DNA of 64,000 nucleotides from Halovivax gelatinilyticus. GTDB lineage: Archaea; Halobacteriota; Halobacteria; Halobacteriales; Natrialbaceae. The notes under the pieces are model-generated. The model saw nothing but the letters and a program-made list of their open reading frames with translations. It did not search any database and had not been told where the DNA came from. The translations under genes were made by a program, and so were the position numbers. The first letter of the stretch is position 1. Each line of letters opens with the position of its first letter. Shown here one piece after another: positions 1 through 64,000 of this stretch. The stretch spans positions 1,129,992 to 1,193,991 of the forward strand of contig NZ_CP101322.1 of assembly GCF_024300625.1 (NCBI RefSeq), in the 5' to 3' direction.

Positions 1-3000
1 ACCACCGGCCCCACCGCGGTCTTCGAGGAGTTCGTCCCGGTCGCCGTCGTCGACGACGGCACCTGGGGCGACGACGTCGTCGACCGACTCGAAGCACAGC
101 TAGACGCGAGCTACGACCTCTCGCTGCTCAGCGGCTCCGAGGCGGTCGACGCCGCGGAGAACGACGAGTACGAGGCCTACGTGGTGCAAGATATCGACGA
201 GACGCACGTCGCCGACTTCGCGACCCAGACCGACAGCCCGAGCACGGGCGTCGTCTGGCTCGACAACTGGGGCAGTTCGAGCAACGCGATTCCGGCCAAA
301 TCGAACGTCTTAGAGAATCCGGAGTCGACGTCCCAGAGCTTCACCAGTCCGAACCCCGACGTCGAGATCCTCGCCGATCACCCCATCTTCGAGGGTATCG
401 GTGACGTGGGCGACACGGTGTCGATTCACAGCGCTACCTTCGCCGACCACTCGTGGTTCGACGGCTACGACGGCGAGATCGTCGGCTACATCCAGGCCGG
501 CGGCGTCGACGACGGCGACGGCATCGGCGTCGACGAGGAGAAGCGAACCGCGCTCCTCTCGTCGTTCGGTTCGAGCAGCTTCGTCGATTCGGGTGACTTC
601 TCGACCGAGGCCGACGTGGCGCTCGCGAACGCGCTGGCCTGGTCAGCCATCCAGCCGGCGGCCGACCTCGTCGCCGAACAGCCGGTTCACGCCGAACCCG
701 GCGAGCGCTTCGGCGCGACGTTCAACATGGACGACGTCGAGTCCGTCCAGGTCAGCCTCGCCGACGAGAGCACGGTGGATCAGGACGACCTCGACCTCTA
801 CCTCGACGACGAGGCCAACGACTGGGACGAGTGGCGAACGTACGAGCCGCCGACCAGCGAGGACGCGTACGCGGTCGAAGTGGATCCGTCGGCTGACGCC
901 GTCGGGTCCGTCGTCCTCGAGACGACCGTCGTCTCCGCCGACGGCGACGAGGTGACGATCACGACCGGACCGACCGCCGTCTTCGAGGCGCCGCTCACGG
1001 TGCCCGAGGACGTCGAGACGATCCAGGAAGCGATCGACCTCGCCCCCGACGGCACGGAGATCGTCGTCCAGGCGGGGACCTACGAGGAGAGCGTCTCCAT
1101 CGCGGACACCGAGGGGCTCACGATCACCGGTGAAGACGGCGCGACCGTCGTCTCCGACGACACCGCCGTCACCATCGCCGCGAACGAAACCACCCTCGCC
1201 GGCCTCGGCGCCGAAGGCGTCGCCGTCGAGGACACGCGAAACGTCACCGTGAGCGACGTCGACGCGACGAACGCCGACACCGGCGTCTCCGTCACCGACA
1301 GCACGAACGTCGACGTGACGGGCGTCGAGACGGCAGACGTCGACACCGGCATCAACGTCGCGGACGCCGAATCCGTCGACGTCTCCGCCAACGCGGTCAG
1401 CGCGACCGGTGACGGCATCGCCGTCTCGGACGCGGCCGACGTGGCGATCGCGGACAACACCGTCTCCGACGCCGCGACGGCCGTCGCCGTCTCCGGCGGG
1501 ACGGTCGACGCGAGCGCGAACGACCTCGCCGAGACCGGAACCGGAATCGCCGTCGCGGACGGCGCGACCGCCACGGTCACGGACAACGAGGTAACGGACA
1601 GCGGAGTCGGACTCGCGATCGACGGCGCGTGGACCACGGTCGACGCCACGATGAACGCCATCGCGGCCGACACCGGCGTCCACGCGAGCGACATCTCGAG
1701 CGACGCCATCACCGTCGAGTTCAACGACCTGGAAGCGTCGGAGACGGCGCTCGCCCAGGAGGGTGGAAACGCTCTCGACGCGCGACTGAACTGGTTCGGC
1801 GACCGCGGACCGGAGAGCGGCGTCAGCGGTGACGTCGTCTACCAGCCGTTCCTGACCGACGAACCCGACGAGGTCGATCGGAACGAGACGATCGAGATCG
1901 CGATCGACTTCGACCTCGAGGCCGGCGAGATGTACACGATCGGCGTGCCGGGAACGACCCAGCAGTCGATCAACGACGCATTCGGCGACCTCGACGGCTC
2001 GGTCTACGGCTACGACTCGGACGACAACGAGTGGGTCACGCTGCGAAAGAACGACGAGATGAGCTCGCTGACGGCGATGGTGATCGTCCCGGACGAGGAC
2101 AGTCACGCGGTGCTCGACTTCCAGTCCGGCGGCGACCACGTCGTCCCGGGCTCCCAGCAGCTCCACCAGGGCTGGAACCTGGTGAGCGCCACGGCGTACA
2201 CCGAGTACGACGACGCATTCGGCGCCACGAACGCGCCCGATAGCGTCCTCGAAGCGTACGAACACCCCGAGGGCCACCTCGGCGAAGACGTCGCCCACCT
2301 GGGCGGCGAGTACGACATCGGCGGCGACGTGAATCCGTTCGGCGGCTACTGGGTCCACGTCGAGAGCGCCGACGACGAGTACGAGTACGGCGTCGAACTC
2401 CACGTCGACCCGACGCCCGCCGACCTCTACGAGGGACTCGGGCTGATGGACGACGACGATGACGAGAACGACGAGCCGGAACTACCCGACGAGATCGACG
2501 TCGCGGTCGTCGACGAGACGGACTACTTCGACGGCGAAATCGAATCCGTCCTCGACGAGCGACTCGACAGCACCTACGCCGTCGACACGCTCGAAGCGGA
2601 CGACCTGCTAGACGCGATGGACGACTACGACGTCTTCGTCGTCCAGCGAATCGGCAGCGACTCGCTGGCCGAGGACTTCTACGACGCGCTCGGTCCCGAC
2701 CAGGCGACGGTCCACATGGATTCGTACCAGGGCGGCACTGCCGAGGCGTACGCGGACGGCGTCTACCGTCTGCACACCGTCAACGACGATCCCGCAGAGC
2801 GCGACGCGGATGCGACGGCGACCGACGGCGAGCCGGTCACGATCGACATCCACCAGGATCACCCAATCTTCGACGGCATCGGCAGTGCCGGTGACACCGT
2901 CGAGGTCTACACCGGAACGACCACCTGGGGCGCCTGGTTCGACGACTACAGCGGACAGATTCTCGCCGACGGCGACTGGAGTGCGGGAACGCCGGGTGAA

Positions 3001-3225
3001 CACGAAGGCGGCGCCGTCGCCGTGAACGAGGCCGAAAACCAGGTTCTCAACACGGCGAGCGCCCGCGACTTCTTCACCAACGAGGCGGACTTTACCGACG
3101 AGGGCAACCAGCTGCTGGCCAACTCCGTCGAGCACGCCGCCACGCTCGCGTTCAACGTCGCCGCGACCGAAGAGAGCGAGATCACCGCCAGCGCGGCCGC
3201 ACCGGCCGGCGCGATCGTCGGCTAA
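1..3225 (+). CDS. large surface/secreted protein with parallel beta-helix core (5' end outside window)
   Basis: The reading frame is open from base 1, so the true start and any signal peptide lie upstream; 1,074 residues are visible. Residues about 14-220 and 831-1055 are two diverged copies of one domain, each starting with a VAVVD-like strand and sharing the phrase DHPIF-GIG--GDTV. Between them lies a right-handed beta-helix of the NosD/PbH1 kind (about 335-617), opening with PEDVETIQEAID and repeating D-G-V-T-like rungs, followed by a GWNLVS-containing module (about 640-800). The protein is extremely acidic. A role as an extracellular glycan- or surface-binding protein is inference. No C-terminal sorting signal is visible; the next gene carries one. 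Confidence 0.85.
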   Translation, partial: TTGPTAVFEEFVPVAVVDDGTWGDDVVDRLEAQLDASYDLSLLSGSEAVDAAENDEYEAYVVQDIDETHVADFATQTDSPSTGVVWLDNWGSSSNAIPAKSNVLENPESTSQSFTSPNPDVEILADHPIFEGIGDVGDTVSIHSATFADHSWFDGYDGEIVGYIQAGGVDDGDGIGVDEEKRTALLSSFGSSSFVDSGDFSTEADVALANALAWSAIQPAADLVAEQPVHAEPGERFGATFNMDDVESVQVSLADESTVDQDDLDLYLDDEANDWDEWRTYEPPTSEDAYAVEVDPSADAVGSVVLETTVVSADGDEVTITTGPTAVFEAPLTVPEDVETIQEAIDLAPDGTEIVVQAGTYEESVSIADTEGLTITGEDGATVVSDDTAVTIAANETTLAGLGAEGVAVEDTRNVTVSDVDATNADTGVSVTDSTNVDVTGVETADVDTGINVADAESVDVSANAVSATGDGIAVSDAADVAIADNTVSDAATAVAVSGGTVDASANDLAETGTGIAVADGATATVTDNEVTDSGVGLAIDGAWTTVDATMNAIAADTGVHASDISSDAITVEFNDLEASETALAQEGGNALDARLNWFGDRGPESGVSGDVVYQPFLTDEPDEVDRNETIEIAIDFDLEAGEMYTIGVPGTTQQSINDAFGDLDGSVYGYDSDDNEWVTLRKNDEMSSLTAMVIVPDEDSHAVLDFQSGGDHVVPGSQQLHQGWNLVSATAYTEYDDAFGATNAPDSVLEAYEHPEGHLGEDVAHLGGEYDIGGDVNPFGGYWVHVESADDEYEYGVELHVDPTPADLYEGLGLMDDDDDENDEPELPDEIDVAVVDETDYFDGEIESVLDERLDSTYAVDTLEADDLLDAMDDYDVFVVQRIGSDSLAEDFYDALGPDQATVHMDSYQGGTAEAYADGVYRLHTVNDDPAERDADATATDGEPVTIDIHQDHPIFDGIGSAGDTVEVYTGTTTWGAWFDDYSGQILADGDWSAGTPGEHEGGAVAVNEAENQVLNTASARDFFTNEADFTDEGNQLLANSVEHAATLAFNVAATEESEITASAAAPAGAIVG

Positions 3226-3245
3226 CCGCACCGATCACCGACCAC

Positions 3246-3254
3246 ATTTATTTA
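3246..3254 (+). promoter_or_regulatory. TATA-like promoter for the anchored secreted protein
   Basis: ATTTATTTA lies about 16-24 bases before the ATG at 3270. The spacing suggests a nearly leaderless transcript. It means this gene can be transcribed separately from the surface-protein gene just upstream. Confidence 0.45.
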
Positions 3255-3269
3255 CACAACACCGAATCA

Positions 3270-3935
3270 ATGAGCGTGAAAACACCGATACAGACCGTCG
3301 CCGTGGTAGTGATCGTCGCGCTGGTCGCGACGAGCGTCGCGGGCGTCGCGCCCGTCGCCGCAGACGACGACGATCCGCCACCGCCGCCCCACGCCTTCTA
3401 CGGCGAGGTGTATCTCGACGGCGAGCCCGCCCCGGCCGGCACGGAGATCGTCGCGAAAATCGACGGCGAGGAGCGCGGCTCGATCGTCGTCGAGGAGGAC
3501 GGCGCCTACGGTGGGCCGACCGTCGGCGACGCCAAGCTCACCGTCTCCGGAGAGAGCGGAGCGGAAATCACCTTCCACGTCGACGGCGTGGAAGCCGAGC
3601 AGACGGCGACGTGGGAGTCCGGGACGAACACCGAGTTGCACCTCGTCGCCGGCGACGAGCCGGCGGGCGGTCTGCCGCCCGCGCCGGACGACGATGACGA
3701 CGCTGGTGACGCGGACGGGACCGACGAACCGGACGACGGCGCGGACGACGACACCGGCGAGAGCGACTCGAACGGCGGCGGTACGGACGGCGACGACGCG
3801 GGCGACGACTCGACGGATCAGCACGACGACGGTGGAGACGACGCAGCCGACGACTCGGCGATGACCGGCTTCGGCGTGGTCGTCGCGTTGGTCGGGCTGC
3901 TCTCGATCGCCACCTTCGTCGCCCGCCGGCGCTAA
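3270..3935 (+). CDS. secreted acidic protein with C-terminal archaeosortase-type anchor
   Basis: Residues 1-32 form a Sec signal peptide ending near VAA-DDD. Residues about 40-130 resemble the carboxypeptidase-regulatory-like beta domain common in haloarchaeal secreted proteins (GEVYLDGEPAPAGTEIVAKI). A long Asp/Gly/Thr-rich spacer follows, typically O-glycosylated and cell-wall spanning in this class. The last 24 residues are a membrane helix ending in ARRR, the PGF-CTERM arrangement, but the tripeptide reads TGF instead of PGF. It lies 44 bp after the large surface protein and probably acts with it at the cell surface. Function beyond surface display is unknown. Confidence 0.8.
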   Translation: MSVKTPIQTVAVVVIVALVATSVAGVAPVAADDDDPPPPPHAFYGEVYLDGEPAPAGTEIVAKIDGEERGSIVVEEDGAYGGPTVGDAKLTVSGESGAEITFHVDGVEAEQTATWESGTNTELHLVAGDEPAGGLPPAPDDDDDAGDADGTDEPDDGADDDTGESDSNGGGTDGDDAGDDSTDQHDDGGDDAADDSAMTGFGVVVALVGLLSIATFVARRR

Positions 3936-3937
3936 CC

Positions 3938-3969
3938 CTCCCCGAGGGGAGTCGTCGACTCGGTTTTTT
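3938..3969 (+). terminator. hairpin plus T-run terminator
   Basis: CTCCC and GGGAG arms around a CGAG loop start 3 bases after the stop codon, and a T6 run follows at 3964-3969. This is a typical archaeal end-of-transcription signal and closes the surface-protein pair. Confidence 0.6.
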
Positions 3970-4060
3970 GCAGATCGAAATCGCCACTGACGGTGTCGGA
4001 GACGGAATCCAGTCGAGTGAGTGCAAGTGCGACGCACCGTTCACTGGTGTCGCGTAAACC

Positions 4061-4180
4061 GTCCTGACGGAGTTTGACGCGAGCGAATGCGAGCGTAGCG
4101 CACGTCAGGTCGTGACTCTCGAAGCGAGGGCTGAACGAAGAAGCCCTCGCGAGAATATGAACGTCCGACGAGATTTGAAC
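4061..4180 (-). repeat. diverged tRNA-Arg-associated repeat, distal copy
   Basis: About 120 bp match 4310-4433 closely: both start GTCCTGACGGAGT, contain GCGAGCGAATGCGAGCGTA and AGCGAGGGCTGAACGAAG, and end in GAGATTTGAAC, which is the T-arm of the neighbouring tRNA-Arg seen from the plus strand. This copy therefore carries a piece of the tRNA 3' half detached from a functional gene. It looks like a remnant of repeated recombination at the tRNA 3' end. Confidence 0.7.
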
Positions 4181-4309
4181 AGGTGAGAGACGGTTGTGCT
4201 CGCTCACTTCGTTCGCTGCGCGCACTGCGACTCTCGTGTTCAAATCTCCGTATGCGAGTTTTCTGAACACAGACTCCTCGCTACGCTCGTCGCGTTGTGT
4301 TCTGAAAAC

Positions 4310-4433
4310 GTCCTGACGGAGTCTTACGCGAGCGAATGCGAGCGTAAGGCACGTCAGGACGTGACTCTCGAAGCGAGGGCTGAACGAAGTGAAGCCTTCG
4401 CGAGAATATGAACGTCCTGACGGAGATTTGAAC
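4310..4433 (-). repeat. diverged tRNA-Arg-associated repeat, proximal copy
   Basis: Proximal copy of the repeat at 4061-4180, running into the real tRNA-Arg gene. Between the two copies lies a third, inverted T-arm piece (GTTCAAATCTCCG at 4238-4250) and an imperfect inverted repeat around 4258-4309. I see no protein-coding gene in 3970-4412. Confidence 0.7.
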
Positions 4434-4485
4434 TCCGGTCCCTGGCTCCGCAAGCCAAGAGGATAGTCCACTACCCTACCAGGAC
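4413..4485 (-). tRNA. tRNA-Arg (anticodon GCG)
   Basis: Read on the minus strand the 73 bases fold as a tRNA. The acceptor arm is GUCCUGG against UCAGGAC with discriminator G. The anticodon stem UUGGC/GCCAG holds loop UUGCGGA, giving anticodon GCG (Arg, CGC/CGU codons). The T arm is CGGAG-UUCAAAU-CUCCG. There is no intron and no encoded CCA. Repeats downstream of its 3' end contain copies of the T arm. Confidence 0.93.
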
Positions 4486-4640
4486 TCGAATAGACTTATC
4501 TCCGGTTCGGTTAAAGCCCTTTCGAAACGAGCTCTCGCCGTCGAAGAATGTGCGAGACGGAACCACGATCGGGGTCGCACTCACCCGCGTAGATTATATA
4601 AATTCAGTAACTATAATAGCTATTTCACCCTCGGAAAGAC

Positions 4641-4650
4641 ACTTTATAAT
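4641..4650 (+). promoter_or_regulatory. TATA-like promoter of lipoprotein gene
   Basis: ACTTTATAAT is 20-29 bases before the ATG at 4670, matching a leaderless haloarchaeal transcript. A second AT-rich stretch (AGATTATATAAATT) lies at 4591-4604. The position supports the start at 4670 over the longer upstream frame. Confidence 0.5.
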
Positions 4651-4669
4651 AGGCCGCCTATCTCGTGGT

Positions 4670-5158
4670 ATGCGACGACGAACCCTGCTGGCCGGAATCG
4701 GAAGTACCGCCGCGATCACCACCGTTGCCGGCTGTCTCGGCGACGATGACGACGGCGACGACCCCGGCGAGGACGGCTCGACCGGATCGGGGTCGGCCTC
4801 GCCGTCGATCGAGACGGTAGCCCAGTCAGAACTCGAGCGGTCGAAAGACGACGAACGAAACATCGAGAGCATCGCAACGATCTCGGGCGACGTCGAGTCG
4901 GTCGAGATCGCGGGCTCGCTCGAGGCGCCGACGCCGTGTTACGAGGCCGTCATCACCGACGTGACGGTCGAAGACGAGACGCTCACCGTCTACGTCGAAC
5001 TCGAAGAGACGGACGACGAGATGTGCACTCAGCAGATCGCCGAGATCGAGTACGAGGCGACGATCGTCGTCGAGAGCGGCGAGCCGACCCACGTCGTCGT
5101 GATCCACACCGACCGCGTCGGCGAGGTGACGGCGGCCGACGAACCGCTAGACGAATAG
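4670..5158 (+). CDS. TAT-exported lipoprotein, function unknown
   Basis: The start at 4670 puts the twin-arginine signal MRRRTLLAG at the N-terminus and the lipobox AGC at residues 20-22, so the mature protein should be lipid-anchored outside the cell. A short acidic Asp/Gly/Ser linker is followed by a 110-residue beta-rich domain with two cysteines (PTPCYEA and DEMCTQQ) that could form a disulfide. I do not recognise the domain. Small lipoproteins of this layout are common in haloarchaea; the one at 8434-8871 has the same pattern of two or three cysteines. Confidence 0.8.
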   Translation: MRRRTLLAGIGSTAAITTVAGCLGDDDDGDDPGEDGSTGSGSASPSIETVAQSELERSKDDERNIESIATISGDVESVEIAGSLEAPTPCYEAVITDVTVEDETLTVYVELEETDDEMCTQQIAEIEYEATIVVESGEPTHVVVIHTDRVGEVTAADEPLDE

Positions 5159-5324
5159 CCGGTTCGGATCGTCGACTGTCGAGTCACACCGTGGACCGAG
5201 CAACGTTCGCACGGACGAGCCCTCCCACTGGCGACAGCCAACCCCGCCTCCGGGTGCGAACGCTCGATCGCCAGACGCCGATTTGGCAATACTTATGCGC
5301 GGTTGCTGCCTGTTCGGCCATAGC

Positions 5325-6773
5325 ATGAGTGAGATCGAGGCGATCTACGAAGACCTCGAGGCGGACGTCTCTCTCGAGGAGTTTCGCGAGGCCGTCGCGG
5401 CGAAAGTCGAGCAGATGGGCGGGCTCGCGGACGAGGAGACCGCGGCGATGCTCATCGCCCACGAGGTCGGCGAGCGGGAGGTGAACGGCATCGCGGACAT
5501 CGAGCCGGGGATGGAGGAGGTGAAGTTCGTCGCGAAGGTGATGAGCGTCGGCGAGGTTCGGACGTTCGAACGCGAGGGCGAAGACGAGGACGGCCGGGTC
5601 GTCAACGTCGACGTCGCCGACGAGACCGGCGGCGTTCGGATCACCTTCTGGGACGAGCGCGCCGAAGCCGCCGTCGAGGAGCTGTCGGAGGGGCAGGTGC
5701 TTCGGATCAAGGGCCGGCCGAAGGACGGCTTCAGCGGCGTCGAGGTCAACGTCGACGAGGCCCAGCCCGACGACGAGACCGAGATCGAGGTGACCCTCGC
5801 GGACACCTACGCCGTCTCCGACCTCTCGCTCGGACTGTCGGACGTGACCCTCGTCGGGAAAGTCCTCGAGACCGACTCGGTCCGGACGTTCGACCGCGAC
5901 GACGGCTCCGAGGGGAAGGTCTCGAACCTCACGCTCGGCGACGAGACCGGGCGCGTCCGCGTGACCCTCTGGGACGAGCGAGCCGACCTGGCGACCGAGA
6001 TCGACGACGGCGAGACGGTCGAGGTCGTCGACGGCTACGTCCGCGAGCGCGACGGCTCGCTCGAACTCCACGTCGGCAACAAGGGAACCGTCGAGGTCGT
6101 CGACGAGGACGTCACCTACGTCCCCGACGCCACGCCGATCGAGGAACTCGAGATCGACCAGACGGTCGACATCAAAGGCGTCGTCCGCTCGGCCGACCCC
6201 GTCCGGACGTTCGACAGAGACGACGGCTCGGAGGGGCAGGTCAGAAACATCCGCGTACAGGACGCGACGGGCGACATTCGCGTCGCGCTCTGGGGCGAGA
6301 AGGCGGACGTCGACGTCGGTCCGGGCGACGAGGTGGCGCTCGCCGACGTCGAGATCCAGGACGGGTGGCAGGACGACCTCGAAGCCTCGGCCGGCTGGCG
6401 CTCGACCATCTCGGTACTTAGTTCGGCCGAGACGGGTGGCGACGAGGCGTCGGCCGACTCGCCCGGCCTCTCGTCGTTTGCCGGCGACGGAGACGACGGG
6501 GCGGGTGGGGCGACCGACAGCGAGACGGTGGCCGAAGAGACCGGAGACGACGCGCCGGCCGAGACGACGACCGATCCCGTCCCGGACGGACCGGACGAGG
6601 GCGAAGAAATCGAGTTCACCGGCGTCGTCGTCCAGGCCGGCGATCCGATCATCCTGGACGACGGCGAGACGACGATGCGTGTCGACGCCGGCGCTGACGT
6701 CGGTCTCGGCGAGGAAGTGACCGCCCGCGGCGTCGTCCGGGACGGGGCGCTCGACGCGGACGAGCTGTTCTGA
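5325..6773 (+). CDS. rpa2: replication protein A (ssDNA-binding, multi-OB-fold)
   Basis: This is a single-stranded DNA binding protein for replication and repair. The start at MSEIEAIYEDLE removes a spurious upstream extension. A short N-terminal helical part is followed by three OB folds (residues about 60-150, 165-255, 270-365). Each has the motif VRTF-R--G--G-V-N and then RV-LWDE/GE. An acidic linker leads to a C-terminal mini-OB domain (about 425-482). Length and lack of a partner RPAP gene match the stand-alone haloarchaeal RPA; the symbol is by analogy to that paralogue. The histone and deacetylase genes follow on the same strand, as known from Haloferax. Confidence 0.9.
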   Translation: MSEIEAIYEDLEADVSLEEFREAVAAKVEQMGGLADEETAAMLIAHEVGEREVNGIADIEPGMEEVKFVAKVMSVGEVRTFEREGEDEDGRVVNVDVADETGGVRITFWDERAEAAVEELSEGQVLRIKGRPKDGFSGVEVNVDEAQPDDETEIEVTLADTYAVSDLSLGLSDVTLVGKVLETDSVRTFDRDDGSEGKVSNLTLGDETGRVRVTLWDERADLATEIDDGETVEVVDGYVRERDGSLELHVGNKGTVEVVDEDVTYVPDATPIEELEIDQTVDIKGVVRSADPVRTFDRDDGSEGQVRNIRVQDATGDIRVALWGEKADVDVGPGDEVALADVEIQDGWQDDLEASAGWRSTISVLSSAETGGDEASADSPGLSSFAGDGDDGAGGATDSETVAEETGDDAPAETTTDPVPDGPDEGEEIEFTGVVVQAGDPIILDDGETTMRVDAGADVGLGEEVTARGVVRDGALDADELF

Positions 6774-6883
6774 GGATCGTCGCGATCGGATCGGACGTTC
6801 TGTCGTTCGGCCCGAACCCCCTCGTCGGCGGATCTGTCGCCCCGACGGAAAGGATTAAGGGCGTCACCCGCCGCTATCCGCGT

Positions 6884-7315
6884 ATGAACGTCGAGCTGCC
6901 GTTCGCGCCCGTCGACACCGTCATCCGCCGGAACGCGGGCGAGCTTCGAGTCAGCGCCGACGCCGCCGAAGAGCTGGCCCGTCGCATTCAGGACCACGGC
7001 GCGACGCTGGCCACGCACGCGGCCGGCCGAGCGGAAGAAGACGGTCGAAAGACGCTGATGGCCGAGGATTTCGACGTCGAGACGGTGATCGACGCCGACG
7101 ATCTCACGCTCCCGATCGCCCCGGTCGACCGGATCGCCAGACTGGAGATAGACGATCGGTACCGGGTTTCGATGGACGCCCGGATCGCGCTGGCGGACAT
7201 TCTGGAAGACTACGCCGACAACGTCGCCCACGGGGCGGCCATCCTCGCCCGACACGCCGATCGGCGGACGATCATCGACGACGACGTCGAAACCTACTTC
7301 GCCCTCTTCGAGTGA
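6884..7315 (+). CDS. hstA: archaeal histone, fused double histone fold
   Basis: Two histone folds lie in tandem in one 143-residue chain (about 1-70 and 75-143), each opening with a LP-APVD--IR/ARL motif, so one polypeptide makes a pseudodimer. This is the usual haloarchaeal form. It lacks tails. The only lysine is K56 in the GRKTL DNA-binding loop of fold 1; the matching loop of fold 2 reads DRRTI. It lies 110 bp after rpa2 and only 4 bp before the deacetylase gene, so histone and deacetylase are probably co-transcribed. Confidence 0.93.
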   Translation: MNVELPFAPVDTVIRRNAGELRVSADAAEELARRIQDHGATLATHAAGRAEEDGRKTLMAEDFDVETVIDADDLTLPIAPVDRIARLEIDDRYRVSMDARIALADILEDYADNVAHGAAILARHADRRTIIDDDVETYFALFE

Positions 7316-7319
7316 TCCA

Positions 7320-8330
7320 ATGCGCTTCGGGTACAGCGAGGACTGTCTGCGACACGACCCCGGCTCCCGCCACCCGGAGCGACCGGACCGCCTGGAAGCG
7401 ATTCGTGCCCGGTTGAAGACGGCCCACGGCGTCGAGTACGTCGAGGCCGACCCCGCGACGGTCGGGGCGATCGAGGCCGTCCACGATCCGGCGTACGTCG
7501 AGGAGTTTCGCGAGTTCTGCGCCGACGGCGGCGGCAACTGGGACCCGGATACGACGGCCGTCGAGGAAACCTGGGACGCGACCCTTCGTAGCGCTGGGTT
7601 GGCCTGCTGGGCCGCCTCGGAGGCGATCGCGGGTGCCGACGGCCGGCAAACGCCGTTCGCGATCGGCCGACCGCCGGGTCACCACGCCGTTCCCGACGAC
7701 GCGATGGGGTTTTGCTTCGTCAACAACGTCGCCGTCGCCGCCCAGTGTGCGATCGACGACGAGGGGGCAGACCGGGTGGCCATCGTAGACTGGGACGTCC
7801 ACCACGGTAACGGCACGCAGGACATCTTCTACGACCGCGGAGACGTCTTCGTCGCCTCGATCCACGAGGAGGGGCTCTATCCCGGCACCGGGGCGATCGA
7901 CGAGACGGGCGAGGGAGACGGGGCCGGGACGACGATGAACGTCCCCGTGCCAGCCTCGGCCGAAGACGGCGCGTATCTCGCCGTCTTCGACGAGCTACTC
8001 GCACCCGCACTCGCGGATTTCGATCCCGGCCTGATCCTGGTGAGTGCGGGGTTCGACGCCCACCGCCACGACCCGATTTCGCGGGTTCGACTCACCACCG
8101 AGGCGTACGCGCTGATGGCCGACCGCGCCCGGTCGATCGCCGAGGCGACGGGTGCCGGGCTGGGATTCGTCCTCGAGGGCGGCTACAGCCTGGAGGTGCT
8201 CGCCGACAGCGTCGCCGCGGTCCACGAGACGTTCGACGGCCGCGAGCCGATCGAGCCCGACGACGGGCTCGACGAGCGAGTCGAAAAACGCCTCGACAGG
8301 GTGGCAGACGCTCACGACGTCGAACGGTGA
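7320..8330 (+). CDS. histone deacetylase/AcuC-type Zn2+-dependent deacetylase
   Basis: The protein belongs to the arginase-deacetylase fold family. Visible motifs are the substrate-pocket PPGHHA at about 118-123, GFCFVNNVA, the zinc-binding D-W-D-V-H-H-G-N-GT (Asp and His ligands at about 158-161), SAGFDAH (second Asp ligand) and the LEGGYS turn. All catalytic residues appear intact. Length of 336 is normal. The start codon is 4 bp after the histone stop. Candidate substrates are acetyl-lysines on histone or other proteins, or small acetylated amines as in AcuC/polyamine deacetylases. Confidence 0.92.
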   Translation: MRFGYSEDCLRHDPGSRHPERPDRLEAIRARLKTAHGVEYVEADPATVGAIEAVHDPAYVEEFREFCADGGGNWDPDTTAVEETWDATLRSAGLACWAASEAIAGADGRQTPFAIGRPPGHHAVPDDAMGFCFVNNVAVAAQCAIDDEGADRVAIVDWDVHHGNGTQDIFYDRGDVFVASIHEEGLYPGTGAIDETGEGDGAGTTMNVPVPASAEDGAYLAVFDELLAPALADFDPGLILVSAGFDAHRHDPISRVRLTTEAYALMADRARSIAEATGAGLGFVLEGGYSLEVLADSVAAVHETFDGREPIEPDDGLDERVEKRLDRVADAHDVER

Positions 8331-8433
8331 CCGCCGAGAGACTCGAAATCGACGGATCGGATGCGAGCAATACGACCGTGATCGGTCGAGAAGCCGGTGA
8401 CGAACGCCTCGAGATGTGGTCAACAGTCGATGA

Positions 8434-8871
8434 CTACGGTGAGATGAGACCCGAGTCGCGCTCGGCGATCGTTTCTCCACCCATATCCTCCCTGGCTCTA
8501 ACCGTCCCGGGGAGTTCGCCCTCGATCTGGACGATGACGCGATAGGAGACCGATTCCTCCAGATCGTCGCACTCGTCGCTCCCGTCGTGTACCCGTGTGA
8601 CCCGAACGTGCAGTTCGTCGGTCTCGTCGCTGTACGACGGATCCTCCAGGTGTTCGTCGTAACAGGCGTTGCCGGTCCAGTAGCTCCCCGTCACGCGGAC
8701 CTCGTCGTCCGCAAAGTCAACGATCGGATCGTCGGGAGGGGATCGACCCACGTCGACGCCGGTCTCGAAGTCGACGTCCGTAATCTCGGTCGAGCCGCCG
8801 GCGATATTCCCGAGACAGCCGGCGGCAGCCGTGAAGAGGGCCGCTCCGCCGAGGAGCGTTCGTCGGTGCAT
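8434..8871 (-). CDS. TAT-exported lipoprotein, function unknown
   Basis: The start at 8871 gives MHRRTLLGGAAL followed by lipobox AAGC, the signature of a twin-arginine lipoprotein; an upstream in-frame start would add 15 unlikely residues. The mature 120-residue domain has cysteines in GNACYDE and DECDDL and a beta-strand pattern (VRVTGSY, LHVRVTRV, YRVIVQIEG) like a small secreted beta-sandwich. It is convergent to the deacetylase gene. Substrate or partner is unknown. Confidence 0.8.
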   Translation of the reverse strand: MHRRTLLGGAALFTAAAGCLGNIAGGSTEITDVDFETGVDVGRSPPDDPIVDFADDEVRVTGSYWTGNACYDEHLEDPSYSDETDELHVRVTRVHDGSDECDDLEESVSYRVIVQIEGELPGTVRAREDMGGETIAERDSGLISP

Positions 8872-8962
8872 AGAGAGACGTGACTGGGGGACGGTAAGTA
8901 TCTTCGCCTGGGTCAAACGCTCGTTTGAGCGGCCCGGTGGCGTCGAACGTGAGCGGCCACGC

Positions 8963-9532
8963 TTACTCGAGTCGCGCCACCAATTGTGCGACGTACGGGC
9001 TGTTCTCCCAGCTCCGGTGTGATCCGATCGTCGTGATGAGCGTACGGGCCTCGTCGGTGGTCAGGTGATCGGTTCGTGCGTACTCTCGGAGGAGACGCGG
9101 CGTCGGGACGATTCTCGGCCCGTCGAGGGCGGCGTGAACGAGCGCGAAGTTCGTCCCGCCGAACTCGTCGGTGAGAAACCCGTCGACGTCGCGGGCGTTT
9201 CCGAGCACGATTCCGTCGGTCTCGCCGTCGTCGAGTCCGAACGTCGGGCGTGAATCCGGCGTTTCGGGTCGCTCGTAGGGATCGTCTACCGTATAGTGGT
9301 CACCCGCTGTGAGAAGAGTGCTGGCCGCGGCGCCGTGGACGTCTCGGTACTGCGTGAGATCACGCAGTTCGGAGACGACCGTCGGCGGAACCGATACGTG
9401 ACAGGTGGTGAGAAGGTACTGGAAGGGGTCGGGCGCGGTCTCGGTGTCGTACTCGGAGACCGTATGGGGGACCGCCAGACTGACGAGGGCGCTCGTGTCG
9501 GCGACGACCGTCCGTAGCTCCCGTTGATTCAT
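8963..9532 (-). CDS. PIN-domain ribonuclease toxin
   Basis: The protein opens with VVADTSALVSL, the first acidic motif of PIN nucleases, and has a later D-GETDGIVL and DGFLTDE, the other acidic residues of the metal site. Length of 189 is longer than typical VapC, resembling the larger haloarchaeal PIN family. Its start overlaps the stop of the upstream RHH gene by ATGA, so the two are co-translated as a toxin-antitoxin pair. The expected action is Mg2+-dependent RNA cleavage. The target is unknown. Confidence 0.82.
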   Translation of the reverse strand: MNQRELRTVVADTSALVSLAVPHTVSEYDTETAPDPFQYLLTTCHVSVPPTVVSELRDLTQYRDVHGAAASTLLTAGDHYTVDDPYERPETPDSRPTFGLDDGETDGIVLGNARDVDGFLTDEFGGTNFALVHAALDGPRIVPTPRLLREYARTDHLTTDEARTLITTIGSHRSWENSPYVAQLVARLE

Positions 9533-9873
9533 CGCTCGTCGCCGGTGTCGTAGACGTCGACGGTCTCGTCGGGTGCGGCGAGATCGAGCGGGTCGTCCTC
9601 GATATCCGCTTTGAGAAGGCGAAGGCGCTGGGCGGTTTCGGCGCCCGCGAGTTGCTTCACCGTCTCGAAGTCGAGCTGATCGTCGTAGTACTTCGTCGCG
9701 ACCAGCTCGTTGAACGTTTCACTCCCGGCGGTTTCGTCGAGATACTCGCGGATCGCCTCGACGAGGAGATCGGTCCGATCCGTATCGTAGAGGTCAGCCA
9801 CCGCGTCGAGTCGCTCGACGAAGTATTCCGGTGACTGGAAGTGAACGCGGCGAGGGTCGTCCGTGGAGCCCAT
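9529..9873 (-). CDS. ribbon-helix-helix antitoxin partner of PIN toxin
   Basis: Residues about 8-45 (RVHFQSPEYFVERLDAVADLYDTDRTDLLVEAIREYL) fit a ribbon-helix-helix DNA-binding fold; the acidic C-terminal part is suited to wrap the toxin. It overlaps the PIN gene by 4 bases. The palindromic TGTGCA sites directly upstream of its ATG fit autoregulation by the antitoxin or complex. Confidence 0.78.
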   Translation of the reverse strand: MGSTDDPRRVHFQSPEYFVERLDAVADLYDTDRTDLLVEAIREYLDETAGSETFNELVATKYYDDQLDFETVKQLAGAETAQRLRLLKADIEDDPLDLAAPDETVDVYDTGDER

Positions 9874-9876
9874 CTC

Positions 9877-9947
9877 ATGTGCACGTTTTGCACACAGACA
9901 GGTATCGTTTTGCCTCTATGTGCACATCTTGTGCATACATCTGTGCG
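9877..9947 (-). promoter_or_regulatory. TGTGCA operator cluster of the PIN/RHH module
   Basis: TGTGCA-CGTTT-TGCACA is a perfect 6-bp inverted repeat at 9878-9894, four bases upstream of the antitoxin start. Further TGTGCA hexamers occur at 9919-9924 and 9930-9935 and a TGTGCG at 9942-9947. Spaced half-sites over the promoter are what an RHH repressor would bind. Confidence 0.6.
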
Positions 9948-10099
9948 TACAAACCGAACCCTATCACGCCGTCGCGTATGAATCGCGACCCCACAGTGGA
10001 CCGTGTAAGCGCGATGACGGTCAGATTGGCGGAGTCGGCGACGCGCCGGATAAACGGTCAGCGTCTGTACGGACCGCCCAGAGACGCCCAATCGAATGA

Positions 10100-10119
10100 T
10101 TGGCCACATATTTTGGCCA
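10100..10119 (+). promoter_or_regulatory. TTGGCCA repeated site with AT-rich core
   Basis: Two TTGGCCA copies (10100-10106 and 10113-10119) flank CATATT. Because TGGCCA is itself a palindrome the pair reads as both direct and inverted repeat. The core is TATA-like and lies about 40 bases before the winged-helix gene, so binding there would block the promoter. Confidence 0.5.
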
Positions 10120-10157
10120 GAGAAAGAAATATGTAGGACATCCTCGTTAGATCGAGT

Positions 10158-10676
10158 ATGACCGACGATTCTCGCAGCGACGGCCCGCCCCCGTTCAGTA
10201 GACCGTTCGAGGGCGAAGACACGAAACAGCGCGTCTACGGTGCGACATTGCACGCCCGAGAGCCGACGACGGTCGCCGAGATCGCGGAGCGGGCGGACTG
10301 CTCGGAGGAGTCTGCGCGGACGCACCTGTCCTTCTACGCCACGCTCGGAATCGTCGTTCGTCACGAGGGTCGGCCGGTCAGGTACGAGCGCAACGACGAC
10401 TACTTCGAGTGGCGGCGGGTCGACGAGCTGGCACGGGAGAAGAGTATCGACGAACTCCAATCGCGCGTGTTGGAGCTGACGGCCCGAATCGAAGCCTACC
10501 GCGACGATTACGGCGTCGACTCTCCCGCCGAGGTCGACGTCCTCGCTGTCGACACAGCGCAGATCGACGACGTCTACGCAGAACTCGGTGAGTGGGTCAC
10601 CCTCGTCGAGGAGCGTCGCCTGCACGAACGCGCTCGGAGGAAGGCCGCCGACTCGACGGCCCCCTCGTACAGCTAG
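10158..10676 (+). CDS. winged-helix protein, likely antitoxin/regulator of TumE-like partner
   Basis: Residues about 20-95 form an ArsR-like winged helix (TVAEIAERADCSEESARTHL is the recognition part). Residues 95-165 are a coiled-coil/dimer region. It is followed with no gap by the TumE-like gene, a pairing seen widely in haloarchaea. By family analogy it is the DNA-binding antitoxin that also represses the operon, with the TTGGCCA repeats upstream as candidate operator. Regulation of something else cannot be excluded. Confidence 0.7.
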   Translation: MTDDSRSDGPPPFSRPFEGEDTKQRVYGATLHAREPTTVAEIAERADCSEESARTHLSFYATLGIVVRHEGRPVRYERNDDYFEWRRVDELAREKSIDELQSRVLELTARIEAYRDDYGVDSPAEVDVLAVDTAQIDDVYAELGEWVTLVEERRLHERARRKAADSTAPSYS

Positions 10677-11108
10677 ATGGTGCCGGCAGGTGACGGTGCG
10701 AGCCCCGCACCGATAGACCGGTCGGTACTGGAGCGGATTCGGTCCCGATTCGTCGGACGGCGAACGTTCGAATCGGCGGAGGTGGTCGAAGCGGGGATGG
10801 CCCACCTCCGCGTCGAGCTGTCCGACGCCTACTACCCGGACGGGGCGTCCGCTCGCCTCGAGATCCGCTGGTATCGCAACGACGACTTCAGCGTTCACTA
10901 CCAGGAAGAACGCCAGGACAGTCGGTGGGCGTGCCGATGGGATCGCCACCCGGATTCGCACAACACCCGAGATCACTTCCATCCACCGCCGGCCGCGAGT
11001 CGAACCGATGCGACAGACGCGGGGTGGCCGAACGATCATCGCGACGTCTGCCGCCTCGTCCTCGATCGCATCGAGGAGCGTATCGAGACGCTGTGGGACC
11101 AGCGGTGA
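10677..11108 (+). CDS. TumE-like toxin family protein
   Basis: The ATG follows the preceding stop codon directly. The 143-residue protein has the compact beta-rich fold and motif set of the TumE/DUF6516 family: RLEIRWYRNDDFSVHY, WACRWDRHP and HNTRDHFHPPP, with conserved His and Arg residues that could form a catalytic site, and a C-terminal helix (VLDRIEERIETLW). Family members are toxins in type II modules. The call rests on remembered family motifs and needs a profile search. The start is fixed by the tight spacing to its partner. Confidence 0.65.
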   Translation: MVPAGDGASPAPIDRSVLERIRSRFVGRRTFESAEVVEAGMAHLRVELSDAYYPDGASARLEIRWYRNDDFSVHYQEERQDSRWACRWDRHPDSHNTRDHFHPPPAASRTDATDAGWPNDHRDVCRLVLDRIEERIETLWDQR

Positions 11109-11162
11109 CGGGCTGAGAGCGCCACTCGTTCGAGCGAGCAGCGGGTGGGACGGCCTCGGAGA

Positions 11163-12527
11163 TCAGGGCTGCGGGTCGAAGTACGTCGCGAGTTCGGTTC
11201 CGAACTCCTCGCAGAGGGCGGTGAGTTCGTCGCCGATCAAGACTTCGTAGGAGTCCTCGAGGGCGGTCTCGACGTGGGCACCGAGTCTCACGGTGAGCAG
11301 CCCCTCCTCGAGGAAGGCTCTGGCCGAGGCGTACTCCCGCTCGCGTTCGGCGACGTACCGGTTGCCGTCGATGAACGGACCGTAGACGGCCGGGTCGTCG
11401 GCGTAGGCGTCGTAGAAGCCTTCGGCGTGCTCGCGAACGTGGACGGGCGGGCCCTCGTGGCGCTCGATCGCCGGCCGCTCGGCGACGGCGAGTTCGACCA
11501 GCAGGACGCCGGAGTCGTCCGCCCAGGCGGCGCTCCGGCAGACGTCGAAGCCCCGGCGGTTCAGCGCGTCGACGAGGCCGGACCGCGAGCGTTCGAGTTG
11601 CGGGTAGAGCTGGTCGGAGACGAGATCTGGTGCGCAAAAGCGGATCGCGAGCGGCGTCGTTCCGCGCCGGAGGAGGTGCGCTTCGAGGTCGGCGGGCGCG
11701 AGGGGGTCTGGCTCGTCGCGTTCGAACAGGTCGAGGCGGGGGTCGTCGAGGAGATCGCGCGCGTAGTGCTGGAAGCGGGCGACGTTATCGGCCGAACAGA
11801 CGGCCGCGACGTTTCGTTCCGGGTCGGTGGGATCGATGACGACCAGCGGGTCGTCGAAGTCGGCCTGGGCGTGGGCTTCGGGATCGAGGTGGATCGGCGG
11901 CGACCAGTCCGTGGCGGCCTCACAGAGGTCGCGAAAGCTGCCGTGCTCGACGACGAGGAGTTCGGTGAGGTAGCCGCTGAATCCGCGGGTCCGCAGGTCG
12001 CTGCCGTAGACGCCGATCGCCTTCGTGAACGCCTTCGCGAGGCGGACCTCCCGGGCGAGGTCGTCGCCGATCCGCGCTTTGAGGTAGGCGTTGTGAAACG
12101 GGGTTCGGTCGACTGCGGACCGAATGTCGGTCGCGCGTTCGAGTCGGTAGCACGGGACGACGTCGACGTCGAAGTCGTCGAACTCGCCGCTGACGTAGGG
12201 GTGTTCGGCGTACTCCTCGCGGCCGTCGGGCAGCGTCTCGTGACCGACGGCGAGTCCGTCGCGTTCTAAGGTTTCTCGGTCGATCTCGGGCGGAAACCGG
12301 ACGAAGACGTCGACGTCGCGGTCGCCGCTGATCCAGGTATCCCGGGCGGTCGAGCCGACCAGCAGGACGTCCGCGTCGGTGTGACGCTCGGTCACGGCGG
12401 CCTCGGCCCGGGCGACGAGCGTGTCTGCGATCCGGCGAAACGCGGCGCGTTCGGCTTCGTCCGGCGCGACCCGGTCGTGAACCCGCGCGAGGACGTCGGC
12501 CAGCTCGTCGTCACCGTCGGTGCTCAT
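11163..12527 (-). CDS. cca: CCA-adding enzyme (archaeal tRNA nucleotidyltransferase)
   Basis: It adds the 3' CCA to tRNAs, needed here because the tRNA genes in the window lack encoded CCA. The start MSTDGDDEL at 12527 discards 67 unlikely N-terminal residues. The class I nucleotidyltransferase motif GSTARDTWISGDRDVDVFV carries the catalytic Asp pair. RLAKAFTKAIGVYG, GFSGYLTELLV and a long C-terminal tail/body domain follow as in archaeal CCA enzymes. Length of 454 matches the family. It is downstream of crtB with a 69-bp gap. Confidence 0.93.
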   Translation of the reverse strand: MSTDGDDELADVLARVHDRVAPDEAERAAFRRIADTLVARAEAAVTERHTDADVLLVGSTARDTWISGDRDVDVFVRFPPEIDRETLERDGLAVGHETLPDGREEYAEHPYVSGEFDDFDVDVVPCYRLERATDIRSAVDRTPFHNAYLKARIGDDLAREVRLAKAFTKAIGVYGSDLRTRGFSGYLTELLVVEHGSFRDLCEAATDWSPPIHLDPEAHAQADFDDPLVVIDPTDPERNVAAVCSADNVARFQHYARDLLDDPRLDLFERDEPDPLAPADLEAHLLRRGTTPLAIRFCAPDLVSDQLYPQLERSRSGLVDALNRRGFDVCRSAAWADDSGVLLVELAVAERPAIERHEGPPVHVREHAEGFYDAYADDPAVYGPFIDGNRYVAEREREYASARAFLEEGLLTVRLGAHVETALEDSYEVLIGDELTALCEEFGTELATYFDPQP

Positions 12528-12595
12528 CGGATCTCTGTTCGAGGGCCGGCCGTGAAAGCGTATCGAAGCGTCGCGGTGTAGTGGGGTGGTGGTGC

Positions 12596-13582
12596 CTACG
12601 CGCGGAAGAACCGACGAATCGAACACCTCGATCGCGCGGGTTCGGGCGTCGACAGGGTCTCCACCGTCGGGATCGACGACGCCCGGACGAACGTCGCCAC
12701 CGGATCGGCCGTGCGGTGCCAGTGCCACCAGGTGCGCGCCAGCAACGCGAGTCGACGCGACCGCGACAGCGTCGGTCGAGACGAGAGAACGTCGTAGTCG
12801 CGATCACGGATCGCCCGGTGGTGATCGGCGTAGCACACCGCAGCCAGGAGGACGGGGAACTGACAGTCTCGTGGAAGGTGTTGGATGCCCTCGACGCCCT
12901 CGGCGTAGCGTTTCTCGGTCCGTTCCAGTTCGGCGGAGATCGCGTCGGCGACGGCCTCGGTGCACGTTAACGACCGAATCTGTGCGTCCGACGTTCCGGC
13001 AGCCGCCAGCCGGTCTTGCGGGAGATAGACGCGGCCGTAGTCCTGGACGTCCTCGCGGACGTCGCGAAGGAAGTTCGTGAGCTGGAACGCCTCGGCGAGC
13101 GCCGCCGCGTGGGGACGGGCCGCGTCGGGGTCGTCGGGCCCCATCACGGCCAGCATCACGTTCGCCACGGCGACCGACGATCCGCGAAGGTAGGCGGCGA
13201 GGTCGTCGTGACTCTCGTATCGGTCGCGTTCGACGTCCATTCGCATCGCGTCGACGAACGTCTCGACTTCGCGCGCGGGAAGGTCGTACCGCTCTCTGAG
13301 GTCGGCGAACGCGGCGAGGATCGGATCGTCGGTCGGCTCGCGACCGAGCGCCGCTCGCTCGATTCGGTCGAGTTCGCGACGCTGGGCGGCCGGGTCGGTT
13401 CGATCCGGATCGTCGACGACCTCGTCTGCGAGTCGGAAGAACCCGTACAGAACGTACGTCTCGCGTCGAACGCGCGCCGGAAAGAGTCGCGTCGCCAGGT
13501 AGAACGTCGGGCCGGTACGTCGGTGAACCCGCCTGGCAGCGGCGACTGGATCGTCCCCTTCGTCGACTGTCGGTGTAGCCAC
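12596..13582 (-). CDS. crtB: phytoene synthase
   Basis: It condenses two geranylgeranyl diphosphates to phytoene, the first committed step of C40/C50 carotenoids such as bacterioruberin. It has both aspartate-rich motifs: LADEVVDD at about 51-58 and LRDVREDVQDYGRVYLP at about 171-187, plus the usual trans-isoprenyl synthase helices. Length of 328 is normal. It is 48 bp downstream of a Bat-like regulator gene on the same strand. In Halobacterium, Bat controls bop, brp and crtB1, so co-location suggests direct regulation. Confidence 0.92.
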   Translation of the reverse strand: MATPTVDEGDDPVAAARRVHRRTGPTFYLATRLFPARVRRETYVLYGFFRLADEVVDDPDRTDPAAQRRELDRIERAALGREPTDDPILAAFADLRERYDLPAREVETFVDAMRMDVERDRYESHDDLAAYLRGSSVAVANVMLAVMGPDDPDAARPHAAALAEAFQLTNFLRDVREDVQDYGRVYLPQDRLAAAGTSDAQIRSLTCTEAVADAISAELERTEKRYAEGVEGIQHLPRDCQFPVLLAAVCYADHHRAIRDRDYDVLSSRPTLSRSRRLALLARTWWHWHRTADPVATFVRASSIPTVETLSTPEPARSRCSIRRFFRA

Positions 13583-13630
13583 GGTGCGTTCGGTAGGAGT
13601 CGCGGAAGGAAAAGCCGAGTACCTTACTAG

Positions 13631-15292
13631 CTAGGTACGGTCGGGTGCGTCGGTGTGAGTGTCCTCGAAAAGCGCGCCCAGGAGCGTCCGCTCAGCGGCG
13701 CGTCGGTGCTGGTGAAAGGTCGCCCGCGAGATGTCCATCGACTCCGCGAGGTCGTCGCCGGTCGCCGCGCGTGGTTCGTCGTAAAAGCCGGCGAGGTAGG
13801 CCGTTTGTATCGCTTCGCGCTGGCGCTCGGTGAGCTGGTCGGTGAGCGTCTGGACGAACGTCGATCGCGTCGCCGGCGAGGTTCGCTCGTGAAAGTGACG
13901 CACATCGACAGCATCGTAACGAGCCGTAAGCACGTCGTGAACGGCCCGAGGCGGTGAACCCGGTGCCACGTCGATCGTCACCGTCGCCCGGTCGGGTGTC
14001 GCGACGAGACGACGAATCGTTCCGCCGCGATCGCCGAGGGCGTCGACCAGGTCGGTCTCGGTCAGCCGGAGTTGAAAGCGCGCCTCGTCGCCGCCACCCA
14101 GCGACGTCACCGACGCGATAGACTCCACGGGACCGATCGCGTCCGTCATCGCCGATTCGTCGGCGTCGGCCGCGACGAACGCGAGGAGGGACCCGTCGGC
14201 GCGGTAGGTGGCGCCCAGATAGGTGAGCTCGCCGGCTATCGCGTCGGCGAGTCGAACGAAGACGAACGCGGGATCGGCGATCGTCACGCCGAGTTCCGTC
14301 ACGCCGTCGTCGACGAGCCAGCGACGGCGCTCGATCGCGTCGACGACCGCCCCCGCGGTCGCCCCGATCGACTCGAGGACGGCCAGTTCCGGATCGGCCG
14401 GAAGCGTCCCCTCGGCCGCGTAAGCGACGAGGACGCCGTAACACGTCTCGTCGGTCCCGATCGCGACGGCGACGAGTCCGCCGGCCGGAAGCGCCTCGGC
14501 CACGGCCTCCGTCGTCGCCTCGGAATCGAGCAGCGAGGTGGTGACCGTCTGCCACCGGGCGTTAGACCCGCCGGCGTCGCGAGCGCGCACGTCGAGCGGC
14601 GTCCGCCCGTTCGCGACGTCGGCGAGGGGATGCCCGTCGCGTAACTCGATCACGGACGCCTCGTCCGTCCGATCGACGAACGCGTCGCCGGCGACGGCCG
14701 TCACCGCGAGTCGGTCGGTCCCGAGGGTCGTTCGCCCGACCCAGGCGGCGTCGTAGGCGTCCGTCTCGACCAGCCGACGACAGAGGATCCGCTCGACCGC
14801 CTCGCGCGTCGACGCACCGAGCAGTTCGTCCGTGACGTCTCGAACCAGCCCGGAGAGTCGATCGACGAGGTGGGCCAGACGCTCGTGTTCGCGTCTGGCC
14901 TCGCGTTCGGCCTCCCGTCGCTCGGTGATGTTCTGGTGAGCGACGATCGCGTAGCGAGTGTCGTCGGCGGTGACGCCACCGGCGTGCATCAGAAACCACC
15001 GACGCTCGTCGGGGGAGTGACAGGGATACTCGAGCGAGAACGTGACTCGTTCACCCGAAAGGACCGCCTCGATCCCGTCGGCGGCCGCGTCGGCGTACCG
15101 ATCGTCGGCGCGTCGAGTGATCTCGAGGTAGTTCTCGCCGACGGCGTCCGGCGCCGTCTGGATGTCGTTCGCCCGACCGAATCGCTTCCAGGAGGCGTTC
15201 GACGCCCTGATCGTCCCCGTCTCGTCGAGTAGCGCCACGTTCAACGGTACGTTGTCGAGCGCGAGCCGCGCCCGATCGGGGGCTAGATCCAT
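13631..15292 (-). CDS. bacterioopsin-activator (Bat)-like PAS-GAF-HTH regulator
   Basis: Domains in order: PAS (residues about 10-125, with SNASWKRFG and HQNITERREAE), coiled linker (125-150), GAF (about 150-310), a Bat-specific beta-rich region (about 330-480) and a C-terminal HTH_10 helix-turn-helix (LTERQREAIQTAYLAGFYD, about 495-550, with MDISRATFHQHRRAAERTLL). Such proteins sense light, redox or oxygen and activate transcription. It is upstream of crtB in the same orientation. No haem or flavin ligand can be assigned by eye. Confidence 0.88.
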   Translation of the reverse strand: MDLAPDRARLALDNVPLNVALLDETGTIRASNASWKRFGRANDIQTAPDAVGENYLEITRRADDRYADAAADGIEAVLSGERVTFSLEYPCHSPDERRWFLMHAGGVTADDTRYAIVAHQNITERREAEREARREHERLAHLVDRLSGLVRDVTDELLGASTREAVERILCRRLVETDAYDAAWVGRTTLGTDRLAVTAVAGDAFVDRTDEASVIELRDGHPLADVANGRTPLDVRARDAGGSNARWQTVTTSLLDSEATTEAVAEALPAGGLVAVAIGTDETCYGVLVAYAAEGTLPADPELAVLESIGATAGAVVDAIERRRWLVDDGVTELGVTIADPAFVFVRLADAIAGELTYLGATYRADGSLLAFVAADADESAMTDAIGPVESIASVTSLGGGDEARFQLRLTETDLVDALGDRGGTIRRLVATPDRATVTIDVAPGSPPRAVHDVLTARYDAVDVRHFHERTSPATRSTFVQTLTDQLTERQREAIQTAYLAGFYDEPRAATGDDLAESMDISRATFHQHRRAAERTLLGALFEDTHTDAPDRT

Positions 15293-15401
15293 CGACCGGA
15301 CCTGCGAGTCGAACGCTCCTAAACGTCCCGCATGTGTGCGAGTGATTCGCAGGCCGGCAAAGCGAAAGCCCTATGAAACGCTCACGACTACTCGAAATCG
15401 A

Positions 15402-15504
15402 GCCGAAGTAGCTCAGATGGTAGAGCACCTCGCTGTTACGGCGATACAGGGACCTGTTCGCCGCAGATACGAGGTTGTCCCAGGTTCGAGTCCTGGCTTC
15501 GGCG
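15402..15504 (+). tRNA. tRNA-Asn (anticodon GTT) with 30-nt intron
   Basis: The acceptor arm GCCGAAG pairs with CUUCGGC. The anticodon stem CCUCG (15428-15432) pairs with CGAGG (15470-15474). The anticodon GTT is at 15435-15437. The sequence between A37 (15438) and base 38 (15469) is a 30-base insert with perfect 6-bp arms CGGCGA/TCGCCG, the size and place of an archaeal bulge-helix-bulge intron. Removal gives a normal 73-base tRNA. The T arm is CCAGG-TTCGAGT-CCTGG. The 3' end is duplicated at 15657-15677. Confidence 0.88.
15439..15468 (+). other. tRNA-Asn intron (bulge-helix-bulge type)
   Basis: Thirty bases lie between positions 37 and 38 of the tRNA. CGGCGA and TCGCCG pair around a 13-base loop and the remaining bases can form the bulges recognised by the archaeal splicing endonuclease. 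The exact cut site may shift by a base because flanking bases repeat. Confidence 0.7.
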
Positions 15505-15677
15505 TCCCGTTCTCACGATACTCTCGCGAGGAGCCCTGGCTCCGAGCGAACGCGGCGTGAGAATCGGGACGACACAACCAGACTCGAACACGCGAGTCGC
15601 AGCCCGGGAACGCAGCCGAGTGGAACGTGGCGAGTACCCCGGACCGTCTCGCACCTGTTCGAGTCCTGGCTTCGGCG
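15484..15677 (+). repeat. duplicated tRNA-Asn 3' end (21-bp direct repeat, att-like)
   Basis: GTTCGAGTCCTGGCTTCGGCG occurs at 15484-15504 (the tRNA itself) and again exactly at 15657-15677. Sequence after each copy is also related (a GCGAGGA...CTCCGAGCGA pattern), so the unit is about 173 bp. A tRNA 3' end repeated next to the gene is the mark left by tyrosine-recombinase integration or tandem scar growth. I see no intact gene in 15505-16035. Confidence 0.72.
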
Positions 15678-16035
15678 CTTCGTACTTGTAACTCACTGGC
15701 GAGGACCGACAGCTCCGAGCGACCGGCAGCACCGTTGACTTCCACCGCAATCCGCTCGTCGAAATTTTCGCTGAGCGGTTCACCGACGCGTATCGTGCTC
15801 TCACCTGACTCGACGGTACGTCTAGCGGCCGGAGGATGCCATCTGTCGCCCCGGTTCGGGATATATCGGTATCGTCGGCCGGATTTTATTCCGAGACGGG
15901 CTCTTATCCCTCGTTGCATGAAATCAGACAGTGTCTGATATTGTGAGACGTGTGGGGAGTGTGCCGGGACATCACGAGCTTGATTCGGAACGCAAACGGT
16001 CCGTCTGCGTGAACGAGGTCCCGCGGTTCCAACCC

Positions 16036-16222
16036 GTGGTCAACGAATTGTCGGCCATCCGATCACAGGAGTCCACCCCAGCCGATCGCGTGCGTGAAAC
16101 CGACGGAGGCGACAGACGACCACCGTAACCGGGAGCGAGCGGTAGAATCCGTTTTCCAGCTAGCGTTCGACCTCGCCGAGTTCTTCGAGTGCACCGTCGA
16201 AGAACTCTTCACCCCCGAGTGA
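16036..16222 (+). pseudogene. decayed Xre/Cro-C1 family regulator
   Basis: A GTG-started frame reads VVNELSAIRSQESTPADRV, resembling the N-terminus of small Xre regulators. Near 16100 the reading frame breaks, and in another frame 16121-16222 encodes LAFDLAEFFECTVEELFTPE and then stops, the exact style of the C-terminus of this roughly 65-residue family. The central recognition helix is unrecognisable. The copy is therefore frameshifted and dead. Its place near the duplicated tRNA-Asn end suggests a leftover from an integrated element. Confidence 0.5.
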
Positions 16223-16364
16223 GTTCGAGAATCGACAGTTTCAGGAATTGCCGTTAGACTGCCATAGCGAACAGATAGAATCGACCGTAATCACGGTCGA
16301 GAAGCCCACACACCCCCGAATCGGCCGTAGCGTTTAACGCATCGTATCGTCTCACCTCGACCGA

Positions 16365-16940
16365 ATGGCCGTAACTCAGACAGGTCAGTCAGACGAAGAG
16401 GTATCGACGCTCGAGCAGCCGCCGGGGACGGACTCGGAGCCCAAAGAGTGGGCGACGTTCGGCGCGGTCGTCTACGGCGTCGCGGCGGTCGGCATGTTCC
16501 TCACGTTCTTTCTCGGGTTGACGATCGGCGACGAGGAGTCGGTCCTGCTGTTCGCCGAGGGTGCGCTCGTCGACGAGGAGATGTTCGCCGCCGCGGCCGC
16601 GGGGGCCGAGCAGCTGGTGTTTCTCGCCCCGCTGATCGCCGTCGGCGTCGGCGTCTACTACTGGTCGCGCGAATCCGCCGAGTCACCGGCGAAGCCCGCG
16701 GCGATCGCCGCCGCCGTCGGCACCGCGGTGTCGCTCCTCTTGCTGACCGTCCTGATGATGGTGTTCGAACCCGACATGGGCGAACAGATGGGCATGTCCG
16801 CGGAAATGGCGGCCGCGATGGGCGAAGAGTCCGAATCGCTCGTCAGCATCGGCGACGAGATCCCGACGATCCTCGCGGTCGCGATCGGCTCCGCGATCGC
16901 CGCCGCGCTCACCGGCGTCGTCCTGGAAAAGACCGAGTGA
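16365..16940 (+). CDS. haloarchaeal integral membrane protein, function unknown
   Basis: The 191-residue protein has a polar N-terminus (about 30 residues) and four hydrophobic segments at about 33-54, 80-100, 110-130 and 162-185. Met-rich (MGEQMGMSAEMAAAMG) and acidic loops lie between the third and fourth. I do not recognise a functional motif. A T6 run at 16958-16963 after the stop may end the transcript. Confidence 0.72.
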   Translation: MAVTQTGQSDEEVSTLEQPPGTDSEPKEWATFGAVVYGVAAVGMFLTFFLGLTIGDEESVLLFAEGALVDEEMFAAAAAGAEQLVFLAPLIAVGVGVYYWSRESAESPAKPAAIAAAVGTAVSLLLLTVLMMVFEPDMGEQMGMSAEMAAAMGEESESLVSIGDEIPTILAVAIGSAIAAALTGVVLEKTE

Positions 16941-17020
16941 TCGAGTCCGGGGTTCGTTTTTTCGCGACGGCTCGTCCGAAGTGACCACCTATTTCGCCCT
17001 CCGGCGAGAACGACCCGGGT

Positions 17021-17599
17021 ATGACCGCAGACGACCGACGAGGTACGGACGAGCACGGCCACGACGTCATCGACCCGCTGTACGTCGCGATCGTGACGGT
17101 CTCGAGTTCGCGCGCGACCGGCGAGGCCGACCCGGACGACCCCGGCGGCGACACGATCGCAGCGTGCTTCGAAGCCGAGGGCCACGAGGTGCGCGAGCGC
17201 GTCCTGGTGCGCGACGACTACGCTGCCATCCGGTCGGCGGTGCGATCGTTGGTGAGTGATCGCGAGATCGACGTCGTCGTAACCACCGGCGGAACGGGCG
17301 TCACCGCCGACGACGTCTCCCCGGAAGCGACGGCGTCGCTGTTCGAACGCGAGCTCCCCGGCTTCGGCGAGCTGTTCAGGATGCTGTCGTGGGAGGAAGT
17401 CGGCACCCGCGCGATGGCCTCCAGGGCGACCGCGGGGATCGCCGTCGACACGCCCGTGTTCTGTCTGCCCGGAAGTACGAACGCCTGTCGAACCGCGTGT
17501 GAGCAGTTGATCGTTCCGGAAGCGCCGCATCTTGCTGGGTTGGCGACTGCGCATCGCGGGGAACTAGAGGAGACGACGCTGGACGCGTACGAGCGGTAG
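17021..17599 (+). CDS. moaB: molybdenum cofactor biosynthesis protein MoaB/MogA family
   Basis: It belongs to the molybdopterin adenylyltransferase family acting late in Moco synthesis. The motifs VTVSSSR, VVTTGGTGVTADDVSPEAT (the GGTG loop that holds molybdopterin) and GTRAMASRATAGI are clear. Length of 192 fits haloarchaeal MoaB. A MOT1-like molybdate/sulfate transporter lies elsewhere in the window at 54054, not in the same operon. It is immediately upstream of the tRNA-Met gene. Confidence 0.9.
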   Translation: MTADDRRGTDEHGHDVIDPLYVAIVTVSSSRATGEADPDDPGGDTIAACFEAEGHEVRERVLVRDDYAAIRSAVRSLVSDREIDVVVTTGGTGVTADDVSPEATASLFERELPGFGELFRMLSWEEVGTRAMASRATAGIAVDTPVFCLPGSTNACRTACEQLIVPEAPHLAGLATAHRGELEETTLDAYER

Positions 17600-17649
17600 G
17601 CGACCGAGACAGAAACTGTTACTACCGTGGCGCAATTTTTCCGAGACGA

Positions 17650-17755
17650 GGGCCCTTAGCTCAGTCTGGTAAGAGCGCTCGGCTCATAACGAACGTCGGT
17701 TTCGCCGGGTTCGGGAGATACCGAGTGGTCGTTGGTTCGAATCCGACAGGGCCCA
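17650..17755 (+). tRNA. elongator tRNA-Met (anticodon CAT) with 31-nt intron
   Basis: The acceptor arm GGGCCCU pairs with AGGGCCC and the discriminator is A. The anticodon stem CUCGG pairs with CCGAG (17721-17725). The anticodon CAT is at 17685-17687. A 31-base insert follows A37. The T arm is GUUGG-UUCGAAU-CCGAC. Elongator tRNA-Met carries an intron at this place in haloarchaea, which supports Met over tRNA-Ile2. Removal leaves 75 bases. Confidence 0.9.
17689..17719 (+). other. tRNA-Met intron
   Basis: A 31-base insert between anticodon-loop positions 37 and 38. It contains short arms able to form the bulge-helix-bulge splice substrate. It is shorter than the intron I recall for this tRNA in Haloferax. 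The boundary may shift by one base. Confidence 0.68.
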
Positions 17756-17819
17756 TCCAGAAACTGAACGGTTCTGAGCCGACGGATTTTCCGGATGAAC
17801 CCTCGTAACCGAGTTTCTA

Positions 17820-18491
17820 CTATCGCGGATTGTGAGTAGTCGACCGATCATCCTCGTACTCGCACGACGCTTCGAACGGACACGATCCGCAGTCCGGATC
17901 CGTCGCCGCGCAGATCGCCGCGCCGAAGTCGATGAGCCCGTGAAGGAAGTCATCGCACCGACCCTCCGGAGCCAACCGGTCGGCGAGATTCCACATTTCG
18001 GGCTCTTCGGGGTTCCCCGCCGACTCGTACCCGAAGACTCGTCCCAGCACGCGCGCCACGTTCGTGTCCACCGCCATCGCGTCCCGTCCGTGGGCGTGGG
18101 CGAGCACCGACGCGGCGGTGTACTCGCCGACGCCGTGCAGGTCGAGGAGTTCGAGACGCGAATCGGGCACGCGACCGTCGTGGCGCGCGAGAAGTTGCGC
18201 GGCGGCGCGCCTGAAATACGCCGCCCGCTTTCGCAACCCGAGCGGTTCGATCCGTTCGAGGACGTCCGCCTCGGGAGCGGCGAGGAGGGCGCCCGCGTTC
18301 GGATACCGATCCACGAACTCGCCGTAGACGTTGAGGACCTGCCCCGCCGACGTCTGCTGTAACATCAACTCGGCGACGAGCACCTCGAACGGCGAGGCGG
18401 CCGGGTCGCGCCAGGGCAGGTCGTGGCGCCCGTTCGCGTCGTACCAATCCAGCAGGGCCCGGACGAAATCGTCCCCGTCTTCCTCGCGCAT
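17820..18491 (-). CDS. A/G-specific adenine glycosylase-like HhH-GPD DNA repair protein
   Basis: It removes mismatched bases, probably adenine opposite oxidised guanine. MutY-type motifs are LPWRDP (residues about 25-30), LMLQQTSAGQV (42-52), HGVGEYTAASVL (helix-hairpin-helix, about 118-129) and VDTNVARVLGR with the catalytic Asp. The C-terminus has a [4Fe-4S] ligand set C-x6-C-x2-C-x5-C. At 223 residues it lacks the NUDIX-like domain of bacterial MutY that checks 8-oxoG, so thymine-DNA glycosylase of the archaeal Mig type is an alternative. Confidence 0.88.
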   Translation of the reverse strand: MREEDGDDFVRALLDWYDANGRHDLPWRDPAASPFEVLVAELMLQQTSAGQVLNVYGEFVDRYPNAGALLAAPEADVLERIEPLGLRKRAAYFRRAAAQLLARHDGRVPDSRLELLDLHGVGEYTAASVLAHAHGRDAMAVDTNVARVLGRVFGYESAGNPEEPEMWNLADRLAPEGRCDDFLHGLIDFGAAICAATDPDCGSCPFEASCEYEDDRSTTHNPR

Positions 18492-18534
18492 ACCTCGCTT
18501 GGCCCCGTCATCGTATGTAAAGGATCGCCGGCGG

Positions 18535-19017
18535 TCACCCGCAGACGCAATCTCGCGTTCGGGTCAACCGAACGATCTCGGCGTGTAGCTGCGCCGCGAG
18601 CCCGAAAATCGTCCGCGCCCGATACTCCCCGGCGACGCCGGTTCGGTAGTACGATTCCGACCGGTTCTCGATCCAGAGTTCCCGGAGCCGGTCGGCCACG
18701 TCTTGCGAGAAGAGGCCGGCCCTGACACCCACGTCGTACACCTCGGTGTGACGCTGGCCGGCGACGTCGTAGCCCTTCTCCTCGACGTAGAACTGAATCG
18801 AGCGCTCGATCGCGACGAACGAACTCTCGATGATGACCGTGTAATGGACGTTTCGATCGAGGAGAAATCCGGCGGCGTGAAGGAGGCGACACGCCTTCCG
18901 GAGCTGGAGGACGGTCGGATCGGGGACGTGCTCGAGACCGACCTCCGGAATCTCGGGGTTGCGCTGGAAGGCGTTCTCGGCGTCCGCGAGCGCCGATTCG
19001 AGTTCCTTCGAGGTCAT
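18535..19017 (-). CDS. HEPN-domain toxin (copy A)
   Basis: An all-helical 160-residue protein of the haloarchaeal HEPN kind. The helix pair containing YTVIIESSFVAIERSIQFY and the motif NRSESYYR match its paralogue at 28433-28951, which has HRARIYYD. The usual HEPN RNase motif R-x4-6-H is replaced by R-x3-YY in both. The start overlaps the stop of the nucleotidyltransferase gene by ATGA. In known HEPN/MNT modules the HEPN protein is an RNase and its tyrosine is adenylylated by the partner. Confidence 0.8.
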   Translation of the reverse strand: MTSKELESALADAENAFQRNPEIPEVGLEHVPDPTVLQLRKACRLLHAAGFLLDRNVHYTVIIESSFVAIERSIQFYVEEKGYDVAGQRHTEVYDVGVRAGLFSQDVADRLRELWIENRSESYYRTGVAGEYRARTIFGLAAQLHAEIVRLTRTRDCVCG

Positions 19018-19670
19018 TCCGCCACCCCGAAGACGTCCCGCGTCACCCGCCGGAGCGTCTCGCTCTCGACCAGGGGCGTTCCCTCCTGTAATATCGGGCG
19101 TAGGTCCGCTCCGCGCCTTCGAGCGCTTTCGGGTGACTCGACGAAGACCTCGAACTCGTATCGGTCGCCGTCGATCGCCTCCGTCTGGAGATCCCCGGCG
19201 ACGTCCGAAACCGTTCGCCGAGCCGATACCGGATCCTCGTCTTCGCCCACGAGGACGAAGACGTCGACGTCGCTCGCGCGGTCCGCTTCGCCGCGCGCCA
19301 CGCTGCCGAAGCAGAGGATCCCGACGACCGAGGGCACTTCCGCGGTCGCTCGCTCGACGAATCGCCGCAACGGCTCGCGAAACTCCGCCTGCGGAATTTG
19401 GAGGAGCGGATCGTCGGATCCCCGCAGCCGGCGCTCGTCGATCCGGTAGAGCGTCCGGTTTCCGGCGTCCTTCTCGATGACCAGCCCCATCGCTTCGAGC
19501 AGCGAGAGCGCCTTCGAGACGCTCGGTCCGCCGTAGTCCGTCAACCGCTGGAGCTCGCGGTTCGAGAACTCCTCGGTCGGGTTCCGGGCGAGTATCTCGA
19601 CGATGTCGTCCATCGCCCCGTACCGGAAGACCTGCTCGTCCGGGAGCGGGAGTCGTAGTGTGACGCCCAT
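19014..19670 (-). CDS. winged-helix plus MNT nucleotidyltransferase antitoxin (copy A)
   Basis: An N-terminal winged helix (residues about 15-80, FSNRELQRLTDYGGPSVSKALSLLEAMGL) is fused to a minimal nucleotidyltransferase (about 95-215) with FGSVARGEADRASDVDVFV, carrying the GS and D-x-D metal site. The wHTH presumably binds the palindrome just upstream; the MNT domain would AMPylate the HEPN partner. The protein is clearly paralogous to 27754-28443. It starts at 19670, fixed by the promoter and operator arrangement. Confidence 0.85.
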   Translation of the reverse strand: MGVTLRLPLPDEQVFRYGAMDDIVEILARNPTEEFSNRELQRLTDYGGPSVSKALSLLEAMGLVIEKDAGNRTLYRIDERRLRGSDDPLLQIPQAEFREPLRRFVERATAEVPSVVGILCFGSVARGEADRASDVDVFVLVGEDEDPVSARRTVSDVAGDLQTEAIDGDRYEFEVFVESPESARRRGADLRPILQEGTPLVESETLRRVTRDVFGVAE

Positions 19671-19671
19671 C

Positions 19672-19708
19672 TGTTACAATACGTGTAACGCGTTACACCA
19701 CATATAAC
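19672..19708 (-). promoter_or_regulatory. operator palindrome and TATA box of MNT/HEPN copy A
   Basis: GTGTAACGCGTTACAC at 19683-19698 is a perfect 16-bp palindrome lying 13 bases upstream of the ATG. A further half-site TGTTACA sits at 19672-19678. On the minus strand CGTTATATG (19700-19708) is the probable TATA box, so a bound wHTH dimer would cover the transcription start. Confidence 0.68.
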
Positions 19709-19727
19709 GTTTCCGCCGCGGGACCGC

Positions 19728-20221
19728 TCAGATGTTCCCTAGATACTCCCCGTCGGTGCTCCATCTTCTCCTTCGCCGTCCGCTGGTCGTAGTGCTGCTC
19801 CGTCCGGACTCACATTTGCCTGTCGGCTCACAGCCGTCTCGGGCACGTCGTTGGCCAGGTAGTGTGTGATCGCACCCCTGCGGAACGGGTGCGGGCTCAC
19901 GCTCGAGGGACATTTGCTGGCGTCGTCAAGCGGCCGATACTCGCAGGTCTCGGGATCCATCCCGGCAGTCGAGGCCGATCTCGCAGGGTCGCGAGTACTC
20001 GTAGCAGTACCGTCGATCGTGATTCGCGACATACGGCCCTGGGAGGTCGTCAGCAACGGCTTCCGTCCGTGGTCGTCCGTGATTCCCCGCTGCTCGCACC
20101 AGCGGATGAAGTGGTTGAGGCTTGAGCGGTGCGACCGGATCGTCGCCTGCCGTAACTCGGTCTCCCTGTCCATCAGGTACAGCTCTACCGCCGTTTCCGG
20201 ATCGATCGGTTCGAGATTCAT
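19728..20221 (-). pseudogene. tyrosine recombinase (phage integrase) with internal deletion and 3' frameshift
   Basis: From MNLEPIDPETAVELYLMDR (start 20221) the N-terminal core-binding domain reads normally to about residue 55. The reading frame then jumps to the C-terminal catalytic part (PLLTTSQGRMSR..., C-EYR, KCPSSVSPHPFRRGAITHYL with the H-x-x-R box), so most of the catalytic domain is missing. After NVSPD the frame is lost; the normal ending EYLGNI is found in another frame near 19730. It is dead and suggests a mobile origin for the neighbouring island. Confidence 0.75.
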
Positions 20222-20535
20222 GGTTCGCATTGGGTCTGATGCGAACCGCACCACGGCGCTGAGGTCGAATGGGCCCGTTCGGAAGCCGAACGGTTCGGAT
20301 CCACAGCGGCGGGTTTCGACCGGCCGATCCGAATCGATCCCGCCGCAGTGCCCCGGTTCTTAGATCACCAAATATCTCCGGAAGTCGTCCAGTGCCGACA
20401 GAGTCCGTCCGTTTGGTGTTGAACCAACACCTCATTCGACCCTAGAATCGTCCTCGGTTGGCTTTTGAAAGCAGGGATAGAAGAGTGATATCTTGACAGG
20501 ATTTATGGTGAGATGCTGTCTCGGTATAGGAAACA
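20222..20535. other. intergenic region before the McrB-like gene
   Basis: These 314 bases hold no convincing gene. GC falls in the second half. A possible promoter (TTGACAGGATTTATGG, about 20492-20507) lies some 30-40 bases before the McrB-like start. The base composition change marks the left edge of acquired DNA. Confidence 0.4.
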
Positions 20536-23500
20536 ATGTCAGAGGGGCGCCGGATGACGACGGATCGATTCTATGGCGGAGTCGAGGGTCGCTTGGACGT
20601 TCTTGGTGGGTTTCTAACATTTATAGACCAATCCGGATCGGAGCGAAACGACGTCCCGAAAGAAGAGGTCATCGACTGGATTCTCACCAACACAAACGCA
20701 CAGGAGCGAGATGCGGTCTCCCATCACCTGAATTTTATCGATTCAATTGGATTGGTTGAGCGCGAAAATGGTCGATATCGGTGTACAACAATCGGGCGGT
20801 GTTATTACGAAGATCGGAACTCGCTCGTCCTCTACAACGCGCTTAGAACGGGGGTAAAAGGGTTCGATACGATCCTGCGGACGCTATCGAACGAACCGCT
20901 GACTGATGAAGGTCTGATGGACTTGCTCGTGAGCGAGTTCGAAGAGTGTAACATGGGAACGCCTGCGGTCGCTCAACGACATCGAGAATGGTTGCAGGCG
21001 ATTGGGTACGTCGAACAAGCATCAGGCCAAAACCGGCTCACTGAAACTGGTCGGGCAGTTGCAGATCAACTCAGTGGAGTAGGCGGAATTGATTTTGAGA
21101 TCGGTGCGACCTACGACCGGCAGACACTCCACGCAACATACGGCGGTAGCATTCAGGGCGGGATTGCACCATCAAATGATGAGCCAGTCGTCTTCCTGTT
21201 TACAGGCGAAATCGGCGAATCACACGGCTATCAAGACGAAATTCGTGATGACGGGACAATAATCTACACGGGCGAAGGTCAGGTCGGCGATATGGAGATG
21301 GAACGGGGGAATCGAGTGATTCGAGATCACGTCGAGGAGGGAAGGGAACTGCATTTCTTTTCGATGGAAGAAGATGGTGTTCGGTACGTCGGGCAATACC
21401 TCTACGCCGGTCACTTCATCGAGGAACTCCCGGATGCGCAAGGGAACCAGCGAGACGCGATACGGTTCAAACTCGTGCCGATCGAAGAAACGAACGGCGA
21501 ACCGATCGACCCCACTGTCTACCAGGTTCCCGTGAAAACCGGCGACGGTCCGATCCGAACCAACTTCGACCGAACGATCGTCGACGGTGTCGACCGAGAT
21601 CTGATCGAAACCGTCTACGAGCCCCCGATCAACCACGACACGCTTCGCGTCTGGGGGAACCAATCAACCGAACCAGCCGAAGAAGGTGATTACCTACTGT
21701 TCGCCGATCGCGACGGACGACACGGCGGCGAGTACACGCTTCTGGCCCGCGTCTCTCACGCGACGGTTCTGGATGATGAGACGGCCGCAGCGTTCACGGA
21801 CGCCGTCGGCTGGGGCGAAGTCACCGACAGGATCTTCCCGCACGTCATGTTCTTAGACCCGGTGTACGAGGCCGACTGCGATCGCTCATCCGTTTGGGAC
21901 ACGCTCGGGTACGGTGGGTGGCCGAACGATACCTATAGCGCGATCAACTTCGACCGACGTGACGGGTCATTCGACGAAGAGTACGACTCGATCCGGGGGT
22001 TCGTCGAGGAGATCCAGGGACGAAAAGTGTATCCAGAACCATCCATGCCAGTGTACGACTCGCTCGCGGCGGCCTGTAACGATGTACGAACGAAGCGACC
22101 GAAGACGCGATCACAGGCGGACGACTTGATTGCCCAAATTGGCGAGGCAGTCATCGAGGACTGGTCCCGAGCGCTCGATGGGTTCCGGCCGTCGGACGAC
22201 GTCTCACCAGCGAGAGCGGCGACGTTCGATCAGGTTCGGTCGGTCTACGAGTCCATGGAAGCCGACCTCGAGACCAGGGCTGGCGACCTCGGAACGGGGA
22301 CGCTCCATCCCTTCACGCCCGCACAGACGCTGTTCCTCGCAATCGTTCGCAACGCACAGGATGAAGTCGGTGTCCCTGGTGGACCGCTCAACCAGCCCAG
22401 ACTCAACAGCATCTTCAACGATACGTACTCCCTCGACGAACCGGACGAACCAGAATCCGCGTCGGAGGCAGCTCACCCCGTTCTCGAGTATCTCAGAGAC
22501 GACCGACCGGCCGTCTACAAGTTCACCGCACCGCCCGATTACTGGCTCCCGTCCGTCGAGTACGGCTCAGTCTCCTTCGAAGATAGACACCAAAAGCGAT
22601 GGGATGAGATCGAACAGGGTGACCTCGCACTACTTTACTCCCGTGCAGAGCCGTCGACTGACGAGTTCGACGATCAGCAAGCCGGGCTGATCGGCGTTGG
22701 GATACTCGGCGAGAAATACGAGAAAGACGATCCGTGGTGGTGGGACGAATACGAAGATGACAAGGAATTCTCGATGATCGTGAGTTTCGATCGACTATTT
22801 CTTACCGGCGAGATCAGCGCCATCGACACCAGCCTCGGTATCGACGAAAAGGACCGTTCGACGATTAACCGTGAACTCCGTGCGCTCACTGCAAACTGTT
22901 TGCTGACCGACGAGGCGAACACGATCTGTTTGGAGACTTCCCAGACGGCGTTCCCGGCTCAGGGGATGTTCGCTAGGTTCCGCACCGACGACGGCGAGAT
23001 CGATTACGACCGACCGCGCGCTCTGATCAAGGCCATGGCCGCAGATCTCGACGAAGTCCCTACGGTTAACGTTCACAAGCCCTTCGAAGGCGCCCTCACT
23101 GATCACGAAGACGAGATCCTCAAAGGACTCCATTTTCCTGGGGAACAGGGTCGGGAAATCCTCGAGAGCGTCGAAACATCACTCAACGCGGGTAAGCACG
23201 TGCTCCTCACCGGTCCGCCCGGCACCGGCAAGACGGAGATTGCCGAGCGCGTCTGCGATCATCTGATCGAGCACCACCCCTACCTCTTCTCGGACTTCGA
23301 GATGACGACTGCCACGGCCGACTGGTCGACGTTCGACACCGTGGGCGGTTACATGCCGACGGAAGACGACGAGACAGAGAGCGATCTCTCGTTCACGCCG
23401 GGGATCGTGCTCAACCGTCTCAAAAACAACCGAACGGGTGTCCAATCGAACGAGCTTACCATCATCGACGAGCTCAACCGGGCGGACATCGACAAGGCAT

Positions 23501-24123
23501 TCGGTCAGCTCTTCACCCTACTTTCCGGCCAGTCCGTCCAGCTTCCCTATACCGTCGAGGGAGAGGAAGTAGAGCTGGCGACCTACGAGGACGTCGACAC
23601 GCTTGCCGATCCCCACCAGTACATCGTTCCCAATTCCTGGCGCATCTTCGCGACGATGAACGCCTACGACAAGACGTCGCTCTACGAGATGAGTTACGCG
23701 TTCATGCGCCGGTTCGCGTTCGTTCGGGTACCGGCGCCCGAACTCGAAGAGCCAACGTCACAAGAAGACCCTGCCGCCGATCTCGTTCACGAGTACGCCA
23801 GGGCGTGGGAGCTCGATGTCGGCCCGACGAGAGCGGCCGCTGTCGGTCGCGTGTGGCGCCAAACCAACTCGGCAGTCGAGGAGCGAGCTATCGGGCCAGC
23901 GATTATCGAGGACGTTCTCCAATACGTCTCACAACACCCCGACGACGAGATCGAACGCCACCTCACTCAAGCGGTGGTTAGCTACATCTTCCCGCAATTG
24001 GAGGGAGTCCCGAAGCGAAAGACGATCGTGGGACAGCTCGCCAGTGTGCCGGATCTTGACCGGTCGTTGCTCGAAGCCGCCGCTCGAGAGATGCTCCAGG
24101 TGACGCTCGCCGAAAATGAATAA
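20536..24123 (+). CDS. McrB-like AAA+ restriction NTPase fused to SRA-like and EVE-like reader domains
   Basis: The motor/recognition subunit of a modification-dependent (type IV, McrBC-like) restriction system, 1,195 residues. Residues about 10-180 hold two winged helices. About 185-310 form an SRA-like domain of the ScoMcrA type (GGSIQGGI, GYQDEI, YTGEGQVGDM, GNRVIRDH). About 670-800 is an EVE/PUA-like domain (YKFTAPPDYWLPSV, WDEIEQGDLALLY, GLIGVGILG). About 880-1195 is the AAA+ core with Walker A GPPGTGKTEIAE, Walker B IIDELNRAD and the sensor-like ATMNAYDK, the McrB signature. It overlaps the McrC-like gene by 8 bases. Lower GC than its neighbours suggests transfer. Confidence 0.85.
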   Translation: MSEGRRMTTDRFYGGVEGRLDVLGGFLTFIDQSGSERNDVPKEEVIDWILTNTNAQERDAVSHHLNFIDSIGLVERENGRYRCTTIGRCYYEDRNSLVLYNALRTGVKGFDTILRTLSNEPLTDEGLMDLLVSEFEECNMGTPAVAQRHREWLQAIGYVEQASGQNRLTETGRAVADQLSGVGGIDFEIGATYDRQTLHATYGGSIQGGIAPSNDEPVVFLFTGEIGESHGYQDEIRDDGTIIYTGEGQVGDMEMERGNRVIRDHVEEGRELHFFSMEEDGVRYVGQYLYAGHFIEELPDAQGNQRDAIRFKLVPIEETNGEPIDPTVYQVPVKTGDGPIRTNFDRTIVDGVDRDLIETVYEPPINHDTLRVWGNQSTEPAEEGDYLLFADRDGRHGGEYTLLARVSHATVLDDETAAAFTDAVGWGEVTDRIFPHVMFLDPVYEADCDRSSVWDTLGYGGWPNDTYSAINFDRRDGSFDEEYDSIRGFVEEIQGRKVYPEPSMPVYDSLAAACNDVRTKRPKTRSQADDLIAQIGEAVIEDWSRALDGFRPSDDVSPARAATFDQVRSVYESMEADLETRAGDLGTGTLHPFTPAQTLFLAIVRNAQDEVGVPGGPLNQPRLNSIFNDTYSLDEPDEPESASEAAHPVLEYLRDDRPAVYKFTAPPDYWLPSVEYGSVSFEDRHQKRWDEIEQGDLALLYSRAEPSTDEFDDQQAGLIGVGILGEKYEKDDPWWWDEYEDDKEFSMIVSFDRLFLTGEISAIDTSLGIDEKDRSTINRELRALTANCLLTDEANTICLETSQTAFPAQGMFARFRTDDGEIDYDRPRALIKAMAADLDEVPTVNVHKPFEGALTDHEDEILKGLHFPGEQGREILESVETSLNAGKHVLLTGPPGTGKTEIAERVCDHLIEHHPYLFSDFEMTTATADWSTFDTVGGYMPTEDDETESDLSFTPGIVLNRLKNNRTGVQSNELTIIDELNRADIDKAFGQLFTLLSGQSVQLPYTVEGEEVELATYEDVDTLADPHQYIVPNSWRIFATMNAYDKTSLYEMSYAFMRRFAFVRVPAPELEEPTSQEDPAADLVHEYARAWELDVGPTRAAAVGRVWRQTNSAVEERAIGPAIIEDVLQYVSQHPDDEIERHLTQAVVSYIFPQLEGVPKRKTIVGQLASVPDLDRSLLEAAAREMLQVTLAENE

Positions 24124-25495
24124 GGAACAACTTCTCGAACAGCTCACAGAGGACATCCTCGCGTACGTGATGCGGGGGACGTTCCCAGAGCGCGAGTTCG
24201 CTCGCTCGATCAAACCCGAGCAGTTGGACGAGCGCTTCGAGGAGTACGAACTGCTCCTCGACCTCCACTTCATCCTCCAGGACGACGTCATCGAGTTTAT
24301 CAGAGACCTCCCCGAGCACCTACGGAGCATCCGGACGGAGACGAGAACCATTTCGCGTACCCGGCGTGGAACCGTCGACGGGCGGATCAACTGGGGCGCC
24401 ACCGTGAAGAAACGCTACGCCGAACATCCCCGGGATTCGTCGATCTTCGTCTGTGACAACCGCTCCGAAAACTACGACATTCCCGAGAACCTCGTCCTCA
24501 AGAAGATCATCGCCGTCGTCCACCGCACTGTTCGAGAGGCGGAAGAGTACCTCGTCGAGGGGTACGACTGGGTTAGCGAGACGTGGCGCGGGAACGAAGA
24601 CCTGATCGACGAGCTGCAACGGATCGTCGAGCGAAACGTCCACGTCCGCCGGATCCGCGAACCAGACGCGTACGAGCCCACCGAACGAATGCTGACGACG
24701 GCCGCGGACTCGCGCCACGAGGTCTACCGAGATGCGGCGAAACTCGTCCGGTCCCGAAATCGATTGTTCGACGGCGAGGAAGAGGCGATACACGACCTAC
24801 TCGAAGAGACCGCTATCGCGCCGGACGACGAGAATACGCTCTTCGAGTTGTTCGTTCTGTTCCGCTTCGTCGCCACGCTAGAGGAGCTACGAGAGACGCA
24901 ACCGACGTTTCAAACGATCGCGACCGACCGCCAGGAGATCGCGAGATTCGAGGGCGAGAAGGAACTCGTCCTCTATCACGACAACTCCGCAAAGGATCAG
25001 GAGCTGTCGTTCGTCGCCGTTCCAGATGAGGACGGGGAGAATCACTCCCGCTCCGACAAGGTCCAGCTCGTCGCGCAGGAAATCGCGGGACAGTATTTCG
25101 ATACGGACTATCGGAATCACACGGGGAGACCGGACGTCATCGTTCTCGAAATCATCTCGGACGGGAACGCCCCGAACGAGTACCTGATTACGGAGGTGAA
25201 AAACAGCACCAACGAAGATACGATCCGGCGAGGAATCAAAGAGACGCTCGAGTATCTGGCGTTCCTCCGCGTCAACGAAGAGTACGTCTTCGGGACTGCA
25301 GACCCCGTGGACGACGAGGAGTACTTCGGATCGGGATGGAACGGACTGCTCGTCGTTCAAGATATCGACGACGAAACGGCATCGCTAGACGAACAGAAAG
25401 ACAACGAGATCGCTATTCTCCAGGCTTCAGAGCTGGAGCGTGACCTACAGACGATACTGAAACGCGTTCTCGAAGAGGATACTTCCGAGGAGTAA
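24116..25495 (+). CDS. McrC-like PD-(D/E)XK nuclease subunit
   Basis: Partner nuclease of the McrB-like protein. The N-terminal 300 residues are helical and presumably contact the AAA+ ring. The nuclease core follows at about 320-420: HTGRPDVIVLEI supplies the Asp, and EYLITEVKNSTN the E-x-K. Its start lies inside the end of the McrB-like gene (8-base overlap), implying coupled translation. The length of 459 is within the range of McrC-type proteins. Predicted to cut DNA after the reader domains find modified bases and the AAA+ motor translocates. Confidence 0.82.
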   Translation: MNKEQLLEQLTEDILAYVMRGTFPEREFARSIKPEQLDERFEEYELLLDLHFILQDDVIEFIRDLPEHLRSIRTETRTISRTRRGTVDGRINWGATVKKRYAEHPRDSSIFVCDNRSENYDIPENLVLKKIIAVVHRTVREAEEYLVEGYDWVSETWRGNEDLIDELQRIVERNVHVRRIREPDAYEPTERMLTTAADSRHEVYRDAAKLVRSRNRLFDGEEEAIHDLLEETAIAPDDENTLFELFVLFRFVATLEELRETQPTFQTIATDRQEIARFEGEKELVLYHDNSAKDQELSFVAVPDEDGENHSRSDKVQLVAQEIAGQYFDTDYRNHTGRPDVIVLEIISDGNAPNEYLITEVKNSTNEDTIRRGIKETLEYLAFLRVNEEYVFGTADPVDDEEYFGSGWNGLLVVQDIDDETASLDEQKDNEIAILQASELERDLQTILKRVLEEDTSEE

Positions 25496-25569
25496 CGAAC
25501 GCGGCGTTGGGCGAAACTGTAGTTATCGTCAGATCAAGTCCTCGAAAATCCTTCGCTCAACGACTTCCC

Positions 25570-26586
25570 TTATTCTGCGAACTCGAGGATGGTATCATCG
25601 TACGTGTAGCACTTGATTCCGTTTTCCGCACAATGATCCTCTAATTTGCTCGGCCAGACATCCTCGTCCTCGAAACCGTTGAGAAACGCGACCGACACGT
25701 CGCCGGACTCGGTTCCGTTTTCGCACGTGACTACCACAGCCGTATTCGGATCGTCGTGTCGAGTGTTGACCACCCGATCGCCAGGGACGTACGGATTCTC
25801 AGCGAACGCGAGATTCTCGTGCTTGTAGGTCCAGAGCTTGATGTCTGTATCGTGGCAGTAGGATGCGAGTATCGCAGGGTGATACTCACGCCAGTTCCCC
25901 GGTCCGCGATCGAGCGCGCTCGGAAACGCAACTCTGACAGCCTCCCCGTCCATTTCTTGCCCAAATGCCCCAGTATTCTTCTCCGGCGGCATCACCTCGA
26001 CGACGACTCCAACCGACGGATCTTCGTCTCCGGCTTTCACCACCCGGTCGCCGGGACTGAACGGGTTTTCCGGCTTCTGATTCATGTGGGCGGTGTTCGG
26101 ACCGAGATCGATCAGCTCGTTCATCGCTCTCGCAGCGAGGTGGTCTAGCTTCTCTGGCGCTTCGCCGGAGAATTCGGCTTCGGTCTCGACCTTCGATTCG
26201 AGCGTCTCGACGCGCTCCCACCCGAGGAGGATGAGCCCGTCCTCGTTGTCCCGGTGCCAGACCATGACGATGATGTCGTCGTCCGAGTCTCGTTCGACGA
26301 GCACCTCTGGCAGAAACGCCGAGACGTCCCGAGAGGTCTTCACATCGATCGTGTAACCGAACACCTCGAAGTCGTGTCCCGCGTAGCTCTCCGGGTTACA
26401 CCGTCGGATCGCCTCCTCGTTCTTCCACTCCCACATCTCGACGGGCAGGTACTCGCGGCAGAACTCGTGGAACGCAAGTTCGCCGAGGTTTCCGATGCGT
26501 TTGACGTCTAGATCGTCCGCACCCTGGATAACCGCTTGGTGGTGGGCGCGTTCGCGGTCGATCTCGTCGGGCGTGTATTTGTACAT
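25570..26586 (-). CDS. PD-(D/E)XK-like protein with two SH3-like repeats
   Basis: Residues about 25-110 show the layout of a restriction-endonuclease fold: GNLGELAFHEF (Glu), HDFEVFGYTIDVKTS (Asp, then D-x-K). The C-terminal half holds two about 75-residue repeats, each NPF/Y-PGDRVV-----DP---VVV...VAF...Y-YD/KH--L-FAE, resembling small SH3-like barrels. It converges on the McrBC-like operon with 74 bp between stop codons. A role as an accessory defence nuclease is inference. I do not recognise the full architecture. Confidence 0.72.
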   Translation of the reverse strand: MYKYTPDEIDRERAHHQAVIQGADDLDVKRIGNLGELAFHEFCREYLPVEMWEWKNEEAIRRCNPESYAGHDFEVFGYTIDVKTSRDVSAFLPEVLVERDSDDDIIVMVWHRDNEDGLILLGWERVETLESKVETEAEFSGEAPEKLDHLAARAMNELIDLGPNTAHMNQKPENPFSPGDRVVKAGDEDPSVGVVVEVMPPEKNTGAFGQEMDGEAVRVAFPSALDRGPGNWREYHPAILASYCHDTDIKLWTYKHENLAFAENPYVPGDRVVNTRHDDPNTAVVVTCENGTESGDVSVAFLNGFEDEDVWPSKLEDHCAENGIKCYTYDDTILEFAE

Positions 26587-26866
26587 CAGTAGAATATCAT
26601 ATTGATCCGAAATGAATCTTCGTATCTATCCGGGATATCTACATCAATACCGACAGTCGAGATTGGACTAAGTGAGCGAATCGGTGGCGGGTTGACTGCG
26701 AACCCATTGCTCACACTTCCAAAATTGTGTCGAACCAAATCCCAATCCAGTAGAGAAGATCGAGCAACACAGTCTAATGTTCTTAACCCAGAAACGACCC
26801 ACAACTAACATTCCTAAAACTATCCTAATTTCCAGTAGATATAATATGCTGCAGTGCCACAATTCA
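26587..26866. other. AT-rich intergenic region with divergent promoters
   Basis: No supported gene. Composition is clearly AT-richer than the chromosome average. At 26838-26848 GATATAATATG is a TATA box for the plus-strand leader RNA that follows; a minus-strand promoter for the PD-(D/E)XK gene must lie in the left part. Confidence 0.45.
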
Positions 26867-26966
26867 CGTGGAAGCCACTCGCTCTGGCTCACCGGAGTGG
26901 GCAGAAATGCCCCGGGTGCTGAAGACACCCGAGACGTGGCTTCCGAAACCCGTCGGAGGGTTTTCA
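26867..26966 (+). ncRNA. candidate structured leader RNA, copy 1
   Basis: The transcript should start near 26868, about 25 bases after the TATA box. Predicted helices: P1 GGAAGCCAC (26870-26878) with GTGGCTTCC (26936-26944), 9 perfect pairs; inside it P2 CTCTGG/CCGGAG (26882-26897, one G-U), P3 GGGCA-GAAA-TGCCC (26899-26912) and P4 CGGGTG/CACCCG (26913-26931). A further hairpin P5 (GAAACCC/GGGTTTTC, 26945-26965) ends 7 bases before the ATG at 26973. The closed multi-helix junction followed by a hairpin at the start codon resembles a riboswitch or protein-binding leader. A homologue lies at 42766-42866. Confidence 0.6.
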
Positions 26967-26972
26967 TCAGCC

Positions 26973-27320
26973 ATGACACGCTATACACCAGACCACCATA
27001 AACCCCGCGCACAGCCCGCGTATCCTCGATTCACGGTGACTACCAAGTTTCTCGATTCGAGACGGTCTACCCACATCCCAGCCACCTACACCGCACCCAC
27101 CGGCCCAACCGAGGACCGCCTCTTCGTCACCGTAGACCGCCCGACGGACCCGTACCGGTACGGCATCGTCTCCAGAGACCGCTACCCACCGTGTCCGAGT
27201 TGCACCGAACCCGTCATCACGATCAGGACGCTGGGACCACATCGACACACCGCCGATCCCTGCGGCTGCGCGTTAGACGCCCATACGGTCGCCCACTTTC
27301 TGCGAGGGCCCCGAAGATGA
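26973..27320 (+). CDS. small Cys/His-cluster protein downstream of leader RNA
   Basis: Starts MTRYTPDHHKPRAQPA at the ATG following hairpin P5; longer upstream starts would run through the structured leader. The 115-residue protein is Pro/Arg/Thr-rich. It ends with a putative zinc site CPSCTEPV (C-x2-C) followed by PHRHTADPCGC. It shares this C-terminal motif with the 51-residue protein encoded next, which begins inside its stop codon (ATGA). Function unknown; nucleic-acid or zinc binding is a guess from composition. Confidence 0.6.
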   Translation: MTRYTPDHHKPRAQPAYPRFTVTTKFLDSRRSTHIPATYTAPTGPTEDRLFVTVDRPTDPYRYGIVSRDRYPPCPSCTEPVITIRTLGPHRHTADPCGCALDAHTVAHFLRGPRR

Positions 27321-27472
27321 CCGAACCGGACCTAGAGAACTGCCCGTTCCCGTTGTGTCCGTTCTGTGAGACGCCGGTCGTCAGTATCACCTCCACGGGG
27401 CCACACTCTCACTCCGCCAGTCCCTGTGGCTGCGGACTCACACTCACCGACGTCCAGGAGATGCAAGGGTAG
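27317..27472 (+). CDS. 51-residue zinc-finger-like microprotein
   Basis: ATG overlaps the preceding stop (ATGA). Cysteines in CPFPLCPFC and PCGC plus PHSHS histidines suggest a single zinc site: C-x2-C then H-x-H-x4-PCGC. The last 30 codons and 20 bases beyond recur as a diverged copy at 29076-29180. Haloarchaea encode many such one-domain zinc microproteins. No function is known to me. Confidence 0.62.
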   Translation: MTEPDLENCPFPLCPFCETPVVSITSTGPHSHSASPCGCGLTLTDVQEMQG

Positions 27473-27495
27473 ACCAACCGCCAGAGCGAGACACC
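27389..27495 (+). repeat. long direct repeat flanking MNT/HEPN copy B, left copy
   Basis: About 105 bp covering the 3' end of the 51-residue gene and its downstream sequence (ATGCAAGGGTAGACCAACCG included) match 29076-29180 with scattered substitutions. The pair encloses the second nucleotidyltransferase/HEPN module. The rest of 27473-27753 holds no supported gene. Confidence 0.72.
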
Positions 27496-27753
27496 GCACC
27501 AGGTGTGTCTCCGAAATACGCACAGAACCGATCCGAACAGCTCGGCCTGCCGACGACACTGAATCGATCCGATCGACCCCCGAGTCGCCCACCGACCGGC
27601 CGGCCCGATCGCCGTCGTGCGAGCGAGGCTGCGTCCCGGCAGCCAGCGCTCGAGAGCTCACTATCGCAGTGTCCTGTACCACCAGCGGTTCGAATTGCAG
27701 ACCTGGTGCCGGTGAACGGAATACTTAATGTGTTATGAACCCCAAGACGATTC

Positions 27754-28443
27754 ATGAACACCGATACCGTTCAATCAACGGGCGAATGCGAGGGGACCCA
27801 TATCTGTCTCCCGATCCCGCTCGGTGACCGTGACGCGTTCCGGTACCGCGCGACGACTGACATCCTCCACGTACTCGCGGATAACCCCGACGCGACCTTC
27901 TCGAACCGCGAGCTTCACAGGCTGACCGGAAACGGGCTGTCGAACGTGAACGCCGCCGTCCTCTCGCTCGAAGCGCTCGGCGTCATTCGTGTAGACCGCG
28001 ACGGTCGGGCAAATTCCGTGCGGATCAACCCGGCGAAACTCGTTCGGAGCGACGATCCAGTTACCACGATCTCACAATCCGAGTACCACGAGCCGGTTCG
28101 GGCCGCGTTGAACCGGCTCGTAGATCGCGTCGGTGATGACGCAGCAATTGTGTTGTTCGGGAGTGTCGCTCGCGGCGACGCCGACCGAGCGAGCGATATC
28201 GACGTATTCGTCGTCGTCGATGATGGTCGAATGGCGGCCCAGCGAGCGGCTCACGGCATCGAAGAGGAAATCGCGTCGGAATCGTTCGACGGAGATCGGT
28301 TCGAACCGCACATCGTTGTCGAGACGCGCGACTCGGCGGTGACGCACGACCGAATCCGCGACGTGCTCGTAGAGGGGATTACGCTGCACGACGCCCCGGT
28401 CCTCGACGCGGTGAAAGAGGAGGTGGTCACGGATGGGGCTTGA
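27754..28443 (+). CDS. winged-helix plus MNT nucleotidyltransferase antitoxin (copy B)
   Basis: Same architecture as the protein at 19014-19670: wHTH (about 30-90, FSNRELHRLTGNGLSNVNAAVLSLEALGV) and MNT domain (about 110-225) with FGSVARGDADRASDIDVFVVV. Both start with a L-LP-P-----FRY motif. The metal-site Asp pair is intact. It overlaps the HEPN gene by 11 bases. TACTTAATGTG around 27722-27732 is a likely promoter. Role: antitoxin that modifies and neutralises the HEPN partner and probably represses the operon. Confidence 0.85.
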   Translation: MNTDTVQSTGECEGTHICLPIPLGDRDAFRYRATTDILHVLADNPDATFSNRELHRLTGNGLSNVNAAVLSLEALGVIRVDRDGRANSVRINPAKLVRSDDPVTTISQSEYHEPVRAALNRLVDRVGDDAAIVLFGSVARGDADRASDIDVFVVVDDGRMAAQRAAHGIEEEIASESFDGDRFEPHIVVETRDSAVTHDRIRDVLVEGITLHDAPVLDAVKEEVVTDGA

Positions 28444-28951
28444 AGACGTCGTCGACGCGGTCGAGTGCGTCGAGTCGTTGTTAGCAGACGGGGAGACAGG
28501 CCCGGTCCAGGATTCGCTCTCGTGGCAGGAAACGGATGCTGATGTGCAGCTAGGAAAAGCGTGTGCGATGCTAGGGACGTGCCGGCAGTTACGCAGCGGG
28601 ACGAACAACTACGTCAGTATCGTCGAGTTGTCGTTCAACGCAATCGAACGGTCGTTCCAGTTTTACTTGGTGGAGCAAACGGCGGCTGAGTCGTCTGATT
28701 TCCGAACGCACGAGCAAGTGTTCGAGGACATCGAGCGACGGGGAGTGTTCTCTGATACGGGCGTCCCTGCCCGGATCGACGCGTTCCGATCGGAGCATCG
28801 TGCCCGGATATATTACGATGTGGACCGCCCTGGCCGAGATCTAGCGATTGGAATGTACGAACTAGCCGAGGCAGTTCACTCGTACGTCGTTGCGTTCGCC
28901 AACGCGCACTCTCGATGTAACTGCGAGCAACGACACGAGAACGAGTTCTGA
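28433..28951 (+). CDS. HEPN-domain toxin (copy B)
   Basis: Helical 172-residue paralogue of the protein at 18535-19017, aligned through YVSIVELSFNAIERSFQFY and HRARIYYD. The canonical R-x4-6-H is again R-x3-YY, so if it is an RNase its active site differs from textbook HEPN toxins. It starts 11 bases before the end of the MNT gene. The tyrosines next to the conserved Arg are candidates for AMPylation by the partner, by analogy with HepT/MntA. Confidence 0.8.
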   Translation: MGLEDVVDAVECVESLLADGETGPVQDSLSWQETDADVQLGKACAMLGTCRQLRSGTNNYVSIVELSFNAIERSFQFYLVEQTAAESSDFRTHEQVFEDIERRGVFSDTGVPARIDAFRSEHRARIYYDVDRPGRDLAIGMYELAEAVHSYVVAFANAHSRCNCEQRHENEF

Positions 28952-29075
28952 CGATACGACGCGGCGTGCGAGAGTACTCGATCCGTGAGTCTATCACGCT
29001 CCCGTCGAACGAAAGGTGGCGCCATTGTCGGTGGATATTCCTGACCCATACCCGTCACCGGTGGTAAGGCGGTTC

Positions 29076-29180
29076 ACTTCCACGGGGCCACACTTGCACT
29101 CGGCGAGTCCCTGTGGCTGTGGCCTGACGCTCGCCGACGTTCAGGAGATGCAAGGGTAGACCAACCGCCAGAGAGACACC
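29076..29180 (+). pseudogene. truncated duplicate of the 51-residue zinc microprotein gene (right repeat copy)
   Basis: Encodes only the tail TSTGPHLHSASPCGCGLTL-DVQEMQG before a stop, with no start codon or first Cys pair. It matches 27389-27495. It probably arose by duplication or insertion of the intervening module. The region 28952-29261 has no other supported gene. Confidence 0.65.
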
Positions 29181-29261
29181 GACGTATGACGAGTGTGCTC
29201 ACCGAAAGACACAGAACGAGCGACGTGATCGATTCGTTCGACACGTACTACCCCGGAACAC

Positions 29262-29540
29262 TCAATCGTCACCGAGGTTGTACGCGCCACCACGACGCTC
29301 GATGGAGTAGATGTCGAGAACGTTTTCGGTATGATTACAGTCAGCCCCGAGTCGGAACTGGCCGATTCGGAGATTCGAGTGTGGGACACCAGTCAACGAT
29401 TCGAGGTACTCGTCCGGATCGCGCCACTGATCCGTGACGATCTCGTCGAGTTTGTCGGTGATCCGACGTTTGGCGTGATCGTCGAGCCCGTCGTCGGTGC
29501 GCTTGGCGGGCGCGCGAAACTGCCACGTCCACGTCCTCAC
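29262..29540 (-). CDS. RelE/ParE-family toxin
   Basis: The 92-residue protein matches haloarchaeal RelE-like toxins: N-terminal WTWQFRAPAKRTDDGLDDHAKRRI, then DEYLESLTGVPHSNLRIGQFRLG, and C-terminal basic strand YSIERRGGAYN. It would cut mRNA on the ribosome. The GTG start at 29540 overlaps the stop of the original antitoxin frame (GTGA). The toxin itself looks complete although its antitoxin gene is frameshifted. Confidence 0.78.
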   Translation of the reverse strand: MRTWTWQFRAPAKRTDDGLDDHAKRRITDKLDEIVTDQWRDPDEYLESLTGVPHSNLRIGQFRLGADCNHTENVLDIYSIERRGGAYNLGDD

Positions 29541-29807
29541 TCGTCGCTACCGAGGATCTCCGCTCGGGAGAACGTCTCGCTGTCACCGGTTCGCCTGGCG
29601 TGTTCGACGGCGGCGATCTCTCCAGCTCTCGCGGTTCAATTCCGGATGCCGAACGGCGTCTCGGAGCGACTCGCGGATGAACTCGCTGCGGCTATTGTAT
29701 CCTTCATCTCGCCAGGTTGCGTCGATATCTTCGAGAAACGTCTCGGTAAGCCGGATGTTGATGTTGGTCTTCTCGGGCTCAGTGTTGTTTGTATCGGTAC
29801 TCGACAT
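29537..29807 (-). pseudogene. ribbon-helix-helix antitoxin with frameshift
   Basis: The RHH domain (TNINIRLTETFLEDIDATW...NSRSEFIRESLRDAV) reads normally to about codon 60. In that frame translation then gives RDRRRRTRQANR and stops. Shifting frame near 29618-29624 restores EIAAVEHARRTGDSE then TFSRAEILGSDE and a stop that overlaps the toxin start, exactly what such antitoxins look like. So a 1- or 2-base indel removed the toxin-binding tail. The truncated 74-residue RHH protein (29583-29807) could still bind DNA. Confidence 0.68.
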
Positions 29808-29881
29808 ACGGACGTATTACACGGTCGGTGGGATAAGTGTCGATGGTAGGTCCGGCCCCGGCTTCGAGCGTCGTCGTATCG

Positions 29882-31273
29882 CTACGATTGCAGCGCCGAA
29901 ACGACGTCGTCGACGGTGAACAGCCGGAGGTCGTCGCGTTCCGTGGCGGCTTCCGCCACGGACGGTTTGAATCCGCTACGGGAGAACAGCGCGTATCGTT
30001 CGTCTCGCGTGGCACCCGAGTCGGGCGTCCATCGCAGTTCGTCGGCGTGGCGCTGTAAATTCGAAAACGCGTCGTAGCCGAGCGGCGATCGCTGGAACTT
30101 GCACTCGCCGACGAGCAGCGTCTCCTCGGTCGTCAACCCGACGACGTCGATCTCGTGCTCGCCGTACCACCATCGTCCGGCGTCCGTGATCGTGTACTCC
30201 GGATAGAGCGTTCGAAGCGCGGACCGACACAGTTCCTCGAACGATTGACTGACGAAGTCGGCCAGCTCGGGTTCGACGAGCGCCTCGTACGCGTCGTCGC
30301 CGAGTTCGTCGTACCGATCTCCCGTCCCGTAGACGAAGTGGAACCAGAAGCGAAAGAACGGGTCGCGGATGTGGTACCGACTTCGCTTGCTTCGTTCAAT
30401 TTTCTCCGTAACCGGGACGCGCCGGTCGATCAGTCGCAGTCGACCGAGTCGGTTCAGATACTTCGAGAGTTGATTGTATTCGATACCCGTCGTCCCCGCA
30501 ATCTCGTTGCGACTCGTACTCCCGCCCGCGATCGCTTCGAGAATCGAGAAGTATCGCGTCGGTTCCGTCAGCTCCATTCGCAGCACGTAGTCGGGTTCGT
30601 CGTGGAGCGAGCCGTGTCTGGAGAGGATCGTTCGCTGGACGGTTGCCGCCAGCGGCGCTTCCGGATCGACCGTTTCGAGGTAGTAGGGTGCACCGCCGAA
30701 GATACCCCACGCACACACCTGTTCGTCCGCCGTGTACGCGCCGTCGAAGAATTCCATCGCGGCGGCGAACGGGAGCTGCCTCACGTCGAGTTTCACCCTG
30801 GATCGGCCGTAGAGCGGGCTATTCCCGAGCAGGGCGGCTTCCTCCATCATGCTGATCGACGAGCCGACGAGCACGATTGTCGTCGCCGACTCGTCGAGTT
30901 CGTGGTCGAACATCGCCTGGAGTGTCGACGGGAGGCTTCGGTCCTGTTCGACGAGGTAGGGAAACTCGTCGAGGACCACTATCGCGTCCTGTTCGGCAAG
31001 ATACCCGAGCACGGCTTCCCAGTCCGCTCGAATTTGCATCACGCCCGGGTGGGACTCTGCGGCAATCTCGACGAACTGCTCTAGTTGTAGCGCGCTCGTT
31101 TTCTGTTTCGCCTGGTAGACGACGGCGTCGTCGTACCCCTCGAGCGATTGCTTGACGAGTTCGGTCTTACCGAGACGCCGCCGACCGTAGATCACCGCGA
31201 GTTCCGCCGCGTCCGATTCGTAGAGCGTACGGAGCCGGGAGAGCTCCGCTTCGCGATTGACGAACTCGACCAT
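29882..31273 (-). CDS. archaeal STAND-like ATPase with C-terminal DUF234 nuclease-like domain
   Basis: Residues about 1-220 are the archaeal ATPase domain: EFVNREAEL start, Walker A YGRRRLGKTELV, Walker B AIVVLDEFPYLV, and the LVGSSISMMEEA sensor-like segment. A winged helix follows (about 255-330). The C-terminal DUF234 part (about 335-463) has RDPFFRFWFHFVY and a PD-(D/E)XK-like HEIDVVGLTTEETLLVGECKF. Such proteins are common in archaeal islands; role in defence, element maintenance or toxin control is unresolved. An ATG two codons upstream (31279) is possible. Confidence 0.85.
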   Translation of the reverse strand: MVEFVNREAELSRLRTLYESDAAELAVIYGRRRLGKTELVKQSLEGYDDAVVYQAKQKTSALQLEQFVEIAAESHPGVMQIRADWEAVLGYLAEQDAIVVLDEFPYLVEQDRSLPSTLQAMFDHELDESATTIVLVGSSISMMEEAALLGNSPLYGRSRVKLDVRQLPFAAAMEFFDGAYTADEQVCAWGIFGGAPYYLETVDPEAPLAATVQRTILSRHGSLHDEPDYVLRMELTEPTRYFSILEAIAGGSTSRNEIAGTTGIEYNQLSKYLNRLGRLRLIDRRVPVTEKIERSKRSRYHIRDPFFRFWFHFVYGTGDRYDELGDDAYEALVEPELADFVSQSFEELCRSALRTLYPEYTITDAGRWWYGEHEIDVVGLTTEETLLVGECKFQRSPLGYDAFSNLQRHADELRWTPDSGATRDERYALFSRSGFKPSVAEAATERDDLRLFTVDDVVSALQS

Positions 31274-31315
31274 GCACACCGTAGCGCCGCTCGGAAGATA
31301 ATCCTTCTGTTTATC

Positions 31316-31345
31316 GTACTCCAGAGTATCGTACTTTGGAGTATC
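31316..31345 (-). promoter_or_regulatory. tandem 15-bp operator-like repeat upstream of the ATPase
   Basis: GTACTCCAGAGTATC (31316-31330) is followed at once by GTACTTTGGAGTATC (31331-31345). Each unit has internal dyad character (ACTC/GAGT). They sit 43-72 bases upstream of the ATPase start, over its likely promoter. No gene is supported in 31346-31688. Confidence 0.55.
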
Positions 31346-31688
31346 ATAGTCGGATTTCTCGTCCTCGTGTCGAAGTAGTTGTACGGTACGCGCGTTGAAC
31401 AGGTTGAACCAGTCGAGACGACGAAGGACTGTGCGAAGCGTGATTTGGAGACGGTGAGATCGATCCGAGTTTGCGTACAGCGCTGGCCAAGTCGCGGGTT
31501 CGAGTGCGACCGTACCTCCCCGATCGTCGCCATCACCTCCGTGCCCCTACGTCTCGACGAACGTTTCCGGAGTGACTGCCCCGTTCGCTATGAGTTCACC
31601 GTCGAACGTCACGAGTGGCACATCGACCGCTAGACCGTCTCATTCGAGCAGGTATACTGATGGTGGGCGCCACCATTCGAACAGACAG

Positions 31689-32135
31689 ATGGACACGATC
31701 GATTCGATGGATCGGTTCTTCTGGTCGCGCCACGCGAATCCGGCGAGCGTCTGGACGTTCGTCGCAGCGTACCCGACGCTCGTCCTGGCAATCTATCGTC
31801 GAGATCGACCGCTGCTGGCCGGGATACTCCTGTTCGTCGTCATCAATCCGCTCGTGTCCTCGCCGCCGAAACGCGACGATGCGTGGGCGACGCGCGTCGT
31901 GTTAGGCGAACGAGTGTGGCTCGAACAGGGAATCCTGTCCTCGAAGGAGACGCTGTTTACCGCCGCCTGTGCGCCGGTTTTTCTGTACACGATTCGATCA
32001 GCGAGTAGACGCGACCCCGTCCGAACGGTCGGTGGAACGGTCGCCTCGATGGTTCTCATGTTCGTCTTTTTCGGTCGAATGGTGAGCCTGTACGAGACCG
32101 AATCTGGCCTCCGAGATGCGCCGACTTCGAATTGA
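31689..32135 (+). CDS. small haloarchaeal membrane protein (DUF6653-like)
   Basis: The start at 31689 (MDTIDSMDRFFWSRHANPASVWT) is chosen because upstream residues are low-complexity. The motif FFWSRHANP-S-W, followed by YRRDRPLLAGILLFVVINPLVSSPP, is typical of a small family of 3-4 helix membrane proteins in haloarchaea. Hydrophobic segments lie at about 17-33, 40-55, 93-108 and 116-134. Function unknown. Confidence 0.72.
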   Translation: MDTIDSMDRFFWSRHANPASVWTFVAAYPTLVLAIYRRDRPLLAGILLFVVINPLVSSPPKRDDAWATRVVLGERVWLEQGILSSKETLFTAACAPVFLYTIRSASRRDPVRTVGGTVASMVLMFVFFGRMVSLYETESGLRDAPTSN

Positions 32136-32188
32136 CTGCGGAAGTACGCATACTTCGGTAGGTGAAGTACAAACTCGGCCGAGTTTCG

Positions 32189-32539
32189 TCACTCGGTCAT
32201 CGATTCCCGACCGACGAGAGTCTGGTAGACCGCGCCGCTGAGACACCCGATTGGGATGGTGGCCCAGAAGGTGAACACGAATCCGTAGAGCGTCATCGTG
32301 AGCGCGAATCCGACTGCAGCGGCCGGGTCGCCGCTCGGGACGTTGAGTACGACGCCCACACCGGCGTAGAGGCAGAGAATGCCGAACGCGGCGAGCGTCC
32401 CGACGAGCCTGGCGACGGCTCCGAGCCGGGTCGTCGGGGTAACGAGTTTCCACGAGGTGACGCCGGCTACGAACGCAGCCGGGACGACGACCGGTTGGGC
32501 ACAACCCGTGCGAACGACCCTCACGAACGTTTGTGTCAA
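32189..32539 (-). CDS. small integral membrane protein, unknown
   Basis: The 116-residue frame has three to four hydrophobic segments (about 16-32, 40-68, 75-105) and few charges. The start would be TTG at 32539; an in-frame GTG five codons later is an alternative. No family recognised. It is convergent with the DUF6653-like gene and divergent from the methyltransferase. Confidence 0.5.
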   Translation of the reverse strand: MTQTFVRVVRTGCAQPVVVPAAFVAGVTSWKLVTPTTRLGAVARLVGTLAAFGILCLYAGVGVVLNVPSGDPAAAVGFALTMTLYGFVFTFWATIPIGCLSGAVYQTLVGRESMTE

Positions 32540-32574
32540 AAATTGGTATCGTGGACCGAATGCGATATTGAACC

Positions 32575-33282
32575 GTGCCGATCGACGAGTCCACGCGCGA
32601 GGCCTACGCGCACATGGCGGCGGAGAACGACGACTGGAGCGACGATCCCCACCGACGCCACGTAGAGTGGCCGGCGACCCGCTCGTTGCTGCCGGATCTC
32701 GACGGCCTGCGCGTACTCGAAGCGGGCTGTGGGGCCGGCGACTACACGGAATTTTTCGCCGAAGAGGGTGCCGAGGTGGTCGCCGTCGACGCCACCGAGG
32801 CGGCGGTCGAACGAACGCGCGAGCGGTTCGACGACGACCCGGTCGATGTCCACCACGCGGACCTGACCGAGCCGCTCGAGTTTCTCGACGACGGGTCCGT
32901 CGATCTGGTTGTGAGCCAGCTCGTCCTCGAACACATCTCGGACTGGCTACCGGTCTTCGACGAGTTCGCGCGGGTCCTGCGGACGGACGGTCGATTCGTC
33001 TTCTCGACCGGTAACCCCGTCTCCGGGTGGGTGTCGCCGGAGGATGCGAGCGACTACTTCGAGACCGAAGCGCTCACCCAGGACTGGGGCGAGATGCGGC
33101 CTCGAAACTACCGTCGTCCGCTGGCGGAGCACCTGAATCCGCTCGCGGATGCCGGTTTCGCGATCGAACGCTTCCTCGAACCGACGCCGGATCCCGCCTA
33201 CGAATCGGTCGATTCGGAGACGTACGAGCGCCTCACGACGGTGCCGCGCTGGGAGTGCGTCCGGGCACGGGTGATCGAGTGA
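32575..33282 (+). CDS. class I SAM-dependent methyltransferase
   Basis: Starts with GTG. Motif I is VLEAGCGAGDYTEFF at about 48-62, followed by VVAVDATEAAV (acidic ribose-binding residue), HHADLTEPLEF and DLVVSQLVLEHISDW, ordinary for UbiE/COQ5-like small-molecule methyltransferases. Length of 235 is normal. No operon partner points to a substrate. Confidence 0.82.
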   Translation: MPIDESTREAYAHMAAENDDWSDDPHRRHVEWPATRSLLPDLDGLRVLEAGCGAGDYTEFFAEEGAEVVAVDATEAAVERTRERFDDDPVDVHHADLTEPLEFLDDGSVDLVVSQLVLEHISDWLPVFDEFARVLRTDGRFVFSTGNPVSGWVSPEDASDYFETEALTQDWGEMRPRNYRRPLAEHLNPLADAGFAIERFLEPTPDPAYESVDSETYERLTTVPRWECVRARVIE

Positions 33283-33498
33283 GCGCCCGCAGTTTCGAAA
33301 CGACGCTGCCAGTGAGCGACACCGAGTGCTACGACTGACACACAGCGCAGCAATCGCGAGTGACCGAGCGGACCGTAGGTCGTCCCCAAAGGCTCGACAC
33401 ACTACACGTCCCTACCGACGGAAAACAATTCGAGAGCGTGATTCCATCGGAGCGGTCACCCCCAAAGACGTAATAGCGGGTCCGTCCCATCGAGTAGG

Positions 33499-34326
33499 AT
33501 GGGATCGCCGATCGAGGAGATCGAATTCATCGCCAGTTCGAACCACCGAGTTGAGGTGCTCGACGCGCTCACCGAGCGAGGCTACGATCGGGCCGACCTG
33601 CGATCGCTGACCGGCGCCCACGCGTCGACCGTCGGGCGTATCCTCGGCGATTTCGAGGAGCGACGGTGGATCGAACGGAGCGGGCCGACGTACGAACTCA
33701 CGCCGCTCGGCGAGTACGTCGCCGAACGCTTCGGCGAGCTACGAGACGCGATGGAGAGCGAACGCAAACTCCGCGACGTCTGGCGGTGGCTCCCCCGCGA
33801 GATGGAGGGCTTCTCCGTGGAACTGTTCGCGGACGCCGTCGTCTCGTACCCGGCGCCGGGATATCCGTACGAACCGGTCGAGCGGGTCGTCCAGCTCGTC
33901 GAAGGGAGCGATTCGGTGTGCGCGCTCGGGGCGACCGTGTTCAAGTCGGTCGCCAACGAGGCGTTCTGTCGGGCCGCCCTCGAGGGCACGGCGGTCGAGG
34001 TGGTCTACCCGCCGGACGTCCTGGCGGCGACCGTCGCCTGGGATCCCGACCGGTTCGAGGAGGTGGCCGCCCGAGACCACTGCACCGTCCTCGTCCACGA
34101 CGACCTCCCCGACCGGACGCGCTGTGGGATCGACATCTTCGACGACCGCGTGGGCCTCTGCTGTCACGACCCAGAAACCAGGGCGCTGCGGGCGTGGATC
34201 GACACCGACGCCCCGGAGGCCAGAGCGTGGGCGCGATCGGTCTTCGAGCGGTATCGCGAGGAGGCGCGGCCGGTCGACGAGGCCGCGCTCGACGCGCCGG
34301 TCCCGGAGCGGTTCACGACGCCGTAG
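33499..34326 (+). CDS. HTH transcriptional regulator with FilR1-like ligand domain
   Basis: Residues about 1-85 form a winged helix (MGSPIEEIEFIASSNHRVEVL, LTGAHASTVGRILGDFEERRWI). The rest (about 100-265) is the alpha/beta sensor-like domain seen in many haloarchaeal regulators of this type (ALGATVFKSVANEAFCRAALEGT, LVHDDLPDRTRCGIDIFDDRVGLCCHD). It lies upstream of an alpha/beta hydrolase gene on the same strand, which it may control. The effector is unknown. Confidence 0.82.
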   Translation: MGSPIEEIEFIASSNHRVEVLDALTERGYDRADLRSLTGAHASTVGRILGDFEERRWIERSGPTYELTPLGEYVAERFGELRDAMESERKLRDVWRWLPREMEGFSVELFADAVVSYPAPGYPYEPVERVVQLVEGSDSVCALGATVFKSVANEAFCRAALEGTAVEVVYPPDVLAATVAWDPDRFEEVAARDHCTVLVHDDLPDRTRCGIDIFDDRVGLCCHDPETRALRAWIDTDAPEARAWARSVFERYREEARPVDEAALDAPVPERFTTP

Positions 34327-34470
34327 CGAGGCGACCGCGACTGGGTCCGGAACGCCCGGCAGTCGGTGGGCGACGCCCGACGCGACTCGGTTGCACGCCG
34401 TGCAATATTTCACTAGATAGTTACATCATCGCGCCCGGCGTCGCTCCACGTGGAGAGAGGTGTTCCAACC

Positions 34471-35331
34471 GTGACTGAAACGACGCCACCGGACGCGGGC
34501 GGGAAAGTGAAAACCCACCGAGCCGTATCGAACGACGGCACCGAGATCGTCGGCCACGTGTACGGGGACGGGCGGCCGCTCGTGCTCGTCCACGCCGGCC
34601 TCGGCGACGGCGTCCTCGACTGGGACGGTGCAACGGCGTACCTCAGCGACCGATTCACCTGCTATCTGATGAGCACCCGCGGGCGTGGATCGAGCGGCGA
34701 TCACCCCGATCAGTCGACCGAGCGCCACGTGGAGGACGTCGTCGCGTTCGTCGAGAGTGTCGGCGAGCCGGTGGGTCTGGCGGGACCGTCCGGGGGAGCG
34801 ATGTTCGCACTCGGCGCCGCCGCTCGAAGCGAGGCGGTCGCGGCCGTGGCAGCGTGCGATCCGCTCGCGTTCGAGGTGCTCGACGGAGCGGACGAGGCGC
34901 GCCTTCACGATGCGGTCGAACGCATGGCCGAGTTAGCCGCGGACGACCGGTTGGTCGAGGCGGCGCGTGACTGGATGACGGAGTGGGCGAACGACCGCGA
35001 AATGAGCGTCCTGTCGGAGTCGGGCTACCTCGAGGCCTGCGCACAGTACGTGCCTGCCTTGCTCCAGGTACTCCAGCAAGCCGACGCGTACAGTCCGACC
35101 GACCCCTCGGTGCTCCAGCGGATCACCGTACCGGTCGTACTCCTCCAGGGGTCGCGGTCGAACGCGACCTGGACCTGGTTCACCGAGAGCGTCCGCCACG
35201 TAGACGAACACGTCCGGGACGCCACCGTGCGAGAGATCGACGGCGCTGGACACATGGGCGCCTGGGTGGAGCCCGAATCCTACGCCGACGAACTCGTGCA
35301 GTTCTTCGAGGAACGACACGAGCGGGTCTGA
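34471..35331 (+). CDS. alpha/beta hydrolase
   Basis: HAGLGDG carries the oxyanion-hole region, GPSGGAM at about 107-113 is the nucleophile elbow (Ser), and GAGHMGAWVEP holds the catalytic His. The GTG at 34471 (MTETTPPDAGG) is preferred over the GTG at 34450 because it starts at the usual distance before the GKVKTHRAVSNDGTEI strand. It resembles chloroperoxidase/esterase-like lactonases; substrate unknown. A TATA-like CAATATTTC at 34401-34409 precedes it, so it has its own promoter. Confidence 0.82.
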   Translation: MTETTPPDAGGKVKTHRAVSNDGTEIVGHVYGDGRPLVLVHAGLGDGVLDWDGATAYLSDRFTCYLMSTRGRGSSGDHPDQSTERHVEDVVAFVESVGEPVGLAGPSGGAMFALGAAARSEAVAAVAACDPLAFEVLDGADEARLHDAVERMAELAADDRLVEAARDWMTEWANDREMSVLSESGYLEACAQYVPALLQVLQQADAYSPTDPSVLQRITVPVVLLQGSRSNATWTWFTESVRHVDEHVRDATVREIDGAGHMGAWVEPESYADELVQFFEERHERV

Positions 35332-35686
35332 ACCGGGTACGCGGACGGTCGGATATTCCACATCGCGACGGAGGTTGCAGTTATCGCACTGATTACGGCG
35401 ATCTGGGGAGCGAATACCCTGACGAAAGACGACGAGATGCCACACCCTCCACAGATCGGGCGTGAGACCGCTCCCGACTGAGCCAGCGCTACCGGTAAGT
35501 CAGCGTTCGACCGATGGGCCGAGTAATGGCCAACCGAACGTGCACCGTCTATTCAGCATGGCCCCCGAACAGTGTTAAAAAAGTGCCAGAGTAGGAAGCG
35601 GTCAATACACTCATCTACGTTCACTTTCGCACCGTATGGCGAGCGTTGGTATTCCACCTGGGCCCATCACGAAGTGGTAGCACCCT
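35332..35686. other. intergenic region, no gene seen
   Basis: These 355 bases have no frame with plausible haloarchaeal composition and no clear structural element. AT-rich patches near 35570-35600 may hold the promoter of the next gene. Confidence 0.4.
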
Positions 35687-36229
35687 ATGCAGTCACCGCT
35701 CGAGATCACTGAGGAGGAGCAGTATTGGCTACGAAGTAGAGACGTAAGCGAGTCTCCGAAGATCGGGGGAGACGACTACTTCACGGATCACGGCGTTACC
35801 CGTCCGGAGAACGTCCAGTCCGACGATTTGCCACCGGCGGAAACCGAAGCCGTCCGGGAAATCGACCGCGACGCGCTTTCGGAGAAAAAGACGATCGGGA
35901 AGTGGCAGGTGACGGGGTCGCCAGCGCGGATCGACGGGTTGTGGCCCGAACTCGTCGCTGACGCACAAGCGGGAATTATCTGGGCGGTCAAGGCTATGAC
36001 TGCGTTCGGCTACGAGGAGCTGTCTATGTACGACGACTATCTCCTCACGGTCTACACGCCGAATTATTTCGACCGACGTGACGTTACCCGGGTTAGAGAA
36101 CACCTCCGTGACGCACACGACGTTACCCACGAACTGTACTACAAACCGGATATCTACACGGCGAAGGGAATCGTCGCGGAAACAGCCGAGGAATTTGGCC
36201 TCTCGGCCCCTGCCCGGTACATCCAGTAG
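35687..36229 (+). CDS. DUF1917/putative phosphothreonine-lyase-like haloarchaeal protein
   Basis: The 180-residue protein contains KKTIGKWQVTG, DGLWPELVADAQAGIIWAVKAMTAF and YDDYLLTVYTPNYFDRRDVTRVREHL, which match what I remember of haloarchaeal proteins named putative phosphothreonine lyase domain (eIF4E-like fold, DUF1917). Enzymatic activity is not established. It stands alone with its own upstream AT-rich promoter region. Confidence 0.62.
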   Translation: MQSPLEITEEEQYWLRSRDVSESPKIGGDDYFTDHGVTRPENVQSDDLPPAETEAVREIDRDALSEKKTIGKWQVTGSPARIDGLWPELVADAQAGIIWAVKAMTAFGYEELSMYDDYLLTVYTPNYFDRRDVTRVREHLRDAHDVTHELYYKPDIYTAKGIVAETAEEFGLSAPARYIQ

Positions 36230-36539
36230 CACGAACCAGAGGACGAACGCTGGCTGATTCGGGCCCCTCTATTCAATTCGCGTTCGCGACCATCACACGG
36301 CCCTGATGGAGTGCCCAATACCACTTCGCGGCACCGACTGCCACGTTCGGCTCAAGAATTATCTTCGCACTCCGGCCAGATGTACCAGGTGCGGTTCTCG
36401 AATCGGCTGACCCTCCTCTCTCACTCTCGAGAGAGAGAGATTCTTCGCGTTCGTCGCTCCTTGCATAGGCACCGTTTTCAGCGTCGGTGGAGCGTCGAGT
36501 GCCGATAGCGTCCGTTCACGATACGCAACCAGTCATCAT
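36230..36539. other. intergenic region with CTCTC/GAGAG inverted repeat
   Basis: No gene supported. A CT-rich run (36416-36428) followed by GAGAGAGAG (36429-36440) forms an imperfect inverted repeat that could fold as a hairpin. It may be a terminator of the upstream gene, though no T-run follows beyond ATTCTTC. Confidence 0.4.
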
Positions 36540-36554
36540 TTAGTGCGTCACTAA
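36540..36554 (+). promoter_or_regulatory. operator palindrome upstream of mgtE
   Basis: TTAGTG-CGT-CACTAA has perfect 6-bp arms and ends 12 bases before the mgtE ATG. Its position and form suit a metal-responsive repressor of the DtxR/SirR class, but the cognate regulator is not in the window. Confidence 0.55.
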
Positions 36555-36566
36555 TATGCTCTGTGT

Positions 36567-37826
36567 ATGACTCAGCAATCGGCGGACATTCAAGAGACGA
36601 TTGCGATGTCTTCTGCGCCGTCTGACCCGTTCACTGACCTGCCACGGAACGAGTGGCGGGACGTGTTCTTCGGACTCCCGGACGAGGTACAAGAAGTCCT
36701 CGTTGCGGATATGAGTCGGACGGAACTGGAGACGTTTATCGACCGACTCGACCCGGACGAGGTGACCGACGTTCTCGGATTCACGGACGAGGAGACACGT
36801 GAGGCACTGCTCACTACGCTCGATAGCCAGCGCCGCGAGAAAATCGACTTTCTGCTCTCGTTTAACCCCGAAAGTGCAGCCGGGCTGATGAACCTGGATT
36901 ACGTGACCGTCGACGAAACGCGGAAATTCCCCGAAGTGACCGAGCGAGTTCGTCGCTTCGAGGAGCGAACGGGACGTGTTCCGACGATTTTCGTCACCGA
37001 TGATGGTGAGTTACAGGGCGAACTCCCCGGCGTGGCGCTGTCGATAGCGGACGACGCGTCCGAGACGATTAGCGACTACGTCCAGGAGACGCCACACATT
37101 CGATACGACCGCGATGACGAAGAGGTGATCGAGGTGTTCAAACAAAACCGCGAACGGGCCGTCGCCGTGCTCGATGAAGACGACGACATCTTCGGCGTGA
37201 TACACGCCGAGGACCTGTTGCGGATGCTCGAAGATGCGCGGGGCGAAACGCTCTACGAGTTCACCGGCGTCGCTGAAGAGGAGAGCGTCCTCGACGGCCC
37301 AGGAGCGAAGGTGCGGAGGCGGTACAAGTGGTTGATCCTCAACCTCGGAACGGCGTTTATGGCCGCCGCGGTCGTTGGTTTGTTCGAGTCGACCATCGCC
37401 GCCGTCGCCATTTTGGCCGCGTACATGCCGGTCGTTGCCGGGATGGGTGGGAATGCCGGGACCCAGGCGATGGCGGTCACCGTCCGCGGGATCTCGCTCG
37501 GGGAGGTGTCACTCAGCACCGGAAAGCGTGTGGTCTTCAACGAAGTTATCGCCGGTGGCGTCAACGGATTGATTACCGGCGTGCTCGTCGCCGCGATCGC
37601 GATCGCCTTCTCGTACGGCGAGTTCGGGCTCTTACTCGGTGCCGTTATCGGGATCTCGATGGTGGCGAATCTCGTCATCGCGGGGTTTTTCGGCGCGATA
37701 ACCCCGCTGGTACTCGACCGGATCGGATTCGATCCGGCCACGTCAGCGACGATCTTCATTACCACGGCGACCGACGTCCTGGGCTTTTTCGTGTTCCTCG
37801 GATTGGCCCAGGCAATCCTGTTGTGA
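36567..37826 (+). CDS. mgtE: MgtE-family magnesium transporter
   Basis: The protein has the order of MgtE: an N-terminal superhelical domain (about 20-120: LPDEVQEVLVADMSRTELETFIDRLDPDE, SFNPESAAGLMNLDYVTVDE), two CBS motifs (about 110-225), a connecting helix, then five membrane helices (about 253-418) with PVVAGMGGNAGTQAMAV, the conserved pore segment, and a late Asp in ITTATDVLGF. Length of 419 fits. The CBS and N domains sense cytosolic Mg2+ and close the pore in characterised members. Confidence 0.92.
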   Translation: MTQQSADIQETIAMSSAPSDPFTDLPRNEWRDVFFGLPDEVQEVLVADMSRTELETFIDRLDPDEVTDVLGFTDEETREALLTTLDSQRREKIDFLLSFNPESAAGLMNLDYVTVDETRKFPEVTERVRRFEERTGRVPTIFVTDDGELQGELPGVALSIADDASETISDYVQETPHIRYDRDDEEVIEVFKQNRERAVAVLDEDDDIFGVIHAEDLLRMLEDARGETLYEFTGVAEEESVLDGPGAKVRRRYKWLILNLGTAFMAAAVVGLFESTIAAVAILAAYMPVVAGMGGNAGTQAMAVTVRGISLGEVSLSTGKRVVFNEVIAGGVNGLITGVLVAAIAIAFSYGEFGLLLGAVIGISMVANLVIAGFFGAITPLVLDRIGFDPATSATIFITTATDVLGFFVFLGLAQAILL

Positions 37827-38016
37827 CTGCCGTCGATACACGTTGGCAGTGAGCGAATGAACGTATTCTTCGTCGGGTGGTCTCACTTCGTTCGCGACTG
37901 TGACACGGCTGAGGACAACTGGGAGAGAGGTTCCAGTACTCCAGACTTCGGGAGAGTAGTGGTCGACCGATTGTGACCGGGCCTGAACGAACGGCAACGG
38001 GAACGACTCGGCACCG

Positions 38017-38343
38017 TTACGACGCTCCGGGCGGGCCAGCGTCGTCGCCGAAGCCGCTCCCGTACGCGTCGCGTACCTCCGTGACGGTGACTTCGTAGGC
38101 GTCGTACCACTCGGTCCAGCGCAGTTTCGCCCGTCTGTGGTCAGAATCCGCGCCGAACGAATCGAGCGCGTCCAGCGACTCCCAGTAGTAGACGACGAGC
38201 ACCTCGTCGCGCTCGGGGTCGGTCCACGTGCGCTTTCCGAGATAGCCATCCGTCCCCTCGGCGACCGCCTGTATCGTCTCGTTCAACTCGTGGAACTCGG
38301 CGTCGTACTCCCCCGGAGCGAGGCGAAACGTAACGAGGTACAT
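38017..38343 (-). CDS. ABM-fold (antibiotic biosynthesis monooxygenase-like) protein
   Basis: The start at 38343 gives MYLVTFRLAPGEYDAEFHELNETI, a typical first strand and helix of dimeric alpha/beta-barrel ABM/NIPSNAP-like proteins. GYLGKRTWTDPERDEVLVVYYWESLDALDSF is the following strand-helix unit. Length of 108 is normal. It lies 167 bp downstream of the methyltransferase operon on the same strand and may belong to it. Substrate unknown. Confidence 0.72.
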   Translation of the reverse strand: MYLVTFRLAPGEYDAEFHELNETIQAVAEGTDGYLGKRTWTDPERDEVLVVYYWESLDALDSFGADSDHRRAKLRWTEWYDAYEVTVTEVRDAYGSGFGDDAGPPGAS

Positions 38344-38509
38344 CGATCTCCGATCGGTCGCCCACCCGCAAAAGCGATGCTGCTTGGAACGATCGCCATG
38401 GACGTCCGATACGGGACCCAGCACCCCGATAGAGCTCCGACGAGGGTCCGCCGGACCGACATCGTCTGAAGTACTCGCCACGTACCGAAAGCGCAACACG
38501 GTGGCGAGA

Positions 38510-39283
38510 TCAGTCCTGCGACCGAGCGGTGAGCGAGATGCTCTTGACGCCGTAGGTGTGACAGGCGCCCTTGGCTCGGTCGGAGGTGAACTCGTACTGT
38601 GAGTTGTCTCGCAACGCGTCGATCTCGAAGCCGGGCGTCTCGATCATCGACGCGTAGTCGTCGACCTGTTCGGCGCCGCCGATACACGCCGCCCAGAGGT
38701 CGGCGTCGGTTTTGATCCCCTCGGAGAGGCGTCGCTCGCTGACGATGTCCGAGAGCGCGATCCGCCCGCCGGGTTTGAGCACGCGACGCATCTCGGAGAA
38801 GACGCGGTCTTTCGCCGCCGAGAGGTTGATGACCCCGTTCGAGACGACGACGTCGAACGTCTCGTCGTCGAACGGCAGCTCCTCGACGTACCCGCGCTCG
38901 AAGGAGACGTTCTGAAATCCCATCTCGTCGCGTAATCGGCGCGCGTTCGCGAGCTGTTCGTCGGTCATGTCCAGTCCGGCGACGCTCCCGTTTTCGCCGA
39001 CGTGGCCAGCCGCGACGAAGACGTCCATCCCGGAGCCGCTGCCCAGATCGAGGACGTCCTCGCCCGTCCGAAGGTCGGCGAGGTCGAAGTGGTAGCCGAC
39101 GCCGGCGAAGGAGTCGATCGCCTCGTCGGGTGCCCACTCGAGATCCGCCGGTCGGTAGCCCAGTCGCGCTGCTAGCGGCCGTCCCATCTCGAAGTGGAAC
39201 TCGCCGTCGGGTGTCTCGGCGACATCCCGATAGACCGCCTTCACTTCCCGTTCGAGTTTGTCGACGTCGAGTGATCGTGCCAT
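38510..39283 (-). CDS. ArsM-like SAM methyltransferase
   Basis: Motif I VLDLGSGSGMDVFVAA and VAGLDMTDEQLANARR match arsenite methyltransferase-like enzymes, as does FERGYVEELPFDDETFDVVVSNGVINL. The arsenite-binding cysteines are uncertain: only AACIGG and KGACHTYG are present, so the As(III) activity may be absent. It is downstream of the DUF1059 and AhpD-like genes with small gaps, suggesting one operon concerned with redox or metalloid stress. Confidence 0.8.
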   Translation of the reverse strand: MARSLDVDKLEREVKAVYRDVAETPDGEFHFEMGRPLAARLGYRPADLEWAPDEAIDSFAGVGYHFDLADLRTGEDVLDLGSGSGMDVFVAAGHVGENGSVAGLDMTDEQLANARRLRDEMGFQNVSFERGYVEELPFDDETFDVVVSNGVINLSAAKDRVFSEMRRVLKPGGRIALSDIVSERRLSEGIKTDADLWAACIGGAEQVDDYASMIETPGFEIDALRDNSQYEFTSDRAKGACHTYGVKSISLTARSQD

Positions 39284-39290
39284 TACATCC

Positions 39291-39464
39291 TCAAACGGTC
39301 TGCAGGTGGTCCGCCCGGAGTTCCTCGTCCGAGTACTCCTGTCCGTGGACCTCTTTCATGTGTTTTCGCGCCAGTTCGACCGTCTCTTCTTCGTCTTCCG
39401 ATTGGATGATGAATCGGCAGGTGTCCGATACCGACTCGCAATCGAGTTTGTGTGCGTGTGCCAT
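39291..39464 (-). CDS. DUF1059-family small protein
   Basis: A 57-residue frame: MAHAHKLDCESVSDTCRF, IIQSEDEEETVELARKHM, KEVHGQEYSDEELRADHL. The C-x6-C spacing, the helix ending in a His and the length are those of the DUF1059 family. It sits 7 bp before the methyltransferase start and 5 bp after the AhpD-like stop, so all three are co-transcribed. It is too short to appear in usual gene calls by length. Function unknown. Confidence 0.78.
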   Translation of the reverse strand: MAHAHKLDCESVSDTCRFIIQSEDEEETVELARKHMKEVHGQEYSDEELRADHLQTV

Positions 39465-39469
39465 CGTGA

Positions 39470-39886
39470 TCAGTCTCCTCCGGCCTTCGCCTGAGTTTGT
39501 AGGTGTGTCGCGATCTCTTCGACTTCCGATTTGAAGACGTCGACGTCGTAATCCTGCGCCTGGATCATCGCGCTGTACCGTGGCGTGTAACTCGCCAGGA
39601 AGGCGAGTTCTGCGAGTTCGTCGTCCGTCGCGCCGTGGAGCTGGGCGGCGCCGCGGTGGAAGTGTCTGCAGTACTCACAGCCGATCGCCGCCGCCATCGC
39701 GAGTCCGACGAACTCGCGGGTCTTGGGGTCTATCTCGGTCTCTCCGAAGAGAAAACGCTTCAAGATCGGCCACTCGTTGATCAGCTCCTGCTCGGGTAGC
39801 GCCGTCAGATACCCCGGAACGATTCCGAGCGTCTCCTCGATGTCCGTTACCGTCTCGTCGTACGGTTGGTGGTGTGTTGTCGCCAT
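39470..39886 (-). CDS. AhpD-like carboxymuconolactone decarboxylase family protein
   Basis: The start MATTHHQPYDET at 39886 is the ATG nearest the promoter. The helical core has GLAMAAAIGCEYCRHFHRGAAQ with the C-x2-C-x3-H redox motif of AhpD-like alkylhydroperoxidases. Length of 138 fits the single-domain family. As first gene of the AhpD-like/DUF1059/methyltransferase operon it may provide thiol-dependent peroxide reduction. Confidence 0.82.
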   Translation of the reverse strand: MATTHHQPYDETVTDIEETLGIVPGYLTALPEQELINEWPILKRFLFGETEIDPKTREFVGLAMAAAIGCEYCRHFHRGAAQLHGATDDELAELAFLASYTPRYSAMIQAQDYDVDVFKSEVEEIATHLQTQAKAGGD

Positions 39887-40273
39887 GGCGTTCACCCGTT
39901 CTCTCCCCGTAGAACGGTTCGTGGCATTCGGCATCACGACAAGTGTTACCGAATGACATATTTCTCTACTCGGCCAGAGTACTTAATGAATTTTTATGAT
40001 ATTCAAGAGTGTGAAAGCCAGAGCGTCAGTCGACCCGTCCAGTCGGCAATAGCCCCTTCAGTGACGACAGCTCCGTTCGGTCGACCGACTGCAATGAGTG
40101 AGTTGCCGATCCAGAGATTCCCGGAGTATCGATCAGTACAGGCCGAACGAGAGCCGATCGCGCGACCCCATGTTTGGCATTGACACGCAATCCATATCCG
40201 GCCTGCCGTCTTCTAGAGATCGTTCGAGAGAACGGGTGATCCCGATGAACCAACGCACGAGAGGACGTCGACG
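39887..40273. other. divergent intergenic region
   Basis: No gene supported. The AT-rich stretch 39950-40012 (AATGAATTTTTATGATATTC) probably carries the promoter for the AhpD-like operon on the minus strand. The remaining part up to 40273 precedes a methyltransferase gene. Confidence 0.4.
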
Positions 40274-41095
40274 ATGAAGGACGATACTCGAGTACCAGAC
40301 TACGCGAGCGTAACGAAGGGCCAGCGTGAGACGTGGTCTAGCGGCGATTTTAACGAGATCGCCCGCCAGAACGTGGAGATGGCCGAGAGACTCTGCAACG
40401 CCGTCGACCCACATCCCGGCCAGCGAGTCCTGGACGTGGCCTGTGGAAGCGGAACGGCGGCGCTGATCGCGGAGCGACGGTACTGCGACGTCACGGGGGT
40501 AGACTACGTGCCGGAGTTGATCGAGCGAGCGGAGACGCGGGCGCGTGTCAACGGCCAGGAGATCGACTTCCAGGTCGGTGACGCGCAGGACATGCCCTTC
40601 CCCGACGAAGACTTCGACGCGGTGGTCTCGGTCTACGGTGTGCAGTTTGCGCCCGACCAGCAACGGGCGGCGCGCGAATTGATCCGAGTGTGCAAACCGG
40701 GCGGCACGATCGGCCTGGCGGGCCCGATTCCCGCGGGGTGGAGCGGCGACTGGTTCGAGACGCACGCCCGGTACGTCCCGCCACCCCCCGGCGTCCCGTC
40801 GCCCCTCCGGTGGGGAACCAGCGGTGGACTCGACGAACTACTCGGAGCAGGCACGCGGTCGATTACCAGCGAGCGACGAACGACACGGCAGTACTATCGA
40901 TCGATCGACCACGCGGTGGACGTGTTCAGCACGTACTTCGGTCCGACGATACGGGCGCTCGAAACGCTCGATGCGGCGGGGAGAGCGCGCCTTCGAACCG
41001 ACCTCGAGGAGGTGTTCGATCGCTACAACCTGGCGACGGACGGGACGGCCATCGTCGAGAACCAGTACGCCCAGACAATCGCCACTCGTGCGTAA
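40274..41095 (+). CDS. class I SAM-dependent methyltransferase
   Basis: VLDVACGSGTAALIAERR (motif I, about 54-71), VTGVDYVPELIERAETRA, DFQVGDAQDMPFPDEDFDAVVSVYGVQF and the post-III strand CKPGGTIGLAGPIPAGWSG identify a UbiE-like enzyme. The N-terminal KGQRETWSSGDFNEIAR resembles the entrance of ubiquinone/menaquinone-type methyltransferases. Substrate is unknown. Not homologous in detail to the ArsM-like protein at 38510. Confidence 0.82.
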   Translation: MKDDTRVPDYASVTKGQRETWSSGDFNEIARQNVEMAERLCNAVDPHPGQRVLDVACGSGTAALIAERRYCDVTGVDYVPELIERAETRARVNGQEIDFQVGDAQDMPFPDEDFDAVVSVYGVQFAPDQQRAARELIRVCKPGGTIGLAGPIPAGWSGDWFETHARYVPPPPGVPSPLRWGTSGGLDELLGAGTRSITSERRTTRQYYRSIDHAVDVFSTYFGPTIRALETLDAAGRARLRTDLEEVFDRYNLATDGTAIVENQYAQTIATRA

Positions 41096-41428
41096 GAGGA
41101 CCGATCGGATTGCGCCGTGTCCAACCCGGTCCGTCGCTGGACTCACGCGGACGACGGTGTACTTGTCGGCCTCATCTCGCGTCTCCGTTACGCCGTCTTC
41201 CGTACGCTCCAGTACGGCATCGATCTCTTCGTGGCGGCGCTCGCGGGCGTTCCGTAACCATGAGGACGGACCCACGCGCACGGCGAACTACCCATCCCCG
41301 TGTCACCGAACTACTGCCTGTACGTCGGGGTGAGTCCTTCTTTCGAGAGGACCGCGCGCGACGGCAGTGGCGTCGACGACGGGACTCGGACGATACAATT
41401 ACGGTCCGTCGGTCGACACTGGGTACGT
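41096..41428. other. intergenic region, no gene seen
   Basis: 333 bases without a plausible gene; frames read here have Arg/Ser-rich shadow composition. The promoter for the UspA gene should lie near 41395-41405 (CGATACAATTACGG). Confidence 0.35.
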
Positions 41429-41875
41429 ATGACCGTTTTAGCGGCCATCGACGATATCGAACGTTCGACGACCGTCGTCGAGATCGCCCACGATCTCGCC
41501 GAAGCCTACGACGACACGCTCGTCGCCTTGCACGTCGTCCCGGAAGCGGAGTTTCAGGAACACCGAGAGTCCATCCGACAGATTCCCGAGTTCGAAGACT
41601 ACTCGATCGAGCAAGAACAGGGCAGTGCGGCGGAGTTCGCCACGAAGTTCGTCCGGAACGTCGTCGACGACCTCGATCAAAACCGATTCGAAGCGCGCGG
41701 ACGCATCGGAGACGTCACCGACGAGATCCTGGCCGAAGCCGACCGCCTCGATCCCCGATACCTCGTCATCAGCGGCCGACGACGGTCGCCAACCGGCAAA
41801 GCGGTGTTCGGAAACACGACTCAGCAGATCCTGCTCAACGCCGAGTGTCCCGTCGTGACGCGACTGGAATCCTAA
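41429..41875 (+). CDS. universal stress protein (UspA family)
   Basis: Start MTVLAAIDDIERS at 41429 places the first beta strand and the nucleotide-binding Asp at the N-terminus; the longer frame adds unlikely residues. ALHVVPEAEF and the C-terminal LVISGRRRSPTGKAVFGNTTQQILLNAECPVV show the G-x2-G-x9-G-S/T-like ATP loop, here with S/T and K changes. Length of 148 is standard. Role in stress tolerance is by family only. Confidence 0.85.
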   Translation: MTVLAAIDDIERSTTVVEIAHDLAEAYDDTLVALHVVPEAEFQEHRESIRQIPEFEDYSIEQEQGSAAEFATKFVRNVVDDLDQNRFEARGRIGDVTDEILAEADRLDPRYLVISGRRRSPTGKAVFGNTTQQILLNAECPVVTRLES

Positions 41876-41944
41876 ATCCGTTAGATCACTAGGTAACACT
41901 CTGTTCGAGGTCGGATGCGTACCGAAATGGTACCCAACATTCCG

Positions 41945-42340
41945 TCAGTACGATTCGACGGTGAGGCCATCGACATGCTCGAAGTCCCCATCGTTCGTGA
42001 CGATCGCTTCCTCGTAGACGAGTCCGGTGGCCGCGACGATCGCGTCTGCCGGTCCGAGATTCGGCTTCGAGTCGCTCGTCAGGTGCGCACCCTCGACCGT
42101 GCCCGCCCGCCTGGCGATTCGTTCGTCGAGCGGGACGACCGGCTTGTTCGCCACGAGCGCGTCGTATACCAGAGCGTTCTCCGCCGGCGTGGCTCCCGCT
42201 CCGACCCCGACGTAGAGTTCTTCGACGACGACCGTCGGAACGCGGGTGGGGACGCCAGCGGCTTCGAAATCCGCGGCGAGCGCAAGCGCGGCGTCTTCTT
42301 CGGCCCTGAGCGAGATGAGAAACTCGGTGTCGAGGATCAT
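41945..42340 (-). CDS. vapC: VapC-family PIN-domain toxin
   Basis: MILDTEFLISLRAEED starts the PIN domain with the first catalytic Asp, VVEELYVGV gives the Glu, and LGPADAIVAATGLVYEEAIVTNDGDFEHV gives the later acidic residues. All four acidic positions appear present. The ATG overlaps the antitoxin stop (4 bases). Expected to be an Mg2+-dependent site-specific RNase, possibly acting on tRNA. Confidence 0.87.
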   Translation of the reverse strand: MILDTEFLISLRAEEDAALALAADFEAAGVPTRVPTVVVEELYVGVGAGATPAENALVYDALVANKPVVPLDERIARRAGTVEGAHLTSDSKPNLGPADAIVAATGLVYEEAIVTNDGDFEHVDGLTVESY

Positions 42341-42582
42341 TCTCCGTCCGCACCCACCCGGTCGAGGAGTTTTCGGCGGTCTTCGGCGGCGGTTTCCTCG
42401 GAGCGTTCGAGCAGGTCCCGGTGGCGCGCCGCATCCTCGTCGGTGTACCCGCCCGCGAAGTCGAGAAGCGAGTAGTCCGACGTGAGTCGGTCGATCGCCG
42501 CCGAAAACGTCTCGTCCTCGCGCTTTTTCGACTTGATGCGCTCGTAGACGTCTTCGTCGAGTCTGACCGTCTTCGTGGCCAT
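42337..42582 (-). CDS. vapB: VapB-family antitoxin (DUF217/UPF0330-like)
   Basis: The start MATKTVRLDEDVYERIKSKKREDETFSAAIDRL at 42582 fits archaeal VapB antitoxins of this family; the N-terminal part binds DNA and the acidic C-terminal part wraps VapC. Length of 81 is usual. An exact palindrome overlaps the start region and suggests autoregulation. Confidence 0.83.
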   Translation of the reverse strand: MATKTVRLDEDVYERIKSKKREDETFSAAIDRLTSDYSLLDFAGGYTDEDAARHRDLLERSEETAAEDRRKLLDRVGADGE

Positions 42583-42584
42583 GT

Positions 42585-42599
42585 GTATACGTCGTATAC
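42585..42599 (-). promoter_or_regulatory. VapBC operator palindrome
   Basis: GTATAC-GTC-GTATAC is a perfect inverted repeat beginning 3 bases upstream of the vapB ATG. Antitoxin binding here would block initiation of a leaderless transcript. Confidence 0.6.
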
Positions 42600-42765
42600 G
42601 AGAGACGGTCAATCTTTCGCCGGCCGGCGTTCGATCGCTTGCGTACACGCCGGACTAGGCGTTCTCAACGGTTCTGATCAGTACGCGGGTCTCGAAGGGG
42701 ACCCCGATACCGCCACGTGTAACAGCGATCGGTAGATACATAATAATTGACTCATAACGGTTGAA

Positions 42766-42866
42766 CGGAAGCGGCGCTCCATCGTTCGCGCGGGGACATG
42801 CGCAGAAAATGTCCCGGGTGGGTCCAGCACCCGAGACGTGGCTTCCGAAAACCATGAGGGGTTTTC
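42766..42866 (+). ncRNA. candidate structured leader RNA, copy 2
   Basis: Homologue of the leader at 26867-26966. A TATA-like GATACATAATAATT (42735-42748) lies about 25 bases upstream. P1 is CGGAAGC (42766-42772) with GCTTCCG (42841-42847). P2 is GCGC/GCGC (42774-42791), weaker than in copy 1. P3 is GGGACAT/ATGTCCC (42793-42815) around GCGCAGAAA. P4 is GGGTG/CACCC (42816-42832). P5 is GAAAACC/GGTTTTC (42847-42866), 7 bases before the ATG at 42874. Shared unpaired or invariant segments are GCAGAAA and GAGACGTGGCTTCCGAAA. P3 sequences differ between copies but pair in both. Confidence 0.6.
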
Positions 42867-42873
42867 AGTCACC

Positions 42874-42993
42874 ATGGTACGCTACAAACCTTCGAGACAA
42901 AAAGGTCTCGCACGACTGCGGTATCGACAGCGAACGCTACGTCCGGTCGAAATCGTATTTTCCAAACCGGCACGGGCGGAGGATCGTCGATGA
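42874..42993 (+). CDS. 39-residue basic microprotein downstream of leader RNA
   Basis: MVRYKPSRQKGLARLRYR followed by an Arg-rich tail ending AEDRR. It starts right after hairpin P5 of the leader, like MTRYTP at 26973, and its stop overlaps the next ATG (ATGA). It could be a leader peptide or a small nucleic-acid binding protein. Too short to judge by composition; the conserved context is the main support. Confidence 0.5.
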   Translation: MVRYKPSRQKGLARLRYRQRTLRPVEIVFSKPARAEDRR

Positions 42994-43283
42994 CCGACAA
43001 CCCGTTCTGTTACCGGTGTAACGACTCGCTCGACGGTTGCCACTGGATTCGCCTCACGACGGAGCACCGCGGCGCGGTCGCCGACAACTACCGCGACGTC
43101 GAGCGGTTCGTCTGTCCCGACTGCCTGGCCGCGATCGGGTTGCTCGAGATCGAACGGTCGGCCGATCCGGCCCGAACGACCGAAGCGCCGACGGACGTCC
43201 CCGGACAACCGGGCGTTCGATCCAAACCGGAGACGCCAACCCGACGGACGCCGTCTGAACGATCACCAGGGACGCGACGCTGA
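42990..43283 (+). CDS. zinc-ribbon-like small protein
   Basis: The first 55 residues hold two Cys pairs, FCYRCNDSLDGCHW (C-x2-C and a further Cys) and RFVCPDCLAA (C-x2-C), a likely treble-clef or zinc-ribbon site. The last 40 residues are a Pro/Thr/Arg-rich disordered tail. It is the second gene of the leader-RNA micro-operon and the positional counterpart of the 51-residue protein at 27317. Function unknown. Confidence 0.65.
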   Translation: MTDNPFCYRCNDSLDGCHWIRLTTEHRGAVADNYRDVERFVCPDCLAAIGLLEIERSADPARTTEAPTDVPGQPGVRSKPETPTRRTPSERSPGTRR

Positions 43284-43449
43284 CGCGGGCCGCACGGGGT
43301 ATAGACGGACTGGAATCACGCACGGGATGCTCGACGGGTACACGATTGAACGCCGGGTGGGAGTCGAGCGCGAAACGCGTGTTCGACCAGCCGCCGAATC
43401 CGATTCACTCGATTGCGTCGATCGACACGAACGCGACCGAAGCGCGGGC

Positions 43450-45588
43450 TCACCGCGTATCGGGTTCCGAGACGTGCCTGAGGCGCTCGCGGGCGGACTC
43501 CCGAACGTCCTCGGCCGTCACGGTCCGATCGATCGTCAGTGGCCGACCGTTCAGGAGAACGGGGTCGGCGGGGCACAACAGGTCGACCAGTTCGTCGGTG
43601 GAGGCGGTCCCCGGCGCGCGGAGGGTTCGTCCGAACAGGACGACGCGGTCGGAGAGGAGTTGCTGGATTCCAGAGAGCGAAGATTCGCGGTCGTCGCACG
43701 TTCGAGCGACCGATCCCAGGCGGTGGTCGTCCGGAAACGACGTCACGTAGCGAAACTCGTGTTCGTCGAGTCCGACCGAGTCGATGCGATAGTAGTTTTT
43801 GACGCTTCCCCCGGCGCTCACCGGACACGCGAGCGGGTGGCCGATCACCCGCGGCGATCGACGGTCGGCGAGCCCGGAGAGCCGAGCGCACTCGACCAGC
43901 GGGTACGACAGCGCGAGCAGCGACGCGAACGAGTTCACCGCCGCCGCCGATCGATCCGTCGCGCCGACCACCCCGAGTGCGCCCGCGCGAACGAGCGCCC
44001 TCGCCGCCTCGGAGAGCGCGTCGTCCCGCCCCGCCAGGACGATCGCGCCCGCGTCGACTCCGTCGACCGCCCGAAGGTCGATCGAGCCGTCGGCGCACGC
44101 TAATACGCCCTCTGACCACGGCAGTTCGCAGAAAAACAGCGCCGCCGGCTCCGAGAGCGTCCGCTCGAATTCCTCGACCGTCGGCGACTCGAGGACGGAA
44201 ACCGGGCCGCGAAAGCGCTCGTGTCGGTCGAACCGGTCGCGAAACCACGCCGCACGGTCGGGGTCGTCGGTTGCGAACGTCAATCGTGCCGCATCAGGAG
44301 ACGGCGCCGCGTACGACAGCGCGTTCTCGAACGCCGCCGGACACAGCAGCGGGCCATCCGAACCGTGGCTGTACGCTCGGACGAGCGGATCGGCGTCTAG
44401 GTTCCCGATCGCTCGATCCGGCGACCCGGTTCGGGTGCCGCTGCCATTGACGCTCTCGGCGTCGGGACGGTCCCGCGTCGAACTCGTCGGCGTGTCGGTG
44501 ACACGAACCCGTCCCAGCCGGTGGAGGATCGACGGCAACAGCGGGGCGTCCGCCGACGTCGGTCGCACGACCGCCGAGAGCGGCCACCGCGGGAGGTGGC
44601 GCTCGACCACCTCGCTCGACACCTCGAGGTACTCGACGAGCTGCGTCGAGAGCGATTCGCCGTACAGGTTCGGCGGATAGAACGACAGCTCGCCCGCCAG
44701 CTCGCCGTAGGCCGACGGGTCGTGCGAGACCGTCCCGGCGGTGCGCACGAGCGTATCGAGGAGAAAACATCGTCCCAGCACGTCGGCGACGCTCGCCTCG
44801 AGTTCCGACCCAGATTCGCCCAGCGGGTGGGTGTAGCCGTTCTCGAGGTGGATCGCCGCTTCGTCGCCGGCCTCGACCGTCGCCCCGAGGTAGAACGAAA
44901 GCGGCGCGATGCGGTAGGCGTCGGGGAACCGCTCTGGCACGCTGATCGTCACCCCCGTCTCGGGCTTCGACAGGCCGAACGGGACGTCGAGGTGCTCGCC
45001 GACGCGGAGTTCCGGGGGGTGTCCGCGGATGGTCGGCCACGTTCGCTCGGACGTACACTCGTGAATCGACGACGCCAGGTACGGAAGCACATCGAGCAGT
45101 GCGCCCGCGTCGTCCGGTATCGTGACGGTCGCCTCGGGGCGCGTGTGTAACGAACGCGCGCCGATCACGACCGAGACGGGCTCGGGAAATTCGATCGTCG
45201 CGGCGCGGTCGCGCTCGTTCTCGAAGGCGTACTCGTACTCGACCGGCGTCCCCTCGACCCGGACGTACACCATCGTCGCCCCCGTGAGCGAGAGGACGTA
45301 CGTCCCTGACGGGAGCGAGACCGATTCGTCGTGGATGCCGCCGACCTGCTCGCCGCGGTCGTCCCAGGCGGCGGTACAATAGGCCTGTGGAATCGACAGC
45401 CGCTTCGCCGTCGTGCGCACCGCGGCGTCGACCGGGACAGGAAACAGCGCCGTCGTCGCGGACACGAGCGACGATTCGCGGTCCGCGACGACGTCAACCG
45501 TCGCGCTCTCGATTTCGTCCCGGACGCGGATTGTCGAGTCGGTGCGCGTGATCGACACCCGCCCACGATCACCGTCCCCGTCGTGCAT
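43450..45588 (-). CDS. large haloarchaeal protein of unknown function, CHAT-like C-terminus
   Basis: The 712-residue protein has a beta-rich N-terminal half and an alpha/beta C-terminal half (about 400-650). The order of strands and the phrase AGAIVLAGRDDALSEAARALVRAGALGVVGATDRSAA, followed by FASLLALSYPLVECARLSG, resembles the end of CHAT (caspase-like) domains. The catalytic His and Cys of CHAT are not visible at the expected places (FFCELPWSEGV and VLAGRDD), so if related it would be inactive. I do not recognise the rest. A lone transcription unit. Confidence 0.7.
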   Translation of the reverse strand: MHDGDGDRGRVSITRTDSTIRVRDEIESATVDVVADRESSLVSATTALFPVPVDAAVRTTAKRLSIPQAYCTAAWDDRGEQVGGIHDESVSLPSGTYVLSLTGATMVYVRVEGTPVEYEYAFENERDRAATIEFPEPVSVVIGARSLHTRPEATVTIPDDAGALLDVLPYLASSIHECTSERTWPTIRGHPPELRVGEHLDVPFGLSKPETGVTISVPERFPDAYRIAPLSFYLGATVEAGDEAAIHLENGYTHPLGESGSELEASVADVLGRCFLLDTLVRTAGTVSHDPSAYGELAGELSFYPPNLYGESLSTQLVEYLEVSSEVVERHLPRWPLSAVVRPTSADAPLLPSILHRLGRVRVTDTPTSSTRDRPDAESVNGSGTRTGSPDRAIGNLDADPLVRAYSHGSDGPLLCPAAFENALSYAAPSPDAARLTFATDDPDRAAWFRDRFDRHERFRGPVSVLESPTVEEFERTLSEPAALFFCELPWSEGVLACADGSIDLRAVDGVDAGAIVLAGRDDALSEAARALVRAGALGVVGATDRSAAAVNSFASLLALSYPLVECARLSGLADRRSPRVIGHPLACPVSAGGSVKNYYRIDSVGLDEHEFRYVTSFPDDHRLGSVARTCDDRESSLSGIQQLLSDRVVLFGRTLRAPGTASTDELVDLLCPADPVLLNGRPLTIDRTVTAEDVRESARERLRHVSEPDTR

Positions 45589-45596
45589 TCGTCGGA

Positions 45597-46399
45597 ACGA
45601 AGCGCGCGGAGGGATATAGGTGGTATGGCTGCGTTTGAACGGACTCCGATACGGCCACCCGAAACAGCGATCAGCAGCTGCCTTTCAATCGAGCAGTGAA
45701 TTGTAACCACTCGTGACGGCGAGCGGAATCGTCGCCACCATGACGTTGTAGAATTCGGCATAGTCGCCGGAGACGGTCGCCGCCGTGATTGGCAGCTGTC
45801 CGCACAGCCGGGGGTCGACACGCTGTTTCCCGGTGTTCGTCGATCGATCACCGGCAAGACCGAGGTTCCTGCCGAGCAAGACGGCGCTCGCGGCGTTCTC
45901 AGCGTCCGTCGTGCTCGTCTCGTCGTCGGTCGGTCCTGGCGGACGACGCGGTGAGTCCGTCGACTCAACTCGTATCGCGTCTCCTGAGGTGTCGGTCCGC
46001 GCGGCCTCGATCCCCGTTCGACCGATCGCCACAGCCCGGGTAGTGCAAGTTTCACACCCTTGTACGCGGTCGTTCAGCGTTTCACTGCCCCGGTACTGAC
46101 GTCCCACACGTCCGAACCACGGGTGTCCGGGGTACCAGAGATTCGATTCTGGTCCGTGCCACTACCGAGCGGCCGAACCCGTCGTCGCATCGGCCGAGTA
46201 CGCCTCCTGGCCCTCGGCCGCCGAGAACGGTTCGAGGCCGTGCCGGACCGCCGTTACGGCGTCTCGACCGGGCCGCCGTGTCCCGATCGGTCGCCGGTTG
46301 GCGGTTCACGTCCGCGCCACCGACCGAGGCCCAGCCGTCGCGATCAGGCTTCGAGCGTCGGGGCCAACCCATACACACGTCCGTCTCGTTCGTGAACGT
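45597..46399. other. long region without a supported gene
   Basis: About 800 bases. A minus-strand frame at 45685-46107 (140 residues, starts MGRQYRGSETLNDRVQGCETC, ends TSGYNSLLD) is the best candidate but has neither the acidity nor the GC3 pattern of its neighbours. I treat it as unproven; it could be a decayed gene. Confidence 0.35.
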
Positions 46400-46666
46400 A
46401 TGACTTCGAAGTCCGACGAGGTTCGGGTCTGGCTGGTCGATCGCGGCTACACCGATCGCGACCTCATCGTCCTCAGGTACGCGACGCCGGACGGCGATCG
46501 CGTCTACCGAAGAGAGGTGGCCTCGCAGGCGATCGGAACCGTGACCGCGGCCAGGGGCGTCTCTCCCGACGATCTCGCGTCAGTCGACGAGCCGGAAACC
46601 CGCGAGCGATACGCCGACGAGGCCGCCCGGATGGCCGAGCGCCACGCTCCCGACGACTCGGTGTGA
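46400..46666 (+). CDS. small conserved haloarchaeal protein, unknown
   Basis: Start MTSKSDEVRVWLVDRGYTDRDLIVLRY at 46400 gives a normal acidic 88-residue protein; the upstream extension is basic shadow sequence. It has a short beta sheet (VRVWLVDRG, LIVLRYATPDGDRVYRREV) and an acidic C-terminal helix (ETRERYADEAARMAERHA). No motif recognised. Confidence 0.68.
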   Translation: MTSKSDEVRVWLVDRGYTDRDLIVLRYATPDGDRVYRREVASQAIGTVTAARGVSPDDLASVDEPETRERYADEAARMAERHAPDDSV

Positions 46667-46778
46667 TCGGTGCTCCCCCGACGAACCGATCTCGTGAGCT
46701 GCGGCCCCGACGACGCTACCAATCTTGCGGTCGAAGGAGTGCAACCGCACTGGGCAACGAAGAGCGCTCCCGCCCGGT

Positions 46779-47549
46779 CTATCGATCCAGCCGAATCGAA
46801 CCGACCGACGCCGAGATGTCGAGTCGCTCGCCGCCGTCACCGACCGTCCCTTCGACGACCGTTTGACCGAAACCAGCCGACCGCTTCTCGAGGACTGGCG
46901 CCTCGATCGAGCCGATGTTCGTCTCGAGCGCGACGTCGGCGTCGATCGAACCCAGCGCCACGTCGATCTCGCCCACCTGCGCGCGGATCTCGGTCGGTCC
47001 CCGAATCGCGTCGAGGTCGATCGAGAGCCGGCCGTTTCCGGTTTCCGCGCGATCGACGCCGGTTTCACGGAGTTCGATCGCGCCGTTCTCGCTCCGGACG
47101 TCGACGTACCCGTCGTGGTCGGCGACGTCGATCGACCCGTTTACCGTCTCGATGTCCGGCTCGCCGGCGGTCCCCCTGAGCTCGATCGAGCCGTTTTTCG
47201 TTCGCGCCTCGGCCACCGCGAGCGACCGCGGCACCGCGAGTTCGAGATCGACCGAGACGGACTCACCCTTCGGCTGCGAGACGCCGATCCGGCGCTCGTC
47301 GTCGGCTGTCACCGCCGTCTCGATCGAGACGCGGTCGAGGGCGTCCTCGGAGGGGCCGCGCTTCGTGTACCGCAGGAGGACGTCCTCGCGATCGGTGCCG
47401 GTGATCGAGAGCGAACCGTTTTCGGTTCGGACGCCGATCGAGGCCGGTCGGTCGAACGTTCGAGTTCCGGTTCGCCGAACGCGGTCGGCGTCAGCGGTCG
47501 AAACGAGCGTCCTGACGAGCGAGTTCACGGCGGTCTGTAGTGCGGTCAT
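46779..47549 (-). CDS. DUF4097-like beta-strand repeat protein
   Basis: The protein consists of short repeated rungs such as IGVRTENGSLSITGT, AEARTKNGSIELRGT, IETVNGSIDV, VRSENGAIELRETGV and LETNIGSIEAPV, the NGSI/NGxI pattern of DUF4097/putative-adhesin beta-solenoids. No signal peptide is seen, so it is probably cytoplasmic-facing or membrane-associated. Length of 256 is usual. Role unknown. Confidence 0.82.
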   Translation of the reverse strand: MTALQTAVNSLVRTLVSTADADRVRRTGTRTFDRPASIGVRTENGSLSITGTDREDVLLRYTKRGPSEDALDRVSIETAVTADDERRIGVSQPKGESVSVDLELAVPRSLAVAEARTKNGSIELRGTAGEPDIETVNGSIDVADHDGYVDVRSENGAIELRETGVDRAETGNGRLSIDLDAIRGPTEIRAQVGEIDVALGSIDADVALETNIGSIEAPVLEKRSAGFGQTVVEGTVGDGGERLDISASVGSIRLDR

Positions 47550-47652
47550 ACGCAGTTACTCGCCTGCCGAGCCCGTAAGTGATTCCAGAAGGGCCGTTCT
47601 GTTGGGAAAGTGGTATGACATTCGACCCCGACGACACCAACTCGATGTCGCC

Positions 47653-48456
47653 TCACGCTTCGACGTCGAGCACGACTGGCCGGTGGTCGGAGAAGCCGCC
47701 GTCGAGGACGGCACACCGCTCGACGGCCAGTTCGGGCGAACAGCAGAAGAGATCGAGGTGGCGATTCGAGACCACGAGGTCGTCGAGCGGGCGCTCGTCT
47801 ACGGTCTCGCCCGGCGCGTACAGCGAGAGCCCGGCGCGGTCTGTAAGCGGCGAGAGTTCCGAGACGCCGTCGAAGACGTTGAAGTCGCCGGCGACGATCG
47901 CCGGTTCGTCGACCGACTCGACCAGGTCGGCGAGTTCGGCGAGCTGGTTGGCCCGACACCGCGAGCCCAGCGAGAGGTGGACGACGAACAGCCGCAGCGA
48001 CGCGCCGACGCGAACGTCGAGGACGAGCCGCTTCAACCCGCTGGACAGGTACCGCGGGACGACGGTACAGTCCTCGCGGTGGAGCACGCCGTTGGCCAGG
48101 TTGCGGTAGATCGGCAGTCGGCCGACGAGGCGGTCGTCGCCGTACTTGTTGTAGCCCGCCCCCTCGTACTCGATGCCGCGCTCGGAGAGCGCCTCGCACA
48201 ATCGATCGACCTGCCCGTCGGTCGCCGTTCGGACCGAGCCGCGGTCGACTTCGACCAGCGAGATCACGTCGGGGCGCTCGCTGGCGGCGAGGTCGAGAAA
48301 TCGAGCCGTCGATCGGCGTTCGAGCGACTCGTCGCCGATCAGCGCACCCGGAATCGCCGGGGCGTAGCCGCCGACCGACTCGCGGCGTCTGAGCAGGTAC
48401 CCCAGGTTACACGCGAGAATTCGCACCAGCAGGGATACGGACGCCGAGGTCATCAC
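47653..48456 (-). CDS. endonuclease/exonuclease/phosphatase (EEP) family hydrolase
   Basis: Characteristic motifs: ISLVEVDRGS (metal-binding Glu), LFVVHLSLG (His), IVAGDFNVFDG (G-D-F-N catalytic core) and GGFSDHRPVVLDVEA (S-D-H). Length of 267 fits. The N-terminal hydrophobic stretch (MMTSASVSLLVRILACNLGYLL) may anchor it. Substrate could be DNA, a phosphoinositide-like lipid or other phosphodiester; not deducible here. Confidence 0.85.
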   Translation of the reverse strand: MMTSASVSLLVRILACNLGYLLRRRESVGGYAPAIPGALIGDESLERRSTARFLDLAASERPDVISLVEVDRGSVRTATDGQVDRLCEALSERGIEYEGAGYNKYGDDRLVGRLPIYRNLANGVLHREDCTVVPRYLSSGLKRLVLDVRVGASLRLFVVHLSLGSRCRANQLAELADLVESVDEPAIVAGDFNVFDGVSELSPLTDRAGLSLYAPGETVDERPLDDLVVSNRHLDLFCCSPELAVERCAVLDGGFSDHRPVVLDVEA

Positions 48457-48496
48457 TCTGCTGGCTCGCTACAGACGGTGAAACCGACACGGGCTC

Positions 48497-49342
48497 TCAC
48501 CGATGCCGATCGGCCAGATACGTCCCGGCCAGTGCGGCTACCTCGGCGCGAAACGCCGAGAGATCGACCGACGCCGCGCCGTGGAACAGCCGCGCGTGTT
48601 CCTCGCGGGCGACGGCCTCCATCGTGCGTCCAACGAGCGCGTCGACGTCGACAACGCGTCCCTCCGCCTCGATCGACCGCGCCAGTTTCTCGAACCGATC
48701 GTCGGTCGCAAACCTCTTCGCGAGCGTCTCGGCGTCGGCGTCGAACGGCTCGGGTTCCGCCTCGGTCTCGAACGCGGGGTGGAGGATCTTCGCCCGGCCG
48801 CCGCGCTTGTTCCGAACGACGACGCCCGCGGCGGGGCCGTCGTACCACGCGGAGGCAGGAATTTCGTACGACGAGGGATCGAAGTCCCGGGCTCTGACCT
48901 CGCGCTCGACGACCGTGACCGGCGTCAGTCCCAGCCGATCGAACACCTGCTCGGTGGCGTCGGGCGGGAGAAAGCGCTCCGTCTCGGCCGACCAGACGTC
49001 GAAACCGAGCACCGGCGGGAGGCGCTCCCAGTCGTAGGCGATCGCCTGGCGGGTGGTCGCCTCGGCGAAGAACGTCAGGGCCGTGACGTCGTCGACGGCC
49101 CGTCGAAGGGCGTCGCGGTCGAACGCTCGCCGAACGTGGCGGACGGCGTGGGCGAGCGGGAGGGGAACGTCGTCCGCGTCGTCGAAGACGGTCGAACGGT
49201 CGCCAAAGCGGAGCAGTCCCGACGAGCCGACCTGAAAGCGTAGGTGAACGCCGTCTACCATCTCGAAGAGCCAGAGGTGGCCCGACTCGAACAGCTCCGC
49301 GGGGGCGGACTCGGCGCGAGGGATCGGCGGGTATCGGTGCAC
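48497..49342 (-). CDS. RNA-ligase-like protein lacking the catalytic lysine
   Basis: The GTG at 49342 (VHRYPPIPRAESAPAELFESGHLWLFEM) is preferred as start. The fold follows haloarchaeal RNA ligase family proteins: LRFGDRSTVFDD, FFAEATTRQAIAYDWERLPPVLGFDVW (motif III-like) and GPAAGVVVRNKRGGRAKI (motifs IV-V). Motif I, normally E-K-x-D-G with the Lys that becomes AMPylated, reads EMVDG: the codon is ATG where AAG would be expected. The protein may be an inactive ligase or use another residue. Confidence 0.75.
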   Translation of the reverse strand: MHRYPPIPRAESAPAELFESGHLWLFEMVDGVHLRFQVGSSGLLRFGDRSTVFDDADDVPLPLAHAVRHVRRAFDRDALRRAVDDVTALTFFAEATTRQAIAYDWERLPPVLGFDVWSAETERFLPPDATEQVFDRLGLTPVTVVEREVRARDFDPSSYEIPASAWYDGPAAGVVVRNKRGGRAKILHPAFETEAEPEPFDADAETLAKRFATDDRFEKLARSIEAEGRVVDVDALVGRTMEAVAREEHARLFHGAASVDLSAFRAEVAALAGTYLADRHR

Positions 49343-49458
49343 GGGAAATCGAACGGGCCGGCGACCGCGGACCGCTCCGTTCGGATCACCCGTTCGAGGG
49401 GGGACCACTCAACGGTATCGGTCCGGGGACGAGGCACCTCACAGCAGCGGAGAGCGGC

Positions 49459-49758
49459 TCAGTGTTCGACGCCGAGTTCGAGCGTGTCGTCCAGAAAGGA
49501 CTCCTCCCAGTCGCGACGGGATTCGATCTCGCGCCGACCCCGACTGGTCACGGTGTAGACGTTGGTCCGCTTGTCCTTCGACCCCTTCTTCAGGAGGCCC
49601 TTCTCGACGAGGGTGTCGAGGTTGGGATAGAGGTGGCCGTGCTGGACTTCGGATTCGTAGTAGGACTCGAGTTCGTCCTTGATCGCGAGGCCGTGAGGTT
49701 CGTGTAATCCGGCGGTGATATAGAGGAGGTCGCGCTGAAATCCGGTCAGGTCGTACAT
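49459..49758 (-). CDS. PadR-family transcriptional regulator
   Basis: The start MYDLTGFQRDLLYITAGLHEPHGLAIKDELE at 49758 and HGHLYPNLDTLVEKGLLKKGSKDKRTNVYTVTSRGRREIE form a PadR winged helix with wing Lys/Arg-rich residues. Length of 99 is the short haloarchaeal type. A T/A-rich stretch at 49770-49805 just upstream holds its promoter. Target unknown. Confidence 0.85.
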   Translation of the reverse strand: MYDLTGFQRDLLYITAGLHEPHGLAIKDELESYYESEVQHGHLYPNLDTLVEKGLLKKGSKDKRTNVYTVTSRGRREIESRRDWEESFLDDTLELGVEH

Positions 49759-49987
49759 GAGTGGAGTGTATATCGGACGGGAGATAAATTTATTGAATTT
49801 ACTATCAGTGAGAAATGGTCGGTTCGAGAGCCCACTCAGTTCAATCGCGATTCGGCTGACTGGTTCCGTTCCGGGGTGGTAGACGGAGTGGGTCGGTCGA
49901 CGGGTCGGGCTGGTGGACGGGTGAGTCGATCGGCAGGTCGGGTCGATCAAGGCGTTCCAGTCGAACGAGTTCGGACGGGGCGACCGC

Positions 49988-50875
49988 TCAGTCGCGCACG
50001 GACACTGACAGTCGCTCGTCGACGAACAGTTCCATCGAGTCACCCCCACACGTGAGGGTGAGCGAGAGTCCATCCGCCAGTCGCTCGACCGATCGGTCCG
50101 TCATCGCGAACTCGCGCGTCCAGACGGGCGCCGCCGCGAGGTCGACGCCGCGGTCGGCGAAGAACGAGACGACGGGTGGGCGGTCGATCACCGTCATGCC
50201 GACCGACGCGTAGGACCGGTGCCCGCAGTGGTCGCAGGCCCAGTGGACGTGGTGGTCGATGAGCTCCGTGTCCGTGTAGGGATAGACGTCGACGTCACGA
50301 ATAGACGGCGTCACCCGGTTCGCACAGAGCGGGCAGCTGCCGCGCCCGAACGCGAAGCGCTCGTGGCGGTTTCTCGCGTCCAGGCGAGCGAGCAGGTCGG
50401 GGTCGTCGCCGCGACCGACCGCGCCGGGCGGAACCATCACCATGTCGTAGAAGTGATCGCACGCGTCGCAGGTCAGCCAGAACTCGCCGTAGCTCGAGTC
50501 GGCGACGATCGTCCCGTCACACCGGTAGCACCCGATTCCGGTGTCGATCGAGCGCGGCGAGAGGTCGCGGGTGATCGTCCCCGCCCGTATCGTTCGGTAG
50601 AGCAACATTCCCGCCGGTCGCATCCGGTAGCCCTCGTCGGTCCGCTCGACGTATCGGCCGACGAGGCGCTGTAAGTGGTAGTTGAACTTGCTGCTGTCGA
50701 CGTCGCCGTCGGTCGCCCGGCGAAGCTCCGAGAACGGGACGACAGGCGGTGGTTCCGTCCCGTCTCGGCTCGACCCGAGCGCGTAGAGGATCCGCGCGCG
50801 GATCTCGTTGCCGACGATCTCGAAGGCGGTGATCGCGTCCTCGCGATCGGCGCGTCCCTCACGGTCCCGCGTCAT
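49988..50875 (-). CDS. ArsR-like winged-helix regulator with zinc-finger domains
   Basis: The start MTRDREGRADREDAI at 50875. Residues about 15-95 are a winged helix (FEIVGNEIRARILYALG, SSKFNYHLQRLVGRYVERTDEGYRM). The remainder has three Cys pairs suitable for zinc ribbons: CYRCDG with CDACDHF, CPLCANR, and CDHCGHR. This layout is a known haloarchaeal HTH family. It is divergent from the flavin reductase gene, which it may control. Confidence 0.8.
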   Translation of the reverse strand: MTRDREGRADREDAITAFEIVGNEIRARILYALGSSRDGTEPPPVVPFSELRRATDGDVDSSKFNYHLQRLVGRYVERTDEGYRMRPAGMLLYRTIRAGTITRDLSPRSIDTGIGCYRCDGTIVADSSYGEFWLTCDACDHFYDMVMVPPGAVGRGDDPDLLARLDARNRHERFAFGRGSCPLCANRVTPSIRDVDVYPYTDTELIDHHVHWACDHCGHRSYASVGMTVIDRPPVVSFFADRGVDLAAAPVWTREFAMTDRSVERLADGLSLTLTCGGDSMELFVDERLSVSVRD

Positions 50876-51004
50876 CGTTCGATCTCTCGGGCCGAACCGC
50901 CTAAATCGACCGGTCCGGGCCGGTCGATCGCGAATTACTGTGCCATATCCTACAAAAATAGAGTGCCGGGAGCGTATATGGTCCACCCGACCCTGCATTC
51001 GAAT

Positions 51005-51577
51005 ATGACCGGATCAGTACACGTCGTCGGGCTCTGCGGGAGCCTGGCGGCAGAGAGCGTCACCCGAATCAGCGTTCGAACGGCACTCGACGGCGCCGCC
51101 GAGGTGGGCGGCCGGACGTCCCTGCTCGACCTCCGGACGTACGACCTACCGCCGTTCGATGCGGACGAAGCCGACGCGGGCGACGCGATTGCACTCCGCG
51201 GAGCCATCGACGAGGCGGACGCGATCGTCCTCGGGTCGCCGGTCTATCACGGTTCGGTCGCCTCGCCGCTCAAGACCGCGCTCGACTACTGCTCCCGGGC
51301 GGAGTTCGAGGGGAAGCCGGTCGGACTCGCCGTCGTCGCCGGCGGCCGATTTCCCAAACCGACCCTCTCACACCTGCGGGAGATCAGCCTCTCACTCGAC
51401 GCCCGGCCCGTCCCTCGGGGCGTCTGCGTCCCGAACGCCGGTTCCGCGCTCGACGACGGGCAGTTCCGAGACGCGTCGCTCGAAGCGCGACTGGTCGATC
51501 TCGGACGATCCGTCGCACGATACGCCGACGTGAGCGAGAAGACGACCGCGACGAACGAGGCGGTCGACGCCGTCTGA
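51005..51577 (+). CDS. NADPH-dependent FMN reductase
   Basis: Flavodoxin-like fold with VVGLCGSLAAESVTR (FMN phosphate loop), DAIVLGSPVYHGSVASPLKTALDYC and the AVVAGGRFP strand. Length of 190 is standard. The ATG at 51005 is chosen; the in-frame ATG at 50978 is 20-30 bases after a TATA-like TACAAAAATA (50951-50960) and would fit a leaderless transcript. It is 19 bp before the MFS gene. Confidence 0.85.
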   Translation: MTGSVHVVGLCGSLAAESVTRISVRTALDGAAEVGGRTSLLDLRTYDLPPFDADEADAGDAIALRGAIDEADAIVLGSPVYHGSVASPLKTALDYCSRAEFEGKPVGLAVVAGGRFPKPTLSHLREISLSLDARPVPRGVCVPNAGSALDDGQFRDASLEARLVDLGRSVARYADVSEKTTATNEAVDAV

Positions 51578-51596
51578 CCGACGGCGATCCACTCGA

Positions 51597-52847
51597 ATGG
51601 AAGAGAGCCCACCGAGAGCGGCGCGTTCGGATACGAACGGTTCCCCGCGAACCGTCGACCCGCCGCCGTTTCGCTACCGCTACTACGCCTACTGCCTGAC
51701 GCGGAACAACGGCCTGTTCGTCCCCGTCGGCATCCTCTACCTCCAGGAGCGCGGGCTCGGGCTCGACGCGGTCGGGTTCACCCAGGGCGCGTTTCTCGTC
51801 GCGCTGGTCGCGTTCCAGTTGCCGAGCGGGTACCTGAGCGACCGTCTCGGCCACCGAACCACGCTCGTCATCGGCTGCGTCGTCGTCTCGCTCGCGATGG
51901 CCTGCTACCCGCTCGCCGGCTCGGTATCGACGTTCACCGCACTCTTCGTCGCGTGGGCGTTCGGCTGGGCCTGTCGGACGGGGGCGGGCGAGGCCTGGCT
52001 GTACGAGGCCCTGGACGAGCGCGACGCGGCCGCGTCGTACGCGAGAATCGACGGCCGCGGGGCCACCGTCGAGCTGCTCGGGTCGGCCGGCGCCGCCGCG
52101 CTCGCGGGCGTCCTGTTCGCGATCGATCCGGCGCTTCCGTTCGTCGGCAACGCCGTCCTGACGGCGCTCGGGATCCCCGTTCTGTTGTCGTTGCCGGCGA
52201 CGACGTCGACGGGGTCGTTCTCGGTCGACGCGGCGGCCGGGTCGCTCGTCGCGCAGTTGAGTCGGCCGGACGTTCGCTGGTTCGTCGGCTACCTCGCCCT
52301 CTTCTACGCGCTGTTCGAGGTCACTCGCGCGTTCGAGCAACCGGCCGCGTCCGAGGTCGGCGTTTCCGTGACTGCGATCGGGCTCATGTACGCCGCGTTC
52401 AAGCTGGTTTCGGCGTGCGGGGCGTACGCCTCGGGAGCGGTCGCGGATCGGTTCGGCCCGCGAGCCGTCTTCGGCGTGCAGATTCCGATCGTCGGCGTCG
52501 CCTACGCGTCGATCTGGCTGGTTCCCCAGCTGGTGATCGTCGTCTTCTTTCTCACCCGGACGGCCCAATCGCTGACGCGACCGATCCAGAACCAGTACGT
52601 GAACGACCGCTTCGACGCCGACGGGCGGGCGACGGCCCTGTCGGGGATCTCGATGGCGACCGCTCTCGCCGGTGCCGTCTCTCAGTTCGCCGGCGGGCTC
52701 GTCGCCGTGCGGACCGGCGCCGTCACGCTGCTTCTCGTCGCGGGCGTCGGATTGTCGATCGCCATCGCAACTCTCTGGGTCGCCGCGACGCCCGTTCGGC
52801 CGGCGGAGCCACACCGAACCGCCGGCTCCGGGCCGCGAGCCGAGTGA
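51597..52847 (+). CDS. MFS transporter
   Basis: Twelve hydrophobic segments across 416 residues, with the MFS loop-2/3 motif SGYLSDRLGHRTTL at about 80-93 and a matching half-two loop SGAVADRFGPRAVFG. An N-terminal 25-residue polar tail is unusual but not unique. It is 19 bp after the flavin reductase, possibly co-transcribed. Substrate unknown. Confidence 0.87.
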   Translation: MEESPPRAARSDTNGSPRTVDPPPFRYRYYAYCLTRNNGLFVPVGILYLQERGLGLDAVGFTQGAFLVALVAFQLPSGYLSDRLGHRTTLVIGCVVVSLAMACYPLAGSVSTFTALFVAWAFGWACRTGAGEAWLYEALDERDAAASYARIDGRGATVELLGSAGAAALAGVLFAIDPALPFVGNAVLTALGIPVLLSLPATTSTGSFSVDAAAGSLVAQLSRPDVRWFVGYLALFYALFEVTRAFEQPAASEVGVSVTAIGLMYAAFKLVSACGAYASGAVADRFGPRAVFGVQIPIVGVAYASIWLVPQLVIVVFFLTRTAQSLTRPIQNQYVNDRFDADGRATALSGISMATALAGAVSQFAGGLVAVRTGAVTLLLVAGVGLSIAIATLWVAATPVRPAEPHRTAGSGPRAE

Positions 52848-52903
52848 GCGGGCGACACAATGCAGGTCAGCCAGTTATCCGCGCTCACGTCGAACTGTCG
52901 ACG

Positions 52904-53200
52904 ATGAACGTCCCCACCGACCGCCTGCTGATCATGCTCGTCGTCGCGACCGCGTTCGCCGTCGTCGGCAGCGGTTGGGCCGCCGGGCTCGTCCACGCCG
53001 AGGCGACGGGGACCGAGGAGTACCTCCTCCGGATCGCCATCACGGTCGCGTTCGTCGCGGTGCTGATCGTCTTCTGGTTCGCGTTCCGCCGCGCGGACCG
53101 CAAAATGGGCCGAATCGAGTGGGTGTATCGTCCGGCCGGTGGTTGCACTCTCAGGGGCGACCGGTTTGACGACACTCGCCGTCGGCCGGCTCTATGGTGA
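52904..53200 (+). CDS. small membrane protein, unknown
   Basis: The 98-residue product has two hydrophobic helices (about 8-30 and 42-62) followed by a basic, less hydrophobic tail from about residue 75. The last residues look atypical, so the gene could have an altered 3' end. It overlaps the next start by 7 bases. Confidence 0.6.
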   Translation: MNVPTDRLLIMLVVATAFAVVGSGWAAGLVHAEATGTEEYLLRIAITVAFVAVLIVFWFAFRRADRKMGRIEWVYRPAGGCTLRGDRFDDTRRRPALW

Positions 53201-53463
53201 GCGTATCCGACGTCGAGACGGTCGAAACCGAAGACGAGTACGTCCACGTGCGGTTTCGCGACCCGGACCGCTACGACGAGATCCGCACGCCCGACTGGGC
53301 CGACGAGCCCGCTCGGTCGGTCTCCGACGGGAGTCAGGTCCGGACCGGCCGGGTCGAGGGCGGTGACGACTGGGAGGTGACGAGCGTGCTGATCGACGAG
53401 CACGCCGGCGAAGAAAAAGCGATGGAGCAGGCCCGCGAGATCGTCGAGAAAATCGAATCCTGA
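53194..53463 (+). CDS. conserved small haloarchaeal protein, unknown
   Basis: MVSVSDVETVETEDEYVHVRFRDPDRYDEIRTPDWADEPARS is a typical acidic soluble haloarchaeal protein start; the C-terminus is a helix (GEEKAMEQAREIVEKIES). It overlaps the preceding gene by 7 bases. No motif recognised. Confidence 0.72.
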   Translation: MVSVSDVETVETEDEYVHVRFRDPDRYDEIRTPDWADEPARSVSDGSQVRTGRVEGGDDWEVTSVLIDEHAGEEKAMEQAREIVEKIES

Positions 53464-53494
53464 GCACCGGCCCGTTCTATTCGACAGTCATTCA

Positions 53495-53608
53495 GAAAGC
53501 GGTTCCGCGGTCGTGCGGAAAGCGGTTCGGCGGTCGTTTCGAAAGCGTTCAGTGGTCGGTCAACGGGCGATTCTGTGGTCGTTTCGTACGCAGTTCGGCA
53601 GTCGTTCG
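53495..53608. repeat. five imperfect about 23-bp tandem units
   Basis: GAAAGCGGTTCCGCGGTCGTGCG (53495-53517) is followed by four related units at 53518-53540, 53541-53564, 53565-53585 and 53586-53608, sharing GAAAGCG-TT--G-GGTCGT. They fill the gap between two convergent genes and may serve as a terminator or be a slippage product. Confidence 0.6.
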
Positions 53609-53615
53609 ACGGCGA

Positions 53616-53855
53616 TCACTCCGCGATCGTCAACACGCCGTTGTTCTCGGTGACGAGGTTCGCTTCGGGCGGTACGTCGAACTCGAACTGTTGCTCACCC
53701 GCGACGACGATGGCGGTTTCGTCGACGACGTCGACGGCGATCTCGCCAGCCGACGCGCCGAGGTCGACGGCGATCACGCTTCCGTCGTCGTACTCGTTCA
53801 CGCGGACGACGATGCCGCGCTCGGTCGCATCCTGGAGCGGTTGTGGAACGTTCAT
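53616..53855 (-). CDS. Hsp20-like small protein (DUF7127-type)
   Basis: MNVPQPLQDATERGIVVRVNEYDDGSVIAVDLG followed by EIAVDVVDETAIVVAGEQQFEFDVPPEANLVTENNGVLTIAE. The end GVLTI and alternating strands resemble the alpha-crystallin core, as in a small haloarchaeal family. Length of 79. It might act as a chaperone-like protein; this is inference. The upstream promoter lies near 53860-53875. Confidence 0.7.
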   Translation of the reverse strand: MNVPQPLQDATERGIVVRVNEYDDGSVIAVDLGASAGEIAVDVVDETAIVVAGEQQFEFDVPPEANLVTENNGVLTIAE

Positions 53856-54053
53856 ACATGTAATTGGGGGCGAGCACGTGTAAGGGGCTGGCCGGCAGAG
53901 GACAGTGTGGGATGTACCGGTACGTGACGCCCCACCCGTGAGAGACCGGTTCGATTCGACAATCGTAACCAGAATGCGTTTCGCCGAACGGTCGGCGTAG
54001 CCGCGAGCGGTTTCTGAACACCCTGAAGTGTGGGCCCGGCATACCGGTCTTAA

Positions 54054-55154
54054 ATGGCGGTTTCGACCGGGTCCGAGAACCGACGTGGCCTCGAGTTCTC
54101 CGCTGGCGCCTTCACCGGCGCGATAGGAGATACGATTACGGTCCTGCCGCTGGTGATCGGGCTCGCGCTTCTGACGGAGATCTCCCTTCCGCACGTCCTG
54201 CTCGCGTTCGGCGCGTTTCAGCTCGTCTGGGGCGTGGTCTACGGGCTTCCGGTCTCGGTCGAACCGATGAAGGCGCTGGCCGCATTGGCGATCGCCGGCG
54301 CGCTCACGTACGCCGAGCTGGCGCTTGCCGGGCTGATCCTCGGCGCGGTGTTGCTCGCCGTCGGCGCTGCGGGCGTGCTCGCGGCGGTCGAACGCTGGAT
54401 CGGCGAGCCCGTCGTTCGCGGCGTGCAGTTCGCCGTCGGCTTGCTGCTGATCGAGACGGGCGTGGATCTCGCGATCTCCGAGCTCTGGCTGGCCGCCGCG
54501 AGCGCGGCGATCGTCCTCGCGTTCGTCGCCCTCGGCGCCCGGGAGGCGAGCGGGCTGGTCGTGCTGGCGGTCGCGTTCGCGATCGCGCTCTGGTCGACGG
54601 GACTGCCGACGCCTCAGTGGCCCGGCCAACCGCCGACGCCCGCCTACGGCGAGGCGGTCACCCGCGCGACCCTGGAGGGGACGCTCGCCCAACTCGCGAT
54701 GACGGTGGGCAACGCCGCGCTCGCGACGTCGCTGCTGTTCGCAGACCGGTTCGACGCAGAGGTCTCGCCGGACGCGCTGTCGGTGAGCATGGGGACGACC
54801 AATCTGCTCGCCATCCCCGCCGGCGGGATTCCGATGTGTCACGGCTGCGACGGCGTCGCCGGCAAGCACGCCTTCGGCGCCCGGACCGGCGGGGCGAACG
54901 TCGTCGCCGGCATCGGCTACCTCGCCGGCGCGTTCGTGCTCACCGGCGCGCTCGTCGCCGCCTTCCCGCTGGCGATGCTCGGCGTGTTGCTGGTACTCGT
55001 CGGGATCTCGCTCGGAACGAGCGTGATGCAGTCGTCGATGCTCTGGCTCTCGGTGGCGATCGGAATCGCCTCGCTGCTCGTCAACCTCGGCGTCGCCTTC
55101 CTCGCCGGCGTGGTCGTGTACTTGCTCGTCAGGCGGTCGCGACGCGGCGTGTAG
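54054..55154 (+). CDS. putative molybdate/sulfate transporter (MOT1-like)
   Basis: About ten hydrophobic segments in 366 residues. The pieces GAFTGAIGDTITVLPLVIGLALLTEISL, YGLPVSVEPMKALAALAIAG, AIPAGGIPMCHGCDGVAGKHAFGARTGGANVVAG match MOT1-like transporters of the sulfate-permease superfamily (P-M-C-H-G conserved segment). Together with MoaB in this window it fits molybdenum use, but specificity for sulfate is equally possible. Confidence 0.82.
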   Translation: MAVSTGSENRRGLEFSAGAFTGAIGDTITVLPLVIGLALLTEISLPHVLLAFGAFQLVWGVVYGLPVSVEPMKALAALAIAGALTYAELALAGLILGAVLLAVGAAGVLAAVERWIGEPVVRGVQFAVGLLLIETGVDLAISELWLAAASAAIVLAFVALGAREASGLVVLAVAFAIALWSTGLPTPQWPGQPPTPAYGEAVTRATLEGTLAQLAMTVGNAALATSLLFADRFDAEVSPDALSVSMGTTNLLAIPAGGIPMCHGCDGVAGKHAFGARTGGANVVAGIGYLAGAFVLTGALVAAFPLAMLGVLLVLVGISLGTSVMQSSMLWLSVAIGIASLLVNLGVAFLAGVVVYLLVRRSRRGV

Positions 55155-55233
55155 CGCTATCTCGCACCTGCCACTTCGGTGAACGAGGTCGTGGGATCGA
55201 AAGAATCTACGTCGATCGGGAGGAGTTCCTCAC

Positions 55234-55455
55234 ATGGACGGACTCGTCGCGACCATCGCGAAGCTGGCCGGCGCCGGAACCGCGGCGACGCTCTTCGTCG
55301 CCACCGGCGTCTACTGGACGATCCGGGGAATCTCCGAGGGCGCCGGGAGCGAAGCGTACGCCGCGCAGGGACTCGGCCTCGCACTGACGTTCGTCGGCTG
55401 GGTCGTCCTGGTGGTCCTCGCGATCAACGTCTACGGCGCGTTCGGTCGCGAGTGA
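55234..55455 (+). CDS. two-helix membrane microprotein
   Basis: MDGLVATIAKLAGAGTAATLFVATGVYWTIRGISEGAG followed by a second helix (ALTFVGWVVLVVLAINVYG). The 73-residue protein has helices at about 8-29 and 46-68. It lies 80 bp after the MOT1-like gene and may share its transcript. Function unknown. Confidence 0.7.
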   Translation: MDGLVATIAKLAGAGTAATLFVATGVYWTIRGISEGAGSEAYAAQGLGLALTFVGWVVLVVLAINVYGAFGRE

Positions 55456-55543
55456 GTGCATCGACGGCGACGAACGGACGGCGTGGCGTCGGTCGACCTC
55501 TCGAAACCGAAGCCAATTTTTGTCTGCCCGTCGACGTGAAACC

Positions 55544-55792
55544 ATGGTTATTTCGACGGATCCGGCCATCGACCGCTCCGAGTACGATCCGACGGACCTG
55601 ATCGTTCGAACCGTCGAGGACGCCGTCGTCTACGGCGACGTCGAGTCGGAGACGGTGTTACACGAAGGAGGCCTTCGAATACTCGCGAACGGCTGGATCG
55701 AACTCGACACCGGCCGGTTGCTCTCGCCGTCGGCCGTCCACCACGTCGATGTCCGTCCGCCGGCAGACGAACGCGACGAGGTCGACGCCTGA
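55544..55792 (+). CDS. small conserved haloarchaeal protein, unknown
   Basis: The ATG at 55544 begins MVISTDPAIDRSEYDPTDLIVRTVEDAVVYGDVE, an acidic 82-residue soluble protein. Codon use matches neighbours. No motif recognised. It converges with the acetyltransferase gene with only 9 bp between stops. Confidence 0.7.
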   Translation: MVISTDPAIDRSEYDPTDLIVRTVEDAVVYGDVESETVLHEGGLRILANGWIELDTGRLLSPSAVHHVDVRPPADERDEVDA

Positions 55793-55801
55793 CCGACCTG
55801 A

Positions 55802-56401
55802 TCACCGATCGGCGGCCGCGTCGTACTGCTCCCGGCTCACGGTGTAGCGGTGCAGATCGTCGACCCGATCGTCCATCGGCACCCAGTTGCGTAGGATGCC
55901 GTCGTACTGGCCCTCGTGGGCCTCGACGTAGCGCTCGATCGCCCGTTTCGACGCCTCGTTGCCCTCGTTGTAGCCGGCGGTGACGAGGTCGAGATCGAGT
56001 CGCTCGAACGCGAGTTCCATCAGCGCCGCCGCCCGTTCGCCGGAGTAGCCGCGACCCCAGAACGGTTTTCGCAGGATGAGGCCGAGTTGGCCGGTTCGGT
56101 GCTCCCACTGACAGGTGAGCGTCGCCAGACCGGCCAGCTCGCCCGCCCCGTCCTCGCCGGGTTTCGGGCGGACCGCGTACGCGGCTCGCTCGGCCTCCTC
56201 CCAGCGGCGCTCGGCGTCGTCGATCGCGTCAGCCGCGTCCTTCGTCGTCGCGTACGGCGACTGCGGGACATACTCGAACACTTCGTCCACCCCCTCGGCG
56301 TGTCGGGCGGCGAACGCCTCGTACAGTTCGAAGACGTCAACGGTCTCGTGACAGAACCGTTCGAGGCGGAGTCGGTCCGTCTCGATCGATTCGGGGAACA
56401 T
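55802..56401 (-). CDS. GNAT-family N-acetyltransferase (RimJ/RimL-like)
   Basis: IETDRLRLERF is the usual first strand; LGLILRKPFWGRGYSGERAAALMELAFERLDLDLVTAGYNEGNEASKRAIERY shows the acetyl-CoA binding R/Q-x-x-G-x-G/A loop (RGYSGERA) and the RimJ-like last helix. Length of 199 fits. Target N-terminus or small amine unknown. Confidence 0.87.
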   Translation of the reverse strand: MFPESIETDRLRLERFCHETVDVFELYEAFAARHAEGVDEVFEYVPQSPYATTKDAADAIDDAERRWEEAERAAYAVRPKPGEDGAGELAGLATLTCQWEHRTGQLGLILRKPFWGRGYSGERAAALMELAFERLDLDLVTAGYNEGNEASKRAIERYVEAHEGQYDGILRNWVPMDDRVDDLHRYTVSREQYDAAADR

Positions 56402-56569
56402 ATTCTGCGCGTCACGCTACGAATACACTAACGTGCCGGTCGAACGAGATTCGGGAGGCGCATTTTGACTCACTCTCGGTGTCCGTGGTCGACCGATACG
56501 TCGAGGGGCGATTCGTAACATGCATAGATACAAATAGGAAAGGCAATACCATTAAGACATTACCCCGGA

Positions 56570-58303
56570 ATGTATAGAAAGAACGATAGTCGGAGGCGGT
56601 CCAGGCGAACGGTGCTCGTCACGGCATCCACCGGAATCGGGGCGTTGACGGCCGGTTGCGGGTTTCTGGAGGATTCGGCGGACGACGACGGTGACGGAGA
56701 ATCGACGGACGACGACGGTGACGATCCCGACGCGAAACCGGGACAATCGGAAGGCGAGGGCGACACGGAACCGCCGGAGGCGTCGATCTCGCTCGCCGAT
56801 CACCGAGACGAAGCGGAGTTGCAGATCGACGCCGTAGAGGCGTCGGTAGACGCCACGGTAGAGATCGTCGACTCGGAGGGAGCGACCTTGGCGCCGGCGA
56901 TCGAACTCGAAGCCGACGAGACGCTGACGGACTACGTCGTCGAGTTCGACGAGCCGCTCGATCGAGCACAAACCGTGACGGCTCGGCTCGTCCACGACGA
57001 CGAGGTGATCGCCAACGCCGAGACCGTAATTCTGTTCGACCTCATCGAGTTGCCGGTCGGCGACGTGACCTACGTCGAGGCCGAACCGGACCTCGGCTTC
57101 AACTACCCGTACTTCGCGTACGTCCCGGACACGATCGGATCCGGTGGCCCGATCTACGTCGAACCGAACAACACCGGCACGTCGACCGACGGATTCGAAT
57201 TTCATCGAGAGCGGGCGGAAATGAGACTCGACCCGAATATCTGGTTCCGGGAGATCCCCGAACACCTCGGCGCACCGTTTCTCGTGCCCGTCTTCCCGCG
57301 CCCCCAGAGCGATCCGGTGAGTGATGAACACTACGTTCACGCGCTCGACGCGGAAACGATGGCGATCGACGACGGACCGCTCGAACGGGTCGACCGACAA
57401 CTGGTGAAGATGGTCGATCACCTCCGCGCGTCGCTCGACGCGTCCGTGGGGTACGACGCACCGCCCGAGTTCCACCTGAACGGCTATTCGGCGTCGGGCA
57501 CGTTCGTCAACCGCTTTACGGCGTTACATCCCGACCGGGTCCGGTCCGTCACGGCGGGCGGCGTAAACGGCACGCTGATCCTGCCCCACGAACGCGACGG
57601 CGATCGCGACCTCCCGTATCCAATCGGCGTCGACGACGTCGCCGAGTTGACCGGCGACGAGTTCGACGAAGCGGCCTGGGCGTCCGTTCCGCAGTTCATC
57701 TACATGGGCGCAGACGACGAGAACGACACCATCCCGTACGACGACGCGTGGAGCGCCACCTTGCGAGAGATCGCGCTCGACATCTACGGCGAGGATATGC
57801 AAAACGACCGAATGCCCTACTGCGAGTCGGTGTACGACGACGCCGGAGCGAACGCCCAGTTTCACGTCTACGAGGACGTCGGTCACGACTTCAATCGGGC
57901 GATCGGCCGAGACGTCTACGAGTTTCACCGCCAACATCGCGACGAGGACGCACCCTTCGAACCCGTCAACGTCAGGGACGCCCCCGGCCTGAGCGTTTCC
58001 TTCGATTCACACCCTCGCGGCGGAGACACACAAATTACGATTCAGATGACCGTCCCGCCGGAGTACCTCTTGGACGGAAAAATCTCCGATGGCTCCGTCG
58101 CGCCGATGCTCGATACCGGAACGGAAATCGACTGGCGAGACCGTATCGAATTGTCGGGAGACAGGCACATACGGCCACGCGACATCCCCTTCGACGGCGT
58201 GCGTACGTTCGGCACCGAGCGTCCGTTAGAATCCGGCGAACAGGTAACCGTCGGTCTGATGGACGGCTCGATCGTCGCCTCGGAGACGGTCACCGTGGAG
58301 TGA
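56570..58303 (+). CDS. TAT-exported lipoprotein with alpha/beta hydrolase fold
   Basis: The N-terminus SRRRSRRTVLVTASTGIGALTAGC is a twin-arginine signal ending in a lipobox (Cys about 30). An acidic linker runs to about residue 75. A beta domain (about 76-160) precedes a hydrolase-like domain with FHLNGYSASGTFVNRF (G-x-S-x-G nucleophile), FIYMGADDENDT (candidate acid) and YEDVGHDFNRAIG (catalytic His). The C-terminal 80 residues are another beta domain. An extracellular, membrane-anchored esterase or peptidase acting on an unknown substrate. Confidence 0.85.
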   Translation: MYRKNDSRRRSRRTVLVTASTGIGALTAGCGFLEDSADDDGDGESTDDDGDDPDAKPGQSEGEGDTEPPEASISLADHRDEAELQIDAVEASVDATVEIVDSEGATLAPAIELEADETLTDYVVEFDEPLDRAQTVTARLVHDDEVIANAETVILFDLIELPVGDVTYVEAEPDLGFNYPYFAYVPDTIGSGGPIYVEPNNTGTSTDGFEFHRERAEMRLDPNIWFREIPEHLGAPFLVPVFPRPQSDPVSDEHYVHALDAETMAIDDGPLERVDRQLVKMVDHLRASLDASVGYDAPPEFHLNGYSASGTFVNRFTALHPDRVRSVTAGGVNGTLILPHERDGDRDLPYPIGVDDVAELTGDEFDEAAWASVPQFIYMGADDENDTIPYDDAWSATLREIALDIYGEDMQNDRMPYCESVYDDAGANAQFHVYEDVGHDFNRAIGRDVYEFHRQHRDEDAPFEPVNVRDAPGLSVSFDSHPRGGDTQITIQMTVPPEYLLDGKISDGSVAPMLDTGTEIDWRDRIELSGDRHIRPRDIPFDGVRTFGTERPLESGEQVTVGLMDGSIVASETVTVE

Positions 58304-58417
58304 TCGGTCCGTCGAGAGCGTCACCGATCGCGACAGATGTCGCCGCGAGGCCCGATACTCGGTCACGATTGTCGCCGAAGCGGCCGTTATACGGAGCGAC
58401 GACTAACGCTCGATGCG

Positions 58418-58492
58418 ATGAGCAAGAACGAGACGAGACAGCACGCGTCAGCCGACGTGGCCCCGGAGCTGTACGAACCGGAGGGGAAATGA
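58418..58492 (+). CDS. 24-residue peptide ORF translationally coupled to the next gene
   Basis: MSKNETRQHASADVAPELYE then PEGK and TGA, overlapping the following ATG by ATGA. It resembles very small haloarchaeal proteins (ADV-PELYEP) that I recall next to the GAGCTEIWEHL family. Too small to be certain; coupling and acidic composition support it. Confidence 0.5.
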   Translation: MSKNETRQHASADVAPELYEPEGK

Positions 58493-58674
58493 CGACCGAA
58501 CCGACCGGCGACGAACGCGACCGACGCGTCGACAGCGAGTCGCGACGCCCCGACGAGGAAGCGACCGCCGAGAATGCGGACGAGCGTCGCCCCGACGCGC
58601 ACCTGCGCGACGTGCAGGCGGGGGCCGGCTGTACGGAGATCTGGGAGCACCTCGCCGAAGCGAGAGAAGAGTAG
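58489..58674 (+). CDS. 61-residue haloarchaeal microprotein (GAGCTEIWEHL family)
   Basis: An acidic disordered N-terminal part (DERDRRVDSESRRPDEEATAEN) precedes a short conserved-looking helix LRDVQAGAGCTEIWEHLAEAREE with one Cys. The conserved C-terminal motif is familiar to me from haloarchaeal small proteins of unknown function. It starts within the stop codon of the 24-residue peptide. Confidence 0.65.
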   Translation: MTTEPTGDERDRRVDSESRRPDEEATAENADERRPDAHLRDVQAGAGCTEIWEHLAEAREE

Positions 58675-58711
58675 CCGAACGTATAGTACCGCGGGCGCCG
58701 TACCGATCCAT

Positions 58712-58894
58712 ATGTCACGCTGGAGGCCGATCCGAACGGTTCCGCGCCGCCTCTCCGACGCAGTGCCGTCGTTCGTCTTTCTGTCGTGTCCGGACCATCC
58801 GGCCAACGGCGGTATCACGGGCGAGGCGGCGCGGTCAGGTTCGCCGACTGACCCGCGCGACCCCGGCCACTCGTCCGAGCGGCCGGATCAGTGA
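58712..58894 (+). CDS. possible 60-residue small protein
   Basis: MSRWRPIRTVPRRLSDAVPSFVFLSCPDHPANGGITGEAA and a Pro/Ser-rich tail. The ATG follows a CCATATG context with no clear promoter. It has no acidic bias, so it may be a chance frame. The rest of 58675-58989 shows nothing. Confidence 0.28.
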   Translation: MSRWRPIRTVPRRLSDAVPSFVFLSCPDHPANGGITGEAARSGSPTDPRDPGHSSERPDQ

Positions 58895-58989
58895 CGTCGA
58901 GGCTGTATCCACGAGCGACGCCGTCAACACGTCGCGTTCTCGAACGGTGAGACACAGCTATTTCTCCCCCAGCGGTGTGGGTCTACGCC

Positions 58990-59250
58990 ATGTCGGTGCT
59001 TTCGACGAACGACGAGGGAAAGTTCCTGATGGACATCAGAGGCGAACAGATCGGCATCGTCACGGAGGTCGACCCCATCGAGCAGGTGGCCTACGTCGAT
59101 CCGGAGCCGAGTCTGACCAACGCCTGGATGCAAAGTCTCGGACGGGCTAGCGCCGGCGACGACGACATCGAGATTCCGAGCGAGAATATCGTTACTATCA
59201 CCGACACCGAAATTCGCGTCGACGCCGACCTCTCCAGTCCGGCCACGTGA
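58990..59250 (+). CDS. PRC-barrel-like small protein
   Basis: The start MSVLSTNDEGKFLMDIRGEQIGIVTEVDPIEQVAYVDPEP is a PRC-barrel-like beta unit (G--IG-V---D), ending IPSENIVTITDTEIRVDADL. Length of 86 is typical for haloarchaeal PRC-barrel-like proteins. An in-frame GTG five codons upstream (58975) is possible but less likely. Role unknown. Confidence 0.75.
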   Translation: MSVLSTNDEGKFLMDIRGEQIGIVTEVDPIEQVAYVDPEPSLTNAWMQSLGRASAGDDDIEIPSENIVTITDTEIRVDADLSSPAT

Positions 59251-59343
59251 GCGACGAACGACGTCGAAGGCGGCCAGCGCAGGCGCGTTCGCCGCTGTCG
59301 GGCAGTCAAAACGCACATGTCGATCGGCGAATGAGACGGCGAC

Positions 59344-60540
59344 GTGGTGCTACGACCGGACCGCCGCCTCCAGGTTCGTATCGCCGGCGCGCTGGCGCTG
59401 GTTCTCACCGTCAACGCGGTCGTCGTCGCGGCCGCGGGGTGGACGCTCGTTCGAGGCGTCTCGGCGAGCGGCCGGTCCGAGTCCGTCGAATTCGGTCTGT
59501 GGGCGAGCGTCGGCGCGATACTGCTCGGTGCGGTCGGACTCGTCGCGTACCAGTCTCGCTACGGATCGAACGCGGTCCTCGCCGAGCTCGACGTGGACCG
59601 GGTCGAGAGCGATGGCCCGCGCGGTGTCGGGACCCGAGTCTCCCGACTGGCCGTGCAGGCGGGCGTTCCCGCGCCGGCCGTCGCCGTCGCCGATCGCGAC
59701 GAACCGACCTGTCTCACGGTCAGAACGCGACGGGAGCCGACGATCGTCGTGACCGCAGGATTGCTCGATCGGTTGGCCGACGACGAACTCGACGCCGCGC
59801 TCGCCCACGAGGTCGCCCACGTCGCGAACCGGGACCTGGCGGTAGTGAGCGCGGTCGCCGCCACCGTCCGGATCGGCGACAGACAGCTCGAGCGCGAGGG
59901 GATGATACGACGCGTCCTCCACGTCGTCGGATGGGCGGCGATGGTCTCGGGGATCGGCGTCGTTCTCTTCGCGATCCCAATCGTCGTCCTCGGGACGCTC
60001 TATCTCCTCGTGAGCGCCGTTTCGCGGACCATCCTCGCGGTGAACGCGATCACGCTCGGCCTGTTCGCAAAGACCAGGGAGTACGCCGCTGACCACGGTG
60101 CCGTCCAGTTGACCGGCGATCCGGCGGCGCTGGCGAGCGCCCTCGAGACGCTAGACGACGGCGGGCGCCCGGAGACGGACAAGCGATTGCACGCGAGCGC
60201 GACGCTCGGGATCGTCCCGCGACCGCTCCGGCTGGACCAGCCGGGTGACGACGAGCGCCACTGGATCGAACCCTGGCTCCCCAGTTCGGAACTGACCCCC
60301 GACTCGACCGAACCCGAGCCGGATCGACCCGCGAGCGTCGTCGACCGAATCGGTGCACAGATCGGCGAGTGGATTCGTGCCAGGTTCGTTCGGCCGATCA
60401 CTACGCGCGTTCGGCGTTACGCCTGGGTTCCACTCCGTTCGCGAGTCAGACGGCTCCGACGATGGCGACCCGCGACCCACCCCAACACCGACGATCGAAT
60501 CGACCGCCTCCGGGCGATCGAACGCGAGCGCCGAGGCTGA
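59344..60540 (+). CDS. M48-family (HtpX-like) membrane zinc metalloprotease
   Basis: The HExxH motif is in LAHEVAHVANRDLAVVSAV (about 157-175) and the third zinc ligand Glu is in KTREYAADHGAV (about 240-251). Membrane helices lie at about 14-37, 48-66, 195-220 and 217-240. Length of 398 is longer than HtpX because of an Arg-rich C-terminal tail (about 330-398) on the cytosolic side. Starts at GTG. Expected to degrade damaged membrane proteins. Confidence 0.87.
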   Translation: MVLRPDRRLQVRIAGALALVLTVNAVVVAAAGWTLVRGVSASGRSESVEFGLWASVGAILLGAVGLVAYQSRYGSNAVLAELDVDRVESDGPRGVGTRVSRLAVQAGVPAPAVAVADRDEPTCLTVRTRREPTIVVTAGLLDRLADDELDAALAHEVAHVANRDLAVVSAVAATVRIGDRQLEREGMIRRVLHVVGWAAMVSGIGVVLFAIPIVVLGTLYLLVSAVSRTILAVNAITLGLFAKTREYAADHGAVQLTGDPAALASALETLDDGGRPETDKRLHASATLGIVPRPLRLDQPGDDERHWIEPWLPSSELTPDSTEPEPDRPASVVDRIGAQIGEWIRARFVRPITTRVRRYAWVPLRSRVRRLRRWRPATHPNTDDRIDRLRAIERERRG

Positions 60541-60605
60541 CCGGGTCGACGAGGGTGCGGGGGATCGAGCCGGCGAGAATATCGGAATAAGACCGCGTTA
60601 GCCGA

Positions 60606-61358
60606 TCACTCCTCGAGCGTTACGACGCCTTCCGTCGAGTTGAACCGAACGCGACGCTCCCCGGAGACGGTCAGGCGCACACGGACGAACGAGACGGCGT
60701 CGGGCGGGTGTTCGACTCGAAGAACTGAGGTCCGATCCGTAATATCGTGGGTTTGCATCCACGGGTCCGTGTATGAGCCGTGGAGGGTGAGTTCCTCGCC
60801 GTCGTCTTCGAGGCGAGACCACCGGTGGCCGACGGACCCCGAACCGAAGCCGGACTCGACGATCACCAGAAACGACTCGTTGAAGTCGACCGCCTCGAGC
60901 GCGTCGTGAACGTCCGCTGGCGTCCGGTCGTCCGCGTATTCCGTCTCGTCGATCGCGTCCTCGTCCACGTAGCGGTGATACTCGTCCTCGGAGGTGACGG
61001 CAGTCACCCGATAGGCGTCTCCCTCGTCGAAGTCGGCGTCACCGAATCCGGTGTCGACGATCGCCCATCGGGGGACCGGGAGCGTCTCGAACGAGAGCGA
61101 CGGGTCCGTCTCGATGGACGTGCCGAGGTACTCGTCGTCCCACTCGTCACCGTCTTCGAGACTGTCGGGCTCCTCGGGCCGCTCGATCTCGTGTGGCGGA
61201 TCGTCGACCCTGGGATCTTCCTCGACGACCGCGTCGGGCGCGAGGGCCGTCGAAGCGTCGTGATCGTCGTCGGAGCCGGTAAAGCCGTTGCCGAGACAGC
61301 CCGCAAGCGCGCACGCAACGGCCACACCCGATCCGGAGAGCACAGTGCGTCGGTGCAT
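60606..61358 (-). CDS. TAT-exported lipoprotein, unknown
   Basis: The start MHRRTVLSGSGVAVACALAGCLGNGF at 61358 gives a twin-arginine signal and lipobox AGC. The mature part is 230 residues, acidic, with strands FLVIVESGFGSGSVGHRW and ELTLHGSYTD, and a last strand RVRFNSTEGVVTL. The FLVIVESGFGSG phrase occurs in other small haloarchaeal lipoproteins. Function unknown. Confidence 0.78.
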   Translation of the reverse strand: MHRRTVLSGSGVAVACALAGCLGNGFTGSDDDHDASTALAPDAVVEEDPRVDDPPHEIERPEEPDSLEDGDEWDDEYLGTSIETDPSLSFETLPVPRWAIVDTGFGDADFDEGDAYRVTAVTSEDEYHRYVDEDAIDETEYADDRTPADVHDALEAVDFNESFLVIVESGFGSGSVGHRWSRLEDDGEELTLHGSYTDPWMQTHDITDRTSVLRVEHPPDAVSFVRVRLTVSGERRVRFNSTEGVVTLEE

Positions 61359-61438
61359 CGACCGAACGGACGATTCGGACGGTAAAAACGTCTGGGCAGG
61401 GTGAAACGTTCGTTTCAGGGTGGCCGGATCGGGTCGCG

Positions 61439-62707
61439 TCACTCGCCGTCGTCAACGACGTCGACGATCTCCGGGACGGCGCTCGCCTCCGCGGCGGCGC
61501 TCCGATAGTTGAGGAGGGCCCGGTCGAGTCGGTTTTGCCACTCGTCGGTATCGTACTCGGTAACGTCGGATCGGAGACGATCGAGCGTGGTGTCGGCGTT
61601 CCCGACCAGCCGGGAGACCGCACGGAGGAGGTGCACACCGAGGGGATCCGAACCGACCGTCTCGCGCGCCGCCTCGATCGAGTCGACCGCCGCTCGTTTC
61701 TCGTCCGCGAGATCGTCCGTCGACTCGAGCAATACGACGTCGAGCTCGGCGAGTTCGCGCCAGCCGGGCACGTGGTCGAGATCGGAGAGCGCGCGGGCGA
61801 CCGTCGCGCGTTCGGCTTTCGTCCGAACGGTCCGCGCCGGGCGATCCGTGTCGTCCGGCTCGTCGAGGTCGCCGGAGTTCGAGAGGTGGACGTCGATCCA
61901 CCGGTCGTACGCCTGCGAGTCGACGTCGGACTCGTACTCCCACTCCAGGTCCGCGGTTTCAGATTCGATCAGGTCGTCGAGGGCCTCGTACCGGTTCTGA
62001 AAGTCGTCTGTGCGGTCCTCGTCACCGTCGATCGTCGCGAAGAACCGGTCGGCGTCGTGGACCGCGTACCGGCCAGTTTCGACCGTCTCCCACGCGACGG
62101 GGTTCGAAAACGAGTCGTCGGCCAGGTAGTCGTCGGCGCGAGAGTGGCTCGACCGAGCCGCGCCGAGGCGCTCTTCCGCGTGGGCACCCTGGACGACGAC
62201 TTGGGTGAGCGCCTCGCCGGCGTACCGGCGTTCGAAGGTCTCGAGTTCGTCGCCGAGGGACTCGTGGGCGGCTCGCAGTTCGTCGCTCGGGCGGCCGGAG
62301 TCGGGTTCAAGATAGTGACCGCGGGCGGTGGCACTACTGGCGACCGAGAGCCGATAGGCGTTGAGCGCGTCGTGGCGTTCGTCGCCGTGGCCGATCTCTG
62401 CGGGCGGATGTGCGTCGAGTCCAGCTCTCGCGTTCTCGAGGCGGTTGTATTCCGGGTCGTCAGACGTGCCGACGAGTTCGTCGGTCTCACTGACGTGGGC
62501 TTTGGCCCACTCGTGGGCCGCTTCGAGGTGTGCGTCGGTGACCTCGACCGGATCGGCTATTGTCGGGACCGGGACGTCGAGGGCCGTCTCGATCGCGTTG
62601 ACCTCGTCTCGTCGGCGGATCGCCCGACGATTCCAGTAGGCGACGCCGGTCCGACCGAGGACGGTGGCACCGAGGGCGGTGAGGAGGGTCCGTCTGCGGG
62701 GACTCAT
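61439..62707 (-). CDS. TAT-signal protein with long helical domain, unknown
   Basis: MSPRRRTLLTALGATVLGRTGVAYW is a twin-arginine signal without a lipobox cysteine, so the protein may be released or stay as a signal-anchored membrane protein. The rest (about 40-422) is almost all helical, with Glu/Arg-rich heptad-like stretches. No catalytic motif seen. It is just upstream of the lipoprotein at 60606 on the same strand (80 bp gap). Confidence 0.72.
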   Translation of the reverse strand: MSPRRRTLLTALGATVLGRTGVAYWNRRAIRRRDEVNAIETALDVPVPTIADPVEVTDAHLEAAHEWAKAHVSETDELVGTSDDPEYNRLENARAGLDAHPPAEIGHGDERHDALNAYRLSVASSATARGHYLEPDSGRPSDELRAAHESLGDELETFERRYAGEALTQVVVQGAHAEERLGAARSSHSRADDYLADDSFSNPVAWETVETGRYAVHDADRFFATIDGDEDRTDDFQNRYEALDDLIESETADLEWEYESDVDSQAYDRWIDVHLSNSGDLDEPDDTDRPARTVRTKAERATVARALSDLDHVPGWRELAELDVVLLESTDDLADEKRAAVDSIEAARETVGSDPLGVHLLRAVSRLVGNADTTLDRLRSDVTEYDTDEWQNRLDRALLNYRSAAAEASAVPEIVDVVDDGE

Positions 62708-62860
62708 ATGTTAAATGGTCAAGGTAAGTCGCCATAAGTCTTCAGATTCGGAGAATGATCGAATCGGTTCGGGGGGTCGGTCGTCGAACGAAGACCGCTC
62801 AACGATCGGCGGTTCCGAGCGGACGCCGCCCGGGACCTGCCGCGGGCTGGTCGACTCCGG

Positions 62861-63307
62861 TCAGACCTCGTCAGGGTACGCCGCCACGCCGAGCTGGACC
62901 ATCATCTCCATCGAGTCGCTCAACAGCCACTCCTCGGCGACGCGATCGTCTTCTAACCGCATCAGGCTCATCACCGGGACGTCGATCGACTCTCCGGTCG
63001 GTTCGATGCCCATGAACTCGCCGTCGTGCGTGCCGCTGATGGTGAGGTGAGTCAGGAGTAACTCGTCGTCGGCCACGGTTCGTTCGATGTCGATCTCGAA
63101 GTCCGGGAACGCCGAGCGCAACTCGCGAACCCGCTCTTTGTACGCCTCCGGGCCGTGGATGTCCGGAAGCGATTCCGGCGTGTGCCGGACGAAGTCGTGT
63201 GCGAACCGGTCGTCGATCGCGTCGACGTCGCCGTCGTTCCACACGCGTTCTGCGAGCGAAGACATCTCGTCTTTCAGCTGATCTGTCTCTCGTCGTGACT
63301 GGGCCAT
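62861..63307 (-). CDS. SnoaL-like ester-cyclase family protein
   Basis: The start MAQSRRETDQLKDEMSSLAERVWNDGDVDAI at 63307 gives a standard 148-residue SnoaL fold: helices, then FAHDFVRHTPE, HGPEAYKERVRELRSAFPDFEIDIERTVADDELLLTHLTISGTHDGEFMGIEPTGESIDV, and VAEEWLLSDSMEMMVQLG. The wording matches ester-cyclase-like SnoaL proteins of haloarchaea. Substrate unknown. Confidence 0.85.
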   Translation of the reverse strand: MAQSRRETDQLKDEMSSLAERVWNDGDVDAIDDRFAHDFVRHTPESLPDIHGPEAYKERVRELRSAFPDFEIDIERTVADDELLLTHLTISGTHDGEFMGIEPTGESIDVPVMSLMRLEDDRVAEEWLLSDSMEMMVQLGVAAYPDEV

Positions 63308-63510
63308 TAGTACACACCCGAACGACCACATGCTATTGTGTGACATACAACGATCCCAGGCGTGCGCTACGGCGGATGCGCAGACGTTCCGACGCAACGG
63401 AGGACGATCCACCTCGGCGGGTCCGTCGAGACCCAACGGACGAGTTCCCTACGAACGGTCCGGAGGCACACACCGGATCGGCGTCACCGTGAGCGCAACG
63501 ATCGATCGGC

Positions 63511-63990
63511 TCAGACCGCCCCGGTGCGTGCCAGCATCCACCGATGGCCGGCGTAGACGGTCGCGACGAACAACGTGGCGACGAACGCGACCAGCCAGGC
63601 GAGCGCGGCGTAGCCGACGACGGCGTGCTCGTACGGACCGACGACGTCCGCAGGGGGTTCGACGGCCACCGGCCCGAAGTGGGCCAGGGTGACGACGGCG
63701 AAGATAGCGCCGAAGAGTATCGTCCAGTAGCCCGCACCGACCCGACCGGAACGCGTCAGATAGAGCCCGACCGCGACGAGCGGGTAGATCGCGAGCGTGT
63801 AGGTGAAGGGTGTGATCTCCGGAGTTATCGGCCAGCCGACGTGGTTTCCGCGGATCACGTGATCGACGTGATGTCCGATCCCGAACGACGTAGCCACGGC
63901 CAACAATGCGTAGAGGCGGGCGTCAACGCTGTCGGATCCCCGCCGCTCGAACGAGCGCGACGGCCACCCCTCGGAGAGGCTCTCGATCAT
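63511..63990 (-). CDS. integral membrane protein, unknown
   Basis: Four hydrophobic segments at about 24-42, 60-80, 86-105 and 123-145, with GHHVDHVIRGNHVGWP between the first two, rich in His. The ATG at 63990 is complete within the window, 10 bases from its edge. The short family is haloarchaeal; function unknown. The His-rich loop could bind a metal. Confidence 0.72.
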   Translation of the reverse strand: MIESLSEGWPSRSFERRGSDSVDARLYALLAVATSFGIGHHVDHVIRGNHVGWPITPEITPFTYTLAIYPLVAVGLYLTRSGRVGAGYWTILFGAIFAVVTLAHFGPVAVEPPADVVGPYEHAVVGYAALAWLVAFVATLFVATVYAGHRWMLARTGAV

Positions 63991-64000
63991 ACCGGTACTG

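Follow-up and report, generated by a model that had tools for sequence, protein, structure and literature searches.

Among translational ON riboswitches, the add adenine type uses P1 as its switching helix. The NiCo (czcD) riboswitch is a four-way junction for metals. In archaea, the fluoride riboswitch of Thermococcus kodakarensis was described in 2021 as the only experimentally determined natural riboswitch (PMC8241225). The S15 ribosomal leader of Halobacteria is found ahead of rpsO operons, with S15 as its presumed reader (PMC7247131). The leader described here, from Halovivax gelatinilyticus, resembles each of these in part. As in the add type, P1 closes an aptamer-like core, the P1 3' strand has a second possible partner at the translation start and an open start goes with P1; unlike that type, its core and junction match no Rfam class and its alternative helix covers the AUG, not a Shine-Dalgarno sequence. 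The copy analysed is a four-way junction like NiCo, and metals had been suggested for it in a sequence-only reading of this DNA, but the leader has no Rfam match, is often a three-way junction and does not precede metal exporter genes. Like the fluoride riboswitch, it is an archaeal leader thought to act on translation, although it is not matched in Rfam and precedes other genes. Finally, it shares with the S15 leader (PMC7247131) the standing of a predicted haloarchaeal cis-regulatory leader with covariation, but it lies upstream of zinc microproteins: no ribosomal protein gene was seen downstream, the open reading frames of the examined copies encoding small Cys-pair, SWIM or unknown proteins. 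At the Rfam gathering score the leaders have no match, including to NiCo, fluoride and ydaO, and at E up to 5 six loci gave just chance-level matches, elsewhere or on the wrong strand, which bears out the earlier view that the element lies outside known RNA families. No earlier description was found in a literature search that left out most subscription papers. Structured cis-regulatory leaders are a known kind; this class and its haloarchaeal start-codon switch appear new. On our best reading, it is a haloarchaeal cis-regulatory RNA class that works like a translational ON riboswitch, with no data on ligand binding.

The window, that is, the whole 64,000-nucleotide stretch of DNA that was analysed, contains two copies of the leader, with these features:

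26840-26844, plus strand: TATA box of the leader promoter (from sequence; position kept in 117 copies)
26870-26878 with 26936-26944, plus strand: P1, the closing helix, 9 bp (fold, covariation)
26879-26880 with 26933-26934, plus strand: extension of P1 (fold)
26881-26887 with 26892-26898, plus strand: P2, a hairpin optional across the family (fold)
26899-26903 with 26908-26912, plus strand: P3, a hairpin with a GAAA loop (fold, covariation)
26913-26918 with 26926-26931, plus strand: P4, a hairpin (fold, covariation)
26945-26951 with 26958-26964, plus strand: P5, a separate hairpin whose 3' end lies 8 nt before the ATG at 26973 (fold)
26935-26941 with 26969-26975, plus strand: anti-P1, an alternative helix over the start codon that excludes P1 (complementarity, permutations, folding)
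26973-27320, plus strand: ORF1, 115 aa, with a C-terminal CPSC...CGC zinc-type motif
27317-27472, plus strand: ORF2, a 51-aa CPFC...PCGC zinc-type microprotein whose start overlaps the ORF1 stop (ATGA)
42765-42876, plus strand: second leader copy, start codon at 42874, similar fold (z -2.6)
42874-42993, plus strand: short ORF1 of the second copy, 39 aa, MVRYKPSRQKGLARLRYRQ...
42990-43283, plus strand: ORF2 of the second copy, MTDNPFCYRC...CPDCLAAIGLLEI, with ATGA overlap

Much of this anatomy had been drawn correctly from the letters alone. The perfect 9-bp closing helix is exact to the base, the hairpin described as GAAA-capped is P3, and the second copy said to lie in this stretch was found and folds alike. 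The window leader has a minimum free energy of -54.5 kcal/mol, compared with a shuffled mean of -37.1 (sd 3.7; z -4.7), a value matched by none of 200 dinucleotide shuffles. The closed junction of three hairpins proposed earlier holds for this copy (P2, P3 and P4) but fails as a family rule, P2 being absent or weak in others (L008, L009, L016, L017 and L021). Since P2 is dispensable, the junction is often three-way, and the three-hairpin junction is a variant. The TATA box had also been taken to set the RNA 5' end at the base of the closing helix, and its spacing recurs in 117 homologous leaders: their A/T share is at least 91% at -28 to -24 from the leader 5' end, in a sharp peak. The same copies carry A-rich bases at -10/-9, the position of the WW element of haloarchaeal promoters (PMC4983044). 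Phased TATA peak and A-rich -10/-9 bases together place the RNA start at the base of P1, a very likely inference made without transcript data; the predicted start of the window leader is about 26868. A T-rich conserved stretch, possibly a transcription factor site, lies above the TATA box in the 117 leaders, 47-53 nt upstream of their 5' ends.

A search with the window DNA revealed that the leader is repeated in its own genome. A covariance model (R1) built from 19 copies detected 25 in the 3.70 Mb Halovivax gelatinilyticus genome; five further R1 matches (E 0.007-1) are reverse-strand echoes and stand outside the 25. Two genomes of the same genus have 26 copies each. Other genera of the family carry 1-15 where the leader is present, and matches occur in other families too, one genus of family f4 reaching 23 copies per genome. 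With a second model (R2), 151 of the 392 genomes sampled from the order proved to carry the leader, and these span 56 of 95 genera and 11 families. These counts are lower bounds owing to strict filters, and lone weak model matches near E 1e-3 may be chance. Across 197 genomes sampled over the phylum, 12 had leader matches, none of them outside this order. Named records place the leader in Halovivax, Natrinema, Natrialba, Natronorubrum, Halostagnicola and Halopiger, as well as on Haladaptatus megaplasmids. The sequence-only reading had called for just such a covariance-model search of haloarchaeal genomes and had named a lack of homologues with compensatory changes as its refutation; homologues of this kind turned up in many haloarchaeal families.

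Three loci deserve separate mention. At 1.840-1.858 Mb of the H. gelatinilyticus genome (L029), several ORF1/ORF2-like sequences lie clustered, and a full leader is present for just one of them. In a Haladaptatus copy (L329), ACG stands in place of the start codon, suggesting that some copies decay. At L014, a CRISPR-array-like sequence, with a repeated translated motif, directly follows leader and microprotein.

Many dispersed copies per genome would also fit the view that the supposed leader is in fact a mobile-element RNA, either an IS200/IS605 omega RNA or a MITE. The omega RNA identity, suggested by copy number and end hairpins, was excluded: the single TnpB domain of the genome, at 1.72 Mb, adjoins none of the 25 copies. 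Every copy comes with a phased promoter of its own, and its start codon lies at a constant position. A viral origin was likewise rejected, two core patterns searched in viral contigs giving no exact match. A mobile-element origin is therefore barely credible.

The conserved core is supported by covariation, which is strong both in Natrialbaceae and in other families. Because the alignments were fitted to the model and matches were selected for P1, P3 and P4, pairing is partly by construction, a share that shuffled and slid controls serve to bound. Among 99 distinct sequences, standard pairs fill 97.3% of pair cells, compared with 90.1% after shuffling and 32-57% in slid registers, and 98 cells show double changes against 16.7 when shuffled. 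The signal is stronger in 77 distinct sequences from outside Natrialbaceae, which are 95.1% paired (76.3% shuffled) and have 223 double changes (58 shuffled) with a covariation score of 0.486 (0.154 shuffled). Of 221 scored copies, 219 retain GAA or AAA in the P3 loop region and 220 have a P4 loop of 6-7 nt. One riboswitch criterion, a conserved, covarying, aptamer-like core in a 5' leader, is met.

The other element of a switch is a second helix. In the window, the 3' strand of P1 is complementary to the bases that lead into the AUG, with AGCCAUG (26969-26975) facing CGUGGCU (26935-26941) over 7 pairs. As this strand is shared by both partners, P1 and the start-covering helix are mutually exclusive. 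In other families, where P1 has changed, the bases before the AUG have changed along with it: GGUUUCC with GAAACC in L127, GGUCUUCC with GAAGACC in L043, GGAUUCC with GAAUCC in L157 and UGGCCUUC with AAGGCCA in L302. Anti-P1 pairs formed part of neither covariance model. The observed anti-P1 duplex energy is -9.66, a level reached by 0 of 500 permutations, compared with -8.32 for permuted pairings, and the longest Watson-Crick match between pre-AUG bases and the P1 3' strand is 5.37 nt versus 4.33 permuted (sd 0.05). The idea that the pre-AUG bases are a direct repeat of the P1 5' strand was rejected: in 239 distinct leaders, the 3'-strand match is longer than the 5'-strand identity in 119 and shorter in 9. 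Part of this asymmetry may reflect drift of the 5' strand with the other two strands conserved. Permutations within families guard against that artefact, and the observed match was reached in 0 of 1000 for f1 and in 1 of 1000 each for f4, f17 and f5. In the informative copies (L157, L302, L304 and L073/L097), it is the P1 3' strand, rather than its 5' partner, that the bases before the AUG follow.

Not all of the evidence on anti-P1 points the same way. In a fixed-register alignment (A2) this helix is 75.4% paired versus 31-56% in slid registers, but there its covariation score (0.060) does not exceed those of slides -3 and -2 (0.107 and 0.081) and its pairs with a double change (3 versus 2.2 shuffled) are not in excess. 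Several Natrialbaceae copies have just 4-5 complementary bases, and L298, L347 and L299 show a poor match between pre-AUG bases and P1 strand. The criterion of an expression platform exclusive with the core is met by computation, with a mixed fixed-register count.

Folding predictions bear on what the two helices do to the start codon. Averaged over copies, the last 8 nt, comprising the AUG region, are unpaired at 0.76 with P1 and at 0.28 without the P1 5' strand; shuffling the -8 to -1 bases in the absence of that strand gives 0.61. For the window copy the two states are 0.975 with P1 and 0.143 without its 5' strand. The hairpin that had been placed at the start codon exists as P5, but on its own P5 leaves the AUG free, and it is anti-P1 that can cover the start; a role for P5 as direct blocker was accordingly rejected, the AUG remaining unpaired in the window copy upon folding. 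The leader could instead be a passive 5' structure, protecting or insulating the mRNA, with a pre-AUG complementarity that has no switching role. P1 is indeed the stabler helix, with a mean of -15.6 versus -10.3 kcal/mol for anti-P1, but within each of four families the bases before the AUG vary in step with the P1 3' strand, which such a structure does not predict, and shuffling these bases frees the AUG of the truncated leader; this account is unlikely.

With 40 nt of coding sequence included, the two folds of the window copy lie 3.1 kcal/mol apart; this and the other folding energies rest on standard 37 C parameters that do not represent molar KCl. Haloarchaea keep molar salt inside their cells. 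So small a gap and such an interior would suit a physical sensor, in which temperature or intracellular salt sets the P1/anti-P1 balance without any ligand. A bare two-helix thermometer, however, has no need of a P3/P4 core conserved in all but one or two of 221 copies, and this possibility is, if anything, slightly fainter than that of a passive structure. In many copies (L010, L013, L051, L145 and others) an extra hairpin lies about 20-40 nt past the start codon, inside ORF1. It surrounds an AAA Lys codon (GRGA...UCYC), and its Arg/Leu and Gly/Pro codons co-change as pairing requires.

The downstream genes are linked to the leader well beyond this locus. ORF1, which begins at the switched AUG, is short in most copies (median 45 aa), and a zinc-type ORF2 often starts in the ORF1 stop (ATGA). 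In the window, ORF1 is longer, its N-terminus is related to the short ORF1 of other copies, and CPxC...GP...PCGC occurs in both ORF1 and ORF2; neither is assigned a family by Pfam or NCBIfam. Of 230 downstream regions, 169 (73%) have at least two Cys-pair motifs in ORF1 or ORF2, compared with 4.4% of random starts treated alike, so the placement of the leader before a zinc-microprotein operon, read at first from one locus, extends to the family; 61 of the 230 lack two such motifs by this simple test. Product types differ among copies (CYRC, CPxCG...CGC and SWIM), and in Haladaptatus the product carries the annotation SWIM zinc finger protein. Zinc binding by these products is inferred from motifs alone.

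The neighbourhood of the first copy (20536-31279) looks like an island of defence and toxin-antitoxin genes. It includes an AAA protein matching PADLOC PDC-S27, a McrB-like AAA_5 protein that weakly matches SAD/SRA, together with a partner gene, an MNT-type nucleotidyltransferase followed by a HEPN-like gene, and two small paired genes on the minus strand; the partner, HEPN-like and gene-pair labels were given by inspection. At 29016-29159 the ORF2 zinc-microprotein gene occurs a second time, with 88% identity over 106 nt but no leader.

What reads the leader is less certain. Small zinc proteins often bind nucleic acid. The same two-state leader could therefore be read by a protein, either the zinc microprotein itself in autoregulation or a shared RNA-binding protein, given that the downstream products are small Cys-pair proteins and that ORF1 is short and Lys/Arg-rich in many copies. 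Ribosomal-protein leaders of like logic have been proposed in archaea (PMC7247131). However, cores are alike and products differ widely, which makes it unlikely that each product reads its own leader, while a common protein is not excluded; reading by a protein stays a real possibility, if a rather doubtful one. By the same reasoning, a single signal probably serves all copies, whether ion, metabolite or common protein, since one core stands before about 25 genes per genome whose products are unlike. That this is a natural haloarchaeal riboswitch class, possibly sensing a metal ion or cofactor and gating the start codons of 20-25 zinc microprotein genes per genome, is offered tentatively, with doubt slightly outweighing belief.

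Whichever signal is involved, we consider it quite likely that this is a cis-acting leader of about 110 nt with two exclusive folds that control access to the start codon, although no transcript, probing or expression data exist. The RNA would begin at the base of P1 and run for about 110 nt. In one fold, P1 would close the P3 and P4 core (with P2 where present) and leave the AUG unpaired beyond P5. In the alternative fold, the P1 3' strand would leave its 5' partner, enclose P5 and hide the start by pairing with the bases that run up to the AUG and often include it. A signal read by the core may stabilise P1 and open translation of ORF1, and the ORF2 zinc microprotein may then be translated too via the ATGA overlap. 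The family, its structure, promoter phasing, second helix and gene linkage are established by computation; switching in the cell, its ON sense, translational coupling and the action of a shared signal are inferred. The riboswitch or autoregulatory-leader logic first read from this sequence is thus supported, and its function is still inference.

RNA switches are thought not to be typical of haloarchaea, and a covarying, promoter-phased leader with up to 25 uses per genome would be a large exception. It would give zinc microproteins, which mostly lack a known role, a common control, and archaeal start-codon control would become testable in a group of organisms with genetics.

Follow-up and report, generated by a model that had tools for sequence, protein, structure and literature searches.

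Translational riboswitches with an alternative start-site helix have a junction-closing helix, P1, that competes with a helix hiding the start of translation, and the haloarchaeal leader RNA described here is predicted to be alike in this respect. It differs from them in that it has no known ligand and no Rfam match, precedes small zinc-finger genes, carries a conserved hairpin inside the coding region, and shows no Shine-Dalgarno sequence. According to a 2021 paper, experiments had until then established just one natural riboswitch in archaea, the fluoride riboswitch of Thermococcus kodakarensis (PMC8241225). Ribosomal-protein leaders, including those of archaeal S15, eL15 and L4 (PMC7247131), are also structured leaders opening operons for small proteins. 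The haloarchaeal leader, in contrast, is present in 25-30 copies per genome, precedes no recognised ribosomal protein gene and has a built-in alternative start-codon helix. In mRNAs of the hok/Sok type, pairing with the RNA 5′ end controls access to the start region, again a likeness to our leader, for which, however, no antisense RNA and no hydrophobic toxin were found. Finally, the zinc-finger micro-proteins HVO_2753 and HVO_0758 of Haloferax volcanii (PMC10716476) are, like the products considered below, tiny haloarchaeal proteins with two CxxC-type motifs. Homology has not been established, and the abstract of that paper mentions no such leader.

We analysed a 64,000-nucleotide stretch of the Halovivax gelatinilyticus genome (hereafter the window; NZ_CP101322.1, positions 1,129,992 to 1,193,991). 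An initial annotation of it, made without database searches, had claimed two copies of a leader RNA 16 kb apart with compensatory base changes and similar promoters. Both copies held and their coordinates were confirmed (Table 1), as were the quoted sequences of P3 (GGGCA/TGCCC in copy 1, GGGACAT/ATGTCCC in copy 2) and P5 (GAAACCC/GGGTTTTC and GAAAACC/GGTTTTC, respectively). The promoter-like sequence of copy 2 matches the consensus more weakly. The fold of the copy 1 leader was better than all 200 dinucleotide shuffles (z -4.6), while that of copy 2 was less clear (z -2.0; 9 of 200 shuffles as good). A longer near-identical mobile repeat, named by the annotation as the alternative, fails for this pair: the two loci have a single stretch of 95 nt at 80% identity in common, and therefore are not copies of one recent mobile repeat. 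The annotation did not contain the scale of about 25 copies, the coding-region hairpin P6, the downstream zinc-finger operon, or the ability of the P1 3′ strand to pair instead with the start-codon region.

Table 1. Features of the two leader copies and their operons (positions in the window)
Feature	Position	Strand	Evidence or remark
Copy 1 promoter (CAGTAGATATAATA)	26833..26846	+	Motif exactly 32 nt before P1 in 71/79 scored copies
Leader RNA, copy 1	26870..26975	+	CM R1 100.1 bits; fold z -4.6
Copy 1 P1	26870-26879/26935-26944	+	
Copy 1 P3	26899-26903/26908-26912	+	
Copy 1 P4	26914-26918/26926-26930	+	
Copy 1 P5	26946-26951/26958-26963	+	
Copy 1 ATG	26973-26975	+	
Copy 1 start-codon segment able to form P1*	26967..26975	+	7 P1* pairs in the fold without the 5′ strand
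Copy 1 ORF1, 115 aa, class B, own Cys4 zinc motif	26973..27320	+	dN/dS 0.19-0.39 after codon 18, four paralogue pairs
Copy 1 ORF2, 51 aa zinc ribbon, ATGA overlap	27317..27472	+	dN/dS 0.02-0.20
Copy 2 promoter-like sequence (CGGTAGATACATAATAA)	42730..42746	+	Weaker consensus match
Leader RNA, copy 2	42767..42876	+	CM R1 86.8 bits
Copy 2 P1	42767-42776/42837-42846	+	
Copy 2 P3	42793-42799/42809-42815	+	
Copy 2 P4	42816-42820/42828-42832	+	
Copy 2 P5	42847-42853/42860-42866	+	
Copy 2 ATG	42874-42876	+	
Copy 2 P6, coding-region hairpin CGAGAC-AAAAAG-GTCTCG, ORF1 nt 20-37	42893..42910	+	Covariation, fixed position
Copy 2 ORF1, 39 aa, class A (MVRYKPSRQKGLARLRYRQR...)	42874..42993	+	
Copy 2 ORF2, 97 aa, CYRC...CPDC zinc protein, ATGA overlap	42990..43283	+	AlphaFold2 pLDDT 78

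The count of two proved to be an underestimate. A combined pattern and BLAST search gave more than 20 leader copies in the 3.70-Mb Halovivax genome, and a covariance model built from 19 of the found copies gave 25, with 24-32 in each of four sister species and 0-30 per genome in other genera of Natrialbaceae. A scan of named genomes returned matches in Halovivax, Natrinema, Halopiger, Natronobiforma, Natrialba, Halostagnicola and others, all of which we take to be Natrialbaceae. Matches were also confined to Natrialbaceae when the phylum was searched at E up to 1e-5; given the thin sample and strict filters, this does not show absence elsewhere. An improved covariance model (R2, 144 positions) found copies in 62 Natrialbaceae genomes, plus weaker ones in 45 genomes from other families of haloarchaea. 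The leader of these other haloarchaea, Haladaptatus among them, is diverged, and in Haladaptatus it is found on many plasmids. Single plasmids, for example NZ_CP085302.1 and NZ_CP085339.1, carry up to eight diverged copies, and among related plasmid copies several overlap genes that bear the annotation SWIM zinc finger family protein. Viral contigs and phage records gave no match to the leader. In Rfam 15 no family reached the gathering threshold for the leader, only tRNAs passing and the best sub-threshold matches being unrelated, and relaxing the cut-off to E 10 brought no Rfam riboswitch match for the window copies. The tRNA matches at 15402-15504 and 17650-17755 of the window are about 103-106 nt long, suggesting intron-containing tRNA genes. 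Some copies are aberrant: L013 lacks the 5′ part, and L010 (2983-3089) has ATA in place of ATG, with an extra nested hairpin in its P3 loop and an intact zinc ORF2. Another copy, L020, adjoins an apparent CRISPR array from about position 2400 (repeat with GTTTCAATTCCGTTGTGGATTTTCTCCCTGCTGCGAC).

From 5′ to 3′ the elements are the promoter, P1, a variable stretch, P3, P4, the 3′ strand of P1, P5, the ATG and, within the coding region, P6. The spacing between the promoter consensus, CAGTAGATATAAG, and P1 is fixed (Table 1), with variable bases in between. Archaeal TATA elements lie at a usual distance from the transcription start, and we used this distance to place the start of the transcript. 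Taken together with the fixed 32-nt spacing, it implies that the transcript should begin at P1; we therefore infer initiation at or within a few bases of P1. Across 86 copies two-sided changes were seen in 12 of 21 pairs (102 cells against 27 expected), and none of 500 shuffles scored as high; P1 and P5 had many such changes. In the 45 alignable copies, two pairs of P3 and three of P6 covaried. P4 (GGGTG/CACCC) is invariant in the close set, and in distant copies it changes together with its partner, as in L268 (GACGTG/CACGTC). Diverged copies likewise have an altered P1 with pairing kept (GGAAGACCGG/CCGGTCTTCC; GAAGGTCGTT/..GGCCTTC). The annotation's claim of a structured leader under selection is supported, through covariation across about 100 copies, and its compensatory changes held for P3 and P5; P1 and P6 show such changes too, and P4 is neither supported nor contradicted in the close set. 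The core nucleotides CCCGGGUG and CACCCGAGAC are invariant, and the P3-P4 core stays constant across copies while the zinc proteins behind it differ widely. One criterion for a riboswitch, an mRNA leader whose conserved junction has covarying helices, is fulfilled.

Each leader opens a short ORF1, conserved over its first 18 or so codons and variable in its tail, which usually overlaps ORF2 through ATGA. ORF2 encodes a small protein with two Cys-pair motifs (CPxCGxPV..GP....PCGC or CYRCGD...CPDCLAAIGLLE). A Cys-pair motif was present just downstream in 73 of 84 copies, and for about 11 of the 84 no zinc-finger gene was found. In class B, ORF1 has a zinc motif of its own, and both ORFs are under purifying selection. 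As for class A, 16 of the 17 zinc proteins of this class in the genome sit behind the leader RNA. In Haladaptatus and others, SWIM zinc-finger genes follow the leader. AlphaFold2 modelled the class A ORF2 as a small zinc fold (pLDDT 78). Its matches to eS26 were all weak (sequence E 0.25-0.31; Foldseek E 0.4-2; best Z 3.7, tied with unrelated rows) and PF01283 (eS26) is absent from the genome; we do not claim ORF2 as a relative of eS26. No ribosomal family was found among the downstream proteins in Pfam, leaving the criterion for a ribosomal-protein leader unmet, and no metabolic or transport gene was recognised directly behind the copies examined. We saw no Shine-Dalgarno sequence ahead of these start codons. 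A Cas protein suspected downstream of L281 had no NCBIfam match.

The P6 stretch is kept by selection on the RNA, as distinct from constraint on the protein. Most copies read CTC, CCC or CGC at codon 12 of ORF1: the variable second base covaries with its P6 partner, and the third position is C without exception (84 of 84). At codon 13, 74 of 84 copies use GCA, though GCA is the rarest alanine codon in ORF1 tails. Between class A pairs, dS is 0-0.17 in codons 1-18 of ORF1, against mostly 0.5-1.2 in the tail and in ORF2. Most of the distant copies have a hairpin in the place of P6, at ORF1 nt 18-21, with unrelated stems (GGGTCAC/GTGACCC, GGGCGTA/TACGCCC, GGGCTAT/GTAGCCC) and loops often resembling TTGAAC or ATAAAC. 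A pairing of the leader sequence CGAGAC with the coding sequence GGTCTCG was rejected, because relatives whose P6 is GGGA/TCCC still carry CGAGAC in the leader.

The 3′ strand of P1 has two possible partners, namely the RNA 5′ end, forming P1, or the start-codon segment, forming a helix, P1*, with P5 at its tip. In distant copies the bases before the AUG track the P1 3′ strand: GGTCTTCC occurs with AGAAGACC-ATG, GGCTGTCTC with GAGAGCAGCC-ATG, GGCCTTCG with CGAAAGGCC-ATG, and GGCTTCC with GAAGCC-ATG. The mean complementary run in diverged copies was 6.9, as compared with 5.3 in swapped pairs, and none of 5,000 permutations was as high. Fourteen distant copies underlie this covariation, and of 15 distant sequences 4 failed to form P1* in the fold test. 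Within Natrialbaceae there is little variation in the P1 3′ strand, and the case for P1* there therefore rests on complementarity. Minimum-energy folds of 96 sequences contained P1 in 64 and P1* in 32, and every one contained one of the two; the median energy gap, -3.4 kcal/mol, favoured P1. When the first 12 nt were removed, P1* appeared in 88 of the 96, against about 25 expected with the seven pre-ATG bases shuffled. These energies apply to 37 °C and 1 M NaCl, not to the molar KCl of a haloarchaeal cell. The criterion of mutually exclusive start-site helices is satisfied by sequence and predicted folds, and at that level alone.

Toxin-antitoxin genes lie near some copies. Downstream of copy 1 lie a nucleotidyltransferase gene (PF01909) and a gene that is HEPN-like by eye, without a Pfam or NCBIfam match. 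On either side of this pair (window 27387-29179) the ORF2 end recurs as a direct repeat of 106 nt (27387-27492 and 29074-29179, 88% identical), and the pair looks inserted with partial duplication. A VapB/PIN toxin-antitoxin pair lies directly upstream of copy 2 (window 41945-42648), and in sister species G004 (about 329.3-330.3 kb) an 83% identical stretch lies beside a cassette that belongs to a different class. At L255:1400-10600 (G000:C1:1841500-1857500), leader-less zinc-ribbon gene fragments alternate with toxin-antitoxin modules (ParE/CopG-like, MNT/HepT, PIN and PemK-like) in an array adjoining an Orc1/Cdc6-like gene. Similar arrays are present in L259, L260 and L263, and arrays of ORF1/ORF2 fragments between toxin-antitoxin modules lie near other leader copies. 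Defence or toxin-antitoxin genes as the general neighbour were rejected on a mixed Pfam tally of 84 neighbouring ORFs (PIN 3, MarR 4, GNAT 3); since the general neighbourhood is mixed, the link holds at some loci only.

The reading we favour, with a probability of about 0.62, is that the leader is a cis-acting bistable translational RNA switch for a small zinc-finger operon, whose trigger and action in cells are untested. In state A the RNA 5′ end would pair with the P1 3′ strand, closing the junction that holds P3 and P4; P5 would stand alone, and the AUG, unpaired between P5 and P6, would be accessible to the ribosome (inferred to be ON). In state B the P1 3′ strand would instead engage part of the AUG and the bases immediately ahead of it, P5 forming the tip, and the start codon would be hidden (inferred to be OFF). 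The balance would be set by something favouring or opposing the P1/P3/P4 junction, most likely a bound protein or small ligand. ORF1 would be translated first, and the ribosome then passed to ORF2 via the ATGA overlap. The sequence evidence covers the repeated occurrence, the covariation, P6, the promoter spacing, the gene linkage and the complementarity of both pairings. That both states form in cells, and that state A is the ON state, is inferred, without expression, probing or reporter data. The window copies both favour state A by about 7 kcal/mol, a preference that demands a strong trigger to be reversed and counts against the switch model. The copies for which no downstream zinc-finger gene was found, the truncated L013 and the ATA start of L010 weigh on the same side. 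A bolder reading, which we would not back at even odds, is a new haloarchaea-wide class of translational RNA switch. It would need no Shine-Dalgarno sequence, would exchange the RNA 5′ end for the start codon as pairing partner, and would jointly control 20-30 operons per genome for small zinc-finger proteins, some with links to toxin-antitoxin islands and plasmids.

Several other explanations can be set against the switch model. The leader could possibly be an autogenous operator, in which translation is set by binding of the operon's own zinc-finger proteins, or of a single housekeeping protein, at the P3/P4 junction or at the P5-AUG-P6 region; there are no binding data. This would be a variant of the switch model with a protein as the trigger, comparable to ribosomal-protein leaders. 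It is favoured by the position of the RNA, mostly ahead of small zinc-finger genes (albeit of several unrelated types), by the near-complete association of class A zinc proteins with it, and by the two conserved hairpins flanking the AUG. Against it, the zinc proteins are diverse (zinc ribbons, CYRC type, SWIM) and the P3-P4 core constant, so that one common factor fits better than 25 cognate ones. A riboswitch whose junction binds a small molecule or ion, zinc being the natural guess, and thereby stabilises P1 would account for the invariant core nucleotides and for an expression platform at the start codon. Ligand binding is hypothetical, and the lack of recognised metabolic or transport genes directly behind the examined copies, together with the lack of an Rfam riboswitch match to the window copies, speaks against this explanation, which we consider unlikely. 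Also improbable is a stable leader that does not switch and serves mRNA stability or steady translation, P1* being a by-product of a repeated GAAGCC motif. The preference for state A, in two thirds of the folds and by a wide margin in the window copies, speaks for it; the tracking of P1 3′ changes by the pre-AUG bases of distant copies, and a P1* frequency about threefold above the shuffled control, speak against it.

We consider it very unlikely that the leader belongs to a timed mRNA of the hok kind, in which P1 would form first during transcription and later refolding would hide the AUG of a toxic or selfish product. The near-equal energies of the two states and the toxin-antitoxin modules that adjoin several copies, the neighbourhood being rich in them in places, would fit. 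The products, however, resemble conserved zinc proteins, with purifying selection in class B, and no antisense RNA partner was found, although none was sought in RNA data. Recent spread of a mobile repeat, the likeness of copies being due to duplication alone, is all but excluded. For it stand the high copy number, the scattered positions, the plasmid copies, the 5′-truncated L013, and the likeness of some paralogues across entire operons (90% over 387 nt for copy 2 and L015; 86% over 665 nt for copy 1 and L016). Such likeness is, however, expected of a gene family spreading by duplication. The short common stretch of the window pair, the compensatory changes and the absence of any match in viral contigs or phages stand against it, as do alignments of 5 class B and 10 class A copies, which, without being a full boundary study, revealed no common ends or terminal repeats.

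We found no description of the leader in the literature searched, most subscription journals lying outside the search. A leader with mutually exclusive helices is of a known kind; what appears to be new is a class with a coding-region hairpin, this copy number and this setting. In archaea hardly any natural regulatory RNA switches are known, and start-codon choice by haloarchaea in the absence of a Shine-Dalgarno sequence is an open question. With dozens of natural variants, in which the start codon lies between two conserved hairpins and faces a competing helix, that question becomes directly testable. If the switch reading is true, the leader would provide a first handle on many uncharacterised small zinc-finger proteins of haloarchaea, which seemingly form one regulon in these genomes, and would suggest a widespread RNA switch in a group in which almost none is known.
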